Origin: Dehalococcoidia bacterium
Lineage (GTDB): Bacteria > Chloroflexota > Dehalococcoidia > DSTF01 > JALHUB01
Reading direction: 5' to 3'
Length of the DNA: 64,000 bases
Assembly: GCA_030018455.1 (NCBI GenBank)
Contig: JASEFU010000001.1
Span: 559,545-623,544, forward strand
The notes beneath the pieces are model-generated. The model saw nothing but the letters and a program-made list of their open reading frames with translations, was not told the DNA's origin and ran no database searches. The translations under genes and the position numbers were made by a program. This document shows positions 1-64,000 of this stretch, in pieces. Every line of letters begins with the position of its first letter. Position 1 is the stretch's first letter.

Positions 1-437
1 CTCGTGCGGAACCAGACCGCCAGGAAGACGACTCCGGCGAGGGCGCCGTCCACGGTGCGCCTGACTACGGGAAGCGTTACGAGGTCGCTCACGGCGAGAG
101 CGACCCGCGCCCAGGTCGCGCCGTCCGTCAGCCGGTCCGCGGCTCCGAGCAGCGCCCGAAGGGCGACCGTCAGACCCAGGTAGGCTAAAGCCACCCATCC
201 CAAGCCACTCGCGATGTAGATCACGTCTTCGTAAGGAAGGTCTGAGCCCGTAAGAATCCGACTTATCCGATCCCAGTCCGGCGCAGACGTGGGGACCTGA
301 GGCGGACCGTTGAGCCACCAGAGGAGGAACCCCAGGGCGACACCTCCACCTATCAGCGACATTAGAGGCAGGACGCCCTTGCCCGAGGACTCGGCTGGCA
401 CGCCTTCGGCCCTCTGATATCGCGCTAGTTCTGCCAT
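1..437 (-). CDS. Membrane protein, C-terminus cut by window edge
   Basis: An open frame runs from an ATG at 437 to the window edge without a stop. A GGAGGAAGG ribosome-binding site lies about 12 nt upstream. The visible 145 residues have two hydrophobic segments, one near residues 25-42 and one near residues 80-100, with a Pro/Trp-rich stretch between them. A further hydrophobic stretch starts at the edge. This layout recalls the N-terminus of the large membrane proteins with LysM or BTAD domains found beside Tad and type IV secretion genes in Actinobacteria and Chloroflexota, but no such domain is visible here. It is probably the last gene of the tad operon. Function is unassigned. Confidence 0.6.
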   Translation of the reverse strand, partial: MAELARYQRAEGVPAESSGKGVLPLMSLIGGGVALGFLLWWLNGPPQVPTSAPDWDRISRILTGSDLPYEDVIYIASGLGWVALAYLGLTVALRALLGAADRLTDGATWARVALAVSDLVTLPVVRRTVDGALAGVVFLAVWFRT

Positions 438-459
438 CTGTCCAGAAGCGTCCTTCCTC

Positions 460-1380
460 CTACCGGCCCGTCAGGATCGACTGGAGTTGTTGCACCGGAT
501 ACGCGCCCGTGAACGATCGGGTGATGGGGTCCAGGGGCTGCCAGGGGCCACCGTTGACGCGGTAGCGGGCCGAGAAGCTGACCTCCACCGTCACGGCGAA
601 CGAGCCCCCGACGCTGAGCGACGACTGCTCGTAGGTGTGGCGGATGTCGCTCTCCTGCGGATAAGGCTGGCCTCGAGAGGCCGTATCCAGGGTGGCCCCA
701 TCACCGAAGCTCCAGCGGTAGCCCGTGGGGGCGACCTCGACCTCCACCGTCACGCCGCCCAGGGTGTCGGAGGCCACAATGGGCGCGCCATCGTAGCCCT
801 CGATCCAGAACCAGGAAGGCACGGCCACTAGGCCGGTCGCCGGGTTGACCCCGATGATGATGCCCGGCACCGGCACATGGTCGAGCAGCTCGACCGCCAC
901 TGTGGCGGGGTCCACCGAGTCCCCCTGGATCACGACGATCTCGATGTCTGCCGGCTGCGTATCGATGGAGAGCCAGACGATGCCGAAGAAGCCGTTGTCA
1001 CATCGAACCACCCAGGGCGCCTCGCCGGGGTGAAAGGCGGACTCCCGCTCGAACCACTCCCGGCTGGCGTTGCCGATGTTCATAACGTCGGCGGTGCAGG
1101 ACCAGCCGCCAGACGCGTCCGGGCCGGTGGAGGACGATGAATCGCTCGAACTGCCAGGCGAGGTCTCTGAGACGGCGATGTAGATGGTCACTCCGTCGGG
1201 GCCGGAGTCGACGCTGATATCCGCCTGCGGCAGGTCAGGGTTCGGCGTGTAACCGCCGTCCTCGTGATTATCTGCCCGAGCCGGCTCCGGTCGCGCGCCA
1301 GCCACCACGGCCATGACCACCAACAGTGCCACGGCCGCTGTGATTAGTCCTGTTGCCGAATGCCGTCGCGAACCTTCCAT
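460..1380 (-). CDS. Secreted PKD-like domain protein of the tad locus
   Basis: 306 residues starting at an ATG preceded by GGAAGG. Residues 13-35 form a signal peptide (TGLITAAVALLVVMAVVAGA) ending in an Ala-rich cleavage region. A Ser-rich linker follows near residues 74-90. The C-terminal part carries a PKD-type signature: FGDG, then HTY about 20 residues later, then VTVEVSFSARY. PKD domains are Ig-like folds in surface proteins. The start overlaps the upstream lipoprotein gene by 37 bp, so the two are probably cotranslated. Position at the end of a Tad operon suggests a surface accessory protein, but the role is not established. Confidence 0.75.
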   Translation of the reverse strand: MEGSRRHSATGLITAAVALLVVMAVVAGARPEPARADNHEDGGYTPNPDLPQADISVDSGPDGVTIYIAVSETSPGSSSDSSSSTGPDASGGWSCTADVMNIGNASREWFERESAFHPGEAPWVVRCDNGFFGIVWLSIDTQPADIEIVVIQGDSVDPATVAVELLDHVPVPGIIIGVNPATGLVAVPSWFWIEGYDGAPIVASDTLGGVTVEVEVAPTGYRWSFGDGATLDTASRGQPYPQESDIRHTYEQSSLSVGGSFAVTVEVSFSARYRVNGGPWQPLDPITRSFTGAYPVQQLQSILTGR

Positions 1381-1889
1381 GCCCCACCTTCCTTCACAAG
1401 AAAGTAAGTGTCAGTGAGGACGGTGCCTGGTGCCGCCTGCCCGACCATCTCCTTCGTTTGCGCGTCCACCTCATAGCTTCTGTTGGCGTATGCGTCACGT
1501 ACCGTCGCCGTCCCCGCCACGGGGTCGAGTTCAGCGATGAAGAAGTCATGCTCGACAACGATCTTGGCGGCTCGGCCCCGCTGGCGAAGGTTTTCGATTT
1601 CCTGCTGCGTTCTCTGGAGCTGCGGCCCCGTCATTACCTCCCCTAGCCTGGTCTCGTCCAGGTTGAACACCGCATCTGCGTAGACCTCCCAATACCGCAG
1701 GTACGCTTCCGACACCTCCTGCTCGACAGATGGGGTAGCGGTTGGGCTTGCTACGGGCGTAGCGGTCCGCGTCGCCGCCGGCGTGGGCGACTCGGTGCGG
1801 GTCTCGCCTCCGTCGCCGCCGTTGCACCCGACTGCGAAGAGCGCGAACGCCGCCACAATGCTGAATCCCCGAAACAATCCCTTGCTCAC
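1344..1889 (-). CDS. Lipoprotein with Thr-Pro-rich linker
   Basis: 181 residues from a GTG at 1889. An upstream TTG-type start at 1964 would overlap the tadG-like gene, and the GTG has GAGGTGGG in front. The N-terminus is a signal peptide ending in a lipobox (LFAVGC), so the mature protein should be lipid-anchored at its Cys. A linker rich in Thr, Pro and Ala follows, typical of Chloroflexota exported proteins. The C-terminal half looks like a small NTF2-like fold (YLRYWEVYADAVFNLD ... VRDGIRQQD), which is inference. It lies between the pseudopilin genes and the PKD protein. Confidence 0.7.
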   Translation of the reverse strand: MSKGLFRGFSIVAAFALFAVGCNGGDGGETRTESPTPAATRTATPVASPTATPSVEQEVSEAYLRYWEVYADAVFNLDETRLGEVMTGPQLQRTQQEIENLRQRGRAAKIVVEHDFFIAELDPVAGTATVRDAYANRSYEVDAQTKEMVGQAAPGTVLTDTYFLVKEGGAWKVRDGIRQQD

Positions 1890-1899
1890 ACTGCCCACC

Positions 1900-2337
1900 T
1901 CACGGTGCCGCCGAAGCCACGCCGTGGCGCGGCTCTGCCGATGCGTTCGCGCTAATCTCAACACCGTTGATCCCTACCACCCGTAGGAACCCCGTCGAGG
2001 CCTGACGGGACACGGACACCTCTACTCGCGTGGGCCGCACGACCACCGAGTAGGTCAGGCCGCCTTCGGCCTCCAGGTACCCCACGGCCGCCTGCCGGGC
2101 GGCCGCCTCGTCCAGCAGCACCGCGCCCGACGCCCGGTAGGTGTCCTCGTCGAGCTGCATGGCGCCGGCCAACGCTGCCGCGTCGGCGACGTTCTGCAGG
2201 TCGCGCCGCTGGCTGAAGACCAGCCCGCCGTCGGTCACCAGGCCGACCACTGCCACGAGTCCGGCCATCAGGACGGCCACGAAGACGATGGCCTGGCCTC
2301 TCTCCTCGCTGCCCAACCGCTGGAGAAACCGTGTCAC
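1900..2337 (-). CDS. TadG-like pilus-assembly protein
   Basis: 145 residues from a GTG at 2337 whose GTGA overlaps the stop of the upstream tadE gene. After a short basic N-terminus comes the signature of the TadG-like N-terminal domain: ERGQAIVFVAVLMAGLVAVVG (one membrane helix), then LQNVADAAALAGA. TadG-type proteins are minor pseudopilin-like components of the Flp pilus machine, anchored by an N-terminal helix. This one is much shorter than full TadG proteins, which also carry a von Willebrand factor A domain, so it is a minimal form. Confidence 0.82.
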   Translation of the reverse strand: MTRFLQRLGSEERGQAIVFVAVLMAGLVAVVGLVTDGGLVFSQRRDLQNVADAAALAGAMQLDEDTYRASGAVLLDEAAARQAAVGYLEAEGGLTYSVVVRPTRVEVSVSRQASTGFLRVVGINGVEISANASAEPRHGVASAAP

Positions 2338-2789
2338 CGGAGCACCGCCTCCCGGCTGCGGTAGAGATCGATGCGCTCCCAATGGCTGCTGGACACCGTC
2401 ACCTCAACCCGATTCATAAGGGGCAGATCGCCCAGCGGCACCCGGTAAGTGACCTCGGCGGTGGCCGTGCCCCCGCGCTGGAAGCCGTTGGACTCCACAG
2501 TCACGGTGAGCCCGTCCCCGGACAGGCCGTAGCCCTCGGCCACGGAGCGGGCAGCGTCGAGGGCCGCTGCCATCCCTTCCTGCTCCGATGGGGCTGTCGC
2601 CAGCGCCCGACTGGCCTCCCGTGCCGCCGCCTGCACCGCGATCTTTGTGTGGCTCACCCGGCCCGCCATCACGACACCGAAGGCCAGAAGCAGCAGCACA
2701 GGGATGATGATCGCAGCCTCCACCAGCGCCTGCCCGTCCTCCCGTGACAGGAAGCGGCGCCAGGGCGCTTTGATCGGCTTAAGGTCCAC
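2334..2789 (-). CDS. TadE-like minor pilin
   Basis: 151 residues from a GTG at 2789 with AGGAGGG upstream. The start overlaps the previous tadE-like gene by 11 bp. Residues 18-40 have the TadE signature DGQALVEAAIIIPVLLLLAFG: a conserved Glu inside the processing and membrane segment. An RE-AARALA-type helix follows. TadE proteins are minor pilins needed for Flp pilus assembly and are processed by a prepilin peptidase, whose gene is not in this window. Confidence 0.85.
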   Translation of the reverse strand: MDLKPIKAPWRRFLSREDGQALVEAAIIIPVLLLLAFGVVMAGRVSHTKIAVQAAAREASRALATAPSEQEGMAAALDAARSVAEGYGLSGDGLTVTVESNGFQRGGTATAEVTYRVPLGDLPLMNRVEVTVSSSHWERIDLYRSREAVLR

Positions 2790-3207
2790 TGCGGAAGCCC
2801 TCCTTGTGCACCTCAGCCTCGGCGCCGATGGGGATGCTCCTGCCGGTCACCCAGGGGATGATCAGCGGGTAATCGCCCTCGGCCCGGACCACGACGGTCT
2901 CGCCCGTGTCCTGCGCGGTCACGGTGAACTCCCTGCCAGTCCCACCCAGGCCCGACTCCAGCACCTCACGGGTCCGAGCCACACCTTCGGCCGGCGTCCG
3001 CCCTTCCTCGGCCGCCAGGCGGGCGCCCTCCTGGGCCGCCGTCGTAGCCACTTCCTTGGCGTGGTACACCAGCGCGAACTGGACGACGCCGATGAGGATG
3101 GCCAGGAGCACCGGCAGGACCAGGGCCAGCTCGACCATGCTCTGGCCGGTCTCGCCGCGCCTGAGGGAGCGCAGCCGCCCGGCCCGTCTAGATGCCGGTG
3201 ATGGCAT
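2779..3207 (-). CDS. TadE-like minor pilin (second copy)
   Basis: 142 residues, ATG start, overlapping the flp pilin gene by 20 bp. Residues 20-45 carry TGQSMVELALVLPVLLAILIG, the TadE membrane segment with its conserved Glu, followed by AAQEGARLAAEEGR. With the next gene it forms the usual TadE/TadF pair of minor pilins. A start further in, near the second Arg-rich stretch, is possible because the first codons lie inside flp. Confidence 0.85.
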   Translation of the reverse strand: MPSPASRRAGRLRSLRRGETGQSMVELALVLPVLLAILIGVVQFALVYHAKEVATTAAQEGARLAAEEGRTPAEGVARTREVLESGLGGTGREFTVTAQDTGETVVVRAEGDYPLIIPWVTGRSIPIGAEAEVHKEGFRSGP

Positions 3208-3370
3208 CGACGATGTTGTTGAACACCGTGGTCACGCCGCCGCCCAGGGCCTGCACCGCCGCCATCGCCACTACCGCGATGAGGGCGGCCACGATGGCGT
3301 ACTCCACCATCGTCTGGCCCGCGTCGCCGGCACGCTGACGCAGCTGGCTCACTATCCTTATGACTCTCAT
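3188..3370 (-). CDS. flp: Flp/Fap-type major pilin
   Basis: 60 residues with a perfect AAGGAGGT ribosome-binding site 7 nt before the ATG, the strongest in the operon and fitting for a structural subunit. After a short basic leader comes GQTMVEYAIVAALIAVVAMA, the hydrophobic Flp pilin core with the conserved Glu-Tyr pair. The tail GGGVTTVFNNIVDAI is also typical. Cleavage by a TadV/CpaA-like peptidase just before this segment is expected from the family. Confidence 0.93.
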   Translation of the reverse strand: MRVIRIVSQLRQRAGDAGQTMVEYAIVAALIAVVAMAAVQALGGGVTTVFNNIVDAITGI

Positions 3371-3411
3371 GGGGCTTACCTCCTTCCGTTTTGCCTTTGC
3401 GCGTTAGCCTT

Positions 3412-4356
3412 CTAGCCGCCCAGGCCGAGCAGCTCGACCCCGGCGGGGTAAAGCAGCACAACCAGAAACACCGGGAAGATGAACAGCGCCACGGGGAAGA
3501 GCATCCGGACGGTGCTTTTCCCGCCCTCCTCCAAGAGCCGCGCCCGCTTCCGCTCCCGCACCGTCTCCGCCAGGGTGAGCATGGCCTGGCCCAGGGGCAG
3601 CCCCTGCTCCAGCGCCGACTGCCAGGCGTCCGCCATCGACAAAAGCTCCGGGACGCCTTCTCGCTCCGCCAGCGTCCGCAGCCCCTCGGCGTAGGTGGCG
3701 GCTCCCAGGCTAGCCTCTCGAACCACCCCGCCCAGCCCGTCACCCAGGACGCCGCCCACCTGGCGGCTCACGTCGAGCAGAGCCTGCTCCGGCGACATCC
3801 CTGCGCTGGCGCTGATGGCCAGCAGGTCCAGCACCGTAGGCACCTCCATCAGCACCGTAGTGCGCCGCCGCTCCAGGCGCCCCTCCAGCATCCAGTCGGG
3901 CAGGGCAAACCCCACGGCCAATCCGGCGAGCCACATCCACACCGGCCATGCCCCGAAGGGGTGGACGCCGACGACGTTCATCAGGGGGAACGCGGCCAGG
4001 AACACGAGGCCGCTGGCCAGCTTCTGGCCGTAGAACTGGGCCGTGGTCATTCCCGGCCAGCCCAGGGCGAGACGCCGCTCCAGGTCCGCCGTGCCGATAC
4101 CCGCCCGGGCGAGAACCCCGCCCAGAGAGGCGCCGGCGTCCTCCAGCAATGGGCGAAGCAGCCGCTCCAGGGCCGAAGACTTGAACAGCGGGGCGGCTGT
4201 GCGTCCTCGCTCCGCTTCCAGCTCCAGCCGACCCTGAGCCGACAGGAGGCGCAGCCGCGTCGCCAGGTCGGGACGCGGGCGAGCCCAGGGCAGGGCAGTG
4301 ACCATCAGCCACAGCCCGATCCCCAGCATCCCGCCCAGGAGCAGCCCTATCGCCAT
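3412..4356 (-). CDS. tadC: TadC inner-membrane platform protein
   Basis: 314 residues from the ATG at 4356, with GAAAGGG upstream. A longer frame exists but runs back through tadB. It has an N-terminal membrane helix, a basic cytoplasmic stretch, paired helices near residues 95-150, then a T2SSF (GspF-like) domain with EVPTVLDLLAISASAGMSPEQALLDVSRQ and a final helix. TadC pairs with TadB to form the platform on which the CpaF ATPase drives pilin extraction. It overlaps tadB by 10 bp. Confidence 0.9.
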   Translation of the reverse strand: MAIGLLLGGMLGIGLWLMVTALPWARPRPDLATRLRLLSAQGRLELEAERGRTAAPLFKSSALERLLRPLLEDAGASLGGVLARAGIGTADLERRLALGWPGMTTAQFYGQKLASGLVFLAAFPLMNVVGVHPFGAWPVWMWLAGLAVGFALPDWMLEGRLERRRTTVLMEVPTVLDLLAISASAGMSPEQALLDVSRQVGGVLGDGLGGVVREASLGAATYAEGLRTLAEREGVPELLSMADAWQSALEQGLPLGQAMLTLAETVRERKRARLLEEGGKSTVRMLFPVALFIFPVFLVVLLYPAGVELLGLGG

Positions 4357-5216
4357 CGCAGCACCCTTTCGTCGCCGGGCAGCCGGGTCGCCCAGAGCAT
4401 GGCGGCGTAGCCCACCGCCACGCTCAGCAGGGACAGGGCCAGCAGCCCCTGGCCCCTCGGCGACGAGAAGACGTCCAGGTAGGCCGGGTTGATGCCCCGC
4501 ACGGCGAAGATCAGCACCAGGGGCAACGCGGCCACGATGCGCGCCGACAGCACGTTCTTCGCCTGCTGCGCCCGCACCTCCTGCTGCGCCTGGACGGCCT
4601 GCCGCACGGACCGCCCCAGCCCGTCGAGCACCGTGCTCAGGTTGCGGCCTCCCACCCGGTGCGACGTCACCAGGGCCGCCGCCACCGTGTCGAACACCGG
4701 GTCGGCCAGGCGCTCCTGGGCCCGGCGCACCGCCTCCTCGAAGCCGCTCAGTCGCAGGTCCCGCGAGAGGTCGCTCAGGGCGGGCCGCAGGACCTCCGGG
4801 CCGTTGCGGGCCAGGGAGAGGAGGCCCTCTTCGACGCTCATTCCCGTTCGCACCGCAGTCCGCAACACGTCCACGGCGTCCGCCAGCGCCGCCTGTACGG
4901 CGGCTCTTCGCCTCTCGGCCCGCTGGCGCAGGTACCATGCCGGCAGAGCCAGACCGACCACGAACGTCGCTGCGCTCACCACCGGCCAGCCCAAGGCCAG
5001 CTGAGCGGCGGCAGCAGAGGCGGCGCCGGCCCCCGCGCTGAGCAGCAGAAAGTCCCGCGTCCCCACGCCCTCCACCCCGGCCTGGCGCAGGAACTCTTCC
5101 AACCGCGCAGCCGCCGACTGGCGCTCGTGCTTCCCCGTCTCATCGGGCCGCGACGTCAGGGACAGGTAGATCAGCAGCACGCCCAGGCCCAGTGTCAGCG
5201 ATAGCACCAGCGGCAC
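4347..5216 (-). CDS. tadB: TadB inner-membrane platform protein
   Basis: 289 residues from a GTG at 5216, chosen because GAGGAG lies 6 nt upstream. The only longer start is a TTG at 5291 inside the TTGGAG repeat array. The order is membrane helix, soluble linker, helix pair, T2SSF domain (LADAVDVLRTAVRTGMSVEEGLLSLA), then two C-terminal helices, as in TadB. It is separated from cpaF by 113 bp of non-coding repeats, the only sizeable gap in the operon. Expression of tadB-tadC-flp could therefore be tuned separately. Confidence 0.88.
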   Translation of the reverse strand: MPLVLSLTLGLGVLLIYLSLTSRPDETGKHERQSAAARLEEFLRQAGVEGVGTRDFLLLSAGAGAASAAAAQLALGWPVVSAATFVVGLALPAWYLRQRAERRRAAVQAALADAVDVLRTAVRTGMSVEEGLLSLARNGPEVLRPALSDLSRDLRLSGFEEAVRRAQERLADPVFDTVAAALVTSHRVGGRNLSTVLDGLGRSVRQAVQAQQEVRAQQAKNVLSARIVAALPLVLIFAVRGINPAYLDVFSSPRGQGLLALSLLSVAVGYAAMLWATRLPGDERVLRWR

Positions 5217-5252
5217 GGCTCTCTCCTCAGACCTCCATGGTCGCTCCGGTAA

Positions 5253-5323
5253 CTCCAACAGATCTCCAAGAAACGGCCTCTTTTTCTCCAACCCCTATTG
5301 GGCGTTCTCCAATTTCTCTCCAA
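5253..5323 (-). promoter_or_regulatory. Helically phased TTGGAG box array before tadB
   Basis: Five copies of TTGGAG read on the minus strand at 5318-5323, 5307-5312, 5286-5291, 5264-5269 and 5253-5258. Box-to-box steps are 11, 21, 22 and 11 bp, all near whole turns of B-DNA. Several boxes continue as TTGGAGAAA or TTGGAGATC. A second array with the same box and spacing lies at 10437-10646. The layout suggests cooperative binding of a protein to one face of the helix. The binding factor is unknown; the EspR-like regulator at 8844 is a candidate by proximity only. Confidence 0.6.
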
Positions 5324-5329
5324 CTGGCT

Positions 5330-6607
5330 TCACCCTCGTGTTGGCGCCCGCTCCCACGGGTACGCTCCCGCCACCAGGCGCGCCGCGCACCGGGGCCGTA
5401 TCCCTGTCCAGCGCAGCCCGCCCTCCGACAGGGCGAAAAGCTCGCTGCCTGCGACGGCGTCTTCCTCCATGCCCGTCACCTCGTAGATGCTCGCCACCAG
5501 GCGGCGCCCGCTCTGAGCCTCCAGGCGCAGGTGGACCACCAGGTCGATGGCCTCGGCGATCATCTCCGTCACCGACCGCGCCGGCAGGGCCTCCTCAGCC
5601 ATCATGGCGTAGGTGCGCAGCTTGGAGAGGGCCTGGCGGGGGCCGTTGGCGTGGATGGTGCACATGGAGCCCTCGTGGCCGCTGTTCATCGCGGACAGCA
5701 TGTCCAGCGCCTCGGCGCCCCGCACCTCGCCGACGATGATCCGCGTCGGCCGCATGCGCAGGGCGTTTTTCACCAGGCTGCGGATGGACACGGAGCCTAC
5801 CCCTTCCACGTTGGGGAGGCGGGCCTGCAAGCCGACGCAGTCCGGCAGCATCGACTCCAGTTGAAGCTCGGCGGTCTCCTCGATGGTCACGACGCGCTCG
5901 TGGGCGCCGGCGATGGAGGCGCCCAGGGCGTTGAGGCAGGTGGTCTTGCCGCTGCCGGTGCCGCCCGAGATGAGCACGTTCAGCCCAGACTGAACCGCCG
6001 CCTCCAGGAAGGACGCAGCCTCGTTCGTCAGCGTGCCGAGACCCACCAGGTCGTCCAGGGTGCGGGCCCGCAGCAGGAACTTTCGGATGGTGACGTGCGT
6101 CCAGCGGGAGGTGAGGGGCGGGATGACGGCGTTGAGGCGAGACCCGTCGGGGAGGCGGGCGTCCACCATGGGGCTGGTCTCGTCCAGCCGCCGGCCCAGC
6201 CGCCCTACGGCCCGCCGTACCAGCCGCAGCAACTCCTCGTCGTCCTCGAAGAACACGTCGGTCAGCCGCTTCTGCCCGCCCTCGATGGCGAACACCCGGT
6301 GCGGGCCATTGGCGATGATCTCCTCGACGGACGGGTCGTCCAGCAAGGGCTGGAGGGGGCCGAGGCCCAGGATTTCGTCCAGGATGCGCCGGGCCAGCCC
6401 CTCGGGGTCGGAGAGGGGAGGCTCCCCCGCCGAAGCCGACCGCCTGTTCAGGGCGTCGATGCGTCCGGCGATGACGCGGCGCACCCGCTCCACCTCTCCC
6501 GGCCCGGGCTCGGCCAGCGCATCGATGTCCAGCACGTGGCGCAGCTCCTCGCGGACTTCCTCCCGGAGCAGCCGCTCGCGCTCGCCCACCGGCGCCGAAG
6601 CCGCCAT
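5330..6607 (-). CDS. cpaF: CpaF/TadA pilus secretion ATPase
   Basis: 425 residues from an ATG at 6607 that overlaps the cpaE stop (TGATG). The end of cpaE supplies GGAGGAGC as ribosome-binding site. It is a type II/IV secretion ATPase: N-terminal helical domain, then VEEIIANGP, Walker A GGTGSGKTT, Asp box near TIEETAELQL, Walker B RIIVGEVRG, and His box SGHEGSMCTIHANGP. It hydrolyses ATP at the membrane to power Flp pilus assembly with TadB and TadC. Length is normal for the family. Its last codons run close to the repeat array. Confidence 0.95.
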   Translation of the reverse strand: MAASAPVGERERLLREEVREELRHVLDIDALAEPGPGEVERVRRVIAGRIDALNRRSASAGEPPLSDPEGLARRILDEILGLGPLQPLLDDPSVEEIIANGPHRVFAIEGGQKRLTDVFFEDDEELLRLVRRAVGRLGRRLDETSPMVDARLPDGSRLNAVIPPLTSRWTHVTIRKFLLRARTLDDLVGLGTLTNEAASFLEAAVQSGLNVLISGGTGSGKTTCLNALGASIAGAHERVVTIEETAELQLESMLPDCVGLQARLPNVEGVGSVSIRSLVKNALRMRPTRIIVGEVRGAEALDMLSAMNSGHEGSMCTIHANGPRQALSKLRTYAMMAEEALPARSVTEMIAEAIDLVVHLRLEAQSGRRLVASIYEVTGMEEDAVAGSELFALSEGGLRWTGIRPRCAARLVAGAYPWERAPTRG

Positions 6608-7857
6608 CAGCTCCTCCGCACTCCCTTCAGGGCGAAGGGGAACCGGCGCGGGCTGCCAGTCACTGCCCGCTCCTCGGTTACGCTCTCGGCCAGGAGGAGC
6701 GCGCCCAGCCCCCTCACCTCCCGGGCGACCGGGCCGCCCGCCGCTGTGACGGGCAGCTGCTCCGCCACCGCTCGCCGCACGGCCCGACGGTCCTCCGGCA
6801 GCACCGCCAGGACGGGGAGGTCCAGCGCCCGCTCCACCTCCTCCGCCGCGTAATGCTCGCGACCCTCCCTGCGGTTCAGCACGACGCCCACAGCTTCCGG
6901 CGCCACGCCCAGGCCCTCGCGGACGTGCCGGATGACAACGCGGGCGTTCCACAGCGCCACCAGGTCGGCACCCACCACGACCAGCAACCGGTCTGCTCCA
7001 CGGAGGACGGCGTCGGAGGCGGGGGACGAGGCGCCAGCAACGACTTCTCCCACGTCCACCAGCACGTCGTCGAACGTCTCTCGCAGGGTTGTGAAGGCCG
7101 CCGTGACCAGCTCCGCGGACATGCCGAGCCCGCTGTCCGGCCTCTCCAGGCCGGACAGCACCATGAACCCCGGCCCCTCCTGAAGCTCCTCCTCCACGGC
7201 GCCCGCGGCCGACGCTCCGTTGCGCCCGAAGGCCAGGCCCACCAACCCGCGGCGCGGGTCCAGGTCGAGGTAGGGGCCGACGTTGCCGCCCCGGAGGTCC
7301 GCGTCCACCAACACGACGCGGCGGCCCCGCTCCGACAGCGCGGCTGCCAGGCCGATGGCCACCGTGGTCACCCCCGGCGCACCCTTACCGCTCAGCAGGG
7401 CGATGACGCGCCCCCCGGCGGGGCCGCTCCCCCCACTCGTCTTCTCTTCCATCTGGCGTCCATCACCAGCAGGCGAGGCCCCGTAAACGGCGCCCCGCTC
7501 CACGGCCTGGCGCACTGCATCGGTCACTTCCTGGCCCGAACAGCCGCCGGGAAGGATGTGCGCTAGGGCCGCGTACTTCTCGATATCGGTGGGCTCGGCC
7601 AGCAACACCAGCGGCAATTGCGCCTCTCGAATAGCCAGCAGGGTGGCGGTCGTGAGGCGATGGAGGTCAGTCGAAGCCAGGGCTACATCTGTGTCGGACG
7701 CCTGCGCCCGCTCGGCGAGTGACGGCCCGTCCAGGCAGCGTTCCGCCACCACCAAGCCCTCGGCTGAGAGGGCGTCACGCAGCCGCCTCTCCCTCTCGGG
7801 GTTGCCAACAGCTAGGAGGACCCGTATCGGAGGTCGATGGTCACCGGCGTCTGCCAC
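6607..7857 (-). CDS. cpaE: CpaE/TadZ localisation ATPase
   Basis: 416 residues from a GTG at 7857. The alternative TTG at 7926 would overlap cpaB by 47 bp. The N-terminal 120 residues look like an atypical receiver domain (VLLAVGNPERERRLRDAL). The C-terminal part is a MinD/ParA-type fold with a deviant Walker A, SGKGAPGVTTVAIGLA, in which Val replaces the second Lys. VLVDADLRGGN follows as the second switch. TadZ proteins place the pilus machine at its cellular site. The weakened Walker A matches known atypical TadZ proteins, so ATPase activity may be low. Confidence 0.88.
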   Translation of the reverse strand: MADAGDHRPPIRVLLAVGNPERERRLRDALSAEGLVVAERCLDGPSLAERAQASDTDVALASTDLHRLTTATLLAIREAQLPLVLLAEPTDIEKYAALAHILPGGCSGQEVTDAVRQAVERGAVYGASPAGDGRQMEEKTSGGSGPAGGRVIALLSGKGAPGVTTVAIGLAAALSERGRRVVLVDADLRGGNVGPYLDLDPRRGLVGLAFGRNGASAAGAVEEELQEGPGFMVLSGLERPDSGLGMSAELVTAAFTTLRETFDDVLVDVGEVVAGASSPASDAVLRGADRLLVVVGADLVALWNARVVIRHVREGLGVAPEAVGVVLNRREGREHYAAEEVERALDLPVLAVLPEDRRAVRRAVAEQLPVTAAGGPVAREVRGLGALLLAESVTEERAVTGSPRRFPFALKGVRRS

Positions 7858-7879
7858 GGCACTTCCGCCTTCCCGACCT

Positions 7880-8581
7880 TCACGGCGCCGACGTTCCGGA
7901 GCCGCTTTCCGGCGCCAGGAGAGCAAGCGTCACGTCGCCATTCACCACGGCGTGGGCGAGGAGCTCCGCCTCGGACTTGGGCACGACGAGCGTCACGTTC
8001 GTCAACCCCCTGTCCGCCTCGGCGCCGTCGGCGCCCCTTCCGATGGCGATGCGTCCCGGCTCCAGGGACACGTGGTAGACGACAGCGCGCTCCAGCAGCG
8101 TCACGGTCCGGCTCTCCGGCTTCCCTTTGTTGGTCGTGGCCAGGACTGCCACGGTGTCCCCAGGCCGCAGGCCCGGATACACGGCGTCGGCCTCGACGGG
8201 TACGGTCACGGCCACGTCGTTGGGGCCGATGATCGGGCCGGAGGCTAGGTCCGGCCACACCACCATCTCGCCGGCGTGGACCGTCGTGCCGGCGGTATGG
8301 CCCACTACCTGGTCAAGCTCGCCCTCCCTGACCGCCAGGGAGGAGAGGCTCCCTTCCAGGCGCACCCGCGCCACCGACAGGTCGTCGGCCTGGATGGTGT
8401 GTCCCGCCGGAAAGTCTCGGGCGGCTACGAGAACCGGCACGGTCTCCGACGTGGACCCCCAGAAAAGAAGGCCGCCTACAACCGAGGCGGCCACCAGAGC
8501 GACGCCGAGCAGCATACGGCCATCCAGCCCTGCAGGGGCTGCCAAACCCATCCAGCGGCGCCGAGCGGTCGTCGTTGCCAT
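7880..8581 (-). CDS. cpaB: CpaB/RcpC pilus assembly protein with SAF domain
   Basis: 233 residues, ATG start, first gene of the tad operon. One membrane helix (residues 22-42) is followed by an SAF domain (VLVAARDFPAGHTIQADDLSVARV) and an RcpC/CpaB-like domain (AVTVPVEADAVYPGLRPGDTVAVLAT). CpaB in diderms is periplasmic and works with the secretin CpaC. Here no secretin gene is adjacent, as expected for a monoderm envelope. Confidence 0.9.
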   Translation of the reverse strand: MATTTARRRWMGLAAPAGLDGRMLLGVALVAASVVGGLLFWGSTSETVPVLVAARDFPAGHTIQADDLSVARVRLEGSLSSLAVREGELDQVVGHTAGTTVHAGEMVVWPDLASGPIIGPNDVAVTVPVEADAVYPGLRPGDTVAVLATTNKGKPESRTVTLLERAVVYHVSLEPGRIAIGRGADGAEADRGLTNVTLVVPKSEAELLAHAVVNGDVTLALLAPESGSGTSAP

Positions 8582-8646
8582 GGCTCTCTCTGCCTGCCTG
8601 CGAGCCGGAACAGGTTGTCGTCGGGGCGGGGAAGCAGACGCCTCTC

Positions 8647-8676
8647 ATCATAAAAGGGTGGCTGCGGCTATGTCAA
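8647..8676 (-). promoter_or_regulatory. Sigma70-type promoter of the tad operon
   Basis: On the minus strand TTGACA (8671-8676) and TATGAT (8647-8652) are separated by 18 bp. Transcription would start near 8640, about 60 nt before the cpaB ATG. An imperfect dyad made of GTGAACGAAAC and GTAACGTTTTCAC lies just upstream at 8682-8710. It sits between this promoter and the divergent regulator gene, a natural place for an operator. Confidence 0.72.
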
Positions 8677-8843
8677 CCCTTGTGAACGAAACTTATTGTA
8701 ACGTTTTCACTACGCCTCAGTTCCTATACACTGGAAGCGACGCAACGCGCGTCAGCGCCCCCACCATGGGGGCCACATTCGAGGCGCGCCCATCGCCCCG
8801 ACTGGTCGGGGCACTGCCGGGCGCTGAAAGGGGGAGAAGAGCT

Positions 8844-9257
8844 GTGAGTGCCACCCTAGCGGAGAGGATCGACTGCCTCTTCCGCACCCACCTCAGCCCT
8901 CGCGGTCGCGAGTACAGCTACCGGGAGGTGGCGGCGGCGATCTCCAAGAGAGACGGCCGGGAGGGGGAGACCATCTCGGCCGCCTACATCTGGGGGCTGA
9001 GGACCGGCGCCAAGGACAACCCCACCATGAGGCACCTACAGGCGCTGGCCCGCTTCTTCCAGGTGTCGCCGGCCTATTTCTTCGAGGAGGAGCTCACCGA
9101 GTTCCCGGAGACGGAGGTGCGGCTGCTCGCCGCGTCGCGCCCGGAGACTCTGCGCCGCCTGGCAGTGACGCTGCTGGGGCTGAGCGACGAGAGCCTGAAC
9201 GCTGTGCTCAGCCTGGCCTGCCGGATGCGGCGGCTGGAGGGCCTGCCGGTCGAGTAG
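8844..9257 (+). CDS. XRE-family regulator, EspR-like
   Basis: 137 residues from a GTG at 8844 with GGGGGAGAAGA just upstream. Longer in-frame starts run back through the tad promoter. The N-terminal half is an HTH of the EspR type: ERIDCLFRTH, SYREVAAAISKRDG, then SAAYIWGLRTGAKDNPTMRHL and FFQVSPAYFFEEE. The C-terminal helices (LSDESLNAVLSLACRMRRLEG) probably dimerise it. EspR-like proteins bind DNA as dimers that cooperate over distance. Divergent placement suggests control of the tad operon and of itself; this is inference. Confidence 0.82.
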   Translation: MSATLAERIDCLFRTHLSPRGREYSYREVAAAISKRDGREGETISAAYIWGLRTGAKDNPTMRHLQALARFFQVSPAYFFEEELTEFPETEVRLLAASRPETLRRLAVTLLGLSDESLNAVLSLACRMRRLEGLPVE

Positions 9258-9441
9258 GCGGCCGGCTCGGCTTACCTGGGGACGACCCAGTCTGTCGCTG
9301 CTTCATCCCTGTCTGCCGGATTCACCCTGTCAGCGGTGAGCAACCACATTCAGCGTGAGGGTGAGTCTACAGTGGAGAACCCCGCCAGTGCTTGGTCCAA
9401 ACAACCCACCCAGGGCAGGAGAGTGTCGACACGCTCCCTGG

Positions 9442-10116
9442 CTAGTCGCCTCCTGGCAAGAGATCCGCAAAACAGAAGCCGTCGCGGACCACGCGGTCAC
9501 CTACCGTGACGGCGATCGGCGAGCGGAAGTTCGGGCCGTCATGAACGAACGTGTGGAACTCTCCGTTCTCGCCGCAGGGGTCGACGCCTCTTGGCAGGTC
9601 ATCGAGGAGAGCGTCGTCATACCTCCTTCCAGCGAAGTCCGAGGGCACCACCTTCGGGTCAACGCAGACAAGGGTCGCCCGGAAGCCACTGCGGATAAGC
9701 CACCTCGAGAGGCGCCGAGTATCCTCGCCCCAGATCGGGAAGACCGGATGTAGCCCGGTGCCAGCCAGCCTTTGCTCCCGGTAGGAACGAACCTCTTCCA
9801 GGAAGAGGTCGCCGAAGCCGATGGCTCCGACCCCATCGGTCACCAGCCCCTCGACGGCCTTCGCCATGGCCGTCTCGTACGTCTCCATCGAGCAGGCCGC
9901 CGGGATGGGGACGGTGTACAGCCGCAACTCCAGGGCCGCGGCTTGAGCCGCAAGCAGTTCTTCTCGCACTCCGGACATGCTGACCCGCCTGTAGTCTTCG
10001 GTAATGGTGGTGAACAGCCCGACCACCTCGTAGCCTGGGTTTGCTTGGAGCCGCCAGAGGGCGACGGCGCTGTCCTTGCCGCAACTCCACGCCATCACCG
10101 CTCGAATTGCCGTCAC
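9442..10116 (-). CDS. Diphthine-ammonia ligase-like ATP pyrophosphatase
   Basis: 224 residues from a GTG. The N-terminus has the PP-loop SCGKDSAVALW of the DUF71/ATP_bind_4 family. The family core follows: YEVVGLFTTI, then GIGFGDLFLEEVRSYRE and PIWGEDTRRL, with CVDPKV and a final ENGEFHTFVHDGP. Eukaryotic members amidate diphthine on EF2. Bacterial ones lack that substrate and their reaction is unknown, although adenylation followed by amidation is likely. It stands alone, away from the tad genes. Confidence 0.85.
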   Translation of the reverse strand: MTAIRAVMAWSCGKDSAVALWRLQANPGYEVVGLFTTITEDYRRVSMSGVREELLAAQAAALELRLYTVPIPAACSMETYETAMAKAVEGLVTDGVGAIGFGDLFLEEVRSYREQRLAGTGLHPVFPIWGEDTRRLSRWLIRSGFRATLVCVDPKVVPSDFAGRRYDDALLDDLPRGVDPCGENGEFHTFVHDGPNFRSPIAVTVGDRVVRDGFCFADLLPGGD

Positions 10117-10436
10117 ACCTAAGAGTCTAGGCTAGGCGGACCCCAGGATGTAGCGCCATCTCACCAGGTATAGGGGCTCCTGCGCCACGTACTTCCCCGA
10201 ACCGAAGCTGGGCTGACGAACGCACAGAGGTCCAGAGCAAGTAAGTCCCAAGAACGTCAAGACAGGATCGGATGACGAAAAAGGAGGGTGTGCCGACAAA
10301 CCACTACTCCAAGTCCCAGGTGTCCTTCGAGTCTTCAGTCGCTTGGCGTGGAACTACCACACTCGGTTCATCTTTCCTTGATGGGTGGAGTGCTTAGCAC
10401 AAATCTAAAAAGCATATTAGCCCCCCTCAAATTTTT

Positions 10437-10646
10437 CTCCAATCCATCTCCAACCCCTACTACGGCGGCCCTTGGCCGGAGCGCCTCTAGGTTCAGATGC
10501 CGCGATCGCTGGCCTGCCCCGGCTCATTCACTCGCGGCGATCCTCACGTCTCGCCCCATCTTCCTCCTTCACGCCCCGACGGCGAAATTGGAGAAAAGAG
10601 GCCTCGATTGGAGAAAACGGGCCGGAATCTTGGAGATCCATTGGAG
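10437..10646. promoter_or_regulatory. Second TTGGAG box array, inverted halves
   Basis: Two boxes read on the minus strand (10437-10442, 10448-10453; 11 bp apart). Four read on the plus strand, starting at 10588, 10608, 10630 and 10641 (steps 20, 22 and 11 bp). The plus-strand part aligns without gaps over about 45 bp with the array before tadB: both share TTGGAGAAAA, then CTTGGAGATC, then TTGGAG and ACC. The two halves face each other across about 135 bp. No gene starts immediately beside it. Confidence 0.55.
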
Positions 10647-11060
10647 ACACCTCAGCTAGGCTTGGCCCTGTGAAAAGCGCGTTTCGTCGGTATCGCCAGA
10701 AGACAAACTGACCGGACGGCCCGTCCGAGAACCTGGATGGATCAACCCGCAAGGGAAACGAGCTCGCTCTCCAGGCCAGGCGTCGAACAGGGCAGCAGAA
10801 GCCAGTAGGGAATCAGCGAAAGGAGGTGTCAACGAGGAGTCCAGGACACGCACGCGCAACACGCCGAACGAACGCACCCACCAGAAGGGAGGACATCGGA
10901 GACCTAGCCACGTAGCATACTCAAGCCCCGACGCTCGGGGCGACAAGCCAATCTCATAGAAGCCCCACCGACGCCGGACAGCCATCGTCGACCCGCCTCG
11001 GTCCGGCCCGCAGGCGACGGGCGCCGCGCCGTTGAAGTCTCGCCCGCTGCCTGCAACGCA

Positions 11061-11092
11061 GAAGCCCCACAGGGTTCGCCCTACGGGGCTTC
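11061..11092. terminator. GC-rich hairpin with TTCG loop
   Basis: GAAGCCCC pairs with GGGGCTTC around an inner AGGG-TTCG-CCCT stem-loop. The flanking T content is low, so this may be a factor-dependent terminator, an insulator or a leader structure of the accessory operon starting at 11136, rather than a classic intrinsic terminator. Confidence 0.45.
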
Positions 11093-11135
11093 CTGCATTC
11101 TCTCAGAACATCAGAACATTCAAAGGAGGAACGGA

Positions 11136-11372
11136 ATGGACATTTACTGTCCGGTCTGCGGTGAGCCGTGGGACCTGTACGCGCTCCACGATGTGCCGGG
11201 CGTCCCGTTCGAGGCGGCTCGCCGACGCTTTGCCGCCGAGGGCTGCCGGGTGTTCGGCACGAGGCACAACAGCACCATCGACTCCGACAGGGCCGCCAAG
11301 TCGGCGGTTCTGCATCAGCTCCTCGGGGACGACATCGACGGGATCGCCGCCCTCATGGAGGATCTCGGATGA
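11136..11372 (+). CDS. Small zinc-finger-like protein
   Basis: 78 residues with AAAGGAGGA before the ATG. The N-terminus has CPVCGEPWD, one knuckle of a zinc ribbon, then YALHDVPGVPFEAARRRF. A lone later Cys (EGCRVFG) may complete the site with a His. It overlaps the next gene by ATGA. Such tiny Cys-rich proteins accompany mobile-element replication genes. No function is assigned. Confidence 0.65.
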   Translation: MDIYCPVCGEPWDLYALHDVPGVPFEAARRRFAAEGCRVFGTRHNSTIDSDRAAKSAVLHQLLGDDIDGIAALMEDLG

Positions 11373-11734
11373 AGGTCTACAGCGGAAAGCGGGTCTTCGA
11401 ACGCGAGAGCACCACGCGCGGCGAGCCATTCGTAGTCGTCGAGAACGTCGCCGACGACGGGCCCTCCGACCGCCGCCCGCTCACGCACGTCCCGTACCAC
11501 TCGCCAGACGGCGTCGAGTGGGGATACGCCGGCAGCGGCCCGGCCGATCTCGCGCTGGCCATCCTGGCCGACTACTTCGAGGAGCCACCGGAGTTCGTGC
11601 TGGCGGCCCTGCGCTCGATGTGGACGCCGCGCTCGAAGGCGGCCGCTCTCCATCAGCGGTTCAAGGAGCGGTTCGTTGCCACGCAACAAACCTTGGGAGC
11701 ACCGGGGCAACTAGCCCTAGCCCTTCTAAGGTAA
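11369..11734 (+). CDS. DUF6166-like small protein
   Basis: 121 residues from an ATG that overlaps the preceding stop. The central motif SPDGVEWGYAGSGPADLALAIL is characteristic of the DUF6166 family found in phages and integrated elements; function is unknown. The C-terminus (SKAAALHQRFKERFV) is helical. It is cotranslated with the zinc-finger-like protein. Its 3' end overlaps the convergent SNF2 gene by 9 bp. Confidence 0.6.
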   Translation: MKVYSGKRVFERESTTRGEPFVVVENVADDGPSDRRPLTHVPYHSPDGVEWGYAGSGPADLALAILADYFEEPPEFVLAALRSMWTPRSKAAALHQRFKERFVATQQTLGAPGQLALALLR

Positions 11735-14047
11735 GTCCTCTATGGGGGCTGCTTTCGCCCACCAGTCGTCGAAGGGCGGCCGATTAGGGGTCTCGAGTAT
11801 CTCAGCGTAGCTCCCTCTTAGTAGGCTGTTCACAGGCGGGACGTTATAACAGGCGTTCTGGCTGATGATGAAGCGATCATGAGCGAAGGCTGGCAGCACG
11901 CGCCACTCAGCAGTGATCCCCTTGCGCTGTACCTCTTCGCGGAATCTGGCGAAGTCTCGCTTGGCCCGCTCATCAACGTTGGCCGGGCCCGATAGAATCC
12001 GCACCTGTCGGACCACCGCAGGATCAATAGTCTCTATGAGCTCTTCGAGGGCTCGGGCGTGGAAGTGTAGGTCGGCCCACCAGATGAACTCCTCACTCTC
12101 ACGAAGAATACGCCGGAGCCTCACGACATTAGAGAACGGTTCCTCGGGCTTTATCACGATGGCCGGGCGCTTTTCCGCGGGAGCTTGAGGGACGGGTTCT
12201 CGCGCCGCTTCAGGGGGGCCCACATAGGCGCGTCTCGGCGGCGTTAGCCCGAACAAGCCGAATAGCTCTTCTTCCGACAGTACGCGCTCCAGGGTCACAT
12301 CGGCCAGCTCATCCACGACTTCTTCGAACAGAATTTTCTTTCTTTCGAGAAGTTGCTCTATCCGTTCCTCAATGGTGTCCTGGCAGATGAGTCGCGTCAC
12401 AAACACGGTCTTGAGCTGGCCAATACGATGCGTCCGGTCTTCTGCCTGACGTTCGGCCGCGGGGTTCCACCACCGGTCGAAGTGCAATACATAGTTGGCG
12501 CGAGTCAGGTTGAGGCCTAGCCCGCCAGCTCTCAAGGAGAGAAGAAGAACTTTGTGCTCGTCCTTCGACGAGAAGGCCTCTTCCACCCGGCTTCGCTGGG
12601 CGGTGGACAGCTTCCCGGTGTAGACAAGTGGCTTGTACTCCTGAACCCTCTTCTCGAGCTCTTCAAGCGCTTTCACGTACTGAGAAATCACTAGAGCCTT
12701 TCCGTCGTCCTGGCAGGCTTCTTCGAGGAACTCTTCCAAAAGGAAATCTGCCTTGGCGCTCTCTCCCGTGTCAGGATCGAAGTTGCACACCTGTTTGAGC
12801 TGCTGGATGAGGGCCAGAACGTGCTGAACGGTGACACCGGGTGTTTGTTGGAGTCGGGCCGTTCCCTCACGTTCCGCTCGATCGTAGGCCATCCTCTGGG
12901 ATTCGGTTAGCTCCAGCCACTTAGTGTCGACAACCTTATCGGGAAGCTCGGGAAGTGCTTCCTCCTTGCGGCGACGAAGAACGTAAGGCCGGGCCCGCTC
13001 ACGAACGGCTCGGGGCGATAGATAAGGAATCTCGCTGGCCTCAAAAAGCCCTGGCTTGATGAACCCAAAGACAGCAACCATGTCCTCCAACGTGTTTTCG
13101 AGCGGTGTGCCGGTCAACCCCCAGCGTCGCTTGGCACTCAAGCTTCGAACGGCTCGGGAGGCGGCGGTGTTCGGGTTCTTGATCCTCTGCACTTCGTCAG
13201 CGACTACCAGATCAAATACGCGTCCCCTGATGGCCTCCCGATCCTGCCGCACTGTCTCGTATGTGGTGACTAGCACGTGGCACTTTCCCACATATGCGCG
13301 CCAGGCCAGCCTCCGTCCTTGCTGACCACCATGAACTCGAATCCCGACAAGTTCAGGAGCCCACCGGTTGAGTTCACGCATCCAGTTCGTGAGGACGCTC
13401 TTCGGACAAACGACGAGCGCTTGCAGAGCGAGCGACCGGCGAATGAGCGCTCGGAAGGCCGTGATCGCCTGGACGGTCTTGCCGAGGCCCATATCGTCAG
13501 CGAGCAGCGCAGACTCATTGTCAAAGAGGAATTTCACACCCGCTCGCTGGAACGGGTACAGTTCCTCGGGGAAGAGCAGCTCATCCAGAAACTCAGTCGC
13601 TGCTGGCGGCATGAGTATCGGGAGAAGCAGCTCGAAGATGTCTAAGCCTTTCGGCCCCTTAGGATCAAGGCGCTGGCTAAGGCGGAACGGCTCCACTCTG
13701 GTCTTGGTCTGCGACTGGCCTCGCCGACGTACCTCTTCCTCTTTCTTGATGTAGATAGTCCCGTAGGCAACGGGCCTGGCGAGAGAGTCCAGTAGGTCGA
13801 TGATCTCGAACGCCGGTAGCCAGGGGTGACCGTCAACTTGGACGACTTCCGGCTGGCCCAGAGCCGCCGTCTCTACTATCTCGGGCCGTGTTAGCACCAA
13901 ATCGCGAGACAGGTCTGGAGGCTCGATCGTCGGGATTGACACCGACCGAGCCTTGATGCTGGGCCACGACATCTCCTCTTCAGCGAGCTCAACGACCTGC
14001 GGAGGAGCGATACGTGAGAAGCGGCGGAGGGTATCTAATAGGCCCAT
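11726..14047 (-). CDS. SNF2-family helicase with C-terminal PLD-like region
   Basis: 773 residues. Domains in order: an N-terminal region of about 160 residues; SNF2 ATPase with Walker A DDMGLGKT (residues 184-191), VVADEVQRIKN as motif II, and LTGTPLEN; helicase C domain with YTGKLSTAQRSRVEEAF, SLRAGGLGLNL and HRIGQ; then about 130 residues containing ADLHFHARALEEL and HDRFIISQN, reminiscent of a phospholipase-D-like or MIT-C fold with a single HxxF-type motif. It is a dsDNA translocase. It forms a minus-strand pair with the gene at 14056, opposite to the surrounding operon. Defence or element stability is plausible. Confidence 0.8.
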   Translation of the reverse strand: MGLLDTLRRFSRIAPPQVVELAEEEMSWPSIKARSVSIPTIEPPDLSRDLVLTRPEIVETAALGQPEVVQVDGHPWLPAFEIIDLLDSLARPVAYGTIYIKKEEEVRRRGQSQTKTRVEPFRLSQRLDPKGPKGLDIFELLLPILMPPAATEFLDELLFPEELYPFQRAGVKFLFDNESALLADDMGLGKTVQAITAFRALIRRSLALQALVVCPKSVLTNWMRELNRWAPELVGIRVHGGQQGRRLAWRAYVGKCHVLVTTYETVRQDREAIRGRVFDLVVADEVQRIKNPNTAASRAVRSLSAKRRWGLTGTPLENTLEDMVAVFGFIKPGLFEASEIPYLSPRAVRERARPYVLRRRKEEALPELPDKVVDTKWLELTESQRMAYDRAEREGTARLQQTPGVTVQHVLALIQQLKQVCNFDPDTGESAKADFLLEEFLEEACQDDGKALVISQYVKALEELEKRVQEYKPLVYTGKLSTAQRSRVEEAFSSKDEHKVLLLSLRAGGLGLNLTRANYVLHFDRWWNPAAERQAEDRTHRIGQLKTVFVTRLICQDTIEERIEQLLERKKILFEEVVDELADVTLERVLSEEELFGLFGLTPPRRAYVGPPEAAREPVPQAPAEKRPAIVIKPEEPFSNVVRLRRILRESEEFIWWADLHFHARALEELIETIDPAVVRQVRILSGPANVDERAKRDFARFREEVQRKGITAEWRVLPAFAHDRFIISQNACYNVPPVNSLLRGSYAEILETPNRPPFDDWWAKAAPIEDLP

Positions 14048-14055
14048 CTCCGTGT

Positions 14056-14625
14056 CTACGCGAAGCGGGGGTCTTCCTTTGCCAGGAGTTGCAGGGCTGC
14101 GCGCATGCGCTCGAAAGCTTCAACCAGGTCAAAGCGGCCAGCGCAGTCCTCAAGGCAGGCGATCGTGTCCCTCTCGGAATCGGCGTCCCTGAATCGCCCC
14201 TCGTATACAAGCGGCTGGAAGGGAGATCCCGACATCTTGATCGTTCCGCGCGCAGCGGCGGCGACGTCTTCCTCCTCAACCTTCAGTGCCTCGCCTGCGC
14301 GCCAGATCGCGGCCATGTTTAGGTCTACTTGATCGGCGATATTCAGTAGCTGGCGATCAGGCACCAGGACAGTACCCGGTTTCCGCGATGACTGTCGTAG
14401 GAGCGTCGGACCGCAGAGATCGACCCCCACATAGTGCTCCAATTGCCCGCCGTACAGGGTTCTCTGCACTAGTGAAGGCCGAACGGGCGTGGTGGCGCGG
14501 AACTCAAGAGGGTATCCCCGATTGTCCGTAACCATCAGCGCCGCGATAAACCCGTCTTCCTTGGCGGTCTTCTCCAGGACCAAGAATCCAAGCAGAGGGC
14601 CACTTGAGAGAAGCTGTTCAGCCAT
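14056..14625 (-). CDS. Unknown partner of the SNF2 helicase
   Basis: 189 residues, ATG start, 8 bp upstream of the SNF2 gene and surely cotranscribed. The N-terminal half is beta-rich (GFLVLEKTAKEDGFIAALMVTD, then PLEFRATTPVRPSLVQRTLYGG). The C-terminal half is mostly helical. No known domain, signal peptide or catalytic motif is recognised. A TATAAT -10 on the minus strand at 14747-14752 and two GGCGCCCCA repeats (14651-14659, 14682-14690) lie upstream. Tight linkage suggests a subunit or specificity factor for the helicase. Confidence 0.55.
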   Translation of the reverse strand: MAEQLLSSGPLLGFLVLEKTAKEDGFIAALMVTDNRGYPLEFRATTPVRPSLVQRTLYGGQLEHYVGVDLCGPTLLRQSSRKPGTVLVPDRQLLNIADQVDLNMAAIWRAGEALKVEEEDVAAAARGTIKMSGSPFQPLVYEGRFRDADSERDTIACLEDCAGRFDLVEAFERMRAALQLLAKEDPRFA

Positions 14626-14779
14626 GCCAACCTCCGCGCGGTCAAGTCTTGGCGCCCCACTTTGGGATGAAATGAAAGTTAGGCGCCCCAGCGCGGCATC
14701 TAGCGTTGTGCAGCCTAGTTATCGACGCCAGCGCCTTGTAGTGGGCATTATACGCAAGGCTCAAAAAAGGGGGAACTTC

Positions 14780-14902
14780 ATGTGGTCGAGAAGCACCCGA
14801 AGGCAGGGCGGACGGCGCTCGCCGGGTCCGGTCCGCATCGCCGCGCTGATGAGCAGCGTCGCCTTCGTGGTGGCGGTGCTGTCGAAGGTCTGGCCCCTGT
14901 AG
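14780..14902 (+). CDS. Possible 40-residue membrane peptide
   Basis: An ATG preceded by a GGGGGAA run opens a 40-residue frame. It has a basic N-terminus (WSRSTRRQGGRRS) and one hydrophobic segment (IAALMSSVAFVVAVLSKVW). It ends just before the 22-bp palindrome. The start signal is good, but the frame is short and has no recognised homologue. It could be a real small membrane protein of the element or chance. Confidence 0.35.
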   Translation: MWSRSTRRQGGRRSPGPVRIAALMSSVAFVVAVLSKVWPL

Positions 14903-14905
14903 CAA

Positions 14906-14927
14906 GCCTGCCTGCCGGCAGGCAGGC
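14906..14927. repeat. 22-bp perfect palindrome, REP-like
   Basis: GCCTGCCTGCC is followed at once by its exact reverse complement. A near copy occurs at 53224-53243 inside hemD. Translated, this repeat gives the peptide LPAGRQ, seen in many predicted proteins from metagenomes that carry such dispersed palindromes. Here it lies between two genes, just before a ribosome-binding site. Confidence 0.75.
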
Positions 14928-14946
14928 CGAAGGGAGGAAGAAAACA

Positions 14947-15225
14947 GTGCAACACGACATTGCATCCCGTCGAGAGATCTGCTGCCTGTCCGCCTGGGAC
15001 AAGCTCAGGCTCGCGGCGGAACGCATCGACCCCTCGGAGTACCGGGAGGTCGTCCTGGCGCTGGTCGCGCTGGACGTGCCCGTTGGGCAGGTGAAGCGTC
15101 TGGCCCTCGCCCTCGCCGCCGTGAGGGGCGAGGAGTGCCACCGCCACTTCATGGGCGAGTACGCCGACCTGGTGTGGGACACCCTGCGCGAGCAAATCAC
15201 CGAGGAAAGGAGGAATGCAGCGTGA
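14947..15225 (+). CDS. Small hypothetical protein
   Basis: 92 residues from a GTG at 14947 with GGAGGAAG upstream. A longer in-frame start would have to translate the palindromic repeat, so the internal GTG is preferred. The protein is helical (LSAWDKLRLAAERIDPSEYREVVLALVALD) with acidic and basic patches and no recognised domain. It overlaps the next gene by GTGA, so it belongs to the operon of the accessory block. Confidence 0.55.
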   Translation: MQHDIASRREICCLSAWDKLRLAAERIDPSEYREVVLALVALDVPVGQVKRLALALAAVRGEECHRHFMGEYADLVWDTLREQITEERRNAA

Positions 15226-15830
15226 GCAAGAGACGAAGGTCAAGGTCTAAGGCGGCCAGGCTGGTCAGCCGCTGGTTGGACACCGGCTGGCAGCTCTCCG
15301 CGCGGGCGGCTGGCCTCGCGCGCAGAGCAGCGGTGCGGCTGTACCGCTGGCTCCGGCCTCGCGGCCCGACTGTCATCATCGACGCCCGCCGGCGACAGGC
15401 CCGCAGGCTCCGCCGCGACATAGGGCGGGCTGCGCGAGCCTACGCCCGAGCCCTCGGCGCCGAGCTGCCGCCGGGGCTGCTGATCGTCGTCCAGCGGGTC
15501 GTCCACGAGGGCCGGCAGCTTAACGGGCTGCTTCAGGCCTTCGAGGTGACCGACGGCGACCGGCGCTACGTTGTCCATCTGGCGCTGTCAGTCAACGGGC
15601 GTCAGGTGAGCGAGGACGAGCTGCTGGCCGCGCTGCGACACCAACTGACGTGCACTCTGGAGGACGCCATCGGCAAGCCCGTTCTGAAGGTGCCGCTGGA
15701 CCTGGAGGTTCCCCGCGCTCGGGCCGGTACGCCAGTCGTAGAGCTGCGGCCGGAAGCGCGCGCACAACACGATGGGCAGGAACGTAGTGCCATGCCCATC
15801 CAACGGATCGAAGACGAACAAGCTTCATAG
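15222..15830 (+). CDS. Basic hypothetical protein
   Basis: 202 residues from a GTG inside the previous stop, with GGAAAGGAGG upstream. The first 90 residues are extremely Arg/Lys-rich (SKRRRSRSKAARL, then RRRQARRLRRDIGRAARAYARAL), which suggests nucleic-acid binding. Residues 85-165 look like a compact alpha/beta domain (LLIVVQRVVHEGRQLNGLLQAFEV). No named family is recognised. It probably serves the DNA-metabolism cassette. Confidence 0.55.
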   Translation: MSKRRRSRSKAARLVSRWLDTGWQLSARAAGLARRAAVRLYRWLRPRGPTVIIDARRRQARRLRRDIGRAARAYARALGAELPPGLLIVVQRVVHEGRQLNGLLQAFEVTDGDRRYVVHLALSVNGRQVSEDELLAALRHQLTCTLEDAIGKPVLKVPLDLEVPRARAGTPVVELRPEARAQHDGQERSAMPIQRIEDEQAS

Positions 15831-15852
15831 CCTAACAAGGAGGTGAACAACG

Positions 15853-16875
15853 ATGACCCAACGTATCGTGATCAAGAGCCTTGAGGAGCTCGGCCGGTTC
15901 AGCGATCTGTTCGTCCCCGCTGACGAAGCGCAGGAGGTACGGGCGCTGGTGCCGGTTGTGACCGAGCCGACCACGGAGGCGGACCTCGAAGGGCTGGCCG
16001 AGGCTGCGAGCCGGGCGGCTCTGGAGCTCCGCCAGCTAGCCGAAGCCGACGCCGCTGCCCGCCAGGAAGCCGAGGAGGCGCTGGCCCAGTACCGTCGGCT
16101 CCAGAGCAATGCCGCGCGACTGGAGCGAGTGGCCGTCGAAGCTGAGGCTCTGGCCGACCGGGCGGCGAATCTAGCGAAGCAGGCATTCAATCCGAACTGC
16201 CGCAAGAAGGCGGGGGAGATCGCGACGGCGGTCGCCGCCGTGGCTGGCACTGCCCGCCACCGGCTGGCTGCCCTGACCACCGAACTGGCGGCCCTCTCGG
16301 TTCGGGAGGACGTGGCTCGTCTCCTGACCGAGGAACGCGCGCGGGAGGAGGCGACGCGCCGGGAGGCCACGGAACGCGAGCGCGAGGCGCGGCTCCGCCA
16401 GGGAATCGCCGAGGCCGAAACGCTGGCGAGAGAGCAAAAGTTTGACGAGGCCCTGAGGCTGTTGGGCTCGCTCCGGAAGATCGATCCCAGCAGTCCGGTC
16501 GTGACCTCGTCCATCGAGACGATAAGGCGGCAGCACTGGGCCGTCAAGACCGGCCAGGTCGAGAAGGCCCTGCGAGAGGCCCGCCGGGTCTACCGGAAGG
16601 AGCCCCGCCAGGCTCTCGCCCTACTAGAGCCGCAGGACCTGAGCGAGATGCCTGAGCCCCTCGTGCGCCAGGTCTACGGCTGCTGGCTCCAGGCCTGTCG
16701 CCGCCTCAAGCTGGAAGGGGCCGTCCACTACTCTCCCACGTTCGGCAAGGGGGCGATCCTCGTGCCCGCCGACGACGGGCGGCTTGAGGTCGTGTCCGCT
16801 ATCGGCCTGCAGCGCTGGAAGCCCGGCGGTCGGTTCTCGTCCACGGCCCTCAAGGGCGCGCGTCCGCTCAGCTAG
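15853..16875 (+). CDS. Coiled-coil protein with TPR-like segment
   Basis: 340 residues with a near-perfect AAGGAGGTGA site before the ATG. Residues 45-200 are a long Ala/Glu/Arg-rich coiled coil (EEALAQYRRLQSNAARLERVA and following). A short helical-repeat stretch comes next (EALRLLGSLRKIDPSSP, then QVEKALREARRVYRK). The C-terminus is a compact basic tail. The strong ribosome-binding site implies abundant expression. A scaffold or DNA-organising role is possible, but no family is recognised. A terminator hairpin follows. Confidence 0.6.
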   Translation: MTQRIVIKSLEELGRFSDLFVPADEAQEVRALVPVVTEPTTEADLEGLAEAASRAALELRQLAEADAAARQEAEEALAQYRRLQSNAARLERVAVEAEALADRAANLAKQAFNPNCRKKAGEIATAVAAVAGTARHRLAALTTELAALSVREDVARLLTEERAREEATRREATEREREARLRQGIAEAETLAREQKFDEALRLLGSLRKIDPSSPVVTSSIETIRRQHWAVKTGQVEKALREARRVYRKEPRQALALLEPQDLSEMPEPLVRQVYGCWLQACRRLKLEGAVHYSPTFGKGAILVPADDGRLEVVSAIGLQRWKPGGRFSSTALKGARPLS

Positions 16876-16902
16876 CTCCTCGAAGTCTCTGACCACACCT
16901 TC

Positions 16903-16931
16903 CTGGGGCCGCCCCGACGGGGCGGCCCCAG
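16903..16931 (+). terminator. Hairpin terminator after coiled-coil gene
   Basis: TGGGGCCGCCCC and GGGGCGGCCCCA form a perfect 12-bp stem with a GAC loop, extended by one C-G pair. It is followed by GCTTTGT, a weak T tract. It closes the 11.1-16.9 kb transcription unit. Confidence 0.65.
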
Positions 16932-17017
16932 GCTTTGTGCGTCCCTTGGGAGAGCTTTGCGCCCGCCGCCGGGCGGGCCAGCTGATTGACAGCCTTTCGA
17001 GGAAAGGAGGAGTCAAC

Positions 17018-17320
17018 GTGTCCAAAGAGACTCGCTTTCGCGAATACACACGTTCCGTATGGCAGCGGGACTACGAGGCCTACGACCGACGCCCAGCGAG
17101 CTGGCGTGAGTCCATCGCGCCCGCTGTCGAAGTGCTGCTGGGTGAGCTTCGCCGCTGCGCTGACGAGGAGAGCTTGCACGCGGCCTACTGGGAGCCGGGC
17201 GACTGGCCTGCGCAGGTCCTGCAGCGCCACCTGCCGTCGGACCCGTGGCCGGAAGCGCTGCTGGAGCTGGAGCACATCGCCTTCTGGCTCCGCTGGCAGG
17301 AGTTGGCGGAGGCGGAGTGA
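17018..17320 (+). CDS. Small acidic hypothetical protein
   Basis: 100 residues from a GTG at 17018 with GGAAAGGAGG 8 nt upstream. The longer frame to 16784 overlaps the upstream gene and terminator and is rejected. It is Trp- and Glu-rich and helical (VWQRDYEAYDRRPASWRESI, then LELEHIAFWLRWQELAEAE). It opens the operon that leads to the UvrD-like helicase and overlaps the next gene by TGATG. No family recognised. Confidence 0.55.
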   Translation: MSKETRFREYTRSVWQRDYEAYDRRPASWRESIAPAVEVLLGELRRCADEESLHAAYWEPGDWPAQVLQRHLPSDPWPEALLELEHIAFWLRWQELAEAE

Positions 17321-17526
17321 TGCTAGCCGCAGCCGTCTGCTATCGGTGCGGCGAGCCGCTCGCCTTCACTACACGCGGCTGGGTCCACCAGGGCGGCGGG
17401 GCATACGTCATGCGCTGCCCTGACTGCGGTTGGCGTGGCGCTCCCTATCCCAGTCCCGCCTGCTGTCCGCAGTGCGGCTCCCGCGAGGTGCGGGATGACC
17501 ACTGCGCCCAGCCGCTACGCAGCTAG
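17320..17526 (+). CDS. Double zinc-ribbon protein
   Basis: 68 residues with three Cys pairs, CYRCG, CPDCG and CPQCG, spaced as in rubredoxin-like zinc ribbons. It probably binds one or two zinc ions and could mediate nucleic-acid or protein contacts. Its start overlaps the preceding stop. Two bases separate it from the helicase gene, so the two are translated together. Confidence 0.65.
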   Translation: MLAAAVCYRCGEPLAFTTRGWVHQGGGAYVMRCPDCGWRGAPYPSPACCPQCGSREVRDDHCAQPLRS

Positions 17527-17528
17527 TC

Positions 17529-19424
17529 GTGCTCGACCTCTCCCGCCTCAATCCGGAGCAGCGGGAGGCGGTGACCGCTGGCGACGGCCCCGTCCTGGTG
17601 GTGGCCGGCCCCGGCTCCGGCAAGACGGCGGTCATAGCCGCCCGCGTCGCCTACCTCATCGACCAGGGCATCGCCGAGCCTTCGGAGGTGCTCGCCGTCA
17701 CCTTCACCAACAAGGCCGGTCGCGAGTTGAAGCGCCGCCTGGCCTCGGTGCTGGGCGAGCAGGCCCAGGACGTCTCGGCCGGCACCTTCCACGCCTTCGC
17801 TCTGCGCGTCCTGCGCCAGTGGGGCGGCCACTTCGGCTTCGACCCCGACCACCTCTCGGTCTACGGCGACGAGGAGGACCGGAGGGCCGCCCTCAACCAG
17901 GCCCTGGCCGATCTCGGCCTCGACCCGAAAGGACAGCCCCGGCAGGCTCTGCTGGAGTCCATCAGCCGGGCCAAGGACCGGCTGCTCTGGCCCGACGACG
18001 TTCGGGCTAACGATCCGGAGCAGGCCGAGATATACGCCGCCTACCAGGAGGCGCTCCGTCGGCGCAACGCCCTGGACTTCGACGACTTCCTCCTCTTCGC
18101 CGTGCGGCTGCTGGAGGAGAACGAGGAGGCGGCCCAGTGGCTGCGGGAGACCCACCGCTACGTGCTGGTGGACGAGTACCAGGACGTGAACTACGCCCAG
18201 CACCGGCTGCTCGCCCTGCTGACAGCGGAGCACGGAAACCTGTTCGCGGTGGGCGACCCGCTGCAAAATCTCTTTTCGTGGCGGGGCAGCGACATCCGCT
18301 ACCTCCTGGAGTTCCAGCGGGACTACCCGGAGGCACGGGTGCTCGCCTTGGAGCAGAACTACCGCAGCACCCAGGTCATCCTGGCCGCGGCCAACGCCCT
18401 CAGCGCCGCTCTCCACTACGGCCGGCGCAACCTCTGGACGGCCAACCCCACCGGCATCCCGGTCATCGTGCGACCGGCCGAAGACCCCCAAGCGGAGGCG
18501 GCCTTCGTCGTCGCCGAGGTGCGAAGGCTGCTGGCCGAGGGCTTCGTCGGCTCTCCGGCCGACTGCGCCGTCCTCTACCGCACCAACGCCCAGGCCCGCG
18601 AGCTGGAGCTGGCCTGCCTGGAGGCCGGGCTGCCCTACAGCGTGCGGGGCAACAACGACTTCCTGGCCCGCAAGGAGATCCGTGACCTCATGGCCTACCT
18701 GCGGCTGATCCACAACCCGTCGGACGTGGCAGCCCTGGGGCGAATCGTCAATACGCCTCCGCGCAGGCTTGCCTCCCTGGAGAAGCGCATCCGTGACGGC
18801 GAGGAGCTGACCCTGGCCCGCCTCGAGGCTGAGTTTCCCTGCGAGTTGAAGGGAGACCGCAGCCAGCAGTCCTTGCGCGGGTTTCTAGACACGATGGGGG
18901 TGCTCGTGGCTATGGCCTCCGACGGTCCCCCGGCGCTCCTTGTCGAGGCCGTCCTGGAGATGACCGGGTACCGCGCCTGGCTCGGCTCTCAGGAGAACGG
19001 CGAGAAGCGCCTGGAGAACCTGGACGCTTTCCACGCCCTGGCCGAACGGTCGGAGGCGGAGGCGCTAGCCGAGTTCCTGGACGAGCTCAGCCTGGCCACG
19101 GACATAGACACCGGCTCCAGCGCCGACGGCCTCGCTCTCTCCACCATCCACGCCGCCAAGGGGCTGGAGTGGCCGGTGGTGTTCGTGGCTGGACTGGAGG
19201 ACGGGCTGCTCCCCCACGCCCGCGCTCTAGACGGGCTCGAGGGCGAGGGCGGCCCTCTGGAGGAGGAGCTGCGCCTCCTGTACGTCGCCGTGACCAGGGC
19301 GGTGGACCGGCTCTATCTGACCTACGCCCGGCGACGGACCAGCCGGGGGCACCCGCTCACTGCCGCGCCGTCGCGCTTTCTCCAGCACGTCCCCCGCGAC
19401 CTGGTGGAGCACCGCGCCGCCTGA
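17529..19424 (+). CDS. UvrD/PcrA-like superfamily 1 DNA helicase
   Basis: 631 residues from a GTG. All SF1A motifs are present: Q motif LNPEQREAV, Walker A GPGSGKT (residues 27-33), TFTNKAGRELKRRL, Walker B VDEYQDVN, QNYRS, STIHAAKGLEW and YVAVTRA. It unwinds DNA 3'-5'. It is shorter than typical PcrA/UvrD (about 720 residues) because the C-terminal RNA-polymerase-binding tail is absent. It lies directly before the primase gene, pointing to an element-encoded replication or recombination role rather than the housekeeping copy. Confidence 0.92.
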   Translation: MLDLSRLNPEQREAVTAGDGPVLVVAGPGSGKTAVIAARVAYLIDQGIAEPSEVLAVTFTNKAGRELKRRLASVLGEQAQDVSAGTFHAFALRVLRQWGGHFGFDPDHLSVYGDEEDRRAALNQALADLGLDPKGQPRQALLESISRAKDRLLWPDDVRANDPEQAEIYAAYQEALRRRNALDFDDFLLFAVRLLEENEEAAQWLRETHRYVLVDEYQDVNYAQHRLLALLTAEHGNLFAVGDPLQNLFSWRGSDIRYLLEFQRDYPEARVLALEQNYRSTQVILAAANALSAALHYGRRNLWTANPTGIPVIVRPAEDPQAEAAFVVAEVRRLLAEGFVGSPADCAVLYRTNAQARELELACLEAGLPYSVRGNNDFLARKEIRDLMAYLRLIHNPSDVAALGRIVNTPPRRLASLEKRIRDGEELTLARLEAEFPCELKGDRSQQSLRGFLDTMGVLVAMASDGPPALLVEAVLEMTGYRAWLGSQENGEKRLENLDAFHALAERSEAEALAEFLDELSLATDIDTGSSADGLALSTIHAAKGLEWPVVFVAGLEDGLLPHARALDGLEGEGGPLEEELRLLYVAVTRAVDRLYLTYARRRTSRGHPLTAAPSRFLQHVPRDLVEHRAA

Positions 19425-19426
19425 GG

Positions 19427-20506
19427 ATGGCTCCCATGTACGACGTCATCTCCATTCGCCGGTCGAACCCCATCGAAGAGGTAGCGGCCCGGTCCGGCGT
19501 GGACCTGCGCTCCGCGGGTCGCCGCCTGGTCGGCAACTGCCCCTTCCACCGGGACGGCCGGCCCAGCCTGGTGGTCTACCCGGCCAACCAGAGCTACTTC
19601 TGCTTCGGCTGCGGCGCCGGCGGCGACGTCATCGACTTCGTGGCCCGCCTGCACGGCGTGGGCTTCAAGGAAGCGGCGGCGATGCTGGTCGGCCCCGGCG
19701 CGGAGCAGCGAATACACGACACCTCGAAGGTTGTCAGACTGCCGGCCGCGTCCCGGCTAACGGCCCTCAGCCCAACGGAGGCGGAGGTGATTGACGCCGC
19801 TGTCCAGTTCTACCACGACGCCCTCTGGCGAAGCGGCGACGCCCTCGCCTACCTGGCAGCACGGGGCGTCAGCCCGGCCACGGCCCGGCGGTGTCGCCTC
19901 GGTTTCGGGTGCCGCGGTCTCGCCGAATACCTGCGCAGCCGTGATCTCAGCCTGGCCGCTGCCCGCAGTGGCGGTCTCCTCAGCGGCGAATGGGACACGA
20001 TGCTCGGTCGCGTCGTGATCCCAGACATCCGTGGCGGCAGGGCCGCTTGGCTCACCGGACGCAGCGTCGACGGGCGGAACCCCCGCTACCTCAACCTGCG
20101 AGTGGCGACGCCCTTGCTCGGCCTCGGCGTCACGCGGAGCGACCAGGTGGTCGTGACCGAAGGTCCTTTCGACTGGCTGACGGCCGCCCAGTGGGGCATG
20201 CCAGCTGTGGCGCTCCTCGGCACCCGCGTGTCGCGCTCCACGGTGGAGGCCCTCGCTCGTTTTCACCGCGTGTACCTGGCGCTGGACTGCGACGAAGCGG
20301 GCCAGCGGGCCGCTGCTCAACTGGCCACTGAACTCACGGGCCAAGCCCTCATCGTGGATCTGCCGCCGGGCGTCCACGACCTGAACGACCTGGGACGCCT
20401 GGCTGGCGGCCGGGAAGCGTTCCTGCGCTGCCTCGATGAAACAAACAGCAGAAAGGAAAGGCGATGGGATTCAAACGACGCCCCGCCCGCTCTGCGCGCC
20501 GCCTAA
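19427..20506 (+). CDS. DnaG-like primase, compact
   Basis: 359 residues from the ATG at 19427, two bases after the helicase stop. The CHC2 zinc finger uses Cys38, His41, Cys59 and Cys62 (NCPFH, then CFGCG). A TOPRIM domain follows with VVVTEGPFDWLTA and LALDCDEAGQRAA. The middle YLAARGVSPATARRCRLGFG matches the DnaG N-terminal helper domain. Bacterial DnaG is about 600 residues, so this one lacks the C-terminal helicase-interaction domain, as in many plasmid and phage primases. Its 3' end overlaps the Rad52-like gene. Confidence 0.9.
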   Translation: MAPMYDVISIRRSNPIEEVAARSGVDLRSAGRRLVGNCPFHRDGRPSLVVYPANQSYFCFGCGAGGDVIDFVARLHGVGFKEAAAMLVGPGAEQRIHDTSKVVRLPAASRLTALSPTEAEVIDAAVQFYHDALWRSGDALAYLAARGVSPATARRCRLGFGCRGLAEYLRSRDLSLAAARSGGLLSGEWDTMLGRVVIPDIRGGRAAWLTGRSVDGRNPRYLNLRVATPLLGLGVTRSDQVVVTEGPFDWLTAAQWGMPAVALLGTRVSRSTVEALARFHRVYLALDCDEAGQRAAAQLATELTGQALIVDLPPGVHDLNDLGRLAGGREAFLRCLDETNSRKERRWDSNDAPPALRAA

Positions 20507-21258
20507 GGCTGCGCAGGCGTGTTGAACACGCCCAAAGCGAAGCGCTGCCCAGCCGGGTGCTCGCCCTGCTGGAGCAGCCCCTGGACCCGCTCCTCGTCTC
20601 GGAACGGGAGACCCGCGACGGACGGCTCGTCCAGTACATCGAGGGCTGGGCCATCATCAACCAGGCCAATCGCGTCTTCGGCTTCGACGGCTGGGGCTCG
20701 GAGGTGGTGGGCGAGGTCAACTACCGCCCGCTCAGCCTGGCCGACCCTGACACCGGCGAGTCGCTCGCCGTGGGGATGTACACGGCCACGGTACGGGTCG
20801 CCGTCCGGGGCTGCCCGCCGAAGGCCGACGTGGGCTGCTCGTTTGTGTCGCAGGACACGCCCGAGGCGCACGAAGCCGCCTACAAAGGGGCGGTGACCGA
20901 CGCCATGAAGCGGGCGCTTCGCCACTTCGGCGACCAGTTCGGTAACAAACTGTACGTGCGTCGTAATGGCCTCGATGCTATGCCTGCCCTGAGCGAAAGC
21001 GATGGGGCGCCGCAACCGTCGCCGCCTCCTTCTCCGGCAAAGGTCGAGGAGATGCGCCGCAGGGTTCTGGAGCTGTCGGCGCGCCTGGGCGTAGACGAGG
21101 ACAAGGCGCTGGCCTGGGTGGAGAAGCGCTACGGCCAGCCTCTCGACGCTCTCAGCGCAGAGCAGGTCGCGGACGCCGTCCGCTCCCTCGCCGACGAACT
21201 GAACCGCCGCAACGGTGTCCCTGCGGGCGGTCGGCCGAACCGCCGTCGGGCTGCTTGA
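20464..21258 (+). CDS. Rad52/Rad22-like single-strand annealing protein
   Basis: 264 residues from an ATG with AAAGGAAAGG upstream, starting inside the primase gene. Residues 38-165 match the Rad52/Rad22 family: YIEGWAIINQANRVFGFDGW, TATVRVAV, then HEAAYKGAVTDAMKRALRHFG. The C-terminal third is a Pro-rich linker and a helical tail ending in a basic stretch. Such proteins anneal complementary ssDNA for recombination and are common in phages and mobile elements. Together with primase and UvrD it makes a recombination-dependent replication set. Confidence 0.88.
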   Translation: MGFKRRPARSARRLRLRRRVEHAQSEALPSRVLALLEQPLDPLLVSERETRDGRLVQYIEGWAIINQANRVFGFDGWGSEVVGEVNYRPLSLADPDTGESLAVGMYTATVRVAVRGCPPKADVGCSFVSQDTPEAHEAAYKGAVTDAMKRALRHFGDQFGNKLYVRRNGLDAMPALSESDGAPQPSPPPSPAKVEEMRRRVLELSARLGVDEDKALAWVEKRYGQPLDALSAEQVADAVRSLADELNRRNGVPAGGRPNRRRAA

Positions 21259-21259
21259 T

Positions 21260-21475
21260 ATGGCACTCAACGGTCGACGCCCGGTACGTCTCATCCAGAC
21301 CCCCGCCGGGCCGCGTTACGTGGTGCAGATACCGGAGCCTCAGTGCCCGCTCCACGGCTGGCGCGCCTACGCCGTGCTCGCTGTGGGACCGAACGGTGAC
21401 GGGCCGCTCCGCCTCACCCTCTACGAACGAACGGACGGGTGCCCGGAGGAACCCGATGGCCCGGAAGCAGCGTGA
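21260..21475 (+). CDS. Small hypothetical protein
   Basis: 71 residues from the ATG at 21260, one base after the Rad52-like stop. The longer frame from 21215 is less likely because it lies inside that gene. The sequence looks like a single small beta domain (RLIQTPAGPRYVVQIPEP, then RAYAVLAVGP, then RLTLYERT). No family recognised. It overlaps the radC-like gene by 20 bp. Confidence 0.5.
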   Translation: MALNGRRPVRLIQTPAGPRYVVQIPEPQCPLHGWRAYAVLAVGPNGDGPLRLTLYERTDGCPEEPDGPEAA

Positions 21476-21983
21476 GACGCCCCAGGGCCAGGTTACCTTC
21501 CTGGCACCCGACGACGCGGCGCTCCTCCATCTCGTGCGGGAGAACCTGCGACTGCTGTCGGGGCTGCGGTCGAGCTATCGCCCGACCGCTGGCAACGGCT
21601 CGAAGGCCTGGCAGGTGCGTCGCCCCCAGGACGTGTTCGACCTGCTGGCACCGGAGATGGAAGCGCTGCCCCAGGAACAGATGCGTGTGGTGCTCCTGGA
21701 CAGCCGCAACCGCGTCCTAGACGTCGTGATGGTCTACCAGGGCAACGTGAACACGGCGGTGGTGCGCACTGCGGAGTTGTTCCGCGACGCCGTCGTCGCC
21801 AACGCGCCGAACGTGATCCTCGTGCACAACCACCCGTCCGGCGAACCCGACGCAAGCCCCGAGGACGTTCAGATGACCCGGGACGCCGCGCAGGCCGCGC
21901 GACTGCTCGGCATCGACCTGCTGGACCACGTCATCGTGGGCCAGGGGCGGTTCGTCAGCCTCAAGGATCAAGGCGTCCTGTAG
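21456..21983 (+). CDS. RadC-type JAMM domain protein
   Basis: 175 residues from an ATG with CGGAGGAA upstream. The RadC/JAB motif is complete: HNHPSGEPDASPED, plus upstream RVVLLDSRNRVLDVVMVYQG and a conserved Glu (TAELFRDAV). It lacks the N-terminal helix-hairpin-helix of chromosomal RadC, as in element-borne copies. The metal site predicts a JAMM metalloprotease or nuclease fold; the biochemical function is unsettled. It groups with recombination genes. Confidence 0.85.
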   Translation: MARKQRETPQGQVTFLAPDDAALLHLVRENLRLLSGLRSSYRPTAGNGSKAWQVRRPQDVFDLLAPEMEALPQEQMRVVLLDSRNRVLDVVMVYQGNVNTAVVRTAELFRDAVVANAPNVILVHNHPSGEPDASPEDVQMTRDAAQAARLLGIDLLDHVIVGQGRFVSLKDQGVL

Positions 21984-22027
21984 GGGACGCTGACCCGCTC
22001 ATCCCCCCTCTAGAAAGGAGACCCTCC

Positions 22028-22618
22028 ATGCAACTGCTCACCATCCGAGCCGCAGGGTTCACCGCCGCCGTGGACGCCTGCGCCCAAGACGGGGGCCAGC
22101 TCTGGTTCATCTCCATGCTGGGGAGCCAGCAGGCCGTGCGCGCCCTCTGGGCCCGTCTCGTGAAGGGCGAGACCGCCTACCTGAGCGAAGACGAGCTGAC
22201 CTCTGGCTACCCGTGCTGGCTGGTCCGCGAGGCCTGGGGCACGTGGCGCTTCTACGGCGGACGCCTGCCCTCCGGCGCGGCCTACCACGGCATGCTGGTG
22301 CCCGATATGGCCGCATACCTGTGTGACCGGCAGGAGTTCCTCCTCCTGGCCCGCAGCGAGGAGGAGGCGCCCGCGCTCCACTATCGCTTCCTGAACCGCC
22401 GGGTCGATCTGCCGCTGCACCCGTCCTGGGCGGTCTGGCTCTGGGAGCGGGGACTCAAGGCGAACGAGGTCGAAGCGTTGGAGTCGCTCGGCGTCCACGC
22501 CTACCGCTGCCGGCCCGACCCTTCAGCGCTTCAGGATGACGTCAGCCAGGCTGTACGGCGCCGCCGACTCCCGACGCCTGTAGACGACACTACGGTCATC
22601 GAGGCGGAGGCGGCCTAG
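22028..22618 (+). CDS. Hypothetical element protein
   Basis: 196 residues with AGAAAGGAGA 8 nt before the ATG. No known domain is seen. The first 165 residues look like one globular alpha/beta domain with several Trp residues (WFISMLGSQQAVRALWARLV, then CWLVREAWGTWRFYGG). The C-terminus is a charged tail. It lies directly before the DUF6094-type methylase, a position filled by similar-sized unknown proteins in integrative elements. Confidence 0.6.
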   Translation: MQLLTIRAAGFTAAVDACAQDGGQLWFISMLGSQQAVRALWARLVKGETAYLSEDELTSGYPCWLVREAWGTWRFYGGRLPSGAAYHGMLVPDMAAYLCDRQEFLLLARSEEEAPALHYRFLNRRVDLPLHPSWAVWLWERGLKANEVEALESLGVHAYRCRPDPSALQDDVSQAVRRRRLPTPVDDTTVIEAEAA

Positions 22619-22620
22619 CC

Positions 22621-23679
22621 GTGGCCCGCTTAGAGAGCGTGGCCGTCGCTGGCTACTTCCCTACGCCGTCATCGGTAGTCGAGCGGGTCGCGGCCTTGAT
22701 CCGGCCCGCCCACCCGACGGCCCGACAGGCCGTGCGCCTGCTCGACCCGTGCTGCGGCACGGGCGCCGCCCTTCGCCAGCTCGCCGACGCCATCGGCGGC
22801 GAGACCTACGGCATCGAGATCGCCCGCGACCGCTGGCAGGAGGCGGAGGCCGTCCTCGACCACGCCGTCTGCGCGAGCGCCTTCGCCGTGCGGCTGGCCC
22901 ACGACGCCTTCTCCTGCCTCTGGCTAAACCCGCCCTACGACTACGACGATGAGAGCAAGCGGCTGGAGCACGCCTTCCTGACGGCCCTCACCCGCGCCCT
23001 CTGCCCCGGCGGGTTGCTGGTCTTCATCGTGCCGCAGAGGCGGCTGGCCGTCTCCGCCCGCTACCTGAGCGGCCACTACACGCGGCTCGCGTGCTACCGC
23101 TTCCCCGACCCGGAGTACGCCGACTTCCGCCAGGTCGTGCTCCTCGCGGTGAAGCGAGACGGTCCCGTGGGCGGCGACGGCCAGAGACAGCAACTCGAGG
23201 CGTGGGCGGAGGAGCCCCTCCCGGAGCTTCCGCCAGCGGGCTCGGCTGAGCCCCTCTACGACCTTCCCGCCCTCCCGTCGGGGCCGGTCCTCTTCGCTTC
23301 CCGGTTCTTCGACCCTGAAGCGGCCGCCCAGCAGGCGCGGGAGTCCGGCCTCTGGGCCAGCCCGTCTCTCGGCGAGCGGCTCTGGCCGGCAGAGGAGCGG
23401 CCCGTTCGGCCCTTGATGCCTCTGCGACGGGGCCACCTGGCGGTGCTCATCGCCGCCGGCTTCCTCAACAACATCCTGCTGGAGGCCGACGGCCGCCGGC
23501 TGCTGGTCAAGGGCCGCACCTACAAGGAGCTGGTGCCGGTGGAGTCCGGCGACCCCGAGGTCGAGATCGAACGGGAGGTCCTGCGCACCTCGGTGGTCGC
23601 TCTGGACCTGCGCACGGGCCGGTTCGAGGTCATCCAGCAGGGAGGGTCCACAGAGAAAACAGAGGAGCGGGCGGCGTGA
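22621..23679 (+). CDS. DUF6094-type SAM-dependent methyltransferase-like protein
   Basis: 352 residues from a GTG. The N-terminal half has DPCCGTGAALRQL, the SAM-binding loop, and LNPPYDYDD, the amino-methyltransferase catalytic motif. Between them is YGIEIARDRWQEA. This arrangement matches DUF6094 proteins of conjugative elements, which resemble N6-adenine DNA methylases. The C-terminal part (HLAVLIAAGFLNN, then VKGRTYKEL) is conserved in that family. It is cotranslated (GTGA overlap) with the SNF2 helicase, suggesting joint action on element DNA. Confidence 0.78.
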   Translation: MARLESVAVAGYFPTPSSVVERVAALIRPAHPTARQAVRLLDPCCGTGAALRQLADAIGGETYGIEIARDRWQEAEAVLDHAVCASAFAVRLAHDAFSCLWLNPPYDYDDESKRLEHAFLTALTRALCPGGLLVFIVPQRRLAVSARYLSGHYTRLACYRFPDPEYADFRQVVLLAVKRDGPVGGDGQRQQLEAWAEEPLPELPPAGSAEPLYDLPALPSGPVLFASRFFDPEAAAQQARESGLWASPSLGERLWPAEERPVRPLMPLRRGHLAVLIAAGFLNNILLEADGRRLLVKGRTYKELVPVESGDPEVEIEREVLRTSVVALDLRTGRFEVIQQGGSTEKTEERAA

Positions 23680-25973
23680 ACTTGGCCCGCTTTATCGCCA
23701 TCTTCCAGGACGCCATTACCAGAGCCGTCTTGCGAACATACCCGCCCCTGTACTCGGCCCGCAATCGGCATCAGTGGGGCTTCGACTTGCGTCGGCTCCG
23801 GCGTCGGCCGCTCGGCGCCCAGGGCGACGCCATTCGCGCCGTGGCCCTCTCCCTCCAGCGACACCGGGGCACCAACCTGGTGGGCGAGATGGGGACCGGC
23901 AAGACCACTATCGCGGCCGCGGCTGCCCACCTGGCCGGCTTCCGGCGGGTGCTTGTCCTCTGCCCGCCCCACCTGGTGCGCAAGTGGCAGCGCGAGATCC
24001 TGGCCACGGTGCCGGGCGCGGGCGCTGCTATCGTCCGCACCATCACGGACCTCCGGCGCCTGCCCTTTCTGGGGGGCCATCCCCTGTTCGTGGTCCTGTC
24101 GCGCGAGCAGGCGAAGCTCTCGTACCGCTGGTCGCCCGCCGTGGTGGAGCGTCTAGCCCTCGCCAACGGGCAACTTCTGCGCGATGAAGAGGGCGAGGCC
24201 GTCCGTCGACTCTGCTGCACGGCCTGCTTCGCTCCTGCCCTGGACAACGAGGGCCTGCCTCTGGAACGCGAGCAGCTCGAGCGCAAGAAACAGAATTGCC
24301 GCGAGTGCGGCGGCCCCCTCTGGCAGGCCGACCGGTCAGGGCCTCGTCGCTTCCCGCTGGCCGACTACATTGCCCGGCGCATGCCCGCCTTCTTCGACCT
24401 GCTCGTTGTCGACGAGCAGCACGAGTACAAGGCCAGGGGCTCGGCTCAGGGGCTGGCCGCTGGCACCCTGGCGGAGTCCTGTCGCCGCGTCCTCACCCTT
24501 ACGGGCACGCTCATGGGCGGCTACAGCTCGACGCTCTTCTACCTCTTGTGGCGCTTCTCGCCCGCCGTGCGCGACGAGTTCGCCTACAGGGACGAGCAGC
24601 GCTGGGTGGCCCGCTACGGCATCGTAGAGCGGATCACCCGCAAGGGTGACGACGACGCCTACGAGGACGGTCGGGTGAGCCGGCGTCGAGGCTACCGCAC
24701 GCGAGTGGTGGAGAAGCCCGGCGTCTCACCGGCCGTCCTCTTCCACCTCATCGGCAACACCGCCTTCCTCCGTCTGGCCGACGTGGCGTCGGGCCTGCCG
24801 GAGTACCGCGAGGAGGTACGGCTGATCGGACTGGAAGGCGGAGACGGCCCGCAGGAGGCATCGCAGGCCGCCTACTACCATCGTCTGGCGGGACAACTGG
24901 AGGCGGCGGTGAGGCAGGCGCTGGCCCAGGGTTCGAAGCGGCTCCTGGCCGCCTACCTCCAGAGCCTCCTCGCCTACCCCGACGCCTGCACCAAGGGCGA
25001 GACGGTTCTGGACACGCGCACCGACGAGGTGATCGCCTCCGTACCGCCGCTGCCGGAAGACCGCCTCTATCCGAAGGAGCAGGCCCTCCTCGAACTGGTC
25101 CGGCGGGAGCGACTCGAGGGCCGACGGGTGCTGGTCTACATCATCCACACCGCCACGCGGGACATATCGCCGCGACTGGAGTCGGTCCTGCGGGGGGCGG
25201 GCTTCCGCGTCGCCACCCTCAAGTCCGACACCGTCTCCGCCGACCGGCGCGAGGAGTGGGTGGAGCGCCGGGTGAAGGAAGGGCTGGACGTGCTCCTCGT
25301 CCACCCTCGCCTCGTGCAGACGGGGCTGGACCTGGTCGACTTCCCCACCATCGTCTGGTACGAGGTCGAGTACAGCGTCTACACCATGCGGCAGGCCAGC
25401 CGCCGCTCCTGGCGCATCGGCCAGCGCCTGCCCGTGCAGGTCGTCTACTTCGCCTACCGTGGCACTCTCCAGGCCCAGGCGCTGGCGCTGGTGGCGAAGA
25501 AGCTACAGAGCTCCTTGGCCGTCGAGGGCGAGCTGGTGGAGGAGGGCCTGGCGAGCTTTGGCGACGAAGGCGACGACCTGTTGATGGCCCTGGCCCGCAG
25601 CCTGACGGAGCGGGTCGAGGCCAGCGAGGACTCCCTGGAGGGCCTGTTCGCAGGCGTGCGACAGACGGAGCAGGAGGTGGAGGCCGCCCTCCGGCCGGAA
25701 GACATGACGCCAGAGGAGCCGGAGCCCGAACCGGAGCCTGCGCCGTTCGCACTGCCGGAGCGGGAGGACGGCGACCTCAGCGCTCTTATTGACCTGCCGT
25801 TGTTCCAGGCGACCGTGGGTCAGGCACCGTCGCGGAACGGCGACCGGCCGGAAGAGCCATCAAAGCCGGACGAACCCGTCACCAAGGAACGCGCTGCTGC
25901 CGCTGCTGTCCGCAGCGAAAGCGGCGCAGACAAGACGCCGCCGCCTGAAGGACAGCAACTGCGGCTGCTCTGA
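23676..25973 (+). CDS. SNF2-like helicase paired with DUF6094 protein
   Basis: 765 residues from a GTG overlapping the methylase stop. Walker A is GEMGTGKTT and motif II is VVDEQHEYKA (DEQH). A zinc-finger insert (CCTAC, then CRECG) sits between them. The C domain has HPRLVQTGLDLVDFPT and RQASRRSWRIGQ. The tail is long, acidic and Pro/Glu-rich. It is a dsDNA translocase. This methylase-helicase pair is typical of integrative elements and superficially like restriction or defence modules. A strong terminator hairpin follows. Confidence 0.82.
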   Translation: MNLARFIAIFQDAITRAVLRTYPPLYSARNRHQWGFDLRRLRRRPLGAQGDAIRAVALSLQRHRGTNLVGEMGTGKTTIAAAAAHLAGFRRVLVLCPPHLVRKWQREILATVPGAGAAIVRTITDLRRLPFLGGHPLFVVLSREQAKLSYRWSPAVVERLALANGQLLRDEEGEAVRRLCCTACFAPALDNEGLPLEREQLERKKQNCRECGGPLWQADRSGPRRFPLADYIARRMPAFFDLLVVDEQHEYKARGSAQGLAAGTLAESCRRVLTLTGTLMGGYSSTLFYLLWRFSPAVRDEFAYRDEQRWVARYGIVERITRKGDDDAYEDGRVSRRRGYRTRVVEKPGVSPAVLFHLIGNTAFLRLADVASGLPEYREEVRLIGLEGGDGPQEASQAAYYHRLAGQLEAAVRQALAQGSKRLLAAYLQSLLAYPDACTKGETVLDTRTDEVIASVPPLPEDRLYPKEQALLELVRRERLEGRRVLVYIIHTATRDISPRLESVLRGAGFRVATLKSDTVSADRREEWVERRVKEGLDVLLVHPRLVQTGLDLVDFPTIVWYEVEYSVYTMRQASRRSWRIGQRLPVQVVYFAYRGTLQAQALALVAKKLQSSLAVEGELVEEGLASFGDEGDDLLMALARSLTERVEASEDSLEGLFAGVRQTEQEVEAALRPEDMTPEEPEPEPEPAPFALPEREDGDLSALIDLPLFQATVGQAPSRNGDRPEEPSKPDEPVTKERAAAAAVRSESGADKTPPPEGQQLRLL

Positions 25974-25993
25974 GGCCGGCTGGCCGCTGGACA

Positions 25994-26024
25994 GAGGGGG
26001 AGCCTCTCTGAGAGGCTCCCCCTC
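25994..26024 (+). terminator. Hairpin terminator after SNF2 gene
   Basis: GAGGGGGAGCCTCT and its exact reverse complement form a perfect 14-bp stem with a CTG loop, followed by CCTTTC. It separates the 17.0-26.0 kb operon from the Myb-like genes. Confidence 0.75.
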
Positions 26025-26045
26025 CCTTTCACAGGAGGACATAGC

Positions 26046-26642
26046 ATGCCCGAAAAGAAGTGGTTCTGGACCGAAGCCATGGACGCTTGTCTGGTGCGCA
26101 TGTACGACCCCACCGTCAAAGGCCGCTCTAAAGAGATCGCCGGTCGCCTGCGAATGCCTCGCTGGGCGGTCAACCGCCGGGCCGCCGCCCTGGGCCTGAG
26201 CCGGCCCAAGGATAGGCCGTGGACCGCCCAAGAAGAGGCGTACCTGGAGGGCAGCTTCCACCACGTCTCGGTCAAGGCCCTGGCCCGAAGGCTCGGCCGG
26301 TCGCCGACAGCCGTGCGGCTCAAGGCGAAGCGGCTGGGCCTGCGCAAGTACGACGAGGGCTACACCGCGTGCTCGCTGGCCGAGGCGCTGGGGGTCGATC
26401 CCCACTGGGTGCTGGCCCGCATCCGCTCAGGCAAGCTCCGGGCGTCGCATCGCTACACCGAGCGCACGGCCGAGCAGGGAGGCGACAGCTGGCTCATCAC
26501 CGACGAGGCCGTGGTGGAGTTCCTACGGGAGCACGCGTACGACGTCGATCTGCGGAAGGTCGATAGCCTCTGGTTCATGGACCTGATCGCACCGTACCTC
26601 CAGCGCTCGGCGACGAGCGGTCGGCGCGCGGAGGCAGCCTGA
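26046..26642 (+). CDS. Myb/SANT-like DNA-binding protein
   Basis: 198 residues with AGGAGGAC before the ATG. Two successive tryptophan-anchored helical repeats (WTEAMDACLVRMY, then RPWTAQEEAYLEGSF) and KALARRLGRSPTAVRLKAKRLGL resemble Myb/SANT or homeodomain-like HTH motifs. A third HTH-like stretch follows (SLAEALGVDPHWVLARIRSGKLRA), as in excisionase-type winged helices. Likely a DNA-binding regulator of the element. Confidence 0.7.
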   Translation: MPEKKWFWTEAMDACLVRMYDPTVKGRSKEIAGRLRMPRWAVNRRAAALGLSRPKDRPWTAQEEAYLEGSFHHVSVKALARRLGRSPTAVRLKAKRLGLRKYDEGYTACSLAEALGVDPHWVLARIRSGKLRASHRYTERTAEQGGDSWLITDEAVVEFLREHAYDVDLRKVDSLWFMDLIAPYLQRSATSGRRAEAA

Positions 26643-26674
26643 GGACCGGCAACGAGAGAAGGAGGTAGAGAGAC

Positions 26675-26893
26675 ATGCCAGTTAAGACCCGAATCAAGAA
26701 GCGCCAGCGGCGAGGCGCCCCCTGGACAGAGGAAGAGGACGCCCATCTCATCGCCATAGCAGACCTGCCGCCGAGGGTGGTGGCCGACCTGATGCAGCGG
26801 AGCTGGCTCGCCTGTCGCCGCCGCCTCGTCTACCTGCGGGCCGACGGCAGCGGACCGGTCGGCACGTCCCCTGGGCGGACGTCGAAGCGATAG
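26675..26893 (+). CDS. Small Myb/SANT-like protein
   Basis: 72 residues with AGAAGGAGG upstream of the ATG. It has a basic N-terminus (KTRIKKRQRRGAPWTEEED) and one SANT-like repeat (AHLIAIADLPPRVVADLM, then SWLACRRRLVYL), related to the repeats of the preceding gene. Probably a second DNA-binding regulator. It ends 26 bp before a strong intrinsic terminator. Confidence 0.62.
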   Translation: MPVKTRIKKRQRRGAPWTEEEDAHLIAIADLPPRVVADLMQRSWLACRRRLVYLRADGSGPVGTSPGRTSKR

Positions 26894-26919
26894 CCCTCGG
26901 GCGAGCCCGAGCCTGCCTG

Positions 26920-26959
26920 GGGCACAAAGAAAGCGGGAATCCCCGCTTTTTTTGTGCCC
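26920..26959 (+). terminator. Strong rho-independent terminator
   Basis: GGGCACAAA pairs with TTTGTGCCC and AAGCGGG pairs with CCCGCTT. A run of seven T follows the inner stem (26946-26952). It ends the accessory plus-strand operon and shields the HNH gene from read-through. Confidence 0.88.
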
Positions 26960-27055
26960 GCAGACCTCAGGGACTCCCTCCCAACCACGACGGGCCGCGG
27001 CTGCGACTTGGCAGGCGGTTCCTGTATCATCAGGACGGATGAGGTAGCGCCGCCC

Positions 27056-27949
27056 ATGGTGAACACGGGTCGTTCACGATCCTCTTGGTTCGAAAGGGGT
27101 GCCGACGCCGCGCAGCGAATACTGTCAGCCGGGTCCCCCCGCTGCTACATCTGCCCACTGTGCCTGCGTGGCTTTCTCCCGAAGGCACTGGAGACTGACC
27201 TGCTCACGGTCGAGCACGTACCGCCGAAGCGCCTTGGAGGCCGGCGTCTTGTCTTGACCTGCCGACGATGCAATAGCCGTGCTGGCGCACGACTAGACCA
27301 CGAGGTGATGAAGAGGGAACTCATCTACGACTTCCACTACGGGACGATGGGTCGACCTGCCCCGGCCCGCCTTACCATGGCTGATCACTCTATTAACGTC
27401 GAAGTCCACGCAATCGAAGAATCGATTCGAGTTGTCGGCGTGCCAGGCAGCAATGACCCACGGGTGCAGAACAAGCTCTCGGAGGAATTAGATCGACTCG
27501 TGGAGTCCGGCTCATGGCAAGGGTCACAGTTCAATCTCACGTTCTATCGAGGCTTTCGCCACCGGCCAGCGCTCGTCGGGTGGCTCCGGGCCGGCTACCT
27601 AGCTGCCTTCGCTGCCCTGGGTTATCGCTATATCCTGCGAACCAGCCTGGATATTGTCCGTCAGCAATTGGCGAACCCGGAGAATGAACTCCTCCGAGTG
27701 TTCAGCGTCACAACCCAAGGTCAGATATCAAGAGAGGAACGGCGGATTCTCTTGGTTCAGCGGCCCGCTTGGATGACATCGCTGGCCGTCCAGATGGGCC
27801 GCCACATAGTCTTTCTGCCGAGTCTTGAAAAGGCCCCAAGTCCTTATGAACGTTTGGCGCAGAAGGCTGGCGAGCGTGCGGATGAGCGAATCACCGGTAA
27901 ACTGATCCCCTGGCCAGTCAAGCCAGAGCACGCGCTCGATTTCTTCTAG
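27056..27949 (+). CDS. HNH endonuclease-like protein
   Basis: 297 residues from the ATG at 27056. The upstream part of the frame overlaps the terminator and is not used. The N-terminal quarter has CPLC, then VEHVPPKRLGG, then CRRCNSRAGARLDHEV: an HNH-5-like zinc-bound nuclease site in which the His pair and the Asn of the second CxxCN are intact. The remaining 200 residues have no named domain (FRHRPALVGWLRAGYLAAFA suggests a helical core). A stand-alone defence or homing-type nuclease is possible. Confidence 0.72.
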   Translation: MVNTGRSRSSWFERGADAAQRILSAGSPRCYICPLCLRGFLPKALETDLLTVEHVPPKRLGGRRLVLTCRRCNSRAGARLDHEVMKRELIYDFHYGTMGRPAPARLTMADHSINVEVHAIEESIRVVGVPGSNDPRVQNKLSEELDRLVESGSWQGSQFNLTFYRGFRHRPALVGWLRAGYLAAFAALGYRYILRTSLDIVRQQLANPENELLRVFSVTTQGQISREERRILLVQRPAWMTSLAVQMGRHIVFLPSLEKAPSPYERLAQKAGERADERITGKLIPWPVKPEHALDFF

Positions 27950-27979
27950 CGCGCGGCCTTGTTGTTGCCCTTGACCGAA

Positions 27980-28795
27980 TCACTCACTCTTCGTGGTGGC
28001 TTGGCTGTTGGGCTTAAACCGGATGCCCCTTTTCCTCTCCTCTGCATAGAAGAGCGCAACATAGCGTCCGCCGGTATCTCTGTTTTGCCAAATTAGACGA
28101 AGACCGTAGCCAGGCCGATCTAGTCGATAGTGGTGGTCAGCATCCGTCAGGAACACAACTTCACTCTTACCCGCCCCAAGGAACGGAATTGTGCCTTTTC
28201 GTAACTGATCAGTGGCAGGAGCAATCCCTGGCTCATGGTTCTCCAGCAGGATGTCCCAAGCATCCTCTCTTCCTCGATTGAGAATCTCCACCTGATGACC
28301 ACCATCATCGAGGAGCCGGACGGCAATCACCGACAGGTTTTCACGCAATCCTTCGGTCTGTCCCTCTCTCAACGGAGGGACTTCGACTGGCTGCCACCTC
28401 CTCCGAAAGCCCTTCCTCCCCACGGCGGCTATGCGCGCTACACAGGGCTCCTCATAGGAGATGTGAGCGCTAAATTTTGCGATGACGATTACGGGATCAC
28501 TCAGCCCGTGGCCAGGAATATTAAGAGCCAACTGGCCGATGGTCACTGCTGGCTGAGACCGATACTCCGCGTCGTCGACCTCTCGGCGCAAGGGTCGGAG
28601 CATCTCGACCTCAAAGCGGTCCACGAAGGCGTTTTGACCTTGCGGGTTTTCCACGACGACGGCGACGTAAATCCCTGGATCATCCTCACCGCCAACTCGT
28701 CTGGCCTCGCGTATATGCGTAATTAGGCCCCTCGTGGATCGCCGTAGCGCCCAGTCTAGGATCGCCGTTATCGGCTTCAATACGTAATCGATCAT
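27980..28795 (-). CDS. Hypothetical beta-rich protein
   Basis: 271 residues, ATG start, convergent with the HNH gene. The first 25 residues form an amphipathic or membrane-contacting helix (VLKPITAILDWALRRS). The rest is beta-rich with GIYVAVVVENPQGQNAFVDRF and a second similar unit near VEILNRGREDAWDILLENHEPG, perhaps two Ig-like domains. No enzyme motif is visible. Base composition is more AT-rich than the tad or hem genes, which suggests an acquired gene. Confidence 0.5.
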   Translation of the reverse strand: MIDYVLKPITAILDWALRRSTRGLITHIREARRVGGEDDPGIYVAVVVENPQGQNAFVDRFEVEMLRPLRREVDDAEYRSQPAVTIGQLALNIPGHGLSDPVIVIAKFSAHISYEEPCVARIAAVGRKGFRRRWQPVEVPPLREGQTEGLRENLSVIAVRLLDDGGHQVEILNRGREDAWDILLENHEPGIAPATDQLRKGTIPFLGAGKSEVVFLTDADHHYRLDRPGYGLRLIWQNRDTGGRYVALFYAEERKRGIRFKPNSQATTKSE

Positions 28796-28873
28796 CAGCC
28801 CGGATTATACCCCCAAGGCTGTCCGCGCTTGATAAAACGCTTCTAGGCGCTAGCGCTAGGTGCAGCCCTTCCC

Positions 28874-28903
28874 TTGACATAGTAGCACAGACGTTCTTAT
28901 ACT
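28874..28903 (+). promoter_or_regulatory. Promoter of the imuB-dnaE2 cassette with LexA-like site
   Basis: TTGACA (28874-28879) and TATACT (28898-28903) are separated by 18 bp, 22 bp before the imuB ATG. The spacer contains GCAC-AGAC-GTTC (28885-28896), one mismatch from the GAAC-N4-GTTC core bound by Gram-positive LexA. Mutasome cassettes are usually SOS-controlled, so repression by LexA is plausible but not shown. Confidence 0.68.
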
Positions 28904-28924
28904 TATGGGCGCTGAGGCCGCCCC

Positions 28925-30107
28925 ATGCCCATTGCTTGTATGCACATCCCTCGCTTCGCGGTGGAGGTCGAGCGGCAGCGTCGGCCTGACATCGCCGCCT
29001 GCCTCATCCTCATCGGCGAGAGTGCCGTCTTCGACTGTTCCTTGGGCGGCGACGCCCTGGGGGTCAAGCGCGGGATGCGGATGTCGGAGGCCATCGGGCT
29101 GTGCCCGCGAGCGGTGGTGCTGCCGCCGGACCTCCCGCACTACCGGCGCCGGTTCGACCAGATTCTGGACTTCCTTGACGACTACAGCCCGCAGGTCGAG
29201 CCACGGGATCTCGGCACCGCCTACCTCTCGCTGAACGGCCTGGCGGATGATTCCTCGACCTACGCGGGGGGACTCGTTTCCGACCTGCACCGGCGCTTCG
29301 GTTTCATGGCTGCTGTGGGCATCGCTGGCGGGAAGTTCCCCGCGCAGGTGGCGGCAACCACGACCCGCCCCGGCCTGGCGAAGGCGGTCCCGCCCGGCGA
29401 GGAGGCCGCCTTCCTGGCGGCGCTGCCCGTCGACCACCTGCCGGCGGGTGAGTCGATGCTGTGGCGGCTGCGACTACTGGGCATCGAGACCATCGGCGAG
29501 GTGGCCCGCCTGCCCCTGGACGCTTTTCAACAGCAGTTCGGCTCGGAGGTGAAGCGCTGCTGGGAGCTGGCCAACGGCATCGACAACGAGCCGCTGGTGC
29601 CGAGGGTGAAGGAGGAGACGCTAGCGCGGCGCCTTCAGTTGCCCGCGCCGGCGGTCACGCTGGAAGCGATCCTGGCGGGCCTGCAGCGGCTGGTCTTCGC
29701 CGCCTACGGGGACGACCGCCGCCGCAGCCGCGGGGTACGCAAGGCCGTCCTCCGGGCGGCTCTGGACGGCGGCGGGTCGTGGGAGCTGCCCGTTTCCTTC
29801 CGGGGAGGCGCTGGCCGACCCCCGCGACGCCTGGTTCGCCGTCAGGAGCGCGGTCGAGCGCCATCCGCCGCGGCTTCCAGTGGAGGAACTGGAGGTGGAG
29901 CTGGTGGGCCTGAGCGCTGAGTCCGGCAAGCAGGCGCCGATGTTCGACGGCGGCCGGGCGAAGCTGCGGCGGCAGGTGGAGGAGGCGGTGCGACAGCTTG
30001 AGGCGCAGCAGGGGCGCAGCCTCATTGGAAAGGTGGTGGAGGCAGAGCCGTGGTCGCGCATCCCGGAGCGACGGGCCGCGCTGGTCGAGTACGACCCTTC
30101 GACATAG
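28925..30107 (+). CDS. imuB: ImuB-like inactive Y-family polymerase (frameshifted)
   Basis: Residues read in one frame to about 29805, then continue in the -1 frame as EALADPRDAWFAVRSAVERH and on to VEYDP, so one extra G sits in the G run at 29802-29805. The fold is DinB-like, but the catalytic carboxylates are missing: IPRFAVEV replaces the first Asp motif, and VEPRDLGTAYLSL lacks the Asp-Glu pair. This is the mark of ImuB, the adaptor that recruits DnaE2 for mutagenic repair. No ImuA-like gene precedes it. The 3' end is altered by a 24-bp repeat. Whether the frameshift is biological or an assembly error is open. Confidence 0.78.
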
Positions 30108-30361
30108 CTCAGGGCAGGCCCTTAAACCGCCCGCGGCCGCTGCGAGTGGAGGCCGACGAGCGCGGTGGCCCTACCGCCGTCTGGCTCTCGGGTCGCCGCT
30201 ACGCCGTGGAGGCGGTGCTGGAAACCTGGCGCATCGACGATGAGTGGTGGCGCGAGCGGCCTGTGAGCCGGGTGTACTACCGGCTGTTGCTGGAGGATGG
30301 GCGGACGGTGACGTTGTACCGAGACCTCCTGCGAGGCCGATGGTCGAAGCAAGCATACTAG
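30050..30361 (+). CDS. DUF6504-like small protein
   Basis: Up to 103 residues in the frame beginning with a GTG at 30050, overlapping the end of imuB. The recognisable part is about residues 25-103: PLNRPRPLRVEADERG, VWLSGRRYAVEAVLETWRI and RVYYRLLLEDGRTVTLYRDL. This matches DUF6504 proteins encoded between imuB/dinB and dnaE2 in Actinobacteria. The true start is unclear. One base separates its stop from the dnaE2 ATG, so the three genes form one operon. Confidence 0.6.
   Translation: MVAHPGATGRAGRVRPFDIAQGRPLNRPRPLRVEADERGGPTAVWLSGRRYAVEAVLETWRIDDEWWRERPVSRVYYRLLLEDGRTVTLYRDLLRGRWSKQAY
30095..30123. repeat. 24-bp repeat unit with 5-bp direct flanks
   Basis: A unit beginning CCCTTCGACATAGC and ending CAGGGCAGG is bounded by CCCTT at 30095-30099 and 30119-30123. 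Removing 24 bp would make the imuB frame read YDP then stop, and would leave the DUF6504-like frame unchanged. Short dispersed units of this type (CCTTCGACA...GCTCAGGGCAGG) are known from several draft bacterial genomes, as recalled from memory. Confidence 0.55.
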
Positions 30362-30362
30362 C

Positions 30363-33300
30363 ATGGTCTCCTACGCCGAACTCCACTGCCACTCCAACTT
30401 CTCCTTCCTTGAGGGCGCCTCACACATCGAGGATCTGGTGCTGCGGGCGCGGGAGCTGGGGTACGAGGCCCTCGCCCTCACTGACCACGACGGCCTCCAC
30501 GGGGCGATGGAGTTCGCCCAGTGCGCCCGCGCCTGGGGGCTCAAGCCCATCACCGGTGCCGAAGTCACCCTGGCCAACGGTCACCACCTGACCGTCCTCT
30601 GTGAGACCCAGCGCGGCTACGCCAACCTCTGCCGCCTCCTCAGCCACGCCCACCTCGACCACGAAAGGGGCAAGCCCTGCGTCGAGCCGGAGGTGCTGGC
30701 GCAGCACACCGAGGGGCTCATCGCCCTCTCCGGCTGCCGCAAGGGCGAGCTGCCTTCGCTGGCCGCCCAGGGCCGCTATCGGGAAGCGGAGGAGGCGGCC
30801 CGCCGTTACCTCCAGTGGTTCGGCCCCGACAGCTTCTTCGTCGAGCTCCAGAACAACCTGGTCCACGGCGGCGCTCGCCGCAACCACGCTCTGGCCGACC
30901 TGGCGGAGCACCTGGGCGTGGGCGTCGTCGCTACCGGCAACGTCCACTACCACGTGCGGGAGCGCCACCGCCTCCAGGACGTACTGGTGGCCATCAAGCA
31001 CCGCACGACCCTGGATGCCTCCCACCGGCTGCGCCGCGAGAACTCGGAATACTACCTGAAGCCGCCCGCCGAGGGGGCTGAACTCTTCCGCGACTACCCG
31101 AAGGCCGTCGCCAACACCCTGCGCGTCGCCGAGCGCTGCTACTTCGAGCTCACCCGCGACCTGGACTACCGCTTCCCCGACTGCCCGGTGCCCGACGGTG
31201 AGACGCCGGACTCCTACCTGCGCAAGCTGTGCTACCGGGAGGCGGAGGATCGCTACGGCCGCATCACGTCCAAGGTGCGCGAACGGCTGGAGGAGGAGCT
31301 CGCTCTGTTAGAGCGCCACGGCCTCGCCGGCTTCTTCCTCATCCACCGCGAGATCCTCCGGCTCGCCTACCAGGTAGCCGAGGAGGTTCGCGGGCGGCCG
31401 GCGCATGGCCCGCCGGGCCGGGGCCGGGCTCGTCCGTCGGGTCGCTCATCTGCTACCTCATCGGGCTGTCCCACATCGACCCCATCGCCAAAGACCTCTT
31501 CCTGGGCCGCTTCCTCAACGAGGAGATGGCCTCGGTGCCCGACATCGACCTGGACTTCCCCCGCGACATCCGCGAGAAGCTGATCCTTCGCGTCTACGAG
31601 CACTTCGGTCGCGAGCACGTGGGGCTGGTGGCCACCTTCCCCAACTATCGCATCCGCGGCGCCGTGCGGGAGGTGGGCAAGGCGCTGGGGCTGCCGCCCG
31701 CCGAGCTGGACCGGCTGGCCAAGGTCAGCCAGGGTGGCTCCGCGAAGACGATCCGCGAGGAGATGCACCGTCTGGCGCACTATCGAGATAAGGTGGGTGC
31801 CCCCCTCTGGCGTCACCTGGCCGACCTGGTCGAACAGATCGCCGGCTTCCCCCGCCACGTCAGTCAGCACGTCGGCGGCATGGTGATCTCGTCGAAGCCC
31901 CTATGCGAGCTCGTTCCCCTGGAGCAGTCGGCCATGCCGGGCCGCGTCCTCATCCAGTGGGACAAGGACTCCGTGGACGACGCCCGCATGATCAAGATCG
32001 ACTTCCTCGCCCTCGGCATGCTCTCAGCGGTGGACGAGACGCTGGACCTTATCGAGGAGCACCACGGCAAGCGCATCGACCTCTCGCGGATCGACTTCCA
32101 GGACGAGCGGGTGTACGACGCCATCTGCCAGGCGGACACGATGGGCGTCTTCCAGATCGAGTCGCGGGCGCAGATGCAGACGTTACCGCGGGTGAAGCCA
32201 CGGTCGCTTGAGGACCTGACGGTAGAGGTGGCGATCATCCGCCCGGGGCCGATCGTGGGCGGCGCCGTCAACCCTTATATCAAGCGCCGCATGGGCCAGG
32301 AGCCCGTCACGTACGACCACCCGTCGCTGGAGCCGGTGCTGAAGGAGACGCTGGGAGTCATCCTGTACCAGGAACAGGTGCTCCAGGCGGCGATGGCGGT
32401 CGCCGGGTTCAGCGCCGGCCAGGCCGAGAGCCTGCGCCGGGCCATGAGCCGCAAGCGGTCGCGGGAAGCCATCGACAAGCTCAAGCAGCAGTTCATCGAG
32501 GGCTGCCTCCGCAACGGTGTCTCAAAGAAGACGGCTGAGTCGGTGTTCGCTAGGATCGCCGGCTTCGCCGAGTTCGGCTTCCCCAAGGCCCACGCCGCCG
32601 CTTTTGGCCTGCTCGCCTACCAGACGGCCTGGCTGCGCACCTACTACCCGGCGGAGTCATTCTGTGCCCTGTTCAACGCCCAGCCTATGGGCTTCTACGG
32701 CCCCCACGTGCTGGTCAACGACGGCAAGCGCCACAGCGTGGACGTCCTGCCGCCGGACATCAGCCGCAGCGCGGCGAACTGCACGATCGGGGGCGAGGCG
32801 GTGCGGATCGGCCTGCGCTACGTGAAGGGCCTGAGCGAGACCACGGCGCGGGAGGTGGAGGAGGAACGAGACCGCGACGGCGAGTTCCGGTCGTTGTTCG
32901 ACTTCCTGGAGCGGACGCGCCTCAAGCGGGAGGCGGTCGAGAACCTGATCGCCTGCGGCGCCTTCGACAGCTTCGGCCTGGAGCGGCGGGAGTTGCTTTG
33001 GCAGCTAGGGCTCCTCTACCGCTCAGACGGCCGCAACGGTCACGAGCGGCAGTTGACCCTCCCTCTGCCCACGGGGCAGGACATGGTCGAACTGAAGCCC
33101 ATGACCGACTGGGACCGCATGGCGGCGGATTACGCCGTCCTCGGCATGTCGCCGAAGCACCACCCGATGTCGTTCCTGCGGCCGCAACTGCACGAGGGCG
33201 TGGTGCCCAGCCGCATGCTGGACTCACTGCCGGACGGCACGCCGGTGGAAGTGGCGGGGCTGGTCGTCTGCCGGCAGCGGCCGGGCACGGCCAAAGGCTT

Positions 33301-33517
33301 CGTCTTCCTGGTGTTGGAGGACGAGTTCGGGTTAGTCAACGTTATCGTTAAGCCCGACCTCTACGAACGGGAGCGCACGTTGGTGCGGGCACAGCCGTTT
33401 GTCATCGTGCGCGGTGAGCTACAGCGAAGGGACGGGACGGTGAACGTGATCGCGGAGCGGTTCGGGCCGCTGCGAGCCGACGTAGTACTGGCGCCGGAGG
33501 CGCATAACTTCGGGTAG
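30363..33517 (+). CDS. dnaE2: DnaE2-type error-prone DNA polymerase III alpha (frameshifted)
   Basis: About 1050 residues, the usual DnaE2 length, split by one missing G near 31426-31429. The first frame runs to RGRPAHGPPGRGR and the second continues as GSSVGSLICYLIGLSHIDP. The N-terminus has the PHP domain (ELHCHSNFSFLEGA, then ALTDHDGLHG). The polymerase core has PDIDLDFPRDIREK with the catalytic Asp pair. The C-terminus has an OB fold (TPVEVAGLVVCRQRPGTAKG). With ImuB it performs translesion synthesis. Either sequencing error or real inactivation; everything else is intact. Confidence 0.85.
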
Positions 33518-33632
33518 CCCAGTCTCCCAATTGACAATCAGGTGCGTACAGGCGTTCGCCCTCGAACGTGAAAGGCCTTATAATTGGGTCAGCCTTTCCA
33601 GATTCCAGCGAATTCGGCTGAGGGGCTCGCTC

Positions 33633-34784
33633 GTGGCAAACCCGCTGTCCTTTCTTGCACCAGCACTTGAAGTTCTTGGCAAGGGCACCCAGATCCTGCC
33701 TGCCAGTGGCGGCGCTGTTGAGTACCTCCAGCGCCCCGATCAAGAGGAACTTGAGGACGCTCTCGTACACGCGGGAGAGCAGCACATCACCGCGTTCCTC
33801 GAGGACCCCGAGCCGTCAATCGACGACATATACAGGCTCACGCCTCCCATATCGCGCTCAACGCTCCATCAATTCCGGTTCTTCATTGACGGAAGCCTCC
33901 GCACGTACTTCTTAGGGTCTGCCGTTGAGGACAGACGTTCGTTCCCCATCGAACTCGCCCAGGTAGGGGCAACGGTAGTGGAACGTGCGGACGATGGGCG
34001 CCTACGAATTCGCGCAAGCCGTCACGAGGTGCTTCTGCTGGTGCCGCATGCCCAGGGGGGCGGGCTGTCGACCACACTTTGGAGCCAGCTGGAAAAGCTC
34101 TCGGTCGCAGATGCTGGCTTTCGTATCATCGACTTTGACGTGCCCGATCTCTTTACGAAGGACAGCCAGCGCGACCCACGAGACAAAGCCGGTGCCAAGG
34201 CTCGCTATCGTATGCATCAGCTCGAGATCGAACTCATCAAGGAGACAGATACCGCTCGCAGTGACGACGCGTGGCTCATTCTTGATGGCGCGGTGAAGTT
34301 GGATCAATTTATCGAGGCGCCCTATCTTCTGGGTGCCGCCAAGTCGTTCCGCAAGGACCCAGAGTTTCATTTTGGGCGCGGGCGAGGCAGTCGGCGCGGA
34401 GACATCACAACCATTCTCGCGGGACTCCCACATGGCCACCGGACAGTGGCTCTCAGCTCTCATGGCGGCAAAGTGGCATTCTGGTACGTCCGGCTACGCG
34501 AGCAGAAGGAAGTAGACTATCCTCTTATGGGCGTGATCAAGGTCGAGATGCCCCGACCAGACGGCACACCGGTGCCAGCCGAGGTTGCAGACAGGCTGTC
34601 AAGCTGCCTGGTAGCAGAGCGGAACGTCACCCCGTATGGGCGCGATGCCCGCTGGCATTGTCACCTGTACCCGATCTTCGTCGCCGAACAGGCGATCAAG
34701 ACCCGCTTCTATTCGCAGGAGGTCCTCATGGGGGCCATTCGATGGCCACGCCAGACCCCTGCATTATCGAGGGGAGGGAGCTGA
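33633..34784 (+). CDS. NurA-like 5'-3' nuclease
   Basis: 383 residues from a GTG at 33633. GAGGGG lies upstream, and a perfect TATAAT box at 33579-33584 with no clear -35. The NurA signature FIDGSLRTYFLG sits at residues 84-95 (Asp86). A second acidic site is LILDGAVKLDQF, and the C-terminal WHCHLYPIFVAEQAIK carries the conserved His. NurA proteins are manganese-dependent nucleases that work with the HerA hexameric translocase, encoded one base downstream here. In archaea the pair resects DNA ends. In bacteria such pairs are often in defence loci. Confidence 0.75.
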   Translation: MANPLSFLAPALEVLGKGTQILPASGGAVEYLQRPDQEELEDALVHAGEQHITAFLEDPEPSIDDIYRLTPPISRSTLHQFRFFIDGSLRTYFLGSAVEDRRSFPIELAQVGATVVERADDGRLRIRASRHEVLLLVPHAQGGGLSTTLWSQLEKLSVADAGFRIIDFDVPDLFTKDSQRDPRDKAGAKARYRMHQLEIELIKETDTARSDDAWLILDGAVKLDQFIEAPYLLGAAKSFRKDPEFHFGRGRGSRRGDITTILAGLPHGHRTVALSSHGGKVAFWYVRLREQKEVDYPLMGVIKVEMPRPDGTPVPAEVADRLSSCLVAERNVTPYGRDARWHCHLYPIFVAEQAIKTRFYSQEVLMGAIRWPRQTPALSRGGS

Positions 34785-34785
34785 G

Positions 34786-36489
34786 ATGACGACAGAACCC
34801 GAAGCTGCGGAGATCGTGAGGGCGGAAGCCGAGGTTGAGCAAACTCCCGTCGGCAGAACCTCGGCCACCGAGAGGGATCCGAACACCTCCGACAAGTTCC
34901 AGTTTTGGCTTGGCCCCGACATAATCGTCAACCCGTTCGACATCGTCGAGGTCGGCCAGGTGTCGCAAGAAGCCGATCACGCGAGCAAGACCTACGGCCT
35001 CGTCACAATCCTCGAGCATCGTACGGACGCGCCGAGCCACCTTGCCAACTTCATCTCCAGTAACTTCGGCGAGCTGAGCGAAGAGCCCAACACGCCCCGA
35101 ACAGGCACTACCATCGCGAAGGCGAATGTAATGAGCAACAACGCGGGCATCTATATGCCCGTGCCCAACGAGCGCCCCGTGCTGTTCGCCGACTCGGCCG
35201 GAATCGAAGAAGCATTGGGGATCGACCAGATGGTGCCCAGGGACCGGATTCCGGCTGGCCTCATAAAGATGAGCAACGGTGTCGCCGCCGTGGCCTACAT
35301 CGACCGGAGGTACGTTTTGGGGCCAGAGTCCGCCCATGTGAACATATCAGGAATCTCAGGACTGGCGACCAAGACCTCCTACGCGATGTTCCTAATCCAG
35401 AGTATCCTTCAACGGGCAGAGGACCCTTCGAAGATCGCGGTCATCATCATGAACGTCAAACAGGGTGACCTGCTCCACGTCGATGAGCGAGGGCCGGATC
35501 TGAGCGCCGACCAACATGAGCTCTGGGAGCGAATGCAGCTTGAGCCCAAGCCCTTCGACCAGGGAACGGTGACATACCTGCTCCCGCGAGGCCCTACCGG
35601 ACAGCCCAACAGCTTCTTCCCGCCCGACATCTACAAGATTTACGCCTATGACCTGGACGCCACTGCCGACAAGCTCGACCTCCTGATGACGGATGTGTCC
35701 GACCCATCCGGGACAATGGAGTCCATCATCGGCGATATAATGATGGGCCTGCAGAGTGGACAAGGGGACCTCGCAAACGTTCACAGCTGGCAGAATCTCC
35801 TCTGGGGCCTGCCACTGTTCGACCCGCAAGATCGACAGACACGACGGTGGGGTGACCATCACAAGGCATCCGTCGGCAAGTTTCGGCGCCATCTCAGGCG
35901 CCTGGTGCAGACGCGGCAGTCCGGTATCTTCGTCGACTCCCGGGCCACAAACGAGCATCTCCTGTCAGACGAGATTGCCAAACTGCGGGGTGGCCGCGTG
36001 TACGTGGTTGACATCGCGAAGCTCACGGATGCCGAGCAGACACTCGTATTCGGCGACCTGCTGCGCACGGTTTACACCCTGAAGGCAGAAGAGGCGGAGG
36101 ACGATCAAGACCGGGAAGTCCCGGAGAAGATCATTTTCTTCGTAGATGAGCTCAACAAGTACGCGCCCAGTGGAGCCCGCACGTCGCCAATTACTGAGCA
36201 GGTGTTGGATATCGCTGAGCGTGGCAGGTCCCTTGGGGTCACCCTTATCTCGGCGCAGCAGTTCATGAGTGCGGTTCACAGCCGGGTGACGGGCAACTCG
36301 GCAACCAAGGTCATTGGTCGCTCGGGCTCCGCTGAGGTCCTCCAGCCCGATTACCGGTTCCTGGACGACGAGGTGAAGCTCAACGTCAGTCGGCTTGCCA
36401 AGGGAGAGCTACTTCTGACACACGCTGTCTATCGCCAGCCCGTGAAGGTGATTTTCCCGATGCCGGCGTACAAGCAGCAGCAGATCTGA
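34786..36489 (+). CDS. HerA-like FtsK/VirB4-family ATPase
   Basis: 567 residues with GAGGGGAGGGAG before the ATG. The N-terminal barrel region (FQFWLGPDIIVNPFDIVEVG) resembles the HAS-barrel of HerA. Walker A is GISGLATKTS (residues 189-198). Walker B is IIFFVDELNKYAP, followed by ERGRSLGVTLISAQQFMSAV, the sensor typical of the HerA/DUF87 group. The last residues (PVKVIFPMPAY) form the C-terminal brace. It should assemble a hexamer that pumps DNA to the NurA-like nuclease. Stop and next start are 8 bp apart. Confidence 0.85.
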   Translation: MTTEPEAAEIVRAEAEVEQTPVGRTSATERDPNTSDKFQFWLGPDIIVNPFDIVEVGQVSQEADHASKTYGLVTILEHRTDAPSHLANFISSNFGELSEEPNTPRTGTTIAKANVMSNNAGIYMPVPNERPVLFADSAGIEEALGIDQMVPRDRIPAGLIKMSNGVAAVAYIDRRYVLGPESAHVNISGISGLATKTSYAMFLIQSILQRAEDPSKIAVIIMNVKQGDLLHVDERGPDLSADQHELWERMQLEPKPFDQGTVTYLLPRGPTGQPNSFFPPDIYKIYAYDLDATADKLDLLMTDVSDPSGTMESIIGDIMMGLQSGQGDLANVHSWQNLLWGLPLFDPQDRQTRRWGDHHKASVGKFRRHLRRLVQTRQSGIFVDSRATNEHLLSDEIAKLRGGRVYVVDIAKLTDAEQTLVFGDLLRTVYTLKAEEAEDDQDREVPEKIIFFVDELNKYAPSGARTSPITEQVLDIAERGRSLGVTLISAQQFMSAVHSRVTGNSATKVIGRSGSAEVLQPDYRFLDDEVKLNVSRLAKGELLLTHAVYRQPVKVIFPMPAYKQQQI

Positions 36490-36497
36490 GGAATCAG

Positions 36498-39400
36498 GTG
36501 GCCGAGGCCTTACAGCTTGAGGAGCTTATTCGTCGGGAGTCGCCGCGCATCGCAAAGGCCATATCCCAGGCCGCTGCTAAGGCGGGCAATGAGGCGGAGT
36601 TTCGGCGGCCTGTTGCGAACCTCATCGAGGAATTCGCAGAGCCCCTTGATGTGTCCTTTCGAGTGCAGGAGGAACGGACACTAATCGCCGGCCGCGCCGA
36701 CGCTGTCTACAACCGCTTCGTAATCGAGTACGAGCCTCCTCGGTCGCTCCATGGCAGCAACGGCTACCGGAACAACCAACACGCCATCGACCAGGTCAGG
36801 CAGTACATCGACGAGCTCCACCGGATTGAGCGCCACCGAGTCGAGCGCATGGCCGGCGTAGCCACGGATGGCTCGTGGTACATCTTCGCGCGCTACAAGG
36901 AGGGCGCCTGGACTGTCGATGAGCCGCTCCCGGTCACACCAGAGTCCACTGCCACCTTCCTCCGTTACCTTGCCTCGCTCTCTACCGAGGTGGCCTTGAC
37001 AGCGGACCACCTCGTCCGCGATTTCGGCGAGAACACTACGGTGTCTCGCCTGTGCGTCAGTACGATCTATGGCGCTCTGGTGGCTACAGACCATCCGAAG
37101 GTGAAGGTCATCTACGATCAGTGGCGCGAGCAGTTCGCGGAGGTATGCGGGTATGACGAGGGGCGGAGCCGCGTCGATCTGCGAAGGCTAGCCCGCAACT
37201 ACGGGATCAAGGACGCCAGCCCGAACGCCTTCCGCCTGTTCTTCTCCATCCATACTTACTACGCGACCTTCATCAAGCTGCTGGCCCTCCAGGTCGCACA
37301 CTTCTACCTGGCTCCGAAGCTCGGCACCGGCCTTCGACAGGTTGCTAGCTATTCGACAGACCAGTTGCTCGACTACCTCCGAAAGATGGAACGGGGAGGC
37401 ATATTCCGAGAACTCGGCATCAACAACTTTCTTGAGGGAGACTTCTTTGGCTGGTATCTCGACGTTTGGGACGAGGCGATAGACAAGGCCGTGCGTCGCA
37501 TCGTTTCAGAACTCGCGCACTATTCCTTGGTGACTCTGGACGTGGACCCGGAGCAGACCCGGGACCTCCTCAAGAAGCTCTACCAGAACGTAATGCCGAA
37601 ACAGGTTCGCCACAACCTTGGCCAGTACTACACGCCCGATTGGCTGGCCGAGCGGCTCCTCAACCAGCTTGGCTACCAAGGCGACCCCGATAAGCGCTTA
37701 CTTGATCCTGCCTGCGGCTCAGGCACTTTTCTCGTGCTGGCGATACAGCGCGTCAAGAAGACGGCACTTGAGAAAATGCTTCCGGAGGCCGACGTTCTCC
37801 AAAAGATACTGGCGAATATCGTCGGTTTTGACCTAGACCCGCTCGCTGTGATGTCCGCCCGCACGAACTACCTCTTGGCCATCGGCGATCTACTGCAGCA
37901 CCGGCAGAGCGAGGTGAACATCCCGGTCTACCTGGCCGACTCCATCCTTACACCAGCCCAGATGGAAGAGCTGGTAGGGCAGCAAATGAGAATGATGGGA
38001 CCAGAAGAGCGGCAATATCGATTCAAGACCGTCGTAGGCCAGTTCGCCATACCGGGGTCCCTCGTAACCGCCCAGTACGTCGATCAGCTCGCGCGGCTCC
38101 TAGAAGAGTCTGTTGAGTTGAAGCGGACCCCAGAAGACTTTCGCAGGCGGTTCCTCGCCATCTTTCCCCTTGTCGAGGGACGGGACAAGCAGGATTTGGA
38201 TGTGGTGCAGGATCTGTACCAGCGACTCCGCCAACTGGACGAGGCCGGCGTAAACGGCATCTGGGCACGGATCATTAAGAACGCCTTCGCGCCGCTGTTC
38301 GTTGGTCGCTTTCACTACGTTGCCGGCAATCCGCCGTGGGTCGTCTGGGCGAACCTTCCGAGCTCGTACCGGTCGGACACTGGCTGGCTCTGGGAAGGGT
38401 ATGGTCTTACGGCAAAGGCGAGCCGGCCACAATTTGAACTAGGCAAACAAAGCCGAGACATATCAATGTTGTTCACCTACGTGTGCTTGGATGGCTATGT
38501 AGATACCGGCGGCAGGCTGGGGTTCGTCATAACACAATCAGTCTTCAAAACTCAAGGGGGAGAATGCTTTCGACGGTTCTCAATCGCCAACCGGCCCTTC
38601 AAGGTTCGCCACGTTGATGACATGGTCAGACTGCAGCCATTTGAGGGAGCCAGTAATCGAACCAGCGTCGTCATCATCGAGAAAGCCGCGGCAACGACTT
38701 ACCCGGTACCCTACACACTGTGGCGCAAACGTCTGAAGGGCACTTCGATACCGCAGGAAGCTACTCTCGACGCCGTCTCCGAGATGACAATGCGAAGCAA
38801 CTTTGTAGCCATGCCGGTTGCCAGCGATGAGGCTACGGCCCCATGGATTACGGGGCGGCCGCAAGCGCTTCGCGCTGCGACCCGCGTTATCGGGCGTGCC
38901 GCTTACGAAGGACACGTCGGTGTCCACACGGTCGGGGGAAACGGGGTATATTGGCTCAACATTGTGGCTAGGCGGCCAGACGGGCTATTGGTTGTTTCGA
39001 ACGTTAATGAGGGCGCTAAGCGGAAGGCGGAAGCTGTTCAAGCTTCCGTGGAGCCTGACCTTGTCTATCCACTGCTACGAGGGCGCGACGTTAGGGCCTG
39101 GTATGGCGTGCCCAGCCTTCATATGCTGGTGCCCCATAGCACGGAGACAGGATGGCAAGCAATCAATGAGGCTGCTCTCGACTCTGAGTTTCCGCGGGCA
39201 TACGGCTACTTGAAACGGTTTCAGAACCATCTGCTAGAGAGGGCCCCCTATAAGCTCTTGAGAAAAGGCCATCCTTTCTACATCTTGTTCGGTATCAGCG
39301 ACTACACCTTTGCGCCCTATAAGGTGGTGTGGAGGGAGCAAGGCTCAAAACTCTCGGCGGCAGTCGTGGGCCTCTTCGACGGTAAGCCTGTCATCCCTGA

Positions 39401-39749
39401 CCACAAGCTCATGCTAGTGCCTCTCGATTCCGAAGCTGAGGCGCATTACGTTTGCGCCATGCTAAATAGCAGCCCTTGCCAATTTGTGGTTGCGTCTTAC
39501 GTCGTCGAGGTTCAGACGAGTACTCACATCCTAGAGCATGTCCGGATTCCCGCATTTGACCCTCACGATGATGTCCATCGCCGGCTTGCGGAGCTATCCA
39601 AGCAAGCTCACGAGGAGACGGCAGCAGGGACGAGAGACCAGTCAGGCTCCATCGAAGCGCAAATCGATGCAGTAGCCGCCCGCCTATGGGGGCTGTCGGA
39701 CCCAGAGCTGCGGGAGATCCAGCAGTCGCTGGCGGAGCTGACGGGGTAG
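36498..39749 (+). CDS. Type IIG-like restriction-methylase (Eco57I family)
   Basis: 1083 residues from a GTG. The N-terminal domain looks like a PD-(D/E)XK nuclease: RADAVYNRFVIEYEPPRS near residues 66-83. After a helical linker the methylase has HNLGQYYTPDWLAERLL, motif I DPACGSGTFLVLA (residue about 400), GFDLDPLAVMSARTNYLL, and catalytic NPPWVVW (about 610). The C-terminal 350 residues form a target-recognition region ending with the typical IVxxLYGLSDPE-like helix (VAARLWGLSDPELREIQ). It would methylate adenine in its site and may cut unmodified DNA. Being in one operon with NurA/HerA, it could mark self DNA. Confidence 0.88.
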   Translation: MAEALQLEELIRRESPRIAKAISQAAAKAGNEAEFRRPVANLIEEFAEPLDVSFRVQEERTLIAGRADAVYNRFVIEYEPPRSLHGSNGYRNNQHAIDQVRQYIDELHRIERHRVERMAGVATDGSWYIFARYKEGAWTVDEPLPVTPESTATFLRYLASLSTEVALTADHLVRDFGENTTVSRLCVSTIYGALVATDHPKVKVIYDQWREQFAEVCGYDEGRSRVDLRRLARNYGIKDASPNAFRLFFSIHTYYATFIKLLALQVAHFYLAPKLGTGLRQVASYSTDQLLDYLRKMERGGIFRELGINNFLEGDFFGWYLDVWDEAIDKAVRRIVSELAHYSLVTLDVDPEQTRDLLKKLYQNVMPKQVRHNLGQYYTPDWLAERLLNQLGYQGDPDKRLLDPACGSGTFLVLAIQRVKKTALEKMLPEADVLQKILANIVGFDLDPLAVMSARTNYLLAIGDLLQHRQSEVNIPVYLADSILTPAQMEELVGQQMRMMGPEERQYRFKTVVGQFAIPGSLVTAQYVDQLARLLEESVELKRTPEDFRRRFLAIFPLVEGRDKQDLDVVQDLYQRLRQLDEAGVNGIWARIIKNAFAPLFVGRFHYVAGNPPWVVWANLPSSYRSDTGWLWEGYGLTAKASRPQFELGKQSRDISMLFTYVCLDGYVDTGGRLGFVITQSVFKTQGGECFRRFSIANRPFKVRHVDDMVRLQPFEGASNRTSVVIIEKAAATTYPVPYTLWRKRLKGTSIPQEATLDAVSEMTMRSNFVAMPVASDEATAPWITGRPQALRAATRVIGRAAYEGHVGVHTVGGNGVYWLNIVARRPDGLLVVSNVNEGAKRKAEAVQASVEPDLVYPLLRGRDVRAWYGVPSLHMLVPHSTETGWQAINEAALDSEFPRAYGYLKRFQNHLLERAPYKLLRKGHPFYILFGISDYTFAPYKVVWREQGSKLSAAVVGLFDGKPVIPDHKLMLVPLDSEAEAHYVCAMLNSSPCQFVVASYVVEVQTSTHILEHVRIPAFDPHDDVHRRLAELSKQAHEETAAGTRDQSGSIEAQIDAVAARLWGLSDPELREIQQSLAELTG

Positions 39750-39751
39750 AC

Positions 39752-41278
39752 GTGAAAGCTGAACGCTCAAGCAATCCCCAAAGGTCGAAGCTGGTAGTCC
39801 CGTCTCCAGACTCCTCCGGCCCTTCGCCGATCACCGATGAGTTTCACACTTACCTGATCACCGAGTACGAGAATATCGCCGAGGCACATTTCCGCACCAT
39901 CGAAGCCATCTCGTCCTTCTTCCGGTACTACCTCCTCATCATGTCCGTTCCCATCGCGCTACTGTCTGGCTTCATCGGGCTCTCTTCCGATACGGAGGAG
40001 CGCCTTGCGGCCATTGATGACCTGGGAGTCGTGCTGGGCGCTGCACTGACGCTCATTTCCATAGTGGGCTTCACGGTCATGCTCTACGTCGTCAATCTGC
40101 GCATGGACGTCATTCTGTACGCCCGAACCGTAAACGCGATCAGGAAGCACTTTTACGATCAAGCCGAGATCGGCATAGAAGAGAAACTCCGGACCAGGGT
40201 ACTCCCCCAGACGCCATCGCAGCCGGCGTATGAAGAACGGGTCTACTTCCTTCCCGTCATTCTCTCGTTTGCCCTGTTGGACACTTTCTACCTTTTATCG
40301 GGACTCGTGCTGCTAAGCGGCACGGCGCTGGTGGATTTCTCTCTCGGGGCACCGCCCGGCTGGGTGTGGGCCGGCGCGGTACTGTTTCCGGCACACTACG
40401 AAGCGTACCGACGGTATGCCAAACATCGGGAACACGCCTATCTGAGGTCATACTCGATAGGCGTGGATATTGACGGGGTCCTTAACAAGCACCGCCAGCA
40501 CTTCTCTCGCCTCCTGCAGGACAAGGTTGGCAAACACCTTGATCCGGACAACATCACGACAATTCCGCTGCATGATGACCCAGGGCAAGGCGTCACCAGA
40601 GAGGATGAGAGGGTCGTCTTCAATAGCGCCGAATACTGGGCTGACATGCCGCCGTTGGAGGGCGCAGCCGAATATCTCGCGCGCCTCAAGAACGCGTTCC
40701 GGCTGAAGGTACACATCTTTAGTCACCGGGCGTGGCCTGACTTGACCGCGGTGGATTCAAGGCAGCGGGCGGAGACCACCACTAGGTGGCGGGAGGCTGC
40801 GCTGGCTCTTCAGGATGCGGACGGCGATCCTTCGTGGCTCTCAAGACTGCTGAATCGCGCCAGACTATGGCTGGGCCCTCTTGAATCGAATAACAGCCTC
40901 GGGAGCCGTTGGCGGCCCGGCGCGCTGGTCAGCTGGGCTCGGTCGAAACTGGGCACCAGCCCGATGAGCCTTATTACAAGAGCTTGGCTCTCCAAACACG
41001 GCTACCCCTACGACAGACTAACCGTCGAGCAGGGGAACGAAAACGTGTCCGACCCCGAGGGCCACTTTCGAAATCGCTTTTACATCGCTCGCGAGAGAAA
41101 GATTCGCTTCTTTGTCGAGGACGACGCGGAGAAGGCTGCCAAGCTTGCCTTCATCTGTGATGTCGTCTTCCTACTAGAACAGCCCTACAACCAGAAACCG
41201 GTGCTGACTCTTCCCAACAATGTGCTGCGCTGCCGCAACTGGGATGAGATCTATAAGCAGGTCCGAAGGCTACTGTGA
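39752..41278 (+). CDS. Membrane protein fused to a HAD phosphatase-like domain
   Basis: 508 residues from a GTG at 39752, two bases after the methylase stop. Residues 27-57 are helical and hydrophilic (EYENIAEAHFRTIEAISS). Predicted membrane helices lie at about 58-77, 92-115, 165-190 and 203-215. The cytoplasmic C-terminal half has HAD motif I VDIDGVLN (Asp239, Asp241), IFSHRAWPD as motif II, and FFVEDDAEKAAKLA as motif IV. This predicts a membrane-anchored phosphatase or nucleotidase. I know of no named family with this fusion. Operon position suggests an effector or regulator of the NurA-HerA-methylase unit. Confidence 0.72.
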   Translation: MKAERSSNPQRSKLVVPSPDSSGPSPITDEFHTYLITEYENIAEAHFRTIEAISSFFRYYLLIMSVPIALLSGFIGLSSDTEERLAAIDDLGVVLGAALTLISIVGFTVMLYVVNLRMDVILYARTVNAIRKHFYDQAEIGIEEKLRTRVLPQTPSQPAYEERVYFLPVILSFALLDTFYLLSGLVLLSGTALVDFSLGAPPGWVWAGAVLFPAHYEAYRRYAKHREHAYLRSYSIGVDIDGVLNKHRQHFSRLLQDKVGKHLDPDNITTIPLHDDPGQGVTREDERVVFNSAEYWADMPPLEGAAEYLARLKNAFRLKVHIFSHRAWPDLTAVDSRQRAETTTRWREAALALQDADGDPSWLSRLLNRARLWLGPLESNNSLGSRWRPGALVSWARSKLGTSPMSLITRAWLSKHGYPYDRLTVEQGNENVSDPEGHFRNRFYIARERKIRFFVEDDAEKAAKLAFICDVVFLLEQPYNQKPVLTLPNNVLRCRNWDEIYKQVRRLL

Positions 41279-41363
41279 GTCGGCCAGTTGCCTACACGTC
41301 TGCCTGCGCGGCTGGGATGAGAACCGCACGACATGATCAGTTGCCGGCGGGACTGAATTAGTC

Positions 41364-42374
41364 ATGGCACGAAGCAAGGGGGTAGGGGCATCTCGGGTTT
41401 TTGTGCTTGGTGCCGGCGCGTCATACGGTGCGGGTTTTCCTCTTGCCTCGGACCTGTTTGTACGAGTCCACGAAAGACTCGATCCTGACGATCAGAGAGA
41501 CGTCGACAAGGCAGTGCGGTACTTCTACCCGGCGGCTCGGACTCTTCCTCCGTCGCCTCGGTCCCTTGCCGACAAAAACATCGAGGAATTCATGAGCCTC
41601 TTGGATATGGCCGAAGAGTTCAACGAGATTCTGCCCACCACGATGCTCAGGGCAGACGCCATCAGGTCGCTGCGGTCGAAGCTTCTAAGAACCATCGCTG
41701 ATCTGCTCATAGAAGCTCAACGGCAAGCGGAGGCCAGGCACACCAAAATCGGATACGTCGACCGTTTCATCTCGCGACTGTCCGTGCGGGATACGGTGAT
41801 GACCTTCAATTGGGATCTCCTCTTCGAACGCCGCCTCCGCCAGCGGGGGCTGCCCTTCGACCACTGCCCAAACGACAGCGGCTCTCCCGCACTTGCCTTT
41901 CTCAAACTCCATGGCTCCCTCGACTGGTTCCGTGGTGCTGAGCTCGAATCGAGGACCGGATTTGACGTGGTCCACCGGCAGCTCTATCGAGCCCCTTGGC
42001 CCAAGATCAGTAAGCGCGATGCCAAGTTTCTGACCAACGCATTGCCTTTCATCGTACCTCCCACTTTCTTCAAGACGTTCCGGGGCTGTGCCGACGTCGA
42101 AGAGATATGGGCACATGCCTTCCGGCGGCTCCAACAGGCTGACGAGATATACGTCTGTGGGTATCGCTTTCCGCCGGAAGACCTCTTCGCGCGGTTCGTC
42201 TTCCGCCGCGCCATCAGGTCGAATCTCATGCGTCGAGAAAGGAAGAACGCGGCCCCACTAAAGCTCGTCGTGATTGGCCCCAACCCGGAGGTGGCTCGCT
42301 TCCTGAGGAGAAATATCTATGGCAAGGTACGGCACGAGAATTCCCGCTTTGAGACTTCGAGTCTGACAAAGTAA
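41364..42374 (+). CDS. SIR2-like NAD-dependent domain protein
   Basis: 336 residues, ATG start. The NAD-binding loop GAGASYGAGFPLA is at residues 16-28, TFNWDLLFE near 148-156 and LKLHGSLDW near 181-189. These are the marks of the SIR2-like (SIR2_2) family. Such proteins in defence systems destroy NAD on phage infection and need a sensor partner, for example HerA, an Argonaute or a STING-type module. Here the GHKL ATPase 26 bp downstream or the upstream HerA could be the partner. An 85-bp gap separates it from the HAD fusion gene. Confidence 0.85.
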   Translation: MARSKGVGASRVFVLGAGASYGAGFPLASDLFVRVHERLDPDDQRDVDKAVRYFYPAARTLPPSPRSLADKNIEEFMSLLDMAEEFNEILPTTMLRADAIRSLRSKLLRTIADLLIEAQRQAEARHTKIGYVDRFISRLSVRDTVMTFNWDLLFERRLRQRGLPFDHCPNDSGSPALAFLKLHGSLDWFRGAELESRTGFDVVHRQLYRAPWPKISKRDAKFLTNALPFIVPPTFFKTFRGCADVEEIWAHAFRRLQQADEIYVCGYRFPPEDLFARFVFRRAIRSNLMRRERKNAAPLKLVVIGPNPEVARFLRRNIYGKVRHENSRFETSSLTK

Positions 42375-42400
42375 TTTTCCAGGGGAACTCAGGAGGCAAA

Positions 42401-43972
42401 ATGATGACTGCAAGGAAGAGACCAGACGGAACCTACGACCTGCCGGTGGGACGTGGCCATATCGGAGCGGAGGTTCTGGAAATCATTTCGGGAGCCCTGT
42501 ACACGAATCCACTTGATGTGGTCCGCGAGTACATCCAGAATGCTGTTGACGGCAGGGCTACCGACGTCCGCATCGAAGTCCGCGACGACGAAGTTGTCAT
42601 CTCAGACAACGGCAGGGGTATGGACTTGTCGGAGCTTGACGAAGCGCGCAAGATAGCGATTTCTCGCAAGCGTAAAGACACGCAAGTTGGCTTCAGAGGC
42701 ATCGGAATCTACTCCTCCTTCTCCGTGTGCGATCGTCTCGAGATCGTTACCAGACCAGCAGCAGGTCACGACGCATATCGTCTTCAGTTCATGTACGGCG
42801 ACATCCGTTCTCAAATCGAAAAGGCGAGAGAAGGTCTAATAGATCCTGTGTCACTGATGGACGTCTTGGATCAATACACTCACATTAGCGATGCGCCGGC
42901 CGGAGTCGCCCGCGGGAATCCTAGTGGATCGTTCACTAGGGTTCGCCTCTCCAACCCGACCCAAAGATTCAACTCGCGAGTTGGGCAGGTGGACGCACTG
43001 TCCGCCTATCTCGTGTCCACGGTCCCATTGGACTTCTCAGATGACTTCGAGCATGCTGCGACCGTCCGAGAAGCTATTGCTACAAATGTCCCGGAGTTCA
43101 ATCTCATACGCGTCGTCGTGAAGGTCGGCGATGATCCCGACCAACTCATCGTGCAACCGGCTGTAGAGGATCTCATCCCACCGACGATACGGCTGCTGAC
43201 TGATCCGAATACCGGATCGCCGGTTGCCCTCATTTGGGCGTGCCTGAATCGAGAGCGGAGAGGGATCAAGCCCGCACACGTCCAGGGATTCCTTGTACGA
43301 GTGAAGGGCTTCGCCATAGGCGATAGACAGTTCGCGCGCCAATTCTGGGGGCGAAGGGGGTACGGCGTTCTGTATCCCTGGTATACCGGCGAGGTTTACG
43401 TGCTCGACGGTTCGATTACACCGACTGCTGAACGAAATGACTTCGAAGAGAGTGCGGCAAAGGAGCGGCTGTACGAACTGCTGAGGCATGAATTCGGACG
43501 TCTGGAACGTGCCGCTGATAAAAGGAGGGAGGCCTTAGTTGACGTACAAAAGCTGTCGAGAGGGGCGAAGCCGTCGTCAGACCTTCCCGAGGTCCTCCGC
43601 CGCCTTGAGGAGGCAGGTCAAGAGCTAGATACTTCTGCTGCACTGAAGCCTGACGAACTCCTGGACGAGAAGGGCGCGCGTGTAACAAGTCTCGGTGCCC
43701 CTATGACACCGCCATCGAGCCAACGTGCGCCAGTTGGCGTCGGCCTCGCGCAGCCGGAGAAGGAGGCAACCGAGGCTACGGCGGTTGATGAAGAAAGTAT
43801 CGCTCAGATGCTATATTCACTCCCTATTCAGTGGCCGCAAGACACGCGTGAGGTGGTGGACATCGTAGATGAGACTCTTCAGGAGGACCTAGAACCCGTG
43901 AAGTATCGTCAGTGTGCACGTGATGTTCGCAAGAAGTTGGAGACTTGGGAACAAGACGGCGATGCTGAGTAG
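42401..43972 (+). CDS. GHKL/HSP90-like ATPase
   Basis: 523 residues with AGGAGG 8 nt before the ATG. The Bergerat ATP-binding fold is complete: N box REYIQNAVDG (residues 42-51), G1 DNGRGM (69-74) and G2 GFRGIG (97-102). An HSP90/MutL-like middle domain follows (VQGFLVRVKGFAIGDRQFARQFWG, then TPTAERNDFEE), then a variable acidic tail. It is not chromosomal HtpG, which is longer with a different C-terminus. Similar stand-alone ATPases occur beside SIR2 genes in defence islands and may act as sensors or switches. Its stop is 3 bp from the convergent radical SAM gene. Confidence 0.82.
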   Translation: MMTARKRPDGTYDLPVGRGHIGAEVLEIISGALYTNPLDVVREYIQNAVDGRATDVRIEVRDDEVVISDNGRGMDLSELDEARKIAISRKRKDTQVGFRGIGIYSSFSVCDRLEIVTRPAAGHDAYRLQFMYGDIRSQIEKAREGLIDPVSLMDVLDQYTHISDAPAGVARGNPSGSFTRVRLSNPTQRFNSRVGQVDALSAYLVSTVPLDFSDDFEHAATVREAIATNVPEFNLIRVVVKVGDDPDQLIVQPAVEDLIPPTIRLLTDPNTGSPVALIWACLNRERRGIKPAHVQGFLVRVKGFAIGDRQFARQFWGRRGYGVLYPWYTGEVYVLDGSITPTAERNDFEESAAKERLYELLRHEFGRLERAADKRREALVDVQKLSRGAKPSSDLPEVLRRLEEAGQELDTSAALKPDELLDEKGARVTSLGAPMTPPSSQRAPVGVGLAQPEKEATEATAVDEESIAQMLYSLPIQWPQDTREVVDIVDETLQEDLEPVKYRQCARDVRKKLETWEQDGDAE

Positions 43973-43974
43973 AC

Positions 43975-45372
43975 TTAGTGGACAGTCCTACTGATCACTT
44001 CCACCGGCAACTCGCGCCCACCGTGGCCATCCCGCGAGAATTCTTCACCCAGCACCGACCGCCACAGGCCATTGATCCACTTCCGATTCGGATGGCAGAG
44101 CGGGCAAACATATCCCACATATCTTCCGGCGTAATCTTGCAGGGCGAAGGCTCGCTCTCCTAACCCCATCTTTCTGTCGCACCCCGCGCAGGTGGCCGCA
44201 CGTAACAGCGTACTAGGGTCGTTGAGAAGCTCGCGGAAGCTCGATCGGTCGCCGTTCAGACTTGGAGTAGGCTCCTCGATGAATCCGGCCACTCCTTCCG
44301 GGTCCGACCGTGGTCTCGGCCCCGGCCTCATCGAGAACGCTTCCTCGAATGATGCAGCCCCCGCGAACTTGTCTAGAAGGGCGCTGTAGGGCGGGAAGGC
44401 ACCTCCGGCACCCATGACGCGCCGCGCTTTCGCCACCATCTCCAACTGCCTCGCTGTCCAGTGAGGTGAGACATATCGATTCTTGATGAGCGAGTTGAGC
44501 GGCTCGTAACGCATCGGGTAACAGACAACCCCCCACGATAGCAGATCGACCACCCGACTTAGGAAGTCCGCTGGCGTGTCAGTGAAGTTGTAGAGGGTAT
44601 AGACGACCATACGCCTGCGCTTGAAGCCCGCGGCCTCCAACGCGGGTATCGCCCTCTCGAGCGCCTTCTTCTCATTGGGAATGTCATATGCCATCCTAAT
44701 CGGTCGAATACGCAGTTTCGCAAGCTCACGCGCGACGTCCTCATCGATGAGCCGGGCGTCGAGGCCCTGGTTGAAATCGACCTCGACGTCGAGCTCTTGG
44801 AGTTCCTCGACGATGTCCCTCCAGTTGGGAACGCCAAGAATGTTGTTATCCCAGAGGACCACTTTCCTGTGTTCCGGATAAACCAGATCGCGTATTTCCT
44901 CGGCAGGTCCCCACGTCTTGCCTTCGAGGCGGGGCACTGCACAAAATGCGCACTTCCGGATGCAGCCCCGAGTCCCGAACATGATGCTGGAGTCCCAGCC
45001 GGGTGTCAGCGAATAGTCAGGGAGGAAGCGCTCCACCTCAAGCAGAAGGCCCTTGTGAATTTCGTCCGCGCCCGACAATTTGGCGTGCTCGGGCATCAGC
45101 GTGGCGTATATGCCGCCGAGCCTGATCTCGGCGCGCGGGTACAGGGTACGATAGTACTCGACAGCTTGGTGCACGGGTGCCCAGGAGTACGTGAACAGGC
45201 TTGTCACGAGGATGAGGCGAGGCGCGCGGCCAACAGGCCGCAGGCCCCTGTGGAACTCAACTTCGTCTCCCTTGGCGTTGTGGAACGATGCCAGCTTCAG
45301 GAGTCCCAGCGGCGGGTAGCGGGTGTAGTACTCTGGCTCCACCAGCAGTACTCTAATTTGGCCCTCCCTCAC
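43975..45372 (-). CDS. B12-binding-like radical SAM protein with zinc-ribbon tail
   Basis: 465 residues from a GTG. The N-terminal 110 residues resemble a B12-binding Rossmann domain without the His (VLLVEPEYYTRYPPLGLLKLASF). The radical SAM cluster is GCIRKCAFCAVP, with WDNNILGVP and FNQGLDARL downstream. The C-terminus has CAGC and, after 40 residues, CPLC, a probable zinc ribbon. Such enzymes do methylthiolation or other C-H chemistry; the substrate here is unknown. It is convergent with the GHKL gene, so it may be a separate passenger of the island. Confidence 0.8.
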   Translation of the reverse strand: MREGQIRVLLVEPEYYTRYPPLGLLKLASFHNAKGDEVEFHRGLRPVGRAPRLILVTSLFTYSWAPVHQAVEYYRTLYPRAEIRLGGIYATLMPEHAKLSGADEIHKGLLLEVERFLPDYSLTPGWDSSIMFGTRGCIRKCAFCAVPRLEGKTWGPAEEIRDLVYPEHRKVVLWDNNILGVPNWRDIVEELQELDVEVDFNQGLDARLIDEDVARELAKLRIRPIRMAYDIPNEKKALERAIPALEAAGFKRRRMVVYTLYNFTDTPADFLSRVVDLLSWGVVCYPMRYEPLNSLIKNRYVSPHWTARQLEMVAKARRVMGAGGAFPPYSALLDKFAGAASFEEAFSMRPGPRPRSDPEGVAGFIEEPTPSLNGDRSSFRELLNDPSTLLRAATCAGCDRKMGLGERAFALQDYAGRYVGYVCPLCHPNRKWINGLWRSVLGEEFSRDGHGGRELPVEVISRTVH

Positions 45373-45709
45373 CCTTTACTGCGGTTTCCGCTGCGCAAAA
45401 GTATACCAGTGGATGGCGACTTTGGCGATCCCACCACCATGCGGGGGCACAAGAGGGACTTTCATGGGCAAGGCGCCGGCCCCTGTGATCGTTCGTCGCC
45501 ATATCGGGCCGTTGGCAGGCGAACACCCGGTCGGTCACCTGCATGATGGCTATCGGCGGCCGCGGTGCCACGGCAGTCGCCGTGATCCACGGGTCGCACA
45601 TTCGCAGACCGATCTGGGCTAGCTTCGCGCCAAACGAGAAGGGATCGGAGCGAAGAGCCTCGACTGGTTACGCCCCGCAGGCGCAGTAAATGTTAAGGTG
45701 CGCTCGGCA

Positions 45710-45731
45710 ACTGGTCACAAACTGGTCACAA
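45710..45731. repeat. Tandem 11-bp repeat
   Basis: ACTGGTCACAA occurs twice head to tail without spacing. An 11-bp unit puts both copies on the same face of the helix, as in paired protein-binding sites. No gene start is near enough to assign a regulated promoter. Confidence 0.6.
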
Positions 45732-45965
45732 AGTTGGGGACCAACGTTGGGACGGCCGGCAGGGGAGGGCACGGTCGAGGTCGATCTCCAATACGAAATG
45801 GCCTTTATAATTGCCATAAAGGGAGGGCGTGGAACGGCCTCCGCCGAACTTCAAAACCGTCGCGCATTGGGGCGCCGCTCAGGTCTGCGCTGCTGAGGCA
45901 TCGCCTGCCAGCGGGTCAGCCCGCTTGCGGCGGCTCCCGAGCGCGCCCTTCGACTTCTAAGATTC

Positions 45966-45998
45966 TTGCGTGTCTCCTGAACATCAAATAATATTTGA
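45966..45998 (+). promoter_or_regulatory. AbiE promoter with overlapping palindromic operator
   Basis: TTGCGT (45966-45971) and TAATAT (45989-45994) are 17 bp apart. The perfect 15-bp palindrome TCAAATAATATTTGA (45984-45998) covers the -10 box. Transcription should begin at about 46001, next to the ATG at 46002, giving a leaderless or almost leaderless mRNA. AbiEi antitoxins are known to repress their own promoter through inverted repeats, so the palindrome is the likely operator. Confidence 0.7.
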
Positions 45999-46001
45999 GG
46001 T

Positions 46002-46640
46002 ATGAGTGACATCCAGGCGGCATCGCCAGTGCGCCCATCCGCCTCCAGGCCCGACCGTGCCCGGCTCTTCGAAATGGCCTCGGAGCATCGCGGTTATTTC
46101 ACTGCTGAAGAGGCCCGAGCCTGTGGGTTCAGCTGGGCGCTGCTCTCACATCACGTCAAGAGCGGCCACTTCATCCGGGTCAGGCGCGGCCTATACCGCT
46201 TCCGAGAGTACCCGTCGTTCCCCCGTGAGGACGTGCTTGCCGCTTGGCTCGCCGTTGGGAGGGACGTTGCAGTGGTCTCGCACGAGAGCGCTCTCGACCT
46301 GCTGGGCCTCAGCGATGTGATTCCAGACGCCGTACACCTCACGGTTCCCCGATCCCGGCGTAACCTTCCGTCGGTCCCAGGCGTAAAGGTTCACACGACT
46401 GTTAGGCCGGTGCGGTCGGATGAGCGGGTCGTCCGCGAGGGCATTGTGCTGACCTCGGCCGCTCGCAGCATCCTGGATGCGGCCGAGGCGGGGATGGCCC
46501 CGGAACAGGTCGAAATGGCGGTCATCCAGGCCATCGAGCGGGGGCTGGCGACCACTGAGCAACTGCGACGCGGCGCCGACAAGCGCGGGCAGCGGGTGGC
46601 GACACTGGTAGCGAGCGCACTCGGCAGGGTGGGGGAGTGA
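46002..46640 (+). CDS. abiEi: AbiEi-type antitoxin/transcriptional repressor
   Basis: 212 residues. The N-terminal winged HTH (FEMASEHRGYFTAEEARACGFSWALLSHHVKSGHF) is followed by IRVRRGLYRFREYP, the AbiEi_4-type signature. The C-terminal antitoxin domain contains VSHESALDLLGLSDVIPD, HLTVPRSRR and LTSAARSILDAAEAGM. In type IV systems the antitoxin does not bind the toxin but counteracts its effect and represses the operon. It overlaps the toxin gene by 4 bp. Length is normal and no damage is seen. Confidence 0.88.
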   Translation: MSDIQAASPVRPSASRPDRARLFEMASEHRGYFTAEEARACGFSWALLSHHVKSGHFIRVRRGLYRFREYPSFPREDVLAAWLAVGRDVAVVSHESALDLLGLSDVIPDAVHLTVPRSRRNLPSVPGVKVHTTVRPVRSDERVVREGIVLTSAARSILDAAEAGMAPEQVEMAVIQAIERGLATTEQLRRGADKRGQRVATLVASALGRVGE

Positions 46641-47515
46641 AGTACGCAACCGCCGGCGCATTTCGGACGGCCCTTGAGCGGCGGCTCGTTACGATGGCGG
46701 GCCAGACGGGCGTCCCGCTCGTGCGGTTGCGCAAGCTCGTCGTCTTCGACCGCTTGATGGCGCGCCTGATGGTCGCGGCTCCGAACCGGTGGGTCGTAAA
46801 GGGTGCGGTGGCGCTGCACTTTCGTCTGGGACCCGAGTTCCGGACGACGAAGGACATGGATCTCGGCCGGCAGGACAGCGAGAAGGAGGCGACGGCCGAT
46901 TTCGTTGCGGCGCAGTCGTTCGACCTTGGGGACTACTTCACCTTCGTTGTCGAACGCACTGGGAAGCTCGACGCAACGGGGGGCGCCGCCGTGAGGTACC
47001 ACGTTACCGCAGAGCTCGCCGGCCGACTTTTCGAGGATGTCACGGTAGACGTTAGCTTCGGCGAGGCGCTCACCGCTGATCCAGAGCTCGTTCGGGGCCC
47101 GGAGTTGCTCAGTTTCGCTGGTATCCCGCCGGCGGAAGTCCCGGCGCTGCCCCTCGAACAACACGTCGCCGAGAAGGTTCACGCCTACACGAGAAGCTAC
47201 GCTGGCGGTCGTGTCAGACGCGCGTCAAGGACCTCATTGACCTGGTGATGATCTTGTCGGTCTTCGGCTTCCAGGCCGGCCGCCTCAGTAGAGCACTAGA
47301 GGCCACTTTCGACGCCCGCCGCACCCACCCCTTACCAGCCTCGCTTTCTCCGCCGCCAGCCCAGTGGCGCTCCGCCTACCCGAAGGATCGCGGCCGAGGT
47401 GGGGCTAGACCCGGACATGTCGGTGGGGTACGAACGAGTCAAGGTCTTTCTGGATCCGATCCTCGCAGGCGCTCCAGACAAAGCGCGGTGGAAGCCAGCC
47501 CGCCAGAGTTGGTAG
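46637..47515 (+). pseudogene. abiEii: AbiEii-type nucleotidyltransferase toxin, frameshifted twice
   Basis: The frame starts with a GTG inside the abiEi stop and reads RWVVKGAVALHFRLG and TTKDMDLG, the nucleotidyltransferase core with its catalytic Asp pair. Near 47205-47225 the frame is lost. The expected continuation VKDLIDLVMILSVFGFQ reads in another frame from about 47225. A second shift near 47386 returns to IAAEVGLDPDMSVGYERV and ends at TAG 47513-47515. The full product would be about 290 residues. With two shifts the toxin C-terminus is probably lost, while the antitoxin remains intact. Confidence 0.78.
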
Positions 47516-47697
47516 CCGGGGAGCGGCCTCCAAGCCCAGGCCGCTTCACTCGTCCAGAGAACCGGGGCGGGCAATAGACCCCCGAAACTCGCACCGCGCT
47601 AAGGGCTCGACGGAGCGCGCGCATCCGCCTCGCGCTGCGCTCGCGTGTCACCACTACGCATCGGTCTCCGCGGGGCGACTACCAGTTCGAGATGGAA

Positions 47698-47712
47698 GGG
47701 GAAGCCCTCCCC
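47698..47712 (-). terminator. Possible short terminator after dnaN
   Basis: Read on the minus strand, GGGGA-GGGCT-TCCCC followed by TTCC forms a five-pair hairpin six bases after the dnaN stop. The stem is short and the T tract poor, so the assignment is weak. Confidence 0.3.
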
Positions 47713-47717
47713 ATTAC

Positions 47718-48851
47718 TCACCACTGGACGAACATGGGCATGACGACGTGGACGTAGTTCTCGACGCCGACGGGGCGGATGACGCCCGGGCTTGAGGGAC
47801 TCGTCGTCTCGAGGGCAACCTGTTCGCTCTCCAGCACTTGCAGGACGTCCTGCAAGTACTTGCCGTTGAAGGCGATCTTCGATTCTTCTCCCTCCACCAG
47901 GGCGTCGATCTCGCCCAGGTTGTCGCCTATCTCTTCGGCGCGGGCGGAGATGGTCATCTTGCCGGGGGCGACGTCCTCGCCGGGGGAGAACTGGAGTCGC
48001 ACGATGCCGCTCCCGTCGCGGGCGAAGATGGAGGCGATGCGGGTTTCGCGGAGGAAGTCGCCGGCGCTGACGACGGCGCGGCTGGTGTAGCTCTGGGGTA
48101 TGAGCTGGTGGTAGTTGGGGAAGGTGCCCTGGATGAGCTGTGCGACCATTTCGATGTTCTTGAGGCGGAAGAGCACCTGGGTCTTGCCTGGGTTCAGGGT
48201 CATCTGCACGGGCTCTTCCTCGTCGGGGAGGAGACGGTTGAGCTCGGAGAGGGCACGAGCGGGAATGATGAGTTCGGTGCGTTCGTCGGCGGCAGCAGAC
48301 AGAACGAGGCGGTGGACGGAGAGTCGGAAGCCGTCGGCGGCGGCAAACGTGAGTTCGCTGCCTTCGATCAGTGTGTGGACGCCGGTAAGGACGGGGCGCG
48401 AATCGTCGGTGGCGGCGGCGAAGACGACCTGGGAGATGGCCTTGTGGAGGCTCTCGGGGTCGAGCGCGAGGCCCTGTCCGCCCTCGATGCGCGGAATAGG
48501 CGGGAAGTCGTCGGCGTTCATGCCGCCGATGGTGGCTTCGTTGCGGGCGCAGACGAGGCGGAGCTGTCGCGAGCGAGGGGCGAGGGTCATGTCGATGCGC
48601 TCGGGCGGGAGCGAGTTGACGAAGTCGGTAAGGAGGCGAGCAGGTATGGTGATGGCGCCTTCTTCTTCGATCTGGGCGCCGATCCAGGCGGTGAGCGCTA
48701 TTTCGAGGTTGGTGGCGGAGAGCTTGAGCCGGCCGTCCTCGGTGGCGATGAGGACGTGTCCGGTGATGGGGAGGGTAGTGCGGGTGGCCACGGCGCGGCC
48801 GACGATGCCGAGTCCGCGGGCAAGGTTCTCCTGGAGGCACGAGAGCTTCAT
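47718..48851 (-). CDS. dnaN: DNA polymerase III beta sliding clamp
   Basis: 377 residues from the ATG at 48851. A GTG three codons upstream is less likely because AGGTGAT fits the ATG. Three clamp domains are visible, with the conserved N-terminus KLSCLQENLARGLGIVGRAVATRTTLPIT trimmed only slightly from the usual form, NLEIALTAWIGAQIEEEGAITIPAR, and a C-terminal VMPMFVQW. It forms the dimeric ring that tethers DNA polymerases. It is monocistronic here with its own promoter, away from dnaA or recF, and no DnaA boxes were noticed nearby. Confidence 0.95.
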   Translation of the reverse strand: MKLSCLQENLARGLGIVGRAVATRTTLPITGHVLIATEDGRLKLSATNLEIALTAWIGAQIEEEGAITIPARLLTDFVNSLPPERIDMTLAPRSRQLRLVCARNEATIGGMNADDFPPIPRIEGGQGLALDPESLHKAISQVVFAAATDDSRPVLTGVHTLIEGSELTFAAADGFRLSVHRLVLSAAADERTELIIPARALSELNRLLPDEEEPVQMTLNPGKTQVLFRLKNIEMVAQLIQGTFPNYHQLIPQSYTSRAVVSAGDFLRETRIASIFARDGSGIVRLQFSPGEDVAPGKMTISARAEEIGDNLGEIDALVEGEESKIAFNGKYLQDVLQVLESEQVALETTSPSSPGVIRPVGVENYVHVVMPMFVQW

Positions 48852-49161
48852 AGCGATCACCTATCTAATCAGTTTTGCGGTAGTATACCTTAGGCGGGCG
48901 AGGTCGGCAAGTGGTGTCGGGAAGGGGCGGGTCCGCGGTTGTGCGGCCTTTCCCGGCGTGCAGACTATGTGGGGCGTTCTTGCGTCGCTGCGCGGAAAGG
49001 GGTGTGGACGGTCCACGTAGGCGAGCGGGAAATGAGGAGCAGTCCTGCGGGTCGAAACCGCGGCGGTGCGCGAGCGGGCGGAAGTTTTTCCCACGTCCCG
49101 CCCCAGGGGCGTTTTGCGGGAAGCGAGGCGTGAGCGCTGCCGTCCCCGCCCCCTTCGACGA
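48852..49161. other. Intergenic region between dnaN and hemL
   Basis: 310 bp holding the dnaN promoter at its left end and a 13-bp palindrome GTGGACGGTCCAC (49004-49016). The rest is GC-rich with no supportable gene, tRNA or origin-like cluster of TTATCCACA boxes. Confidence 0.5.
48882..48910 (-). promoter_or_regulatory. dnaN: dnaN promoter
   Basis: On the minus strand TTGCCG (48905-48910) and TATACT (48882-48887) are 17 bp apart. Transcription would start about 25 nt before the dnaN ATG. Confidence 0.68.
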
Positions 49162-50460
49162 TCAGGAAGAAGCCATCTCCTTGAGGACGGCGCTGGCCGA
49201 AGAGATAGTCTGCTCAATGTCTTCGCTACTGTGCGCGAGCGACACGAACAGCGCTTCGAATTGCGATGGCGGCAGGTAGACGCCGTGGTCGAGCATGGAG
49301 CGAAAGAATTGGGCGTAGCGTTCGGTGCCGGCGCGGCGGGCGCCCGCGTAGTCGACAACGGGCGCCTCGCTGAAGAAGAGCGTGATCATCGAGCCGACGC
49401 GATTGACTTGCAGCGGGACGCGGGCGCCCGCCGCGCCGGCCGCCACCCCGTCCCCCAGCCGCGACGACATCTCTTCCAATCGCTCGTATGTTCCCGGCTC
49501 GCGCAGGGCGCGCAACGTCGCCAGGCCGGCGGCCATCGCCAGCGGGTTGCCGGAGAGCGTCCCTGCCTGGTACACCGGCCCCATCGGCGCCATCATCTCC
49601 ATGATCGCTCGCTTGCCGCCGTACGCTCCGACGGGGAGACCACCACCGATTACCTTGCCCAGACACGTCAGGTCCGGCGTCACGCCGAAAAGCGACTGCG
49701 CCCCGCCGTAGGCTACCCGAAAGCCCGTTATGACCTCGTCGAACACGAGCAGGCTGCCGTAGTCGGAACTGATCTTGCGCAGCGATTCCAGGAAGCCGGG
49801 CTGCGGCGGCACCACGCCCATGTTGCCGGCGACCGGCTCGACGATGACGGCGGCGATGTCGCTGGAGTAGTGGTCGAACAGCCTCTCGACGCTGCCGAAA
49901 TCGTTGAAGCGGGCGACGAGCGTCTCTTCCGCGTAAGAGCGAGGCACGCCGGGGCTATCGGGCAGGCTGAGCGTCGCCACCCCCGAGCCCGCCTGGACCA
50001 GCAGGCCGTCGGCGTGGCCGTGATAGCACCCCTCGAACTTCACGATCTTGTCGCGGCCGGTGAACGCGCGGGCGAGGCGGAGCGCCGACATGGTCGCCTC
50101 CGTGCCCGAGCTTACGAAGCGGACCATCTCGATGGAGGGAACGGCTTCGACGACCATCTCCGCCAACTCAAGCTCGGCTTCGGTGGGCGCGCCGTAGCTT
50201 GTGCCGCGCTCCGCCGCCTGCTGCACCGCCTCGACTACCGCCGGATGCGCGTGCCCGAGGATAAGCGGTCCCCATGAGCAGGCGTAGTCGACATAACGAT
50301 TCCCGTCGACATCGTCGAGGTAGGGGCCTTCGCCCCGCGCGATGACCAGCGGCTCGCCGCCGACGGCGCGAAAGGCGCGGACGGGGCTGTTCACGCCGCC
50401 CGGCATGTAGCGCTGCGACCGGTCGAAGATTTCGCGGGAGCGCTCGTGGGAGAGACTCAT
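49162..50460 (-). CDS. hemL: Glutamate-1-semialdehyde 2,1-aminomutase
   Basis: 432 residues, ATG overlapping the upstream HAD gene stop (ATGA). Class-III aminotransferase motifs are present: [47 protein letters not shown], and the PLP lysine in [19 protein letters not shown]. It converts glutamate-1-semialdehyde made by HemA into 5-aminolevulinate, the first dedicated C5-pathway product. It ends the tetrapyrrole gene run together with hemA, hemB, hemC and cobA-hemD upstream. Confidence 0.97.
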
Positions 50461-51242
50461 GGTGTCGGAAGCAAGAGATCGATGAGAGCTGAGAGCGACC
50501 CGACCTCGATATCGGGGGCCGGTGTGGTCTTATGCCGCGCTGCACCGTCGCGGTTCACCCAGGCGACACGCATGCCGGCGTTCTTCGCGCCTATCACGTC
50601 CGCAAACTGGCTGTCGCCCACGTACAGGACCTCTTCCACCGCCAGGCCCGCCTCCTCCACGTAGGCGCGGAATATGCGCTCGTGCGGCTTGTACACGCCC
50701 GCGCTCTCCGAGGTCACGATCAGCTCGAAGCCGTCCAGCCGGTTCTTCTGGAGGCAGGCGAAGAGGAAGTCGTCGTCGGCGTTCGAGAGGATGCCCGTGT
50801 GGTATCGAGAGCGGACCGCTTCCAGCACCCGCACGGTGTCCTCGTACGGCGAGGCATCTGCCAGGCAGTTGCGCACGTGCTCGTACGCCGCGAACGCGTC
50901 CCCCGCAACGCCCAGCTCACGGAAGCACGCGTCGAAGTGCTCCGGCCACTCCTCACAATAGGGACGGAAAGTGAGAACGGGGCCGGAGAGGCTGCGGTTG
51001 CGCATCGACCAGTTGCGCGGGTTCTCGCGCGCCTTGCCCTGTGAGGCCATCCGCCGCCAGATCTCCATCCACTTGTCGAACAGGACCTTCCCCTCGAACG
51101 GCAGACCCTGCAAGCGGCAGATCTCGTGGTAAGTGCGCTGGAACGCCTTATCCGTGAAATCGATCAGCGTGCCGTAGCAGTCAAACGCCACCGCTCGAAT
51201 GCCGTCAACGGGAAGAAGCTGCTGGGATTCTGATTGTGTCAA
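50457..51242 (-). CDS. HAD-superfamily hydrolase, haloacid dehalogenase type
   Basis: 261 residues, nominal start TTG at 51242 without a good ribosome-binding site. HAD motifs: [10 protein letters not shown] (I), LSNADDD (II), YKPHERIF (III) and [17 protein letters not shown] (IV). The cap is type C1, as in 2-haloacid dehalogenases and phosphoglycolate phosphatase-like enzymes. The sequence alone does not give the substrate. Coupling to hemL by ATGA overlap suggests a housekeeping phosphatase cotranscribed with tetrapyrrole genes. Confidence 0.85.
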
Positions 51243-51347
51243 AGTTGCATCGTTCCCTGGCGGGGGAGGGGATCTGTCCCACGCGCGTTCCCCCGGCAGG
51301 AGCGGGACTCTGTGCCCGTCCAGCCGTTATCGAGAAACAGCCCGACC

Positions 51348-52337
51348 CTACCCCGATTGGCGGAGCCAGCGCGCCGCTTCCTTCGCGTGATACGTGATGA
51401 CGATGTCGGCGCCCGCGCGCTTGATCGCCGTCAGCACCTCGAGGGTTACCCGCTGCTCATCGAGCCAGCCGTTGGCGGCCGCCGCCTTTATCATAGCGTA
51501 CTCGCCGCTCACGTTGTAGGCCGCCAGGGGGACGTCGAAGCGGGCGCGGGCCCGCCCCAGCACGTCGAGATAGGCGAGCGCCGGCTTCACCATCACGATG
51601 TCCGCTCCCTCGGCGATGTCGCTTTCGATCTCGCGCAGCGCCTCGCGGGCGTTCGGCGGGTCCATCTGGTAGCCGCGCCGATCGCCGAACTGGGGCGCCG
51701 ATTCCGCCGCCTCGCGGAACGGCCCGTAGAACGCCGACGCGTACTTCGCGGAGTACGACATTATCGGGGTCTGAACGAAGCCCGCCTCGTCGAGCGCGGC
51801 CCGGATCGCCGCCACCTGGCCGTCCATCATCGCCGACGGGGCGACCATGTCGGCGCCCGCCCGCGCGTGAGAGACGGCGGTGCGGGCGAGCAGCGGTAGG
51901 GTGGCGTCGTTATCGACCTCGCCCTCGCGGACAATGCCGCAATGTCCGTGGCTCGTGTACTCGCAGAGGCAGACGTCGGTGATGACGGGCAGGTCGGGGT
52001 CCGCCTGCTTGAGAGCGCGCACCGCCTGCTGCACGATGCCGTCGTCGGCGTACGCCTCCGACCCCTCGTCGTCCTTCGACGCCGGTATGCCGAAGAGGAG
52101 GACGGCCGGTATGCCGAGCGACCGCAGCTCCTGCGCCTCGGCGGGAAGCTGGTCGAGCGATAGCTGGTGCTGGCCGGGCATCGACGGTATCTCGTTGCGG
52201 ACGCCCGTGCCGTGGACGACGAACAGCGGGTAGACGAGCTCCTCCGGCGACAGCCTCGTCTCCCTCACCAGCCGCCGCAGGCCTTCCGCGCTCCGAAGCC
52301 TGCGAAAACGAGGGAAGGCTCGGTCTCGCTCTCCCAC
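51348..52337 (-). CDS. hemB: Porphobilinogen synthase (ALA dehydratase)
   Basis: 329 residues from a GTG. Zinc-type metal site [12 protein letters not shown] with three Cys. Schiff-base lysines lie in [17 protein letters not shown] and [11 protein letters not shown]. It condenses two 5-aminolevulinates into porphobilinogen. It lies 13 bp after the TP-rich secreted protein gene and upstream of the HAD-hemL pair. Confidence 0.96.
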
Positions 52338-52350
52338 TCACGCCTCGCTT

Positions 52351-52965
52351 TCAGTCTCGAGCAGGATGTCTGCCTCTTATGATAGCGCCAAGACCGGCGG
52401 AAAGCACCAGCAGCGAGCCGCCCGCAGCCAGCAAGGGCAACGCCCAACCGCTGCCGCCGTCATCGCCTGAGAGCGGTGCGCCCGTCTTTGGCGCGACGAC
52501 CGTGGGCGCGGGCGTCGGCGTCGGCGGCTCACCCTTCCTGACGGGCATCCACCAGAGTTGGGGGAAGCTGCGACCGGCGGCGTTGAAGGCGACGACCGTG
52601 AGGTAATAGGCGCCGAAGCAGTCGTCGGGAAAGGCTGAGAGCCGGGCCTCGGGGGGCAGGTCGATGCAGGTCACGTCGGGGCCGACGGTGAATGTGAATG
52701 ACCGGTCGCAGAACTCGACGCCTATTTCGAAGCCGTCCTCGTTGTCGGAAGAGTCGGTCCAGCAGAAGCGGGAGTCGCTCTCGGATGTGATGCCTGCGGG
52801 CATGGCGGGTGGAACCGAGAGATCGGGCGTCGGCGTCGGCGTGGCCGCGGTCGCCGTCGGTTCTGGCGTGGGCGTCGCGTCTTCCTGCGCTGCGACACCG
52901 GAAACCGTCGCAAGCAGAGCGGCCGCGCATATGACAAAAGCTGAAAGCAGGCTAAGTATTCTCAC
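52351..52965 (-). CDS. Secreted membrane-anchored protein with TP-rich linker
   Basis: 204 residues. A signal peptide (residues 1-26, ends VSGVAAQED) is followed by the linker TPTPEPTATAATPTPTP, then a fibronectin-III-like domain with four Cys (FCWTDSS, EFCDRSF, DVTCIDL, DDCFGAYYLTVVAF). A second Thr-Pro linker, a C-terminal helix (ALPLLAAGGSLLVLSAGLGAII) and a basic tail follow. It should be held at the outer face of the cytoplasmic membrane. It sits between cobA-hemD and hemB without an obvious tetrapyrrole role, an unusual insertion in a biosynthetic operon. Confidence 0.72.
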   Translation of the reverse strand: MRILSLLSAFVICAAALLATVSGVAAQEDATPTPEPTATAATPTPTPDLSVPPAMPAGITSESDSRFCWTDSSDNEDGFEIGVEFCDRSFTFTVGPDVTCIDLPPEARLSAFPDDCFGAYYLTVVAFNAAGRSFPQLWWMPVRKGEPPTPTPAPTVVAPKTGAPLSGDDGGSGWALPLLAAGGSLLVLSAGLGAIIRGRHPARD

Positions 52966-53053
52966 CTTCGTTCCTCCTCCTCACACGTCTCCGCGCTGAT
53001 TCACACTTCACTACATAAGAACGCACGCCCTCATTAAAGGTGGCCGCGAAGAC

Positions 53054-54616
53054 TCAAGCTTCTGCGGCACTTGCCGCAGATTTGACGAGAGAACGGAGCA
53101 GCCCCTCGATGGTGTGCTCGCGAGCTTCGACGTCGACCCGCAGCCCCAGCCGCCGGACGGCCCGCGACGTGACGGGCCCGATGGTGGCGATCCGCGCCGC
53201 TTGCAGCGCCGACACGTCGCCGCCCTGCCTACCGGCAGGCAGGCCCAGCAGCTTCGCGAGATTGCGCACCGCCGACGGGCTGGCAAACGTCACGATATCG
53301 ATCTCGCGGTCGCGCACGCGGCGCAGCGTCTCCGCGTCCACCTCGCGCGGCGCCTCCGCGCGGTAGAGCGGCAGATCGTCGACGCTTGCGCCCAGCCGCG
53401 AGAGCCCCAGTGCCAGGGCACGCCGCGCGCCGCGGGCCCGCACCCAGAGCGCGCGCTTCCCCGCGACGTCGCGCTGCGCCAGCGCCTCCACGATGCCTTC
53501 GGCGATGAAGCGCTCCGGTATCACGTCGGCTACGATGCCGCGGCGCAGCAGCGCCTCCGCCGTCGCCGGGCCGATGGCGCAGACGAGGGCGCGGCCCAGC
53601 GCGCGCGCGTCGCGCCGCTCCCGTCGCAGAGCGTCGAAGAAAACGTCGACCCCGTTCGCGCTCGTGAAGATGAGCCACTCGTACTCGCCGCGCTCCAGCC
53701 GTTCCAGCGCCTCCCGCAGCCGCCTGCGCGGCACCCGCGGCACGATCTCAATGGCGGGCAGCTCAACGGCCTCCGCGCCCGCTTCGGCGAGCGCTTGCGA
53801 GAGGACATCTGCCTGCTCGCGGCCTCGCGTCACCAGCACCCGCTTGCCGAAGAGAGGCCGGTTGTCGAACCAGCGGAGCGTCTCGCGCAGGCCGACCACG
53901 CGTCCCACCACGATGATGACGGGGGGCGTCAGTCCGGCCTCAGCGACGCGCGCCGCGATGTCGGCGAGGGTGCCGGTCACCACCTGCTGCTGCGGCGTCG
54001 TCCCCCAGCGCACGACCGCGGCCGGCTCGTCGGGAGGGCGTCCGCCCTCGATGATCTGCCGCGCGATCTCGCCCAGGTTCGCGCCGCCCATCAGGACCAC
54101 CAGCGTGTCGGCGCCCTTCGCAACGCGCCCCCAATCGACCGCGCCCTCCGCCTTCGTCGGGTCTTCGTGACCGGTCACGACTACGAAGGACGACGCGGCC
54201 CGCCGGTGCGTGACGGGGATGCCCGCATACGCCGGCGCCGCGACCGCCGAGGTGACGCCGGGAATGACCTCGAACGGGATGCCAGCGGCGACCAGCGTCT
54301 CTGCCTCTTCGCCGCCGCGCCCGAACACGAAGGGGTCGCCGCCCTTGAGCCGCACCACCCGCTTTCCCTCGCGCGCCTTCGCGACGAGGAGGGTGTTTAT
54401 CTCCTCCTGCGACATCGTGTGGCCGCCGGGCGCCTTGCCTACCGATATGCGCTCGGCCTCAGGCGGGGCTAGCTTCAACAGGCGCTGGTCGGCGAGGCGA
54501 TCGTAGACGACGACCTCGGCGCGGGCCAGCCGCTCGACGCCGGCGACGGTGATGAGGCCCGGATCGCCGGGGCCGGCTCCGACAAGTGACACCTTGCCTG
54601 CGCGGGCTTCGCTCAC
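53054..54616 (-). CDS. cobA-hemD: Fused uroporphyrinogen-III methyltransferase / synthase
   Basis: 520 residues from a GTG at 54616 overlapping the hemC stop (GTGA). A frame extending to 55003 lies inside hemC and is rejected. The N-terminal part is SUMT (VSLVGAGPGDPGLITVAGV, RLKGGDPFVFGRGGEE, VVVLMG-like core). After about residue 255, GKRVLVTRGREQADVLSQAL begins uroporphyrinogen-III synthase. The fusion closes the ring of hydroxymethylbilane and methylates it to precorrin-2, feeding the siroheme and cobalamin branches. A palindromic repeat at 53224-53243 adds LPAGRQ-like residues within the HemD half. Confidence 0.94.
   Translation of the reverse strand: MSEARAGKVSLVGAGPGDPGLITVAGVERLARAEVVVYDRLADQRLLKLAPPEAERISVGKAPGGHTMSQEEINTLLVAKAREGKRVVRLKGGDPFVFGRGGEEAETLVAAGIPFEVIPGVTSAVAAPAYAGIPVTHRRAASSFVVVTGHEDPTKAEGAVDWGRVAKGADTLVVLMGGANLGEIARQIIEGGRPPDEPAAVVRWGTTPQQQVVTGTLADIAARVAEAGLTPPVIIVVGRVVGLRETLRWFDNRPLFGKRVLVTRGREQADVLSQALAEAGAEAVELPAIEIVPRVPRRRLREALERLERGEYEWLIFTSANGVDVFFDALRRERRDARALGRALVCAIGPATAEALLRRGIVADVIPERFIAEGIVEALAQRDVAGKRALWVRARGARRALALGLSRLGASVDDLPLYRAEAPREVDAETLRRVRDREIDIVTFASPSAVRNLAKLLGLPAGRQGGDVSALQAARIATIGPVTSRAVRRLGLRVDVEAREHTIEGLLRSLVKSAASAAEA
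53224..53243. repeat. REP-like palindrome inside hemD
   Basis: A 20-bp palindrome with one mismatched pair, a near copy of the 22-bp element at 14906-14927. It is in frame and encodes LPAGRQGG between two predicted helices of uroporphyrinogen-III synthase, so the insertion appears tolerated. Confidence 0.72.
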
Positions 54617-55539
54617 GCGTCCTCCTTCAGCAGCTCCTGGGCCCCCTCCGAAAGCAGCCGTTCCGCCAGGCGCGCGCCCAGCGATTCCGCCCCGTCCGCC
54701 GGGCCCGCGATTTCGCCGCGCACGATGCGCTCGCCCGTGGCGTCGCCGACGAGGCCGACAAGATGCATCTCGCCGTTCTCGATGCGCCCGAGCGCCGCGA
54801 TTGGGACGCGACAGCCCCCGCCGAGACGGCGGAGGAACGCTCTCTCTGCGGTGGTCGCGCGCTCCGAATCGGTGTCGTTGGCAGCGGACGCCGTTTCGCG
54901 CGCGGCTGCGTCGTCCGCCCGAGTCTCGAGTGCGATCGCCCCCTGACCGGGCGCGGGGAGCATCGACCGTTCGTCCATTATATCCGCCGCGCGCCCCATC
55001 CACCCCATCCGCGCCAGCGCCGCCGCCGCCATGACCACGCCCTCCGCCTCGCCCGCCTCCACCTTGCGGATGCGCGTGTCCACGTTGCCGCGGATACTCA
55101 CGATGCGCAGGTCGGGGCGCAGGGCGCGGAGCTGGCAGGCGCGGCGCAGACTATCGGTGGCGATGCGCGCCCCGGGCGGGAGATCGCGCAGCTTTAGGCC
55201 GTCGCGCGTCACCAGGGCGTCGCGGGGGTCTTCCCGCTTCGCCACGGCGGCGATGACCAGGCCGGCCGTGGTGTCGACAGGCATGTCCTTCAGGCTGTGC
55301 ACCGCCAGGTCGATCTGTCCCGCCAGCAGGGCCGACTCCAGCTCCTTGACGAAGACGCCCTCCTCGCGCATCTGGTGCAGCGGCTCGTCGGCGCGACGGT
55401 CGCCCGTCGTCCGTATGACCTCTACCCCGAAGCGCGTTTCGGGGTGACGTTTACTGAGAATCTCGAGGATGATGTCCGTCTGGCGGCGGGCGAGGAGGCT
55501 GCCGCGAGTACCGACCACGAAGGCGCGTGCGGCTGTCAC
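54613..55539 (-). CDS. hemC: Hydroxymethylbilane synthase
   Basis: 308 residues from a GTG one base after the hemA stop. Family motifs: VGTRGSLLARRQTDIILE, HSLKDMPV, RRACQLRALRPDL, RGNVDTR, and LGGGCRVPIAAL with the dipyrromethane-cofactor cysteine. It polymerises four porphobilinogens into hydroxymethylbilane. Gene order hemA-hemC-cobA/hemD is the common bacterial order and all starts overlap or abut. Confidence 0.97.
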   Translation of the reverse strand: MTAARAFVVGTRGSLLARRQTDIILEILSKRHPETRFGVEVIRTTGDRRADEPLHQMREEGVFVKELESALLAGQIDLAVHSLKDMPVDTTAGLVIAAVAKREDPRDALVTRDGLKLRDLPPGARIATDSLRRACQLRALRPDLRIVSIRGNVDTRIRKVEAGEAEGVVMAAAALARMGWMGRAADIMDERSMLPAPGQGAIALETRADDAAARETASAANDTDSERATTAERAFLRRLGGGCRVPIAALGRIENGEMHLVGLVGDATGERIVRGEIAGPADGAESLGARLAERLLSEGAQELLKEDA

Positions 55540-55540
55540 G

Positions 55541-56812
55541 TCAGGAGTCGCGCCCCCCTTCGTCGTCGATCCCGAACAGTTCGCGGGCGGCCTGGACGTA
55601 CAGATGTCCGTACTCCTTCGCCTTGAGGCGGGCGATGGGCCGGTGGAGCAGCTTCTTGACGATCGCCGCCGAAAGCGCCTCGATGCGCGCTCGCTCCTCG
55701 TCCGACAGGCCGGGCAGGCGGGCGAAAGTGCGCGCTAGCTCCGCCTGTCGCACCGCCTCGGCCTGCTTGCGGATGGCGGCAACCGTAGGCAGGGCGCGTA
55801 GTGAGCGCGCCCAGTCGCCGAAGCGGTTCGCCTCCTCCTCGACCATCGCTTCCACCTTCGCGACCTCCTTCAGGCGCGAGCGGAGGTTGGCCTCGGCCGC
55901 CGCCTGGAGGTCGTCGATGTCGTACAGGTGAACGCCCTCGATCTCGCGCACCGAAGGGTGGACGTCGCGGGGGACGGCGATATCGATGAAGAGCAGGCTT
56001 CGCCCGTCACGGCGCACCATCGCCTCCTTCACCGTCTCGGGCTGGATAAGGAAAGAGGGCGCGCCCGTGGAGGAGATGACGATATCGCTTTCGGCGAGGG
56101 CGCTGGGAAGCCGCGAAAAGGGCAGCGCCTGCCCGCCGAGGTCGGCTGCGAGACGGCGCGCGCGCTCAAGGGTGCGGCTCGTCACAAAGATGCGGGAGGC
56201 GCCGTTCTCGCGGAGGGCGGAAGCGGCCAGCTTTCCCGCTTCGCCGGCGCTGATCACGAGCACGGAGAGCGACGCCAGGTCGCCCAGCGTCTTCTTCGCC
56301 AGGCGCACCGCCAGCGAGCTCACCGATACGACGTTGCGGCCGATCGAGGTCTCGGCGCGGGCGCGGCGTCCTACCCGAATCGCCGAGTGGAAGAGCCGCG
56401 AGAGGTAGGGGTCGTTGCAGCCGGCCTCGACCGCCGCCACGAACGCCGAGCGCACCTGCCCCAGGATCTCCGCCTCGCCCACGACCATCGAATCGACACC
56501 GGCGGCGACGCGGAACAGGTGGCGCACCGCTTCCTGTCGTTGGAGGAAGTAGAACCTTTCCTCCGGCGGCGGCTCCGGCAGCCCTTTCGCGCGGGCGAGG
56601 AACGCCAGCGCTTCCGTCCGCATGTCGCAGCCGCCTGGGGCGTCCAGGTAGAGCTCCGTGCGGTTGCAGGTCGAGAGAATAACGCCCTTCCCCAGCTCGC
56701 AGTGGAGGCGGGATAGGGCCTCCGGCAGCTCATCGCCGCTGAACGCGAGCCGCTCGCGCGCGCCCACCGGCGCCGTCTTGTGGCTGATGCCCGCCAAGAA
56801 AAGCCCGTTCAT
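55541..56812 (-). CDS. hemA: Glutamyl-tRNA reductase
   Basis: 423 residues, ATG start. Catalytic Cys in STCNRTELYL, then GVDSMVVGEAEILGQVR, the NADPH-binding ISAGEAGKLAASAL, and a C-terminal dimerisation helix. It reduces glutamyl-tRNA to glutamate-1-semialdehyde, starting the C5 pathway. The active site is intact. It is followed by hemC with no spacing. Confidence 0.97.
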   Translation of the reverse strand: MNGLFLAGISHKTAPVGARERLAFSGDELPEALSRLHCELGKGVILSTCNRTELYLDAPGGCDMRTEALAFLARAKGLPEPPPEERFYFLQRQEAVRHLFRVAAGVDSMVVGEAEILGQVRSAFVAAVEAGCNDPYLSRLFHSAIRVGRRARAETSIGRNVVSVSSLAVRLAKKTLGDLASLSVLVISAGEAGKLAASALRENGASRIFVTSRTLERARRLAADLGGQALPFSRLPSALAESDIVISSTGAPSFLIQPETVKEAMVRRDGRSLLFIDIAVPRDVHPSVREIEGVHLYDIDDLQAAAEANLRSRLKEVAKVEAMVEEEANRFGDWARSLRALPTVAAIRKQAEAVRQAELARTFARLPGLSDEERARIEALSAAIVKKLLHRPIARLKAKEYGHLYVQAARELFGIDDEGGRDS

Positions 56813-56836
56813 CGAGTATCTCTCAGTCCTGTCCGT

Positions 56837-57478
56837 CTAGGCCTGCAACTTAGGGCCCGCCTTCAGTATCGATAGCAGGCGCGCCTTCGCCTCCGCGTAG
56901 CGGCCGGCGCTTAGCAGTTCGCGCAGCCGGCCGTCGATGGCGCGCTGCCACGCTTCCGCGTCCGGCGAGACGCCGCTTTCGCGCAGTTCGCGGCGCGTTT
57001 CCGCCAGCAGCCGCGCCAGGCGGTCGAAGTCCTCCGAGAGGTAGCCCTCCAGCTCCTCCCGCAGCCAGCGCGCGAGGGCGGGACTGAGGCCGCCGGTCGA
57101 AATCGCCAGGACGACGTCGCCGCGCCGGATGACGGACGGCAAGATGAAGTCGCACTGCTCCGGCTCATCGACCACGTTCACCCACGTCCCCTTCTGCCTC
57201 GCCTCCCGCGCGACACGCGTGTTGACGGCAGCGTCGTCCGTCGCCGCAACGACGATAGAGAAGCCTTCGAGGTCACCCCGCCGGTACTCCCGCGCTCGGT
57301 GCTCGATGCGCTGTCCGTCCCTGAGTGACGCCATCTCCGGCGTGAGCTCGGGGCTGACCACCGTCACCGTCGCTTCCGCCGCCAGCAGCCCTTCGACCTT
57401 GCGCTGCGCCACCAGCCCGCCGCCGACGACCAGGCAGCGACGCCCCTTCATCTCCAGGAACAGCGGGTAGTAGCTCAT
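56837..57478 (-). CDS. Precorrin-2 dehydrogenase (siroheme synthase N-domain type)
   Basis: 213 residues from the ATG at 57478. A longer in-frame start lies inside the radical SAM gene. It begins SYYPLFLEMKGRRCLVVGGGLVAQRKVEGLL, the NAD-binding CysG-N/Sirohydrochlorin synthase signature. Later motifs are VNVVDEPEQCDFILPSVIRR and ISTGGLSPALARWLREELE. It oxidises precorrin-2 to sirohydrochlorin and may also insert iron. The C-terminal helical segment is like Met8p. Stand-alone form, since the methylase is in cobA-hemD. Confidence 0.92.
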   Translation of the reverse strand: MSYYPLFLEMKGRRCLVVGGGLVAQRKVEGLLAAEATVTVVSPELTPEMASLRDGQRIEHRAREYRRGDLEGFSIVVAATDDAAVNTRVAREARQKGTWVNVVDEPEQCDFILPSVIRRGDVVLAISTGGLSPALARWLREELEGYLSEDFDRLARLLAETRRELRESGVSPDAEAWQRAIDGRLRELLSAGRYAEAKARLLSILKAGPKLQA

Positions 57479-57483
57479 GGGTT

Positions 57484-58686
57484 TCAGGCTCGCGCCTCCT
57501 GCCGCGTGATGCCCAGCTCGGCGTCCGTCAGGTAGCAGGCGGGGTCCTCCGCCCACATGTCGTTGAAGCGCGAAAGCGCCCGCGCCCGCAGGTTGCCGTT
57601 GCATATCTCGAAGTAAGGGCACATCCCGCACTTCCCGCCGATACGGCCCGCGCGGTCCTTCAGCGCCGCCATCACGGGGTCGCCGGTGTCGGTCCATATC
57701 TCGCTGAAGGGACGCTCGCGCACGTTGCCGAAGCTGTAGCCCCAGCTAAACTGGTCGGCATGCACGTTGCCCAGGTAGTCGATGTTGCCGACGGCGATCC
57801 CCGACTGGTTGCCGCCCTGCCAGCGCAGCATCTCGTAGACCTCGGCCGCCCGCTGCGGCTCGCGCTCCTTCACCCGCAGGTACAGGTAGACGCCGTCGGT
57901 GTGGTTGTCAACGGTCAAGATGTCCTTAGTGTTACCGCGCCGGTGGAAGTCGAGGGTGCGGTCGAAGATAGTATCTACGGCAGAGCGTGTCTCCTCGTGC
58001 GTGAGGTCATACTTCACGATGCGGTCGCCGCGGCCGGCGTAGGCGAGGTGGTAGAAGCAGATGCGCGGTATGCCCTCCTCTTCCACGAGGTCGAGGATCT
58101 CATCGATGTACGGGTAGCTGAAGCTGGTGAGGGTGACGCGCAGCCCCACGCGCAGGCCCACGTCGCGGCAGTTGCGGATTCCCTGCAAGGCCTCCTCGAA
58201 GGCGCCCAGGCTGCCCCGGAAGCGGTCGTGGACGGGGGCCGGCCCGTCGATGCTCACGCCCACGTAGGACACGCCGATCTCCTTCAGCTCGCGCGCCGCG
58301 GCGTGGACGAGGAGCGTGCCGTTGGTGGAGATAACGGCGCGTATTCCGTAGTGGACGGCGTGGGCCACCAGCTCCGGCAGGTCCGGCCGGAGCAGCGGCT
58401 CGCCGCCGGTGAACAGGATTACCGGCGAGCCGAACCATGCGAGGTCGTCGATCACGCGCTTCGCCTCCGCCGTCGTCAGCTCACCCTCGTACTCCTTGTC
58501 GAACGAGTCGGTGTAGCAGTGGGCGCAGTGGAGGTTGCAGCGTCGGGTGACGTTCCAGGCGATAACGGGTTTCTTGTCGCGCGAGTAGTGCAGGAGGTGC
58601 GGCGGCAACTCTCCGGAGAGGCGCCCGAAGCGGAGGGCGTCGCCCGGTGTGACGGTGCCGCACAGCAGTCTGGTGACTCCCAGCAT
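57484..58686 (-). CDS. AhbC/NirJ-like radical SAM protein of heme synthesis
   Basis: 400 residues, ATG start. The cluster motif is CNLHCAHCY within WNVTRRCNLHCAHCYTDS, with TGGEPLLRPDL and a C-terminal SPASM-type set (CGMCPYFEICNGN). This pattern fits AhbC (12,18-didecarboxysiroheme deacetylase) and NirJ. The immediate neighbours are siroheme-branch genes, so siroheme-dependent heme or heme d1 synthesis is indicated. AhbA/B and AhbD were not found here. First gene of the tetrapyrrole run. A 17-bp dyad (58716-58732) sits 30 bp upstream. Confidence 0.82.
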   Translation of the reverse strand: MLGVTRLLCGTVTPGDALRFGRLSGELPPHLLHYSRDKKPVIAWNVTRRCNLHCAHCYTDSFDKEYEGELTTAEAKRVIDDLAWFGSPVILFTGGEPLLRPDLPELVAHAVHYGIRAVISTNGTLLVHAAARELKEIGVSYVGVSIDGPAPVHDRFRGSLGAFEEALQGIRNCRDVGLRVGLRVTLTSFSYPYIDEILDLVEEEGIPRICFYHLAYAGRGDRIVKYDLTHEETRSAVDTIFDRTLDFHRRGNTKDILTVDNHTDGVYLYLRVKEREPQRAAEVYEMLRWQGGNQSGIAVGNIDYLGNVHADQFSWGYSFGNVRERPFSEIWTDTGDPVMAALKDRAGRIGGKCGMCPYFEICNGNLRARALSRFNDMWAEDPACYLTDAELGITRQEARA

Positions 58687-58715
58687 TGGTCTCTTCCCGA
58701 TTCAGCGGGACGCGG

Positions 58716-58732
58716 AACTCTACTTAAGAGTT
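58716..58732. promoter_or_regulatory. 17-bp dyad upstream of ahbC-like gene
   Basis: AACTCT and AGAGTT are exact inverted arms around a 5-bp centre, 30 bp before the ATG at 58686. No perfect promoter was identified on the minus strand here, so the dyad is a candidate binding site for an unknown regulator of the tetrapyrrole genes. Confidence 0.45.
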
Positions 58733-59065
58733 TAATACATTTCGCAAGAGCAGGCATTTTGCCCGGACTCGAGCCGGCAAACCGGCCATGAGGAATCTCT
58801 GGCAGGGCAAGAGACGTGGAGCGCCGGAGCTCTTTCCGGCCGTCTGGGGTCTTCTACACCGCGCCCTGAAGGATGCGGCATCACGGGGGATTTCGAGGGC
58901 GTCGGTGGGTCAGAGCGGGGGTGCAGGGGGCGGCGTCCCCTGTCGGGGGTGAGAATCGCTTATGCACAACGTGTGAGAGCGGACGGGTGGGAAGAAACGC
59001 AGCGGAACGCGGATAGCGCCGGCGCCCGGCGGCGGACCGGACGCCCGCTGGGGCGTTTTGTGCGG

Positions 59066-59094
59066 TTGAAAGTTCGCTCGCAGTCCGCTACTAT
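59066..59094 (+). promoter_or_regulatory. Promoter of EF-like gene
   Basis: TTGAAA (59066-59071) and TACTAT (59089-59094) are 17 bp apart, with transcription starting near 59101, about 43 nt before the ATG at 59144. Confidence 0.65.
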
Positions 59095-59143
59095 CGCTTC
59101 ATCAGAAGTCAGCAGGAAGCTGACAGGAGAAGGGAGGGAAGCC

Positions 59144-59395
59144 ATGGCCGAGGAAAAGGTCGGCGTGGTGAGCGACTTCTTCGCTCGCATCAGCGTGGCC
59201 GGCATTAACCTATCGGCGCCTCTGTGCGTAGGCGACACCATCCGCATTAAGGGTCACACGACCGACTTTGAGCAGAGAGTGGACTCCATGCAGATCGAGC
59301 ACGAGCAGGTCGAGGAGGCGAAGGCCGGCCAGTCGGTGGGGATCAAGGTACAGGACCGCTGCCGCCACGGCGATGAGGTCTTCAAGATAACCTGA
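59144..59395 (+). CDS. Elongation-factor domain-2-like small protein
   Basis: 83 residues from the ATG at 59144 with GGAGAAGGGAGG upstream. The long upstream extension has no ribosome-binding site. The sequence is one beta-barrel of the EF-Tu domain 2 type: VSDFFARISVAGINLSAPLCVGDTIRIKGHTTDFEQ and VKVQDRCRHGD-like end. Such stand-alone barrels (translation elongation factor-like proteins) are found in Chloroflexota and archaea; their role is unknown. Monocistronic. Confidence 0.8.
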   Translation: MAEEKVGVVSDFFARISVAGINLSAPLCVGDTIRIKGHTTDFEQRVDSMQIEHEQVEEAKAGQSVGIKVQDRCRHGDEVFKIT

Positions 59396-59398
59396 TCG

Positions 59399-59719
59399 CT
59401 AATCTTCGTCCTCGTCGAGCCGGACAGCGTTCTCGATCTCTTCTGAGGTGACCTCGTCGAGAATCTCCTCCGGCGACTCGCCCCGTCGCAGGCGCCGCGT
59501 CACTGCGATTCCGGCGAGGAGCACAAGCCCTGTCGAGAGCACGGCCACCGGCCCCGCGAACCTGCGGTGCCGCCGCCGCAACTCGGGAAACTTTCTTATC
59601 GCATTGTGGGCGAGGCGAAGGGCGTCCTTTGTCCACCCATCGGGCTGCTCCCCAATTACGGGGTCATCCCACGCCTCTTCTTCCCCGCGCTCTTCTTCTG
59701 AGATTCCCTTCTCCGACAA
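59399..59719 (-). CDS. Small single-pass membrane protein
   Basis: 106 residues from a TTG with GGAAGG upstream. It has an acidic N-terminus, one basic-flanked membrane helix (FAGPVAVLSTGLVLLAGIAVT) and an acidic tail (EEILDEVTSEEIENAVRLDEDED). No family recognised. It follows ribH by 3 bp and is probably the last gene of the riboflavin operon. Confidence 0.6.
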   Translation of the reverse strand: MSEKGISEEERGEEEAWDDPVIGEQPDGWTKDALRLAHNAIRKFPELRRRHRRFAGPVAVLSTGLVLLAGIAVTRRLRRGESPEEILDEVTSEEIENAVRLDEDED

Positions 59720-59722
59720 CGA

Positions 59723-60232
59723 TTACCTTCCCTTTCTCTGACTCCCCCTCTGCTTCCCCTGTGCGCCGCTGTCGATTTTCTTCAACAAATTGGCCATCTC
59801 GATTGCCGCAAGCACCGCATCGTACCCTTTGTTTCCCAGCCGGCCGCCGCTGCGCTCAAGCGCCTGCTCCAGCGTTTCCGCCGTCACAACGCCGAAGATG
59901 ACCGGCAGCCCTGTATCGAGGCTGACCCGCGCTATTCCCGCCGCCGCCTGACCGGCGACGTACTCGAAGTGCGCCGTCTCGCCGCGCAGAACGGCGCCCA
60001 AACACACCACCGCGTCGTATCTGCCCGTCCGCGCCAGCCGGAGAGCGGCAAGCGGCAGCTCGAAGGAGCCGGGCACGTAGGCGATATCGGCGCGCTCCGC
60101 CATCCCCTGTCGCGAGAGGGCGTCGCGGGCGCCCTCGAGCAGGCGGTCGGTTATCTCTTTGTTGAAGCGGGAGACGACGACGGCGATAGTGAGGTCTTTG
60201 CCGTCCGCTTCACCCTCGAAGGTCCTCGCCAA
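59723..60232 (-). CDS. ribH: 6,7-dimethyl-8-ribityllumazine synthase
   Basis: 169 residues from a TTG with AGGAGGG upstream. Motifs: VVSRFNKEITDRLLEGA, VPGSFELPLAALRLA, GAVLRGETAHFEYV with the catalytic His region, and GNKGYDAVLAAIEMANLL. It joins 5-amino-6-ribitylamino-uracil with dihydroxybutanone phosphate. It is the fourth riboflavin gene in order, nine bases after ribBA. Confidence 0.96.
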   Translation of the reverse strand: MARTFEGEADGKDLTIAVVVSRFNKEITDRLLEGARDALSRQGMAERADIAYVPGSFELPLAALRLARTGRYDAVVCLGAVLRGETAHFEYVAGQAAAGIARVSLDTGLPVIFGVVTAETLEQALERSGGRLGNKGYDAVLAAIEMANLLKKIDSGAQGKQRGSQRKGR

Positions 60233-60240
60233 CGGCCCTC

Positions 60241-61497
60241 CTAATACTGCGCGTCTCCCTCCGCCTTCAGGAGGTGGCCCAGCTTCTTGCGTTTGGTTTC
60301 CAGGTAGCGCATGTTGAAGGAGTTGGGCTTGACAACGATCGGGATGCGCTCCACCACCTTGAGCCCGTAGCCTTCCAGGCCGGCGCGCTTCGACGGATTG
60401 TTCGTCAGCAGGCGCATCTCGCGCACCCCCAGGTCGACCAGAATCTGCATGCCGATGCCGTAGTCGCGGCGGTCTGCGGGAAAGCCGAGGGCGTGGTTCG
60501 CCTCCACCGTGTCCATCCCCTTGTCCTGCAGCGCGTAGGCCCGCAGCTTGTTGTGCAGGCCGATGCCCCTGCCCTCCTGGCGCATGTAAAGCAGTACGCC
60601 CCGCCCCTCCTCACTGATGCGGCGCAGCGCCTGGTCGATCTGCTCGCCGCAGTCGCACCGCAGGCTGCCGAAGACGTCGCCGGTCACGCACTGGCTATGG
60701 ACGCGCACGAGCACCGGCTCCGGCGATTCGATGTCCCCCAGCACCAGCGCCAGGTGCTCGTCGGGGTCGATCAGGCTGCGGTAGGCGATGGCGCGGAACT
60801 GGCCGTGGGCGGTGGGAAGCACCGTTTCCGCCACCCGCTGCACCAGCCTGTCTTTCCGCATCCGGTAGCTGATGAGCTGGTTGACGCTGACGATGGCGAG
60901 CTTGTGTCGCGCCGCGAAACGTTTGAGGTTGGGGAGGCGCGCCATCGTGCCATCCGCGTTCATGATCTCGCACAGGACGGCGGCGGGATAGAGCCCCGCG
61001 ATCTTGCAGAGGTCCACCGACGCCTCCGTCTGGCCCGCCCGCACAAGGACGCCGCCGTCGCGCGCGCGCAGAGGGAACATGTGCCCCGGCATCACCAGGT
61101 CGTCGGGGCAAGTGTGCGGGTCCACCAGCACGCGGACGGTGTGCGCCCTGTCGGCGGCCGAGATGCCCGTCGTGACCCCGTGCCGCGCCTCAACGGAAAC
61201 GGTGAAGCCGGTGCCGAAGCGTGAATCGTTGCGGCCCACCATCATCGGGATGCGCAACTCGTCGAGCCGCTCGCCCGTCATCGCTATGCATATGAGGCCA
61301 CGGCCGTAGCGCGCCATGAAGTTGATGGCGTCGGCGTCGACGAACTGCGCGGGAAGGGTGAGATCGCCCTCGTTCTCGCGCTCCTGGTCATCAATGATGA
61401 TGACGAAGCGGCCCTTCTGGTACTGCTCGATGGCCTCTTCTACCGACGCCAGATCGCTGGATGCCGCTGGTCTCACCGTCTCACTCCCTGTCCGCAC
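60241..61497 (-). CDS. ribBA: Bifunctional DHBP synthase / GTP cyclohydrolase II
   Basis: 418 residues. The N-terminal half (DDQERENEGDLTLPAQF, RHGVTTGISAADRAHTV, MPGHMFPLRARDGGVLVRAGQTEA) is 3,4-dihydroxy-2-butanone-4-phosphate synthase. The C-terminal half has the zinc site CVTGDVFGSLRCDCGEQ and RQEGRGIGLHNKL of GTP cyclohydrolase II. Both start reactions of riboflavin synthesis are thus in one chain. ATG start, 5 bp after ribE. Confidence 0.97.
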   Translation of the reverse strand: MRTGSETVRPAASSDLASVEEAIEQYQKGRFVIIIDDQERENEGDLTLPAQFVDADAINFMARYGRGLICIAMTGERLDELRIPMMVGRNDSRFGTGFTVSVEARHGVTTGISAADRAHTVRVLVDPHTCPDDLVMPGHMFPLRARDGGVLVRAGQTEASVDLCKIAGLYPAAVLCEIMNADGTMARLPNLKRFAARHKLAIVSVNQLISYRMRKDRLVQRVAETVLPTAHGQFRAIAYRSLIDPDEHLALVLGDIESPEPVLVRVHSQCVTGDVFGSLRCDCGEQIDQALRRISEEGRGVLLYMRQEGRGIGLHNKLRAYALQDKGMDTVEANHALGFPADRRDYGIGMQILVDLGVREMRLLTNNPSKRAGLEGYGLKVVERIPIVVKPNSFNMRYLETKRKKLGHLLKAEGDAQY

Positions 61498-61502
61498 GCC
61501 CG

Positions 61503-62090
61503 CTAAGCTCTGCCGCGCTGTTCGAGGAGCTGCCCCACGTAGCGGGCGATGATGTCCGTTTCCAAGTTTACCGCATCGCCTTCTTTACGGCGAGTGAGGT
61601 TTGTGTTCTGCTGCGTGTACGCGACAAGCGAGACGAGGAAAGACGACTCGTCGCGCTCGACTACCGTCAGGCTCACGCCATCGACGGCTATCGGACCCTT
61701 CTTCACGACGTAGCGCATCAGCTCCGGCGGCGCGGAGTAGCGCGCGAGGACGGCGTCGGCTTCGGGCGTGAACGACAGCACGCGCCCCGTCCCTTCGACG
61801 ACGCCGCGCACGAGATGGCCGCTGAGCCGGCTGGCGAGGGTGAGCGACCGCTCCAGGTTCACGGGGTCGCCGCGCGAAAGCTCGCCCAGGTTGCTCTTGC
61901 GGTAGGTCTCGGGCATGACGTTGAAGGTGAAGCTTTCCTCGTCCATATGCGCGACAGTGAGATCGACGCCGTTGACGGCGATGCTGTCGCCGAGGTTGGT
62001 GCCCCAGAGAGTGCGCCGCGCCTCGATGACGAGCGTGCCGTCCTTCGCCTCTCTCACGATGCCTACTTCCTCAATGATTCCCGTGAACAT
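61503..62090 (-). CDS. ribE: Riboflavin synthase alpha chain
   Basis: 195 residues. Begins MFTGIIEEVG, the invariant start of riboflavin synthase. Two homologous lumazine-binding barrels follow: SIAVNGVDLTVAHMDEESFTFNVMPET and a second with GPIAVDGVSLTVVERDESSF. It dismutates two lumazines to riboflavin. Placed between ribD and ribBA. Confidence 0.96.
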   Translation of the reverse strand: MFTGIIEEVGIVREAKDGTLVIEARRTLWGTNLGDSIAVNGVDLTVAHMDEESFTFNVMPETYRKSNLGELSRGDPVNLERSLTLASRLSGHLVRGVVEGTGRVLSFTPEADAVLARYSAPPELMRYVVKKGPIAVDGVSLTVVERDESSFLVSLVAYTQQNTNLTRRKEGDAVNLETDIIARYVGQLLEQRGRA

Positions 62091-62102
62091 GGCTGCCCTC
62101 CT

Positions 62103-63233
62103 CTACATCCCTTGCGGGCGCGTCTGCTCGCTGACGTAGCCGGTGACCAGCAAGTCGCTGCCCAGGCGCTCGACGGCCACTTCGCGCAGGCGCAGCGCCT
62201 CGTCCATGCGCCGGGCGCCCCTGCCGGCAACGGCGGTCGGTGAGCGCTCCCCGCCGATGATCATGGGGGCGATTATCGCCTGCACCTTGTCCACGAGCCC
62301 CCTGTCGAAGAACCCGCCGAGCAGCCCGCCGCCGCCTTCGACGAGCAGGCTCAGCACCGGGCGCCGTCCCAGCTCGCGCAGCAACTCCAGCAGGTCGGTC
62401 TTGCCCCGGTAGGAGGGCGCTACGAGCACTTCGGCCCCTTTCGCCGTCATCGCCCGCCGCCAGGAGGCCCGCGAGCGGCGCGTAGTAACGATAAGCGTCT
62501 TTGCCGGCCCCGATAGCACCCTCGCCCTCTCCGGCGTCCGGCCGCGGCTGTCGGCGACGATGCGCAGCGGCTGCCGCGCGCCCTCTGCGCTGCCGCCGGG
62601 CCGCGCCGTCAGCTCCGGGTCGTCGACCAGCACCGTGCGCACGCCGACGATGATGGCGTCGATCTGCGTCCGCTGCCGGTGCGCCCACTCCCGCGACTCC
62701 GGGCTGCTCACCCAGCGGGAGTCGCCGCTCGTCGCCGCGATCTTGCCGTCGAGGCTGACCGCGAACTTAGCGATGACGAAGGGCAGGCCGGTGGCGCGGT
62801 GCTTGATGTACGCCTCGTTGATTCGCCGCGCCTCCGCTTCGCCCTCGCCGACGCGCACGGCAATCCCCGCTTCCTCCAGCGCCTGCTTGCCGCGCCCCGA
62901 CACGTTGGGGTCGGGATCGATGTGGGAGAAGCGGACTTCGCGGACGCCCGCGTCGATGATCGCCTTCGTGCAGGCGCCGGTGCGCCCTTCGTGGCAGCAG
63001 GGCTCGAGCGTGACGTAGAGGACGGAGCCGCGCGCGGCGTTGCCCGCCTCCCGCAGCGCGACGATCTCCGCGTGCGGTCCGCCCGGCGGCTGTGTATAGC
63101 CCTGGCCGACAACGCGTCCCCCTTTTACGACGACCGCGCCCACGGCCGGGTTGGGGCTTGTGCTGCCCAGCGCCTGTCGGGCAAGCTCCAGGGCGCGCCG
63201 CATAGGCTCCATTCGACTGGCCTTCGCCGTCAT
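62103..63233 (-). CDS. ribD: Riboflavin deaminase/reductase RibD
   Basis: 376 residues from the ATG at 63233, overlapping the methyltransferase stop (ATGA). The upstream extension of the frame lies inside that gene and is rejected. The deaminase zinc site is HAEIVALREAG and TLEPCCHEGRTGACTKAI. The reductase domain has FVIAKFAVSLDGKIA, GVRTVLVDDPELTAR and LLVEGGGGLLGGFF. It performs the second and third pyrimidine steps of the pathway. Confidence 0.96.
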   Translation of the reverse strand: MTAKASRMEPMRRALELARQALGSTSPNPAVGAVVVKGGRVVGQGYTQPPGGPHAEIVALREAGNAARGSVLYVTLEPCCHEGRTGACTKAIIDAGVREVRFSHIDPDPNVSGRGKQALEEAGIAVRVGEGEAEARRINEAYIKHRATGLPFVIAKFAVSLDGKIAATSGDSRWVSSPESREWAHRQRTQIDAIIVGVRTVLVDDPELTARPGGSAEGARQPLRIVADSRGRTPERARVLSGPAKTLIVTTRRSRASWRRAMTAKGAEVLVAPSYRGKTDLLELLRELGRRPVLSLLVEGGGGLLGGFFDRGLVDKVQAIIAPMIIGGERSPTAVAGRGARRMDEALRLREVAVERLGSDLLVTGYVSEQTRPQGM

Positions 63234-64000
63234 GGCGGTTTTTCCGCCTTGAAATGCAGGAACAGCGCGCCGTGCTCCCGCCATCCGCGCAGCGAGGGGT
63301 GCTCGCGGCACGCTTCCTCGGAGGGACGCGGCTCCCTCAGCTCGCGCAGCGTGAAGCCCGCGTCGATGAGCCCGTTCACGTAGTCGGACAGGGTGCGCGG
63401 GAAGGACGGCACGGCGAAGGGGGCCACGTCGTCGGGCGCGTGTTCGAACTTCCAGCGCTCCACCCACGGCTCGTGGTTGAAGTAGCCGGAGATCAGCAGC
63501 CGCGTCGCGCTGCCGTTGTCGTCGCGCTCCCAGCCGAAGCCCCTGGTCATGAAGCAGGGATGGGTGACGCTGAAGGTAAGCCGGCCGCCGGGCCGCAGCA
63601 CGCGATAGATCTCGTGGAAGGCGCCTGCGAGGTCGGGGCCGTCCATAACCGCCATCGTCGAAACGACGAGGTCGAACGAGGCGTCGGCGAAGAGGGGCAT
63701 GTCGGAGAAAGAGGCCACCTCGTAGCGGATGCTGAGCGGCTCGCGCGCCTCCTCGGCCCGCGCCAGCTCGATCATGCGCGGCGAGATGTCGATGGCGGTC
63801 ACGCGGGCGCCCATCCGCGCGAGCAGCCGCGTGTTGTGTCCTTCGCCGCAGCCGGCGTCGAGCACGTCTTTGCCACGCACGTCGCCGAGGAGGTCGAAGA
63901 ACGCCGGGTTGTTGAACGTCTCGCGGCAGACGTCCCAGCCGCGGCGGACCTGCTCGGCCCAGCGGGCGGCGTTGTCGTCCCAGTGGCGGGCGACCTCTTC
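63230..64000 (-). CDS. SAM-dependent methyltransferase, N-terminus beyond window
   Basis: The frame is open to the window edge. Residues upstream of the first GTG read VARHWDDNAARWAEQVRRGWD, so the gene continues beyond 64000. Class I methyltransferase motif I is LDAGCGEGHNTRLLA, then AIDISPRMIELAR and MDGPDLAGAFHEIYRVLRPGG. At least 256 residues. Related proteins resemble UbiE/methyltransferase-11. The substrate is unknown. It overlaps ribD by 4 bp and probably starts the operon, so any FMN riboswitch would lie outside the window. Confidence 0.88.
   Translation of the reverse strand, partial: EEVARHWDDNAARWAEQVRRGWDVCRETFNNPAFFDLLGDVRGKDVLDAGCGEGHNTRLLARMGARVTAIDISPRMIELARAEEAREPLSIRYEVASFSDMPLFADASFDLVVSTMAVMDGPDLAGAFHEIYRVLRPGGRLTFSVTHPCFMTRGFGWERDDNGSATRLLISGYFNHEPWVERWKFEHAPDDVAPFAVPSFPRTLSDYVNGLIDAGFTLRELREPRPSEEACREHPSLRGWREHGALFLHFKAEKPP

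What the first reader, a model, noticed from the sequence alone, without database searches (positions are those of the whole stretch)
5253..10646. TTGGAG boxes in two arrays with steps of about 11 and 22 bp
Five boxes lie at 5253-5323 and six at 10437-10646. Nine of the steps are 11, 20, 21 or 22 bp, all close to whole helical turns. One 45-bp segment aligns between the two sites. A 6-mer occurs by chance about 30 times in this window on both strands, but not five times in 71 bp with regular phase. The arrays flank the regulator gene at 8844. EspR-type proteins bind several sites and loop DNA, so a regulatory loop over the tad operon is conceivable.
Basis: partly seen in the sequence, partly recalled or inferred. 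Interest (0 to 1): 0.62.

Follow-up and report, generated by a model that had tools for sequence, protein, structure and literature searches.

The report
Phased activator-site promoters controlling a secretion element
The repeated TTGGAG boxes are the switch sites of a mobile-element-like gene cluster (pili, a DNA-transfer machine and an unknown RNA); related clusters in other bacteria keep exactly the same spacing but spell the box differently, and the best candidate for the protein that reads them is a membrane-bound relative of Streptomyces antibiotic regulators, not the EspR-like protein first suspected.

Summary
The arrays are real and far beyond chance. In the whole 2.38-Mb genome, TTGGAG-N5-TTGGAG occurs six times, all within 15 kb: the two reported arrays plus a third outside the window. 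About twenty related T4SS/Tad elements in other Chloroflexota lack TTGGAG arrays, yet most carry arrays with the same 11-20/21-22-11 spacing at the same places (before tadB, trbL, prgI), using TTGGACT, TTGGAACG, TTAGAA and so on. Aligned on boxes alone, 46 of 47 promoters have (C/G)ANNNT exactly 10 nt after the last box; other spacers give at most 2 of 47. That is the promoter geometry of SARP activators such as AfsR. A LysM-transmembrane-wHTH-BTAD (SARP-like) protein is encoded in 15/15 element-bearing genomes; the EspR homologue at 8844 is real but present in only 3/15. The right half of array 2 drives no ORF but a conserved ~430-nt RNA with compensatory base changes and a terminator hairpin, absent from Rfam, found in 17 copies. 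Best explanation: a membrane-anchored SARP-type activator coordinately switches on pilus, T4SS and RNA, with element-specific boxes. Regulator identity is inferred: box/recognition-helix covariation was not separable from relatedness. Looping and EspR binding are unsupported.

The parts
5253..5323 (-). Array 1: five TTGGAG boxes, steps 11-21-22-11, between cpaF and tadB
5237..5242 (-). -10-like element GACCAT, 10 nt after the 3'-most box of array 1 (promoter of tadB...regulator operon)
   Evidence: conserved as (C/G)AGNAT / CATCCT in the tadB promoters of 15 elements
4347..5216 (-). tadB (T2SSF domain), first gene downstream of array 1; start GTG at 5216 inferred from conservation
1..437 (-). 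5' end of the LysM-TM-wHTH-BTAD (SARP-like) regulator gene; the rest lies outside the window (to about C1:556664)
10588..10646 (+). Array 2 right half: four TTGGAG boxes, steps 20-22-11
10657..10662 (+). -10-like element TAGGCT, 10 nt after the last box; found independently by a promoter profile not trained on it
10669..11095 (+). Conserved non-coding RNA (start inferred), element-linked, about 430 nt
10675..10802 (+). Structured core of the RNA (covariance model R1, 112.7 bits, E = 3e-26; own copy is part of the training set)
11058..11097 (+). Terminator-like hairpin at the 3' end of the RNA (-26 kcal/mol; short T run here, T5 in G040)
10437..10453 (-). Array 2 left half: two TTGGAG boxes 11 bp apart, facing left
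10414..10419 (-). TAATAT, 17 nt after the left box: sigma70-like divergent promoter with the box at -35; similar layout in several relatives
8844..9257 (+). EspR homologue (XRE); not the likely array binder

Best explanation
The arrays are operator/promoter regions of one regulon carried by a conjugative-element-like cluster (Tad pilus, T4SS with TrbL/PrgI/VirB4/VirD4-like ATPase, ncRNA). A membrane-anchored SARP-type activator (N-terminal TM helices, LysM wall-binding domains, a further TM helix, then cytoplasmic wHTH-BTAD) most likely binds the direct repeats side by side on one face of the helix, one protomer per box. It then recruits RNA polymerase to a weak -10 (CANNNT type) 10 nt after the last box, as AfsR does. 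This turns on tadB-tadC-tadE-...-regulator (positive feedback), the trbL T4SS operon (in many relatives also a separate prgI operon) and a structured ncRNA. Each element has its own box spelling, so coresident elements may be regulated independently. Shown by sequence: arrays, invariant spacing, fixed -10, linkage, the RNA and its covariation. Inferred: that the SARP-like protein is the binder, that it activates, that LysM senses the wall, what the RNA does, and orthogonality.
For: Same spacing with different box sequences before tadB, trbL and prgI in other elements. 46/47 promoters aligned on box cores only have NANNNT at spacer 10; all other spacers <= 2/47. A promoter profile finds only the expected promoters in the window (33-34 bits; Markov control maximum 9.1) and picks up the untrained ncRNA promoters, four of them with TAGGCT. 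SARP description in PMC10936776: direct repeats 11 or 22 bp apart, 3' repeat close to the -10, AfsR's own -10 is CACTGT, critical T-27; the second T of our last box falls at -27 if the first base of the -10 is taken as -12. LysM-BTAD regulator in 15/15 element genomes, encoded at the end of the tad operon where that was covered; only one strong BTAD protein in this genome. Pfam BTAD 4e-16 and weak Trans_reg_C; family profile matches EmbR 2fez over the whole domain (E = 6e-5) and AfsR 8hvr weakly (0.015); EmbR is Foldseek rank 2. Hydrophobic TM-like segments precede and follow LysM in most homologues checked.
Against: No binding or expression data. Box differences correlate with recognition-helix differences (Mantel r 0.76), but equally with BTAD (0.78) and LysM (0.77) differences; partial r is only 0.12, so the covariation does not single out this protein's helix. 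The wHTH part of the model has low confidence (pLDDT < 50). The Trans_reg_C match is below Pfam's cut-off. The left-facing pair of array 2 has a different geometry (box-17-TAATAT). A LysM-BTAD Tad plasmid of Microbacterium showed no such array in a simple scan. Promoters from related elements are not fully independent.
Confidence: 0.75

Rival explanations
1. The EspR-like XRE protein at 8844 binds both arrays and loops or bridges DNA over the tad operon.
For: The gene is a true EspR homologue and lies between the two arrays; EspR-type proteins bind several sites (general knowledge).
Against: Homologue found in only 3 of 15 genomes that carry the element. Arrays are directional, each with a fixed -10, which a looping architectural protein does not require.
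Confidence: 0.06
2. Another, unidentified direct-repeat binder (OmpR/PhoB-type response regulator encoded elsewhere) reads the boxes.
For: OmpR-type wHTH proteins in general use 10-11-bp direct repeats (general knowledge); covariation analysis did not prove the SARP-like protein.
Against: Box sequence changes from element to element, also between elements of one genome (G041: TTGGACT versus TTAGAA), which fits a reader encoded on the element better than a shared host regulator. The LysM-BTAD protein is the DNA-binding candidate seen in all element genomes.
Confidence: 0.17
3. The arrays are iterons or oriT accessory-protein sites of a plasmid-like element (replication or transfer initiation), not promoters.
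For: Phased direct repeats also occur in iterons and oriT regions (general knowledge); the cluster has conjugation-type genes and DnaG-like primases.
Against: Three or four arrays per element, each at the 5' end of an operon or RNA, each with a -10-like element at exactly 10 nt.
Confidence: 0.03
4. A dispersed mobile repeat or chance clustering.
For: None beyond the similar copies themselves.
Against: Not dispersed: six pattern hits, all in 15 kb. Not chance: Markov controls and conserved architecture in other genomes.
Confidence: 0.01

Closest known systems
SARP-family activated promoters (AfsR/afs box; ActII-4, DnrI type)
   Same: Direct repeats 11 or 22 bp apart, 3' repeat just upstream of a poor -10 (AfsR: CACTGT; here CANNNT), regulator with OmpR-type wHTH plus BTAD (PMC10936776)
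   Different: Four to six boxes rather than the two of the afs box; box spelling differs per element; regulator is predicted membrane-anchored with LysM domains and has the SARP domain at its C-terminus; Chloroflexota, controlling Tad/T4SS and an ncRNA rather than antibiotic genes
LysM+BTAD protein of plasmid Tad loci (PAGK_2369 of pIMPLE-HL096PA1, PMC3666418; Microbacterium sp. No. 7 plasmid A)
   Same: LysM-BTAD gene among or just after the Tad genes on a plasmid
   Different: Annotated there as TadB/Flp assembly protein or just LysM protein, no regulator role given; no phased array found in the Microbacterium stretch
CadC/ToxR-type membrane-bound wHTH activators
   Same: Membrane-anchored OmpR-type wHTH one-component regulator
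   Different: wHTH is N-terminal there (general knowledge); here it is C-terminal, followed by BTAD and preceded by LysM
EspR of Mycobacterium tuberculosis
   Same: Protein at 8844 is homologous
   Different: Not universal in the element; arrays do not depend on it
Large structured bacterial ncRNAs (OLE, GOLLD, ROOL)
   Same: Long, conserved, structured, partly linked to mobile DNA (general knowledge)
   Different: No Rfam match for this RNA; no sequence relation shown

Membership tests
SARP-type activated promoter | Direct repeats separated by 11 or 22 bp | tested here: met
   11, 20/21, 22, 11 in many elements (one step is 20/21 rather than 22)
SARP-type activated promoter | 3' repeat at fixed short distance from the -10 | tested here: met
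   46/47 at exactly 10 nt after the 6-nt box; same register as AfsR T-27 (inference)
SARP regulator | BTAD domain | tested here: met
   PF03704 E = 4e-16, above cut-off
SARP regulator | OmpR-type wHTH directly before BTAD | tested here: inconclusive
   PF00486 at 19.8 bits, below the 26.2 cut-off; profile aligns to EmbR over both domains; modelled wHTH has low confidence
SARP regulator | Binds the repeats and activates transcription | not testable with these tools
   Needs EMSA / in vitro transcription
EspR regulon | EspR-like protein present wherever arrays are | tested here: not met
   3 of 15 genomes
Integrative conjugative element / conjugative plasmid | T4SS ATPase VirB4, coupling ATPase, channel proteins | tested here: met
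   TrbL, PrgI, TraG P-loop/VirB4; VirD4-like motifs read by eye in L007 184-2712, no family match for it in NCBIfam
Integrative conjugative element / conjugative plasmid | Relaxase and integrase | not tested
   None seen among proteins scanned; element ends not defined
Known Rfam family (for the RNA) | Match above gathering score | tested here: not met

The most novel reading that the evidence does not exclude
The array is one switch of a previously undescribed regulon in which a cell-wall-anchored transmembrane SARP controls Tad pili, a T4SS and a new class of large structured RNA that acts in the transfer apparatus or its control, with box spelling diversified so that coresident elements stay insulated.
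Probability: 0.3. Interest if true: 0.82.

Novelty: new variant of a known kind. Interest (0 to 1): 0.66.

Why it matters
It gives a complete, testable regulon for an unstudied Tad/T4SS element of Chloroflexota: aligned promoters, a candidate regulator and a new co-regulated RNA. It would extend SARP-type activation to a membrane-anchored, LysM-bearing regulator. It is also a natural series of operator spellings on one fixed promoter scaffold, useful for working out how wHTH specificity changes, and an RNA family whose role in DNA transfer can be tested directly.

Tried and rejected
EspR as binder: real homologue but in 3/15 genomes. Dispersed repeat: whole-genome scan. Conservation of TTGGAG itself in relatives: absent, which first looked like a lineage-specific oddity until other box spellings were searched for. 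Structure of the SARP-like domain: own protein lies mostly outside the window, so the relative in L034 was folded with a two-sequence alignment; DNA-binding half poor. VirB4 in viral contigs: none. RNA in Rfam: none; RNA motif hit in a viral contig is a chance hit without the rest of the RNA. RNA model over 301 genomes of the phylum: own plus one weak hit. Array in Microbacterium LysM-BTAD plasmid: none by simple scan. Target of the divergent left-facing promoter: no consistent gene. A class-wide search with 300 genomes failed once and was repeated with 148.

Full report
Observation. All eleven TTGGAG boxes lie at the stated coordinates. Eight of the nine steps are 11, 20, 21 or 22 bp; the ninth is the 140-bp gap inside the second site. 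The two left boxes of the second site are on the opposite strand from its four right boxes. Markov copies of the window never put more than two TTGGAG boxes in 71 bp.

Whole genome. The window is C1:559545-623544 of a 2.38-Mb genome. TTGGAG-N5-TTGGAG occurs six times, all between C1:554787 and C1:570190. This adds a third array, six boxes with steps 11-20-9-13-11, 84 nt upstream of a trbL-like gene. A three-box search tolerating three mismatches adds only one 3-mismatch hit.

Surroundings. The cluster reads, on the minus strand: cpaB, cpaE, cpaF, [array 1], tadB, tadC, tadE-like genes, hypothetical genes, then a 1105-aa protein with LysM, weak Trans_reg_C and BTAD domains; after a divergent ATPase gene comes [array 3] and the T4SS operon trbL, NlpC/P60, PrgI, VirB4, a DnaG-like primase and a coupling-protein-like ATPase. 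To the right lie SNF2 and UvrD helicases, another primase and a Rad52-like protein. The gene set is that of a conjugative element; no relaxase or integrase was sought systematically.

Relatives. VirB4 relatives at 64-86% identity occur in other Chloroflexota, up to several copies per genome. None has TTGGAG arrays, but an unbiased search for phased hexamers found arrays of other boxes with the same spacing; in L023 the trbL array reads TGGACT with steps 11-20-9-13-11, identical to array 3. Arrays stand between cpaF and tadB, before trbL and, in many, before prgI. The most divergent elements (G050, G051) have different or unclear boxes.

Promoter. I anchored 47 upstream regions on the TTGGA core at the expected offsets and did not use downstream sequence. 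In 46 of them NANNNT (mostly CACGCT, CAGGAT, CAAGCT, CACAGT) begins exactly 10 nt after the last box; no other spacer exceeds 2 of 47. A profile built from 46 of these scores the window's two promoter-type arrays at 33-34 bits against a Markov maximum of 9.1; array 2 was not in the training set.

Regulator. SARP activators bind direct repeats separated by 11 or 22 bp with the 3' repeat 8 bp from the -10; AfsR's promoter has CACTGT as -10 and a critical T at -27 (PMC10936776). Taking the first base of our -10 as -12, the second T of TTGGAG falls at -27; this match is my inference. The LysM-BTAD protein is in 15 of 15 element-bearing genomes, following the tad genes where that was covered; in this genome it is the only strong BTAD protein. 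Its family profile matches EmbR across wHTH and BTAD. TM-like segments flank the LysM region, so the predicted topology is LysM outside, SARP domain inside. The EspR homologue is in 3 of 15. Box and recognition-helix distances correlate but not more than distances of other domains, so the assignment rests on co-occurrence, family biochemistry and geometry.

RNA. Downstream of array 2 there is no ORF but sequence conserved in relatives. Pattern search in the element genomes gave 17 homologues, most preceded by boxes and a -10 (TAGGCT in many); one copy, L150, has no boxes. The RNA is about 430 nt and ends in a GC-rich hairpin, with a T-run in some relatives. The 130-nt core forms six helices: 95.4% of cells paired against at most 48% when partners are slid, and 20 cells with two-sided changes against 7.0 +- 2.0 in shuffles. 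No Rfam family matches. Its function is unknown; the shared promoter type suggests it acts together with the pilus and T4SS.

Known and new. The promoter type is known from SARPs. A LysM+BTAD protein in a plasmid Tad locus has been noted and labelled a pilus assembly protein (PMC3666418; Microbacterium plasmid). Searches of the held library for BTAD/LysM in Chloroflexi, for SARP with Tad and T4SS, and for Dehalococcoidia with Tad and T4SS found nothing. New here are the regulon, the fixed scaffold with diversified boxes, the membrane-anchored SARP assignment (inferred) and the RNA family.

Noticed in passing
window 10414-10453 (-): Divergent sigma70-like promoter (TTGGAG-17 nt-TAATAT) with the box exactly at -35; similar layout in G040, G041, G042, G043, G044, G046 relatives with their own boxes, but no consistent downstream gene.
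   Followed up: partly
window 10669-11095 (+): New conserved structured ncRNA family linked to the element.
   Followed up: yes
L150 (G048:C1:847975): RNA copy with the TAGGCT element but no boxes upstream, perhaps a relic or a differently controlled copy.
   Followed up: no
L138, L143, L153 and others, just after the RNA terminator: Small (~40 aa) membrane-like protein ending in KSWPF follows the RNA; a similar sequence ending in KVWPL is read near window 14800-14902.
   Followed up: no
L007:10064-11552 (+): ATPase gene between array 3 and the regulator is split over two frames and may be a pseudogene.
   Followed up: no
L028:7293 (+): Additional TTGGAAC array in one relative upstream of a lipoprotein-like ORF; its -10 position reads GGCCAT and breaks the rule.
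   Followed up: no
L051, L032, L033, L038 and others: In these relatives trbL and prgI operons are separate and divergent, each with its own array; in the own genome they appear to form one operon with one array.
   Followed up: partly
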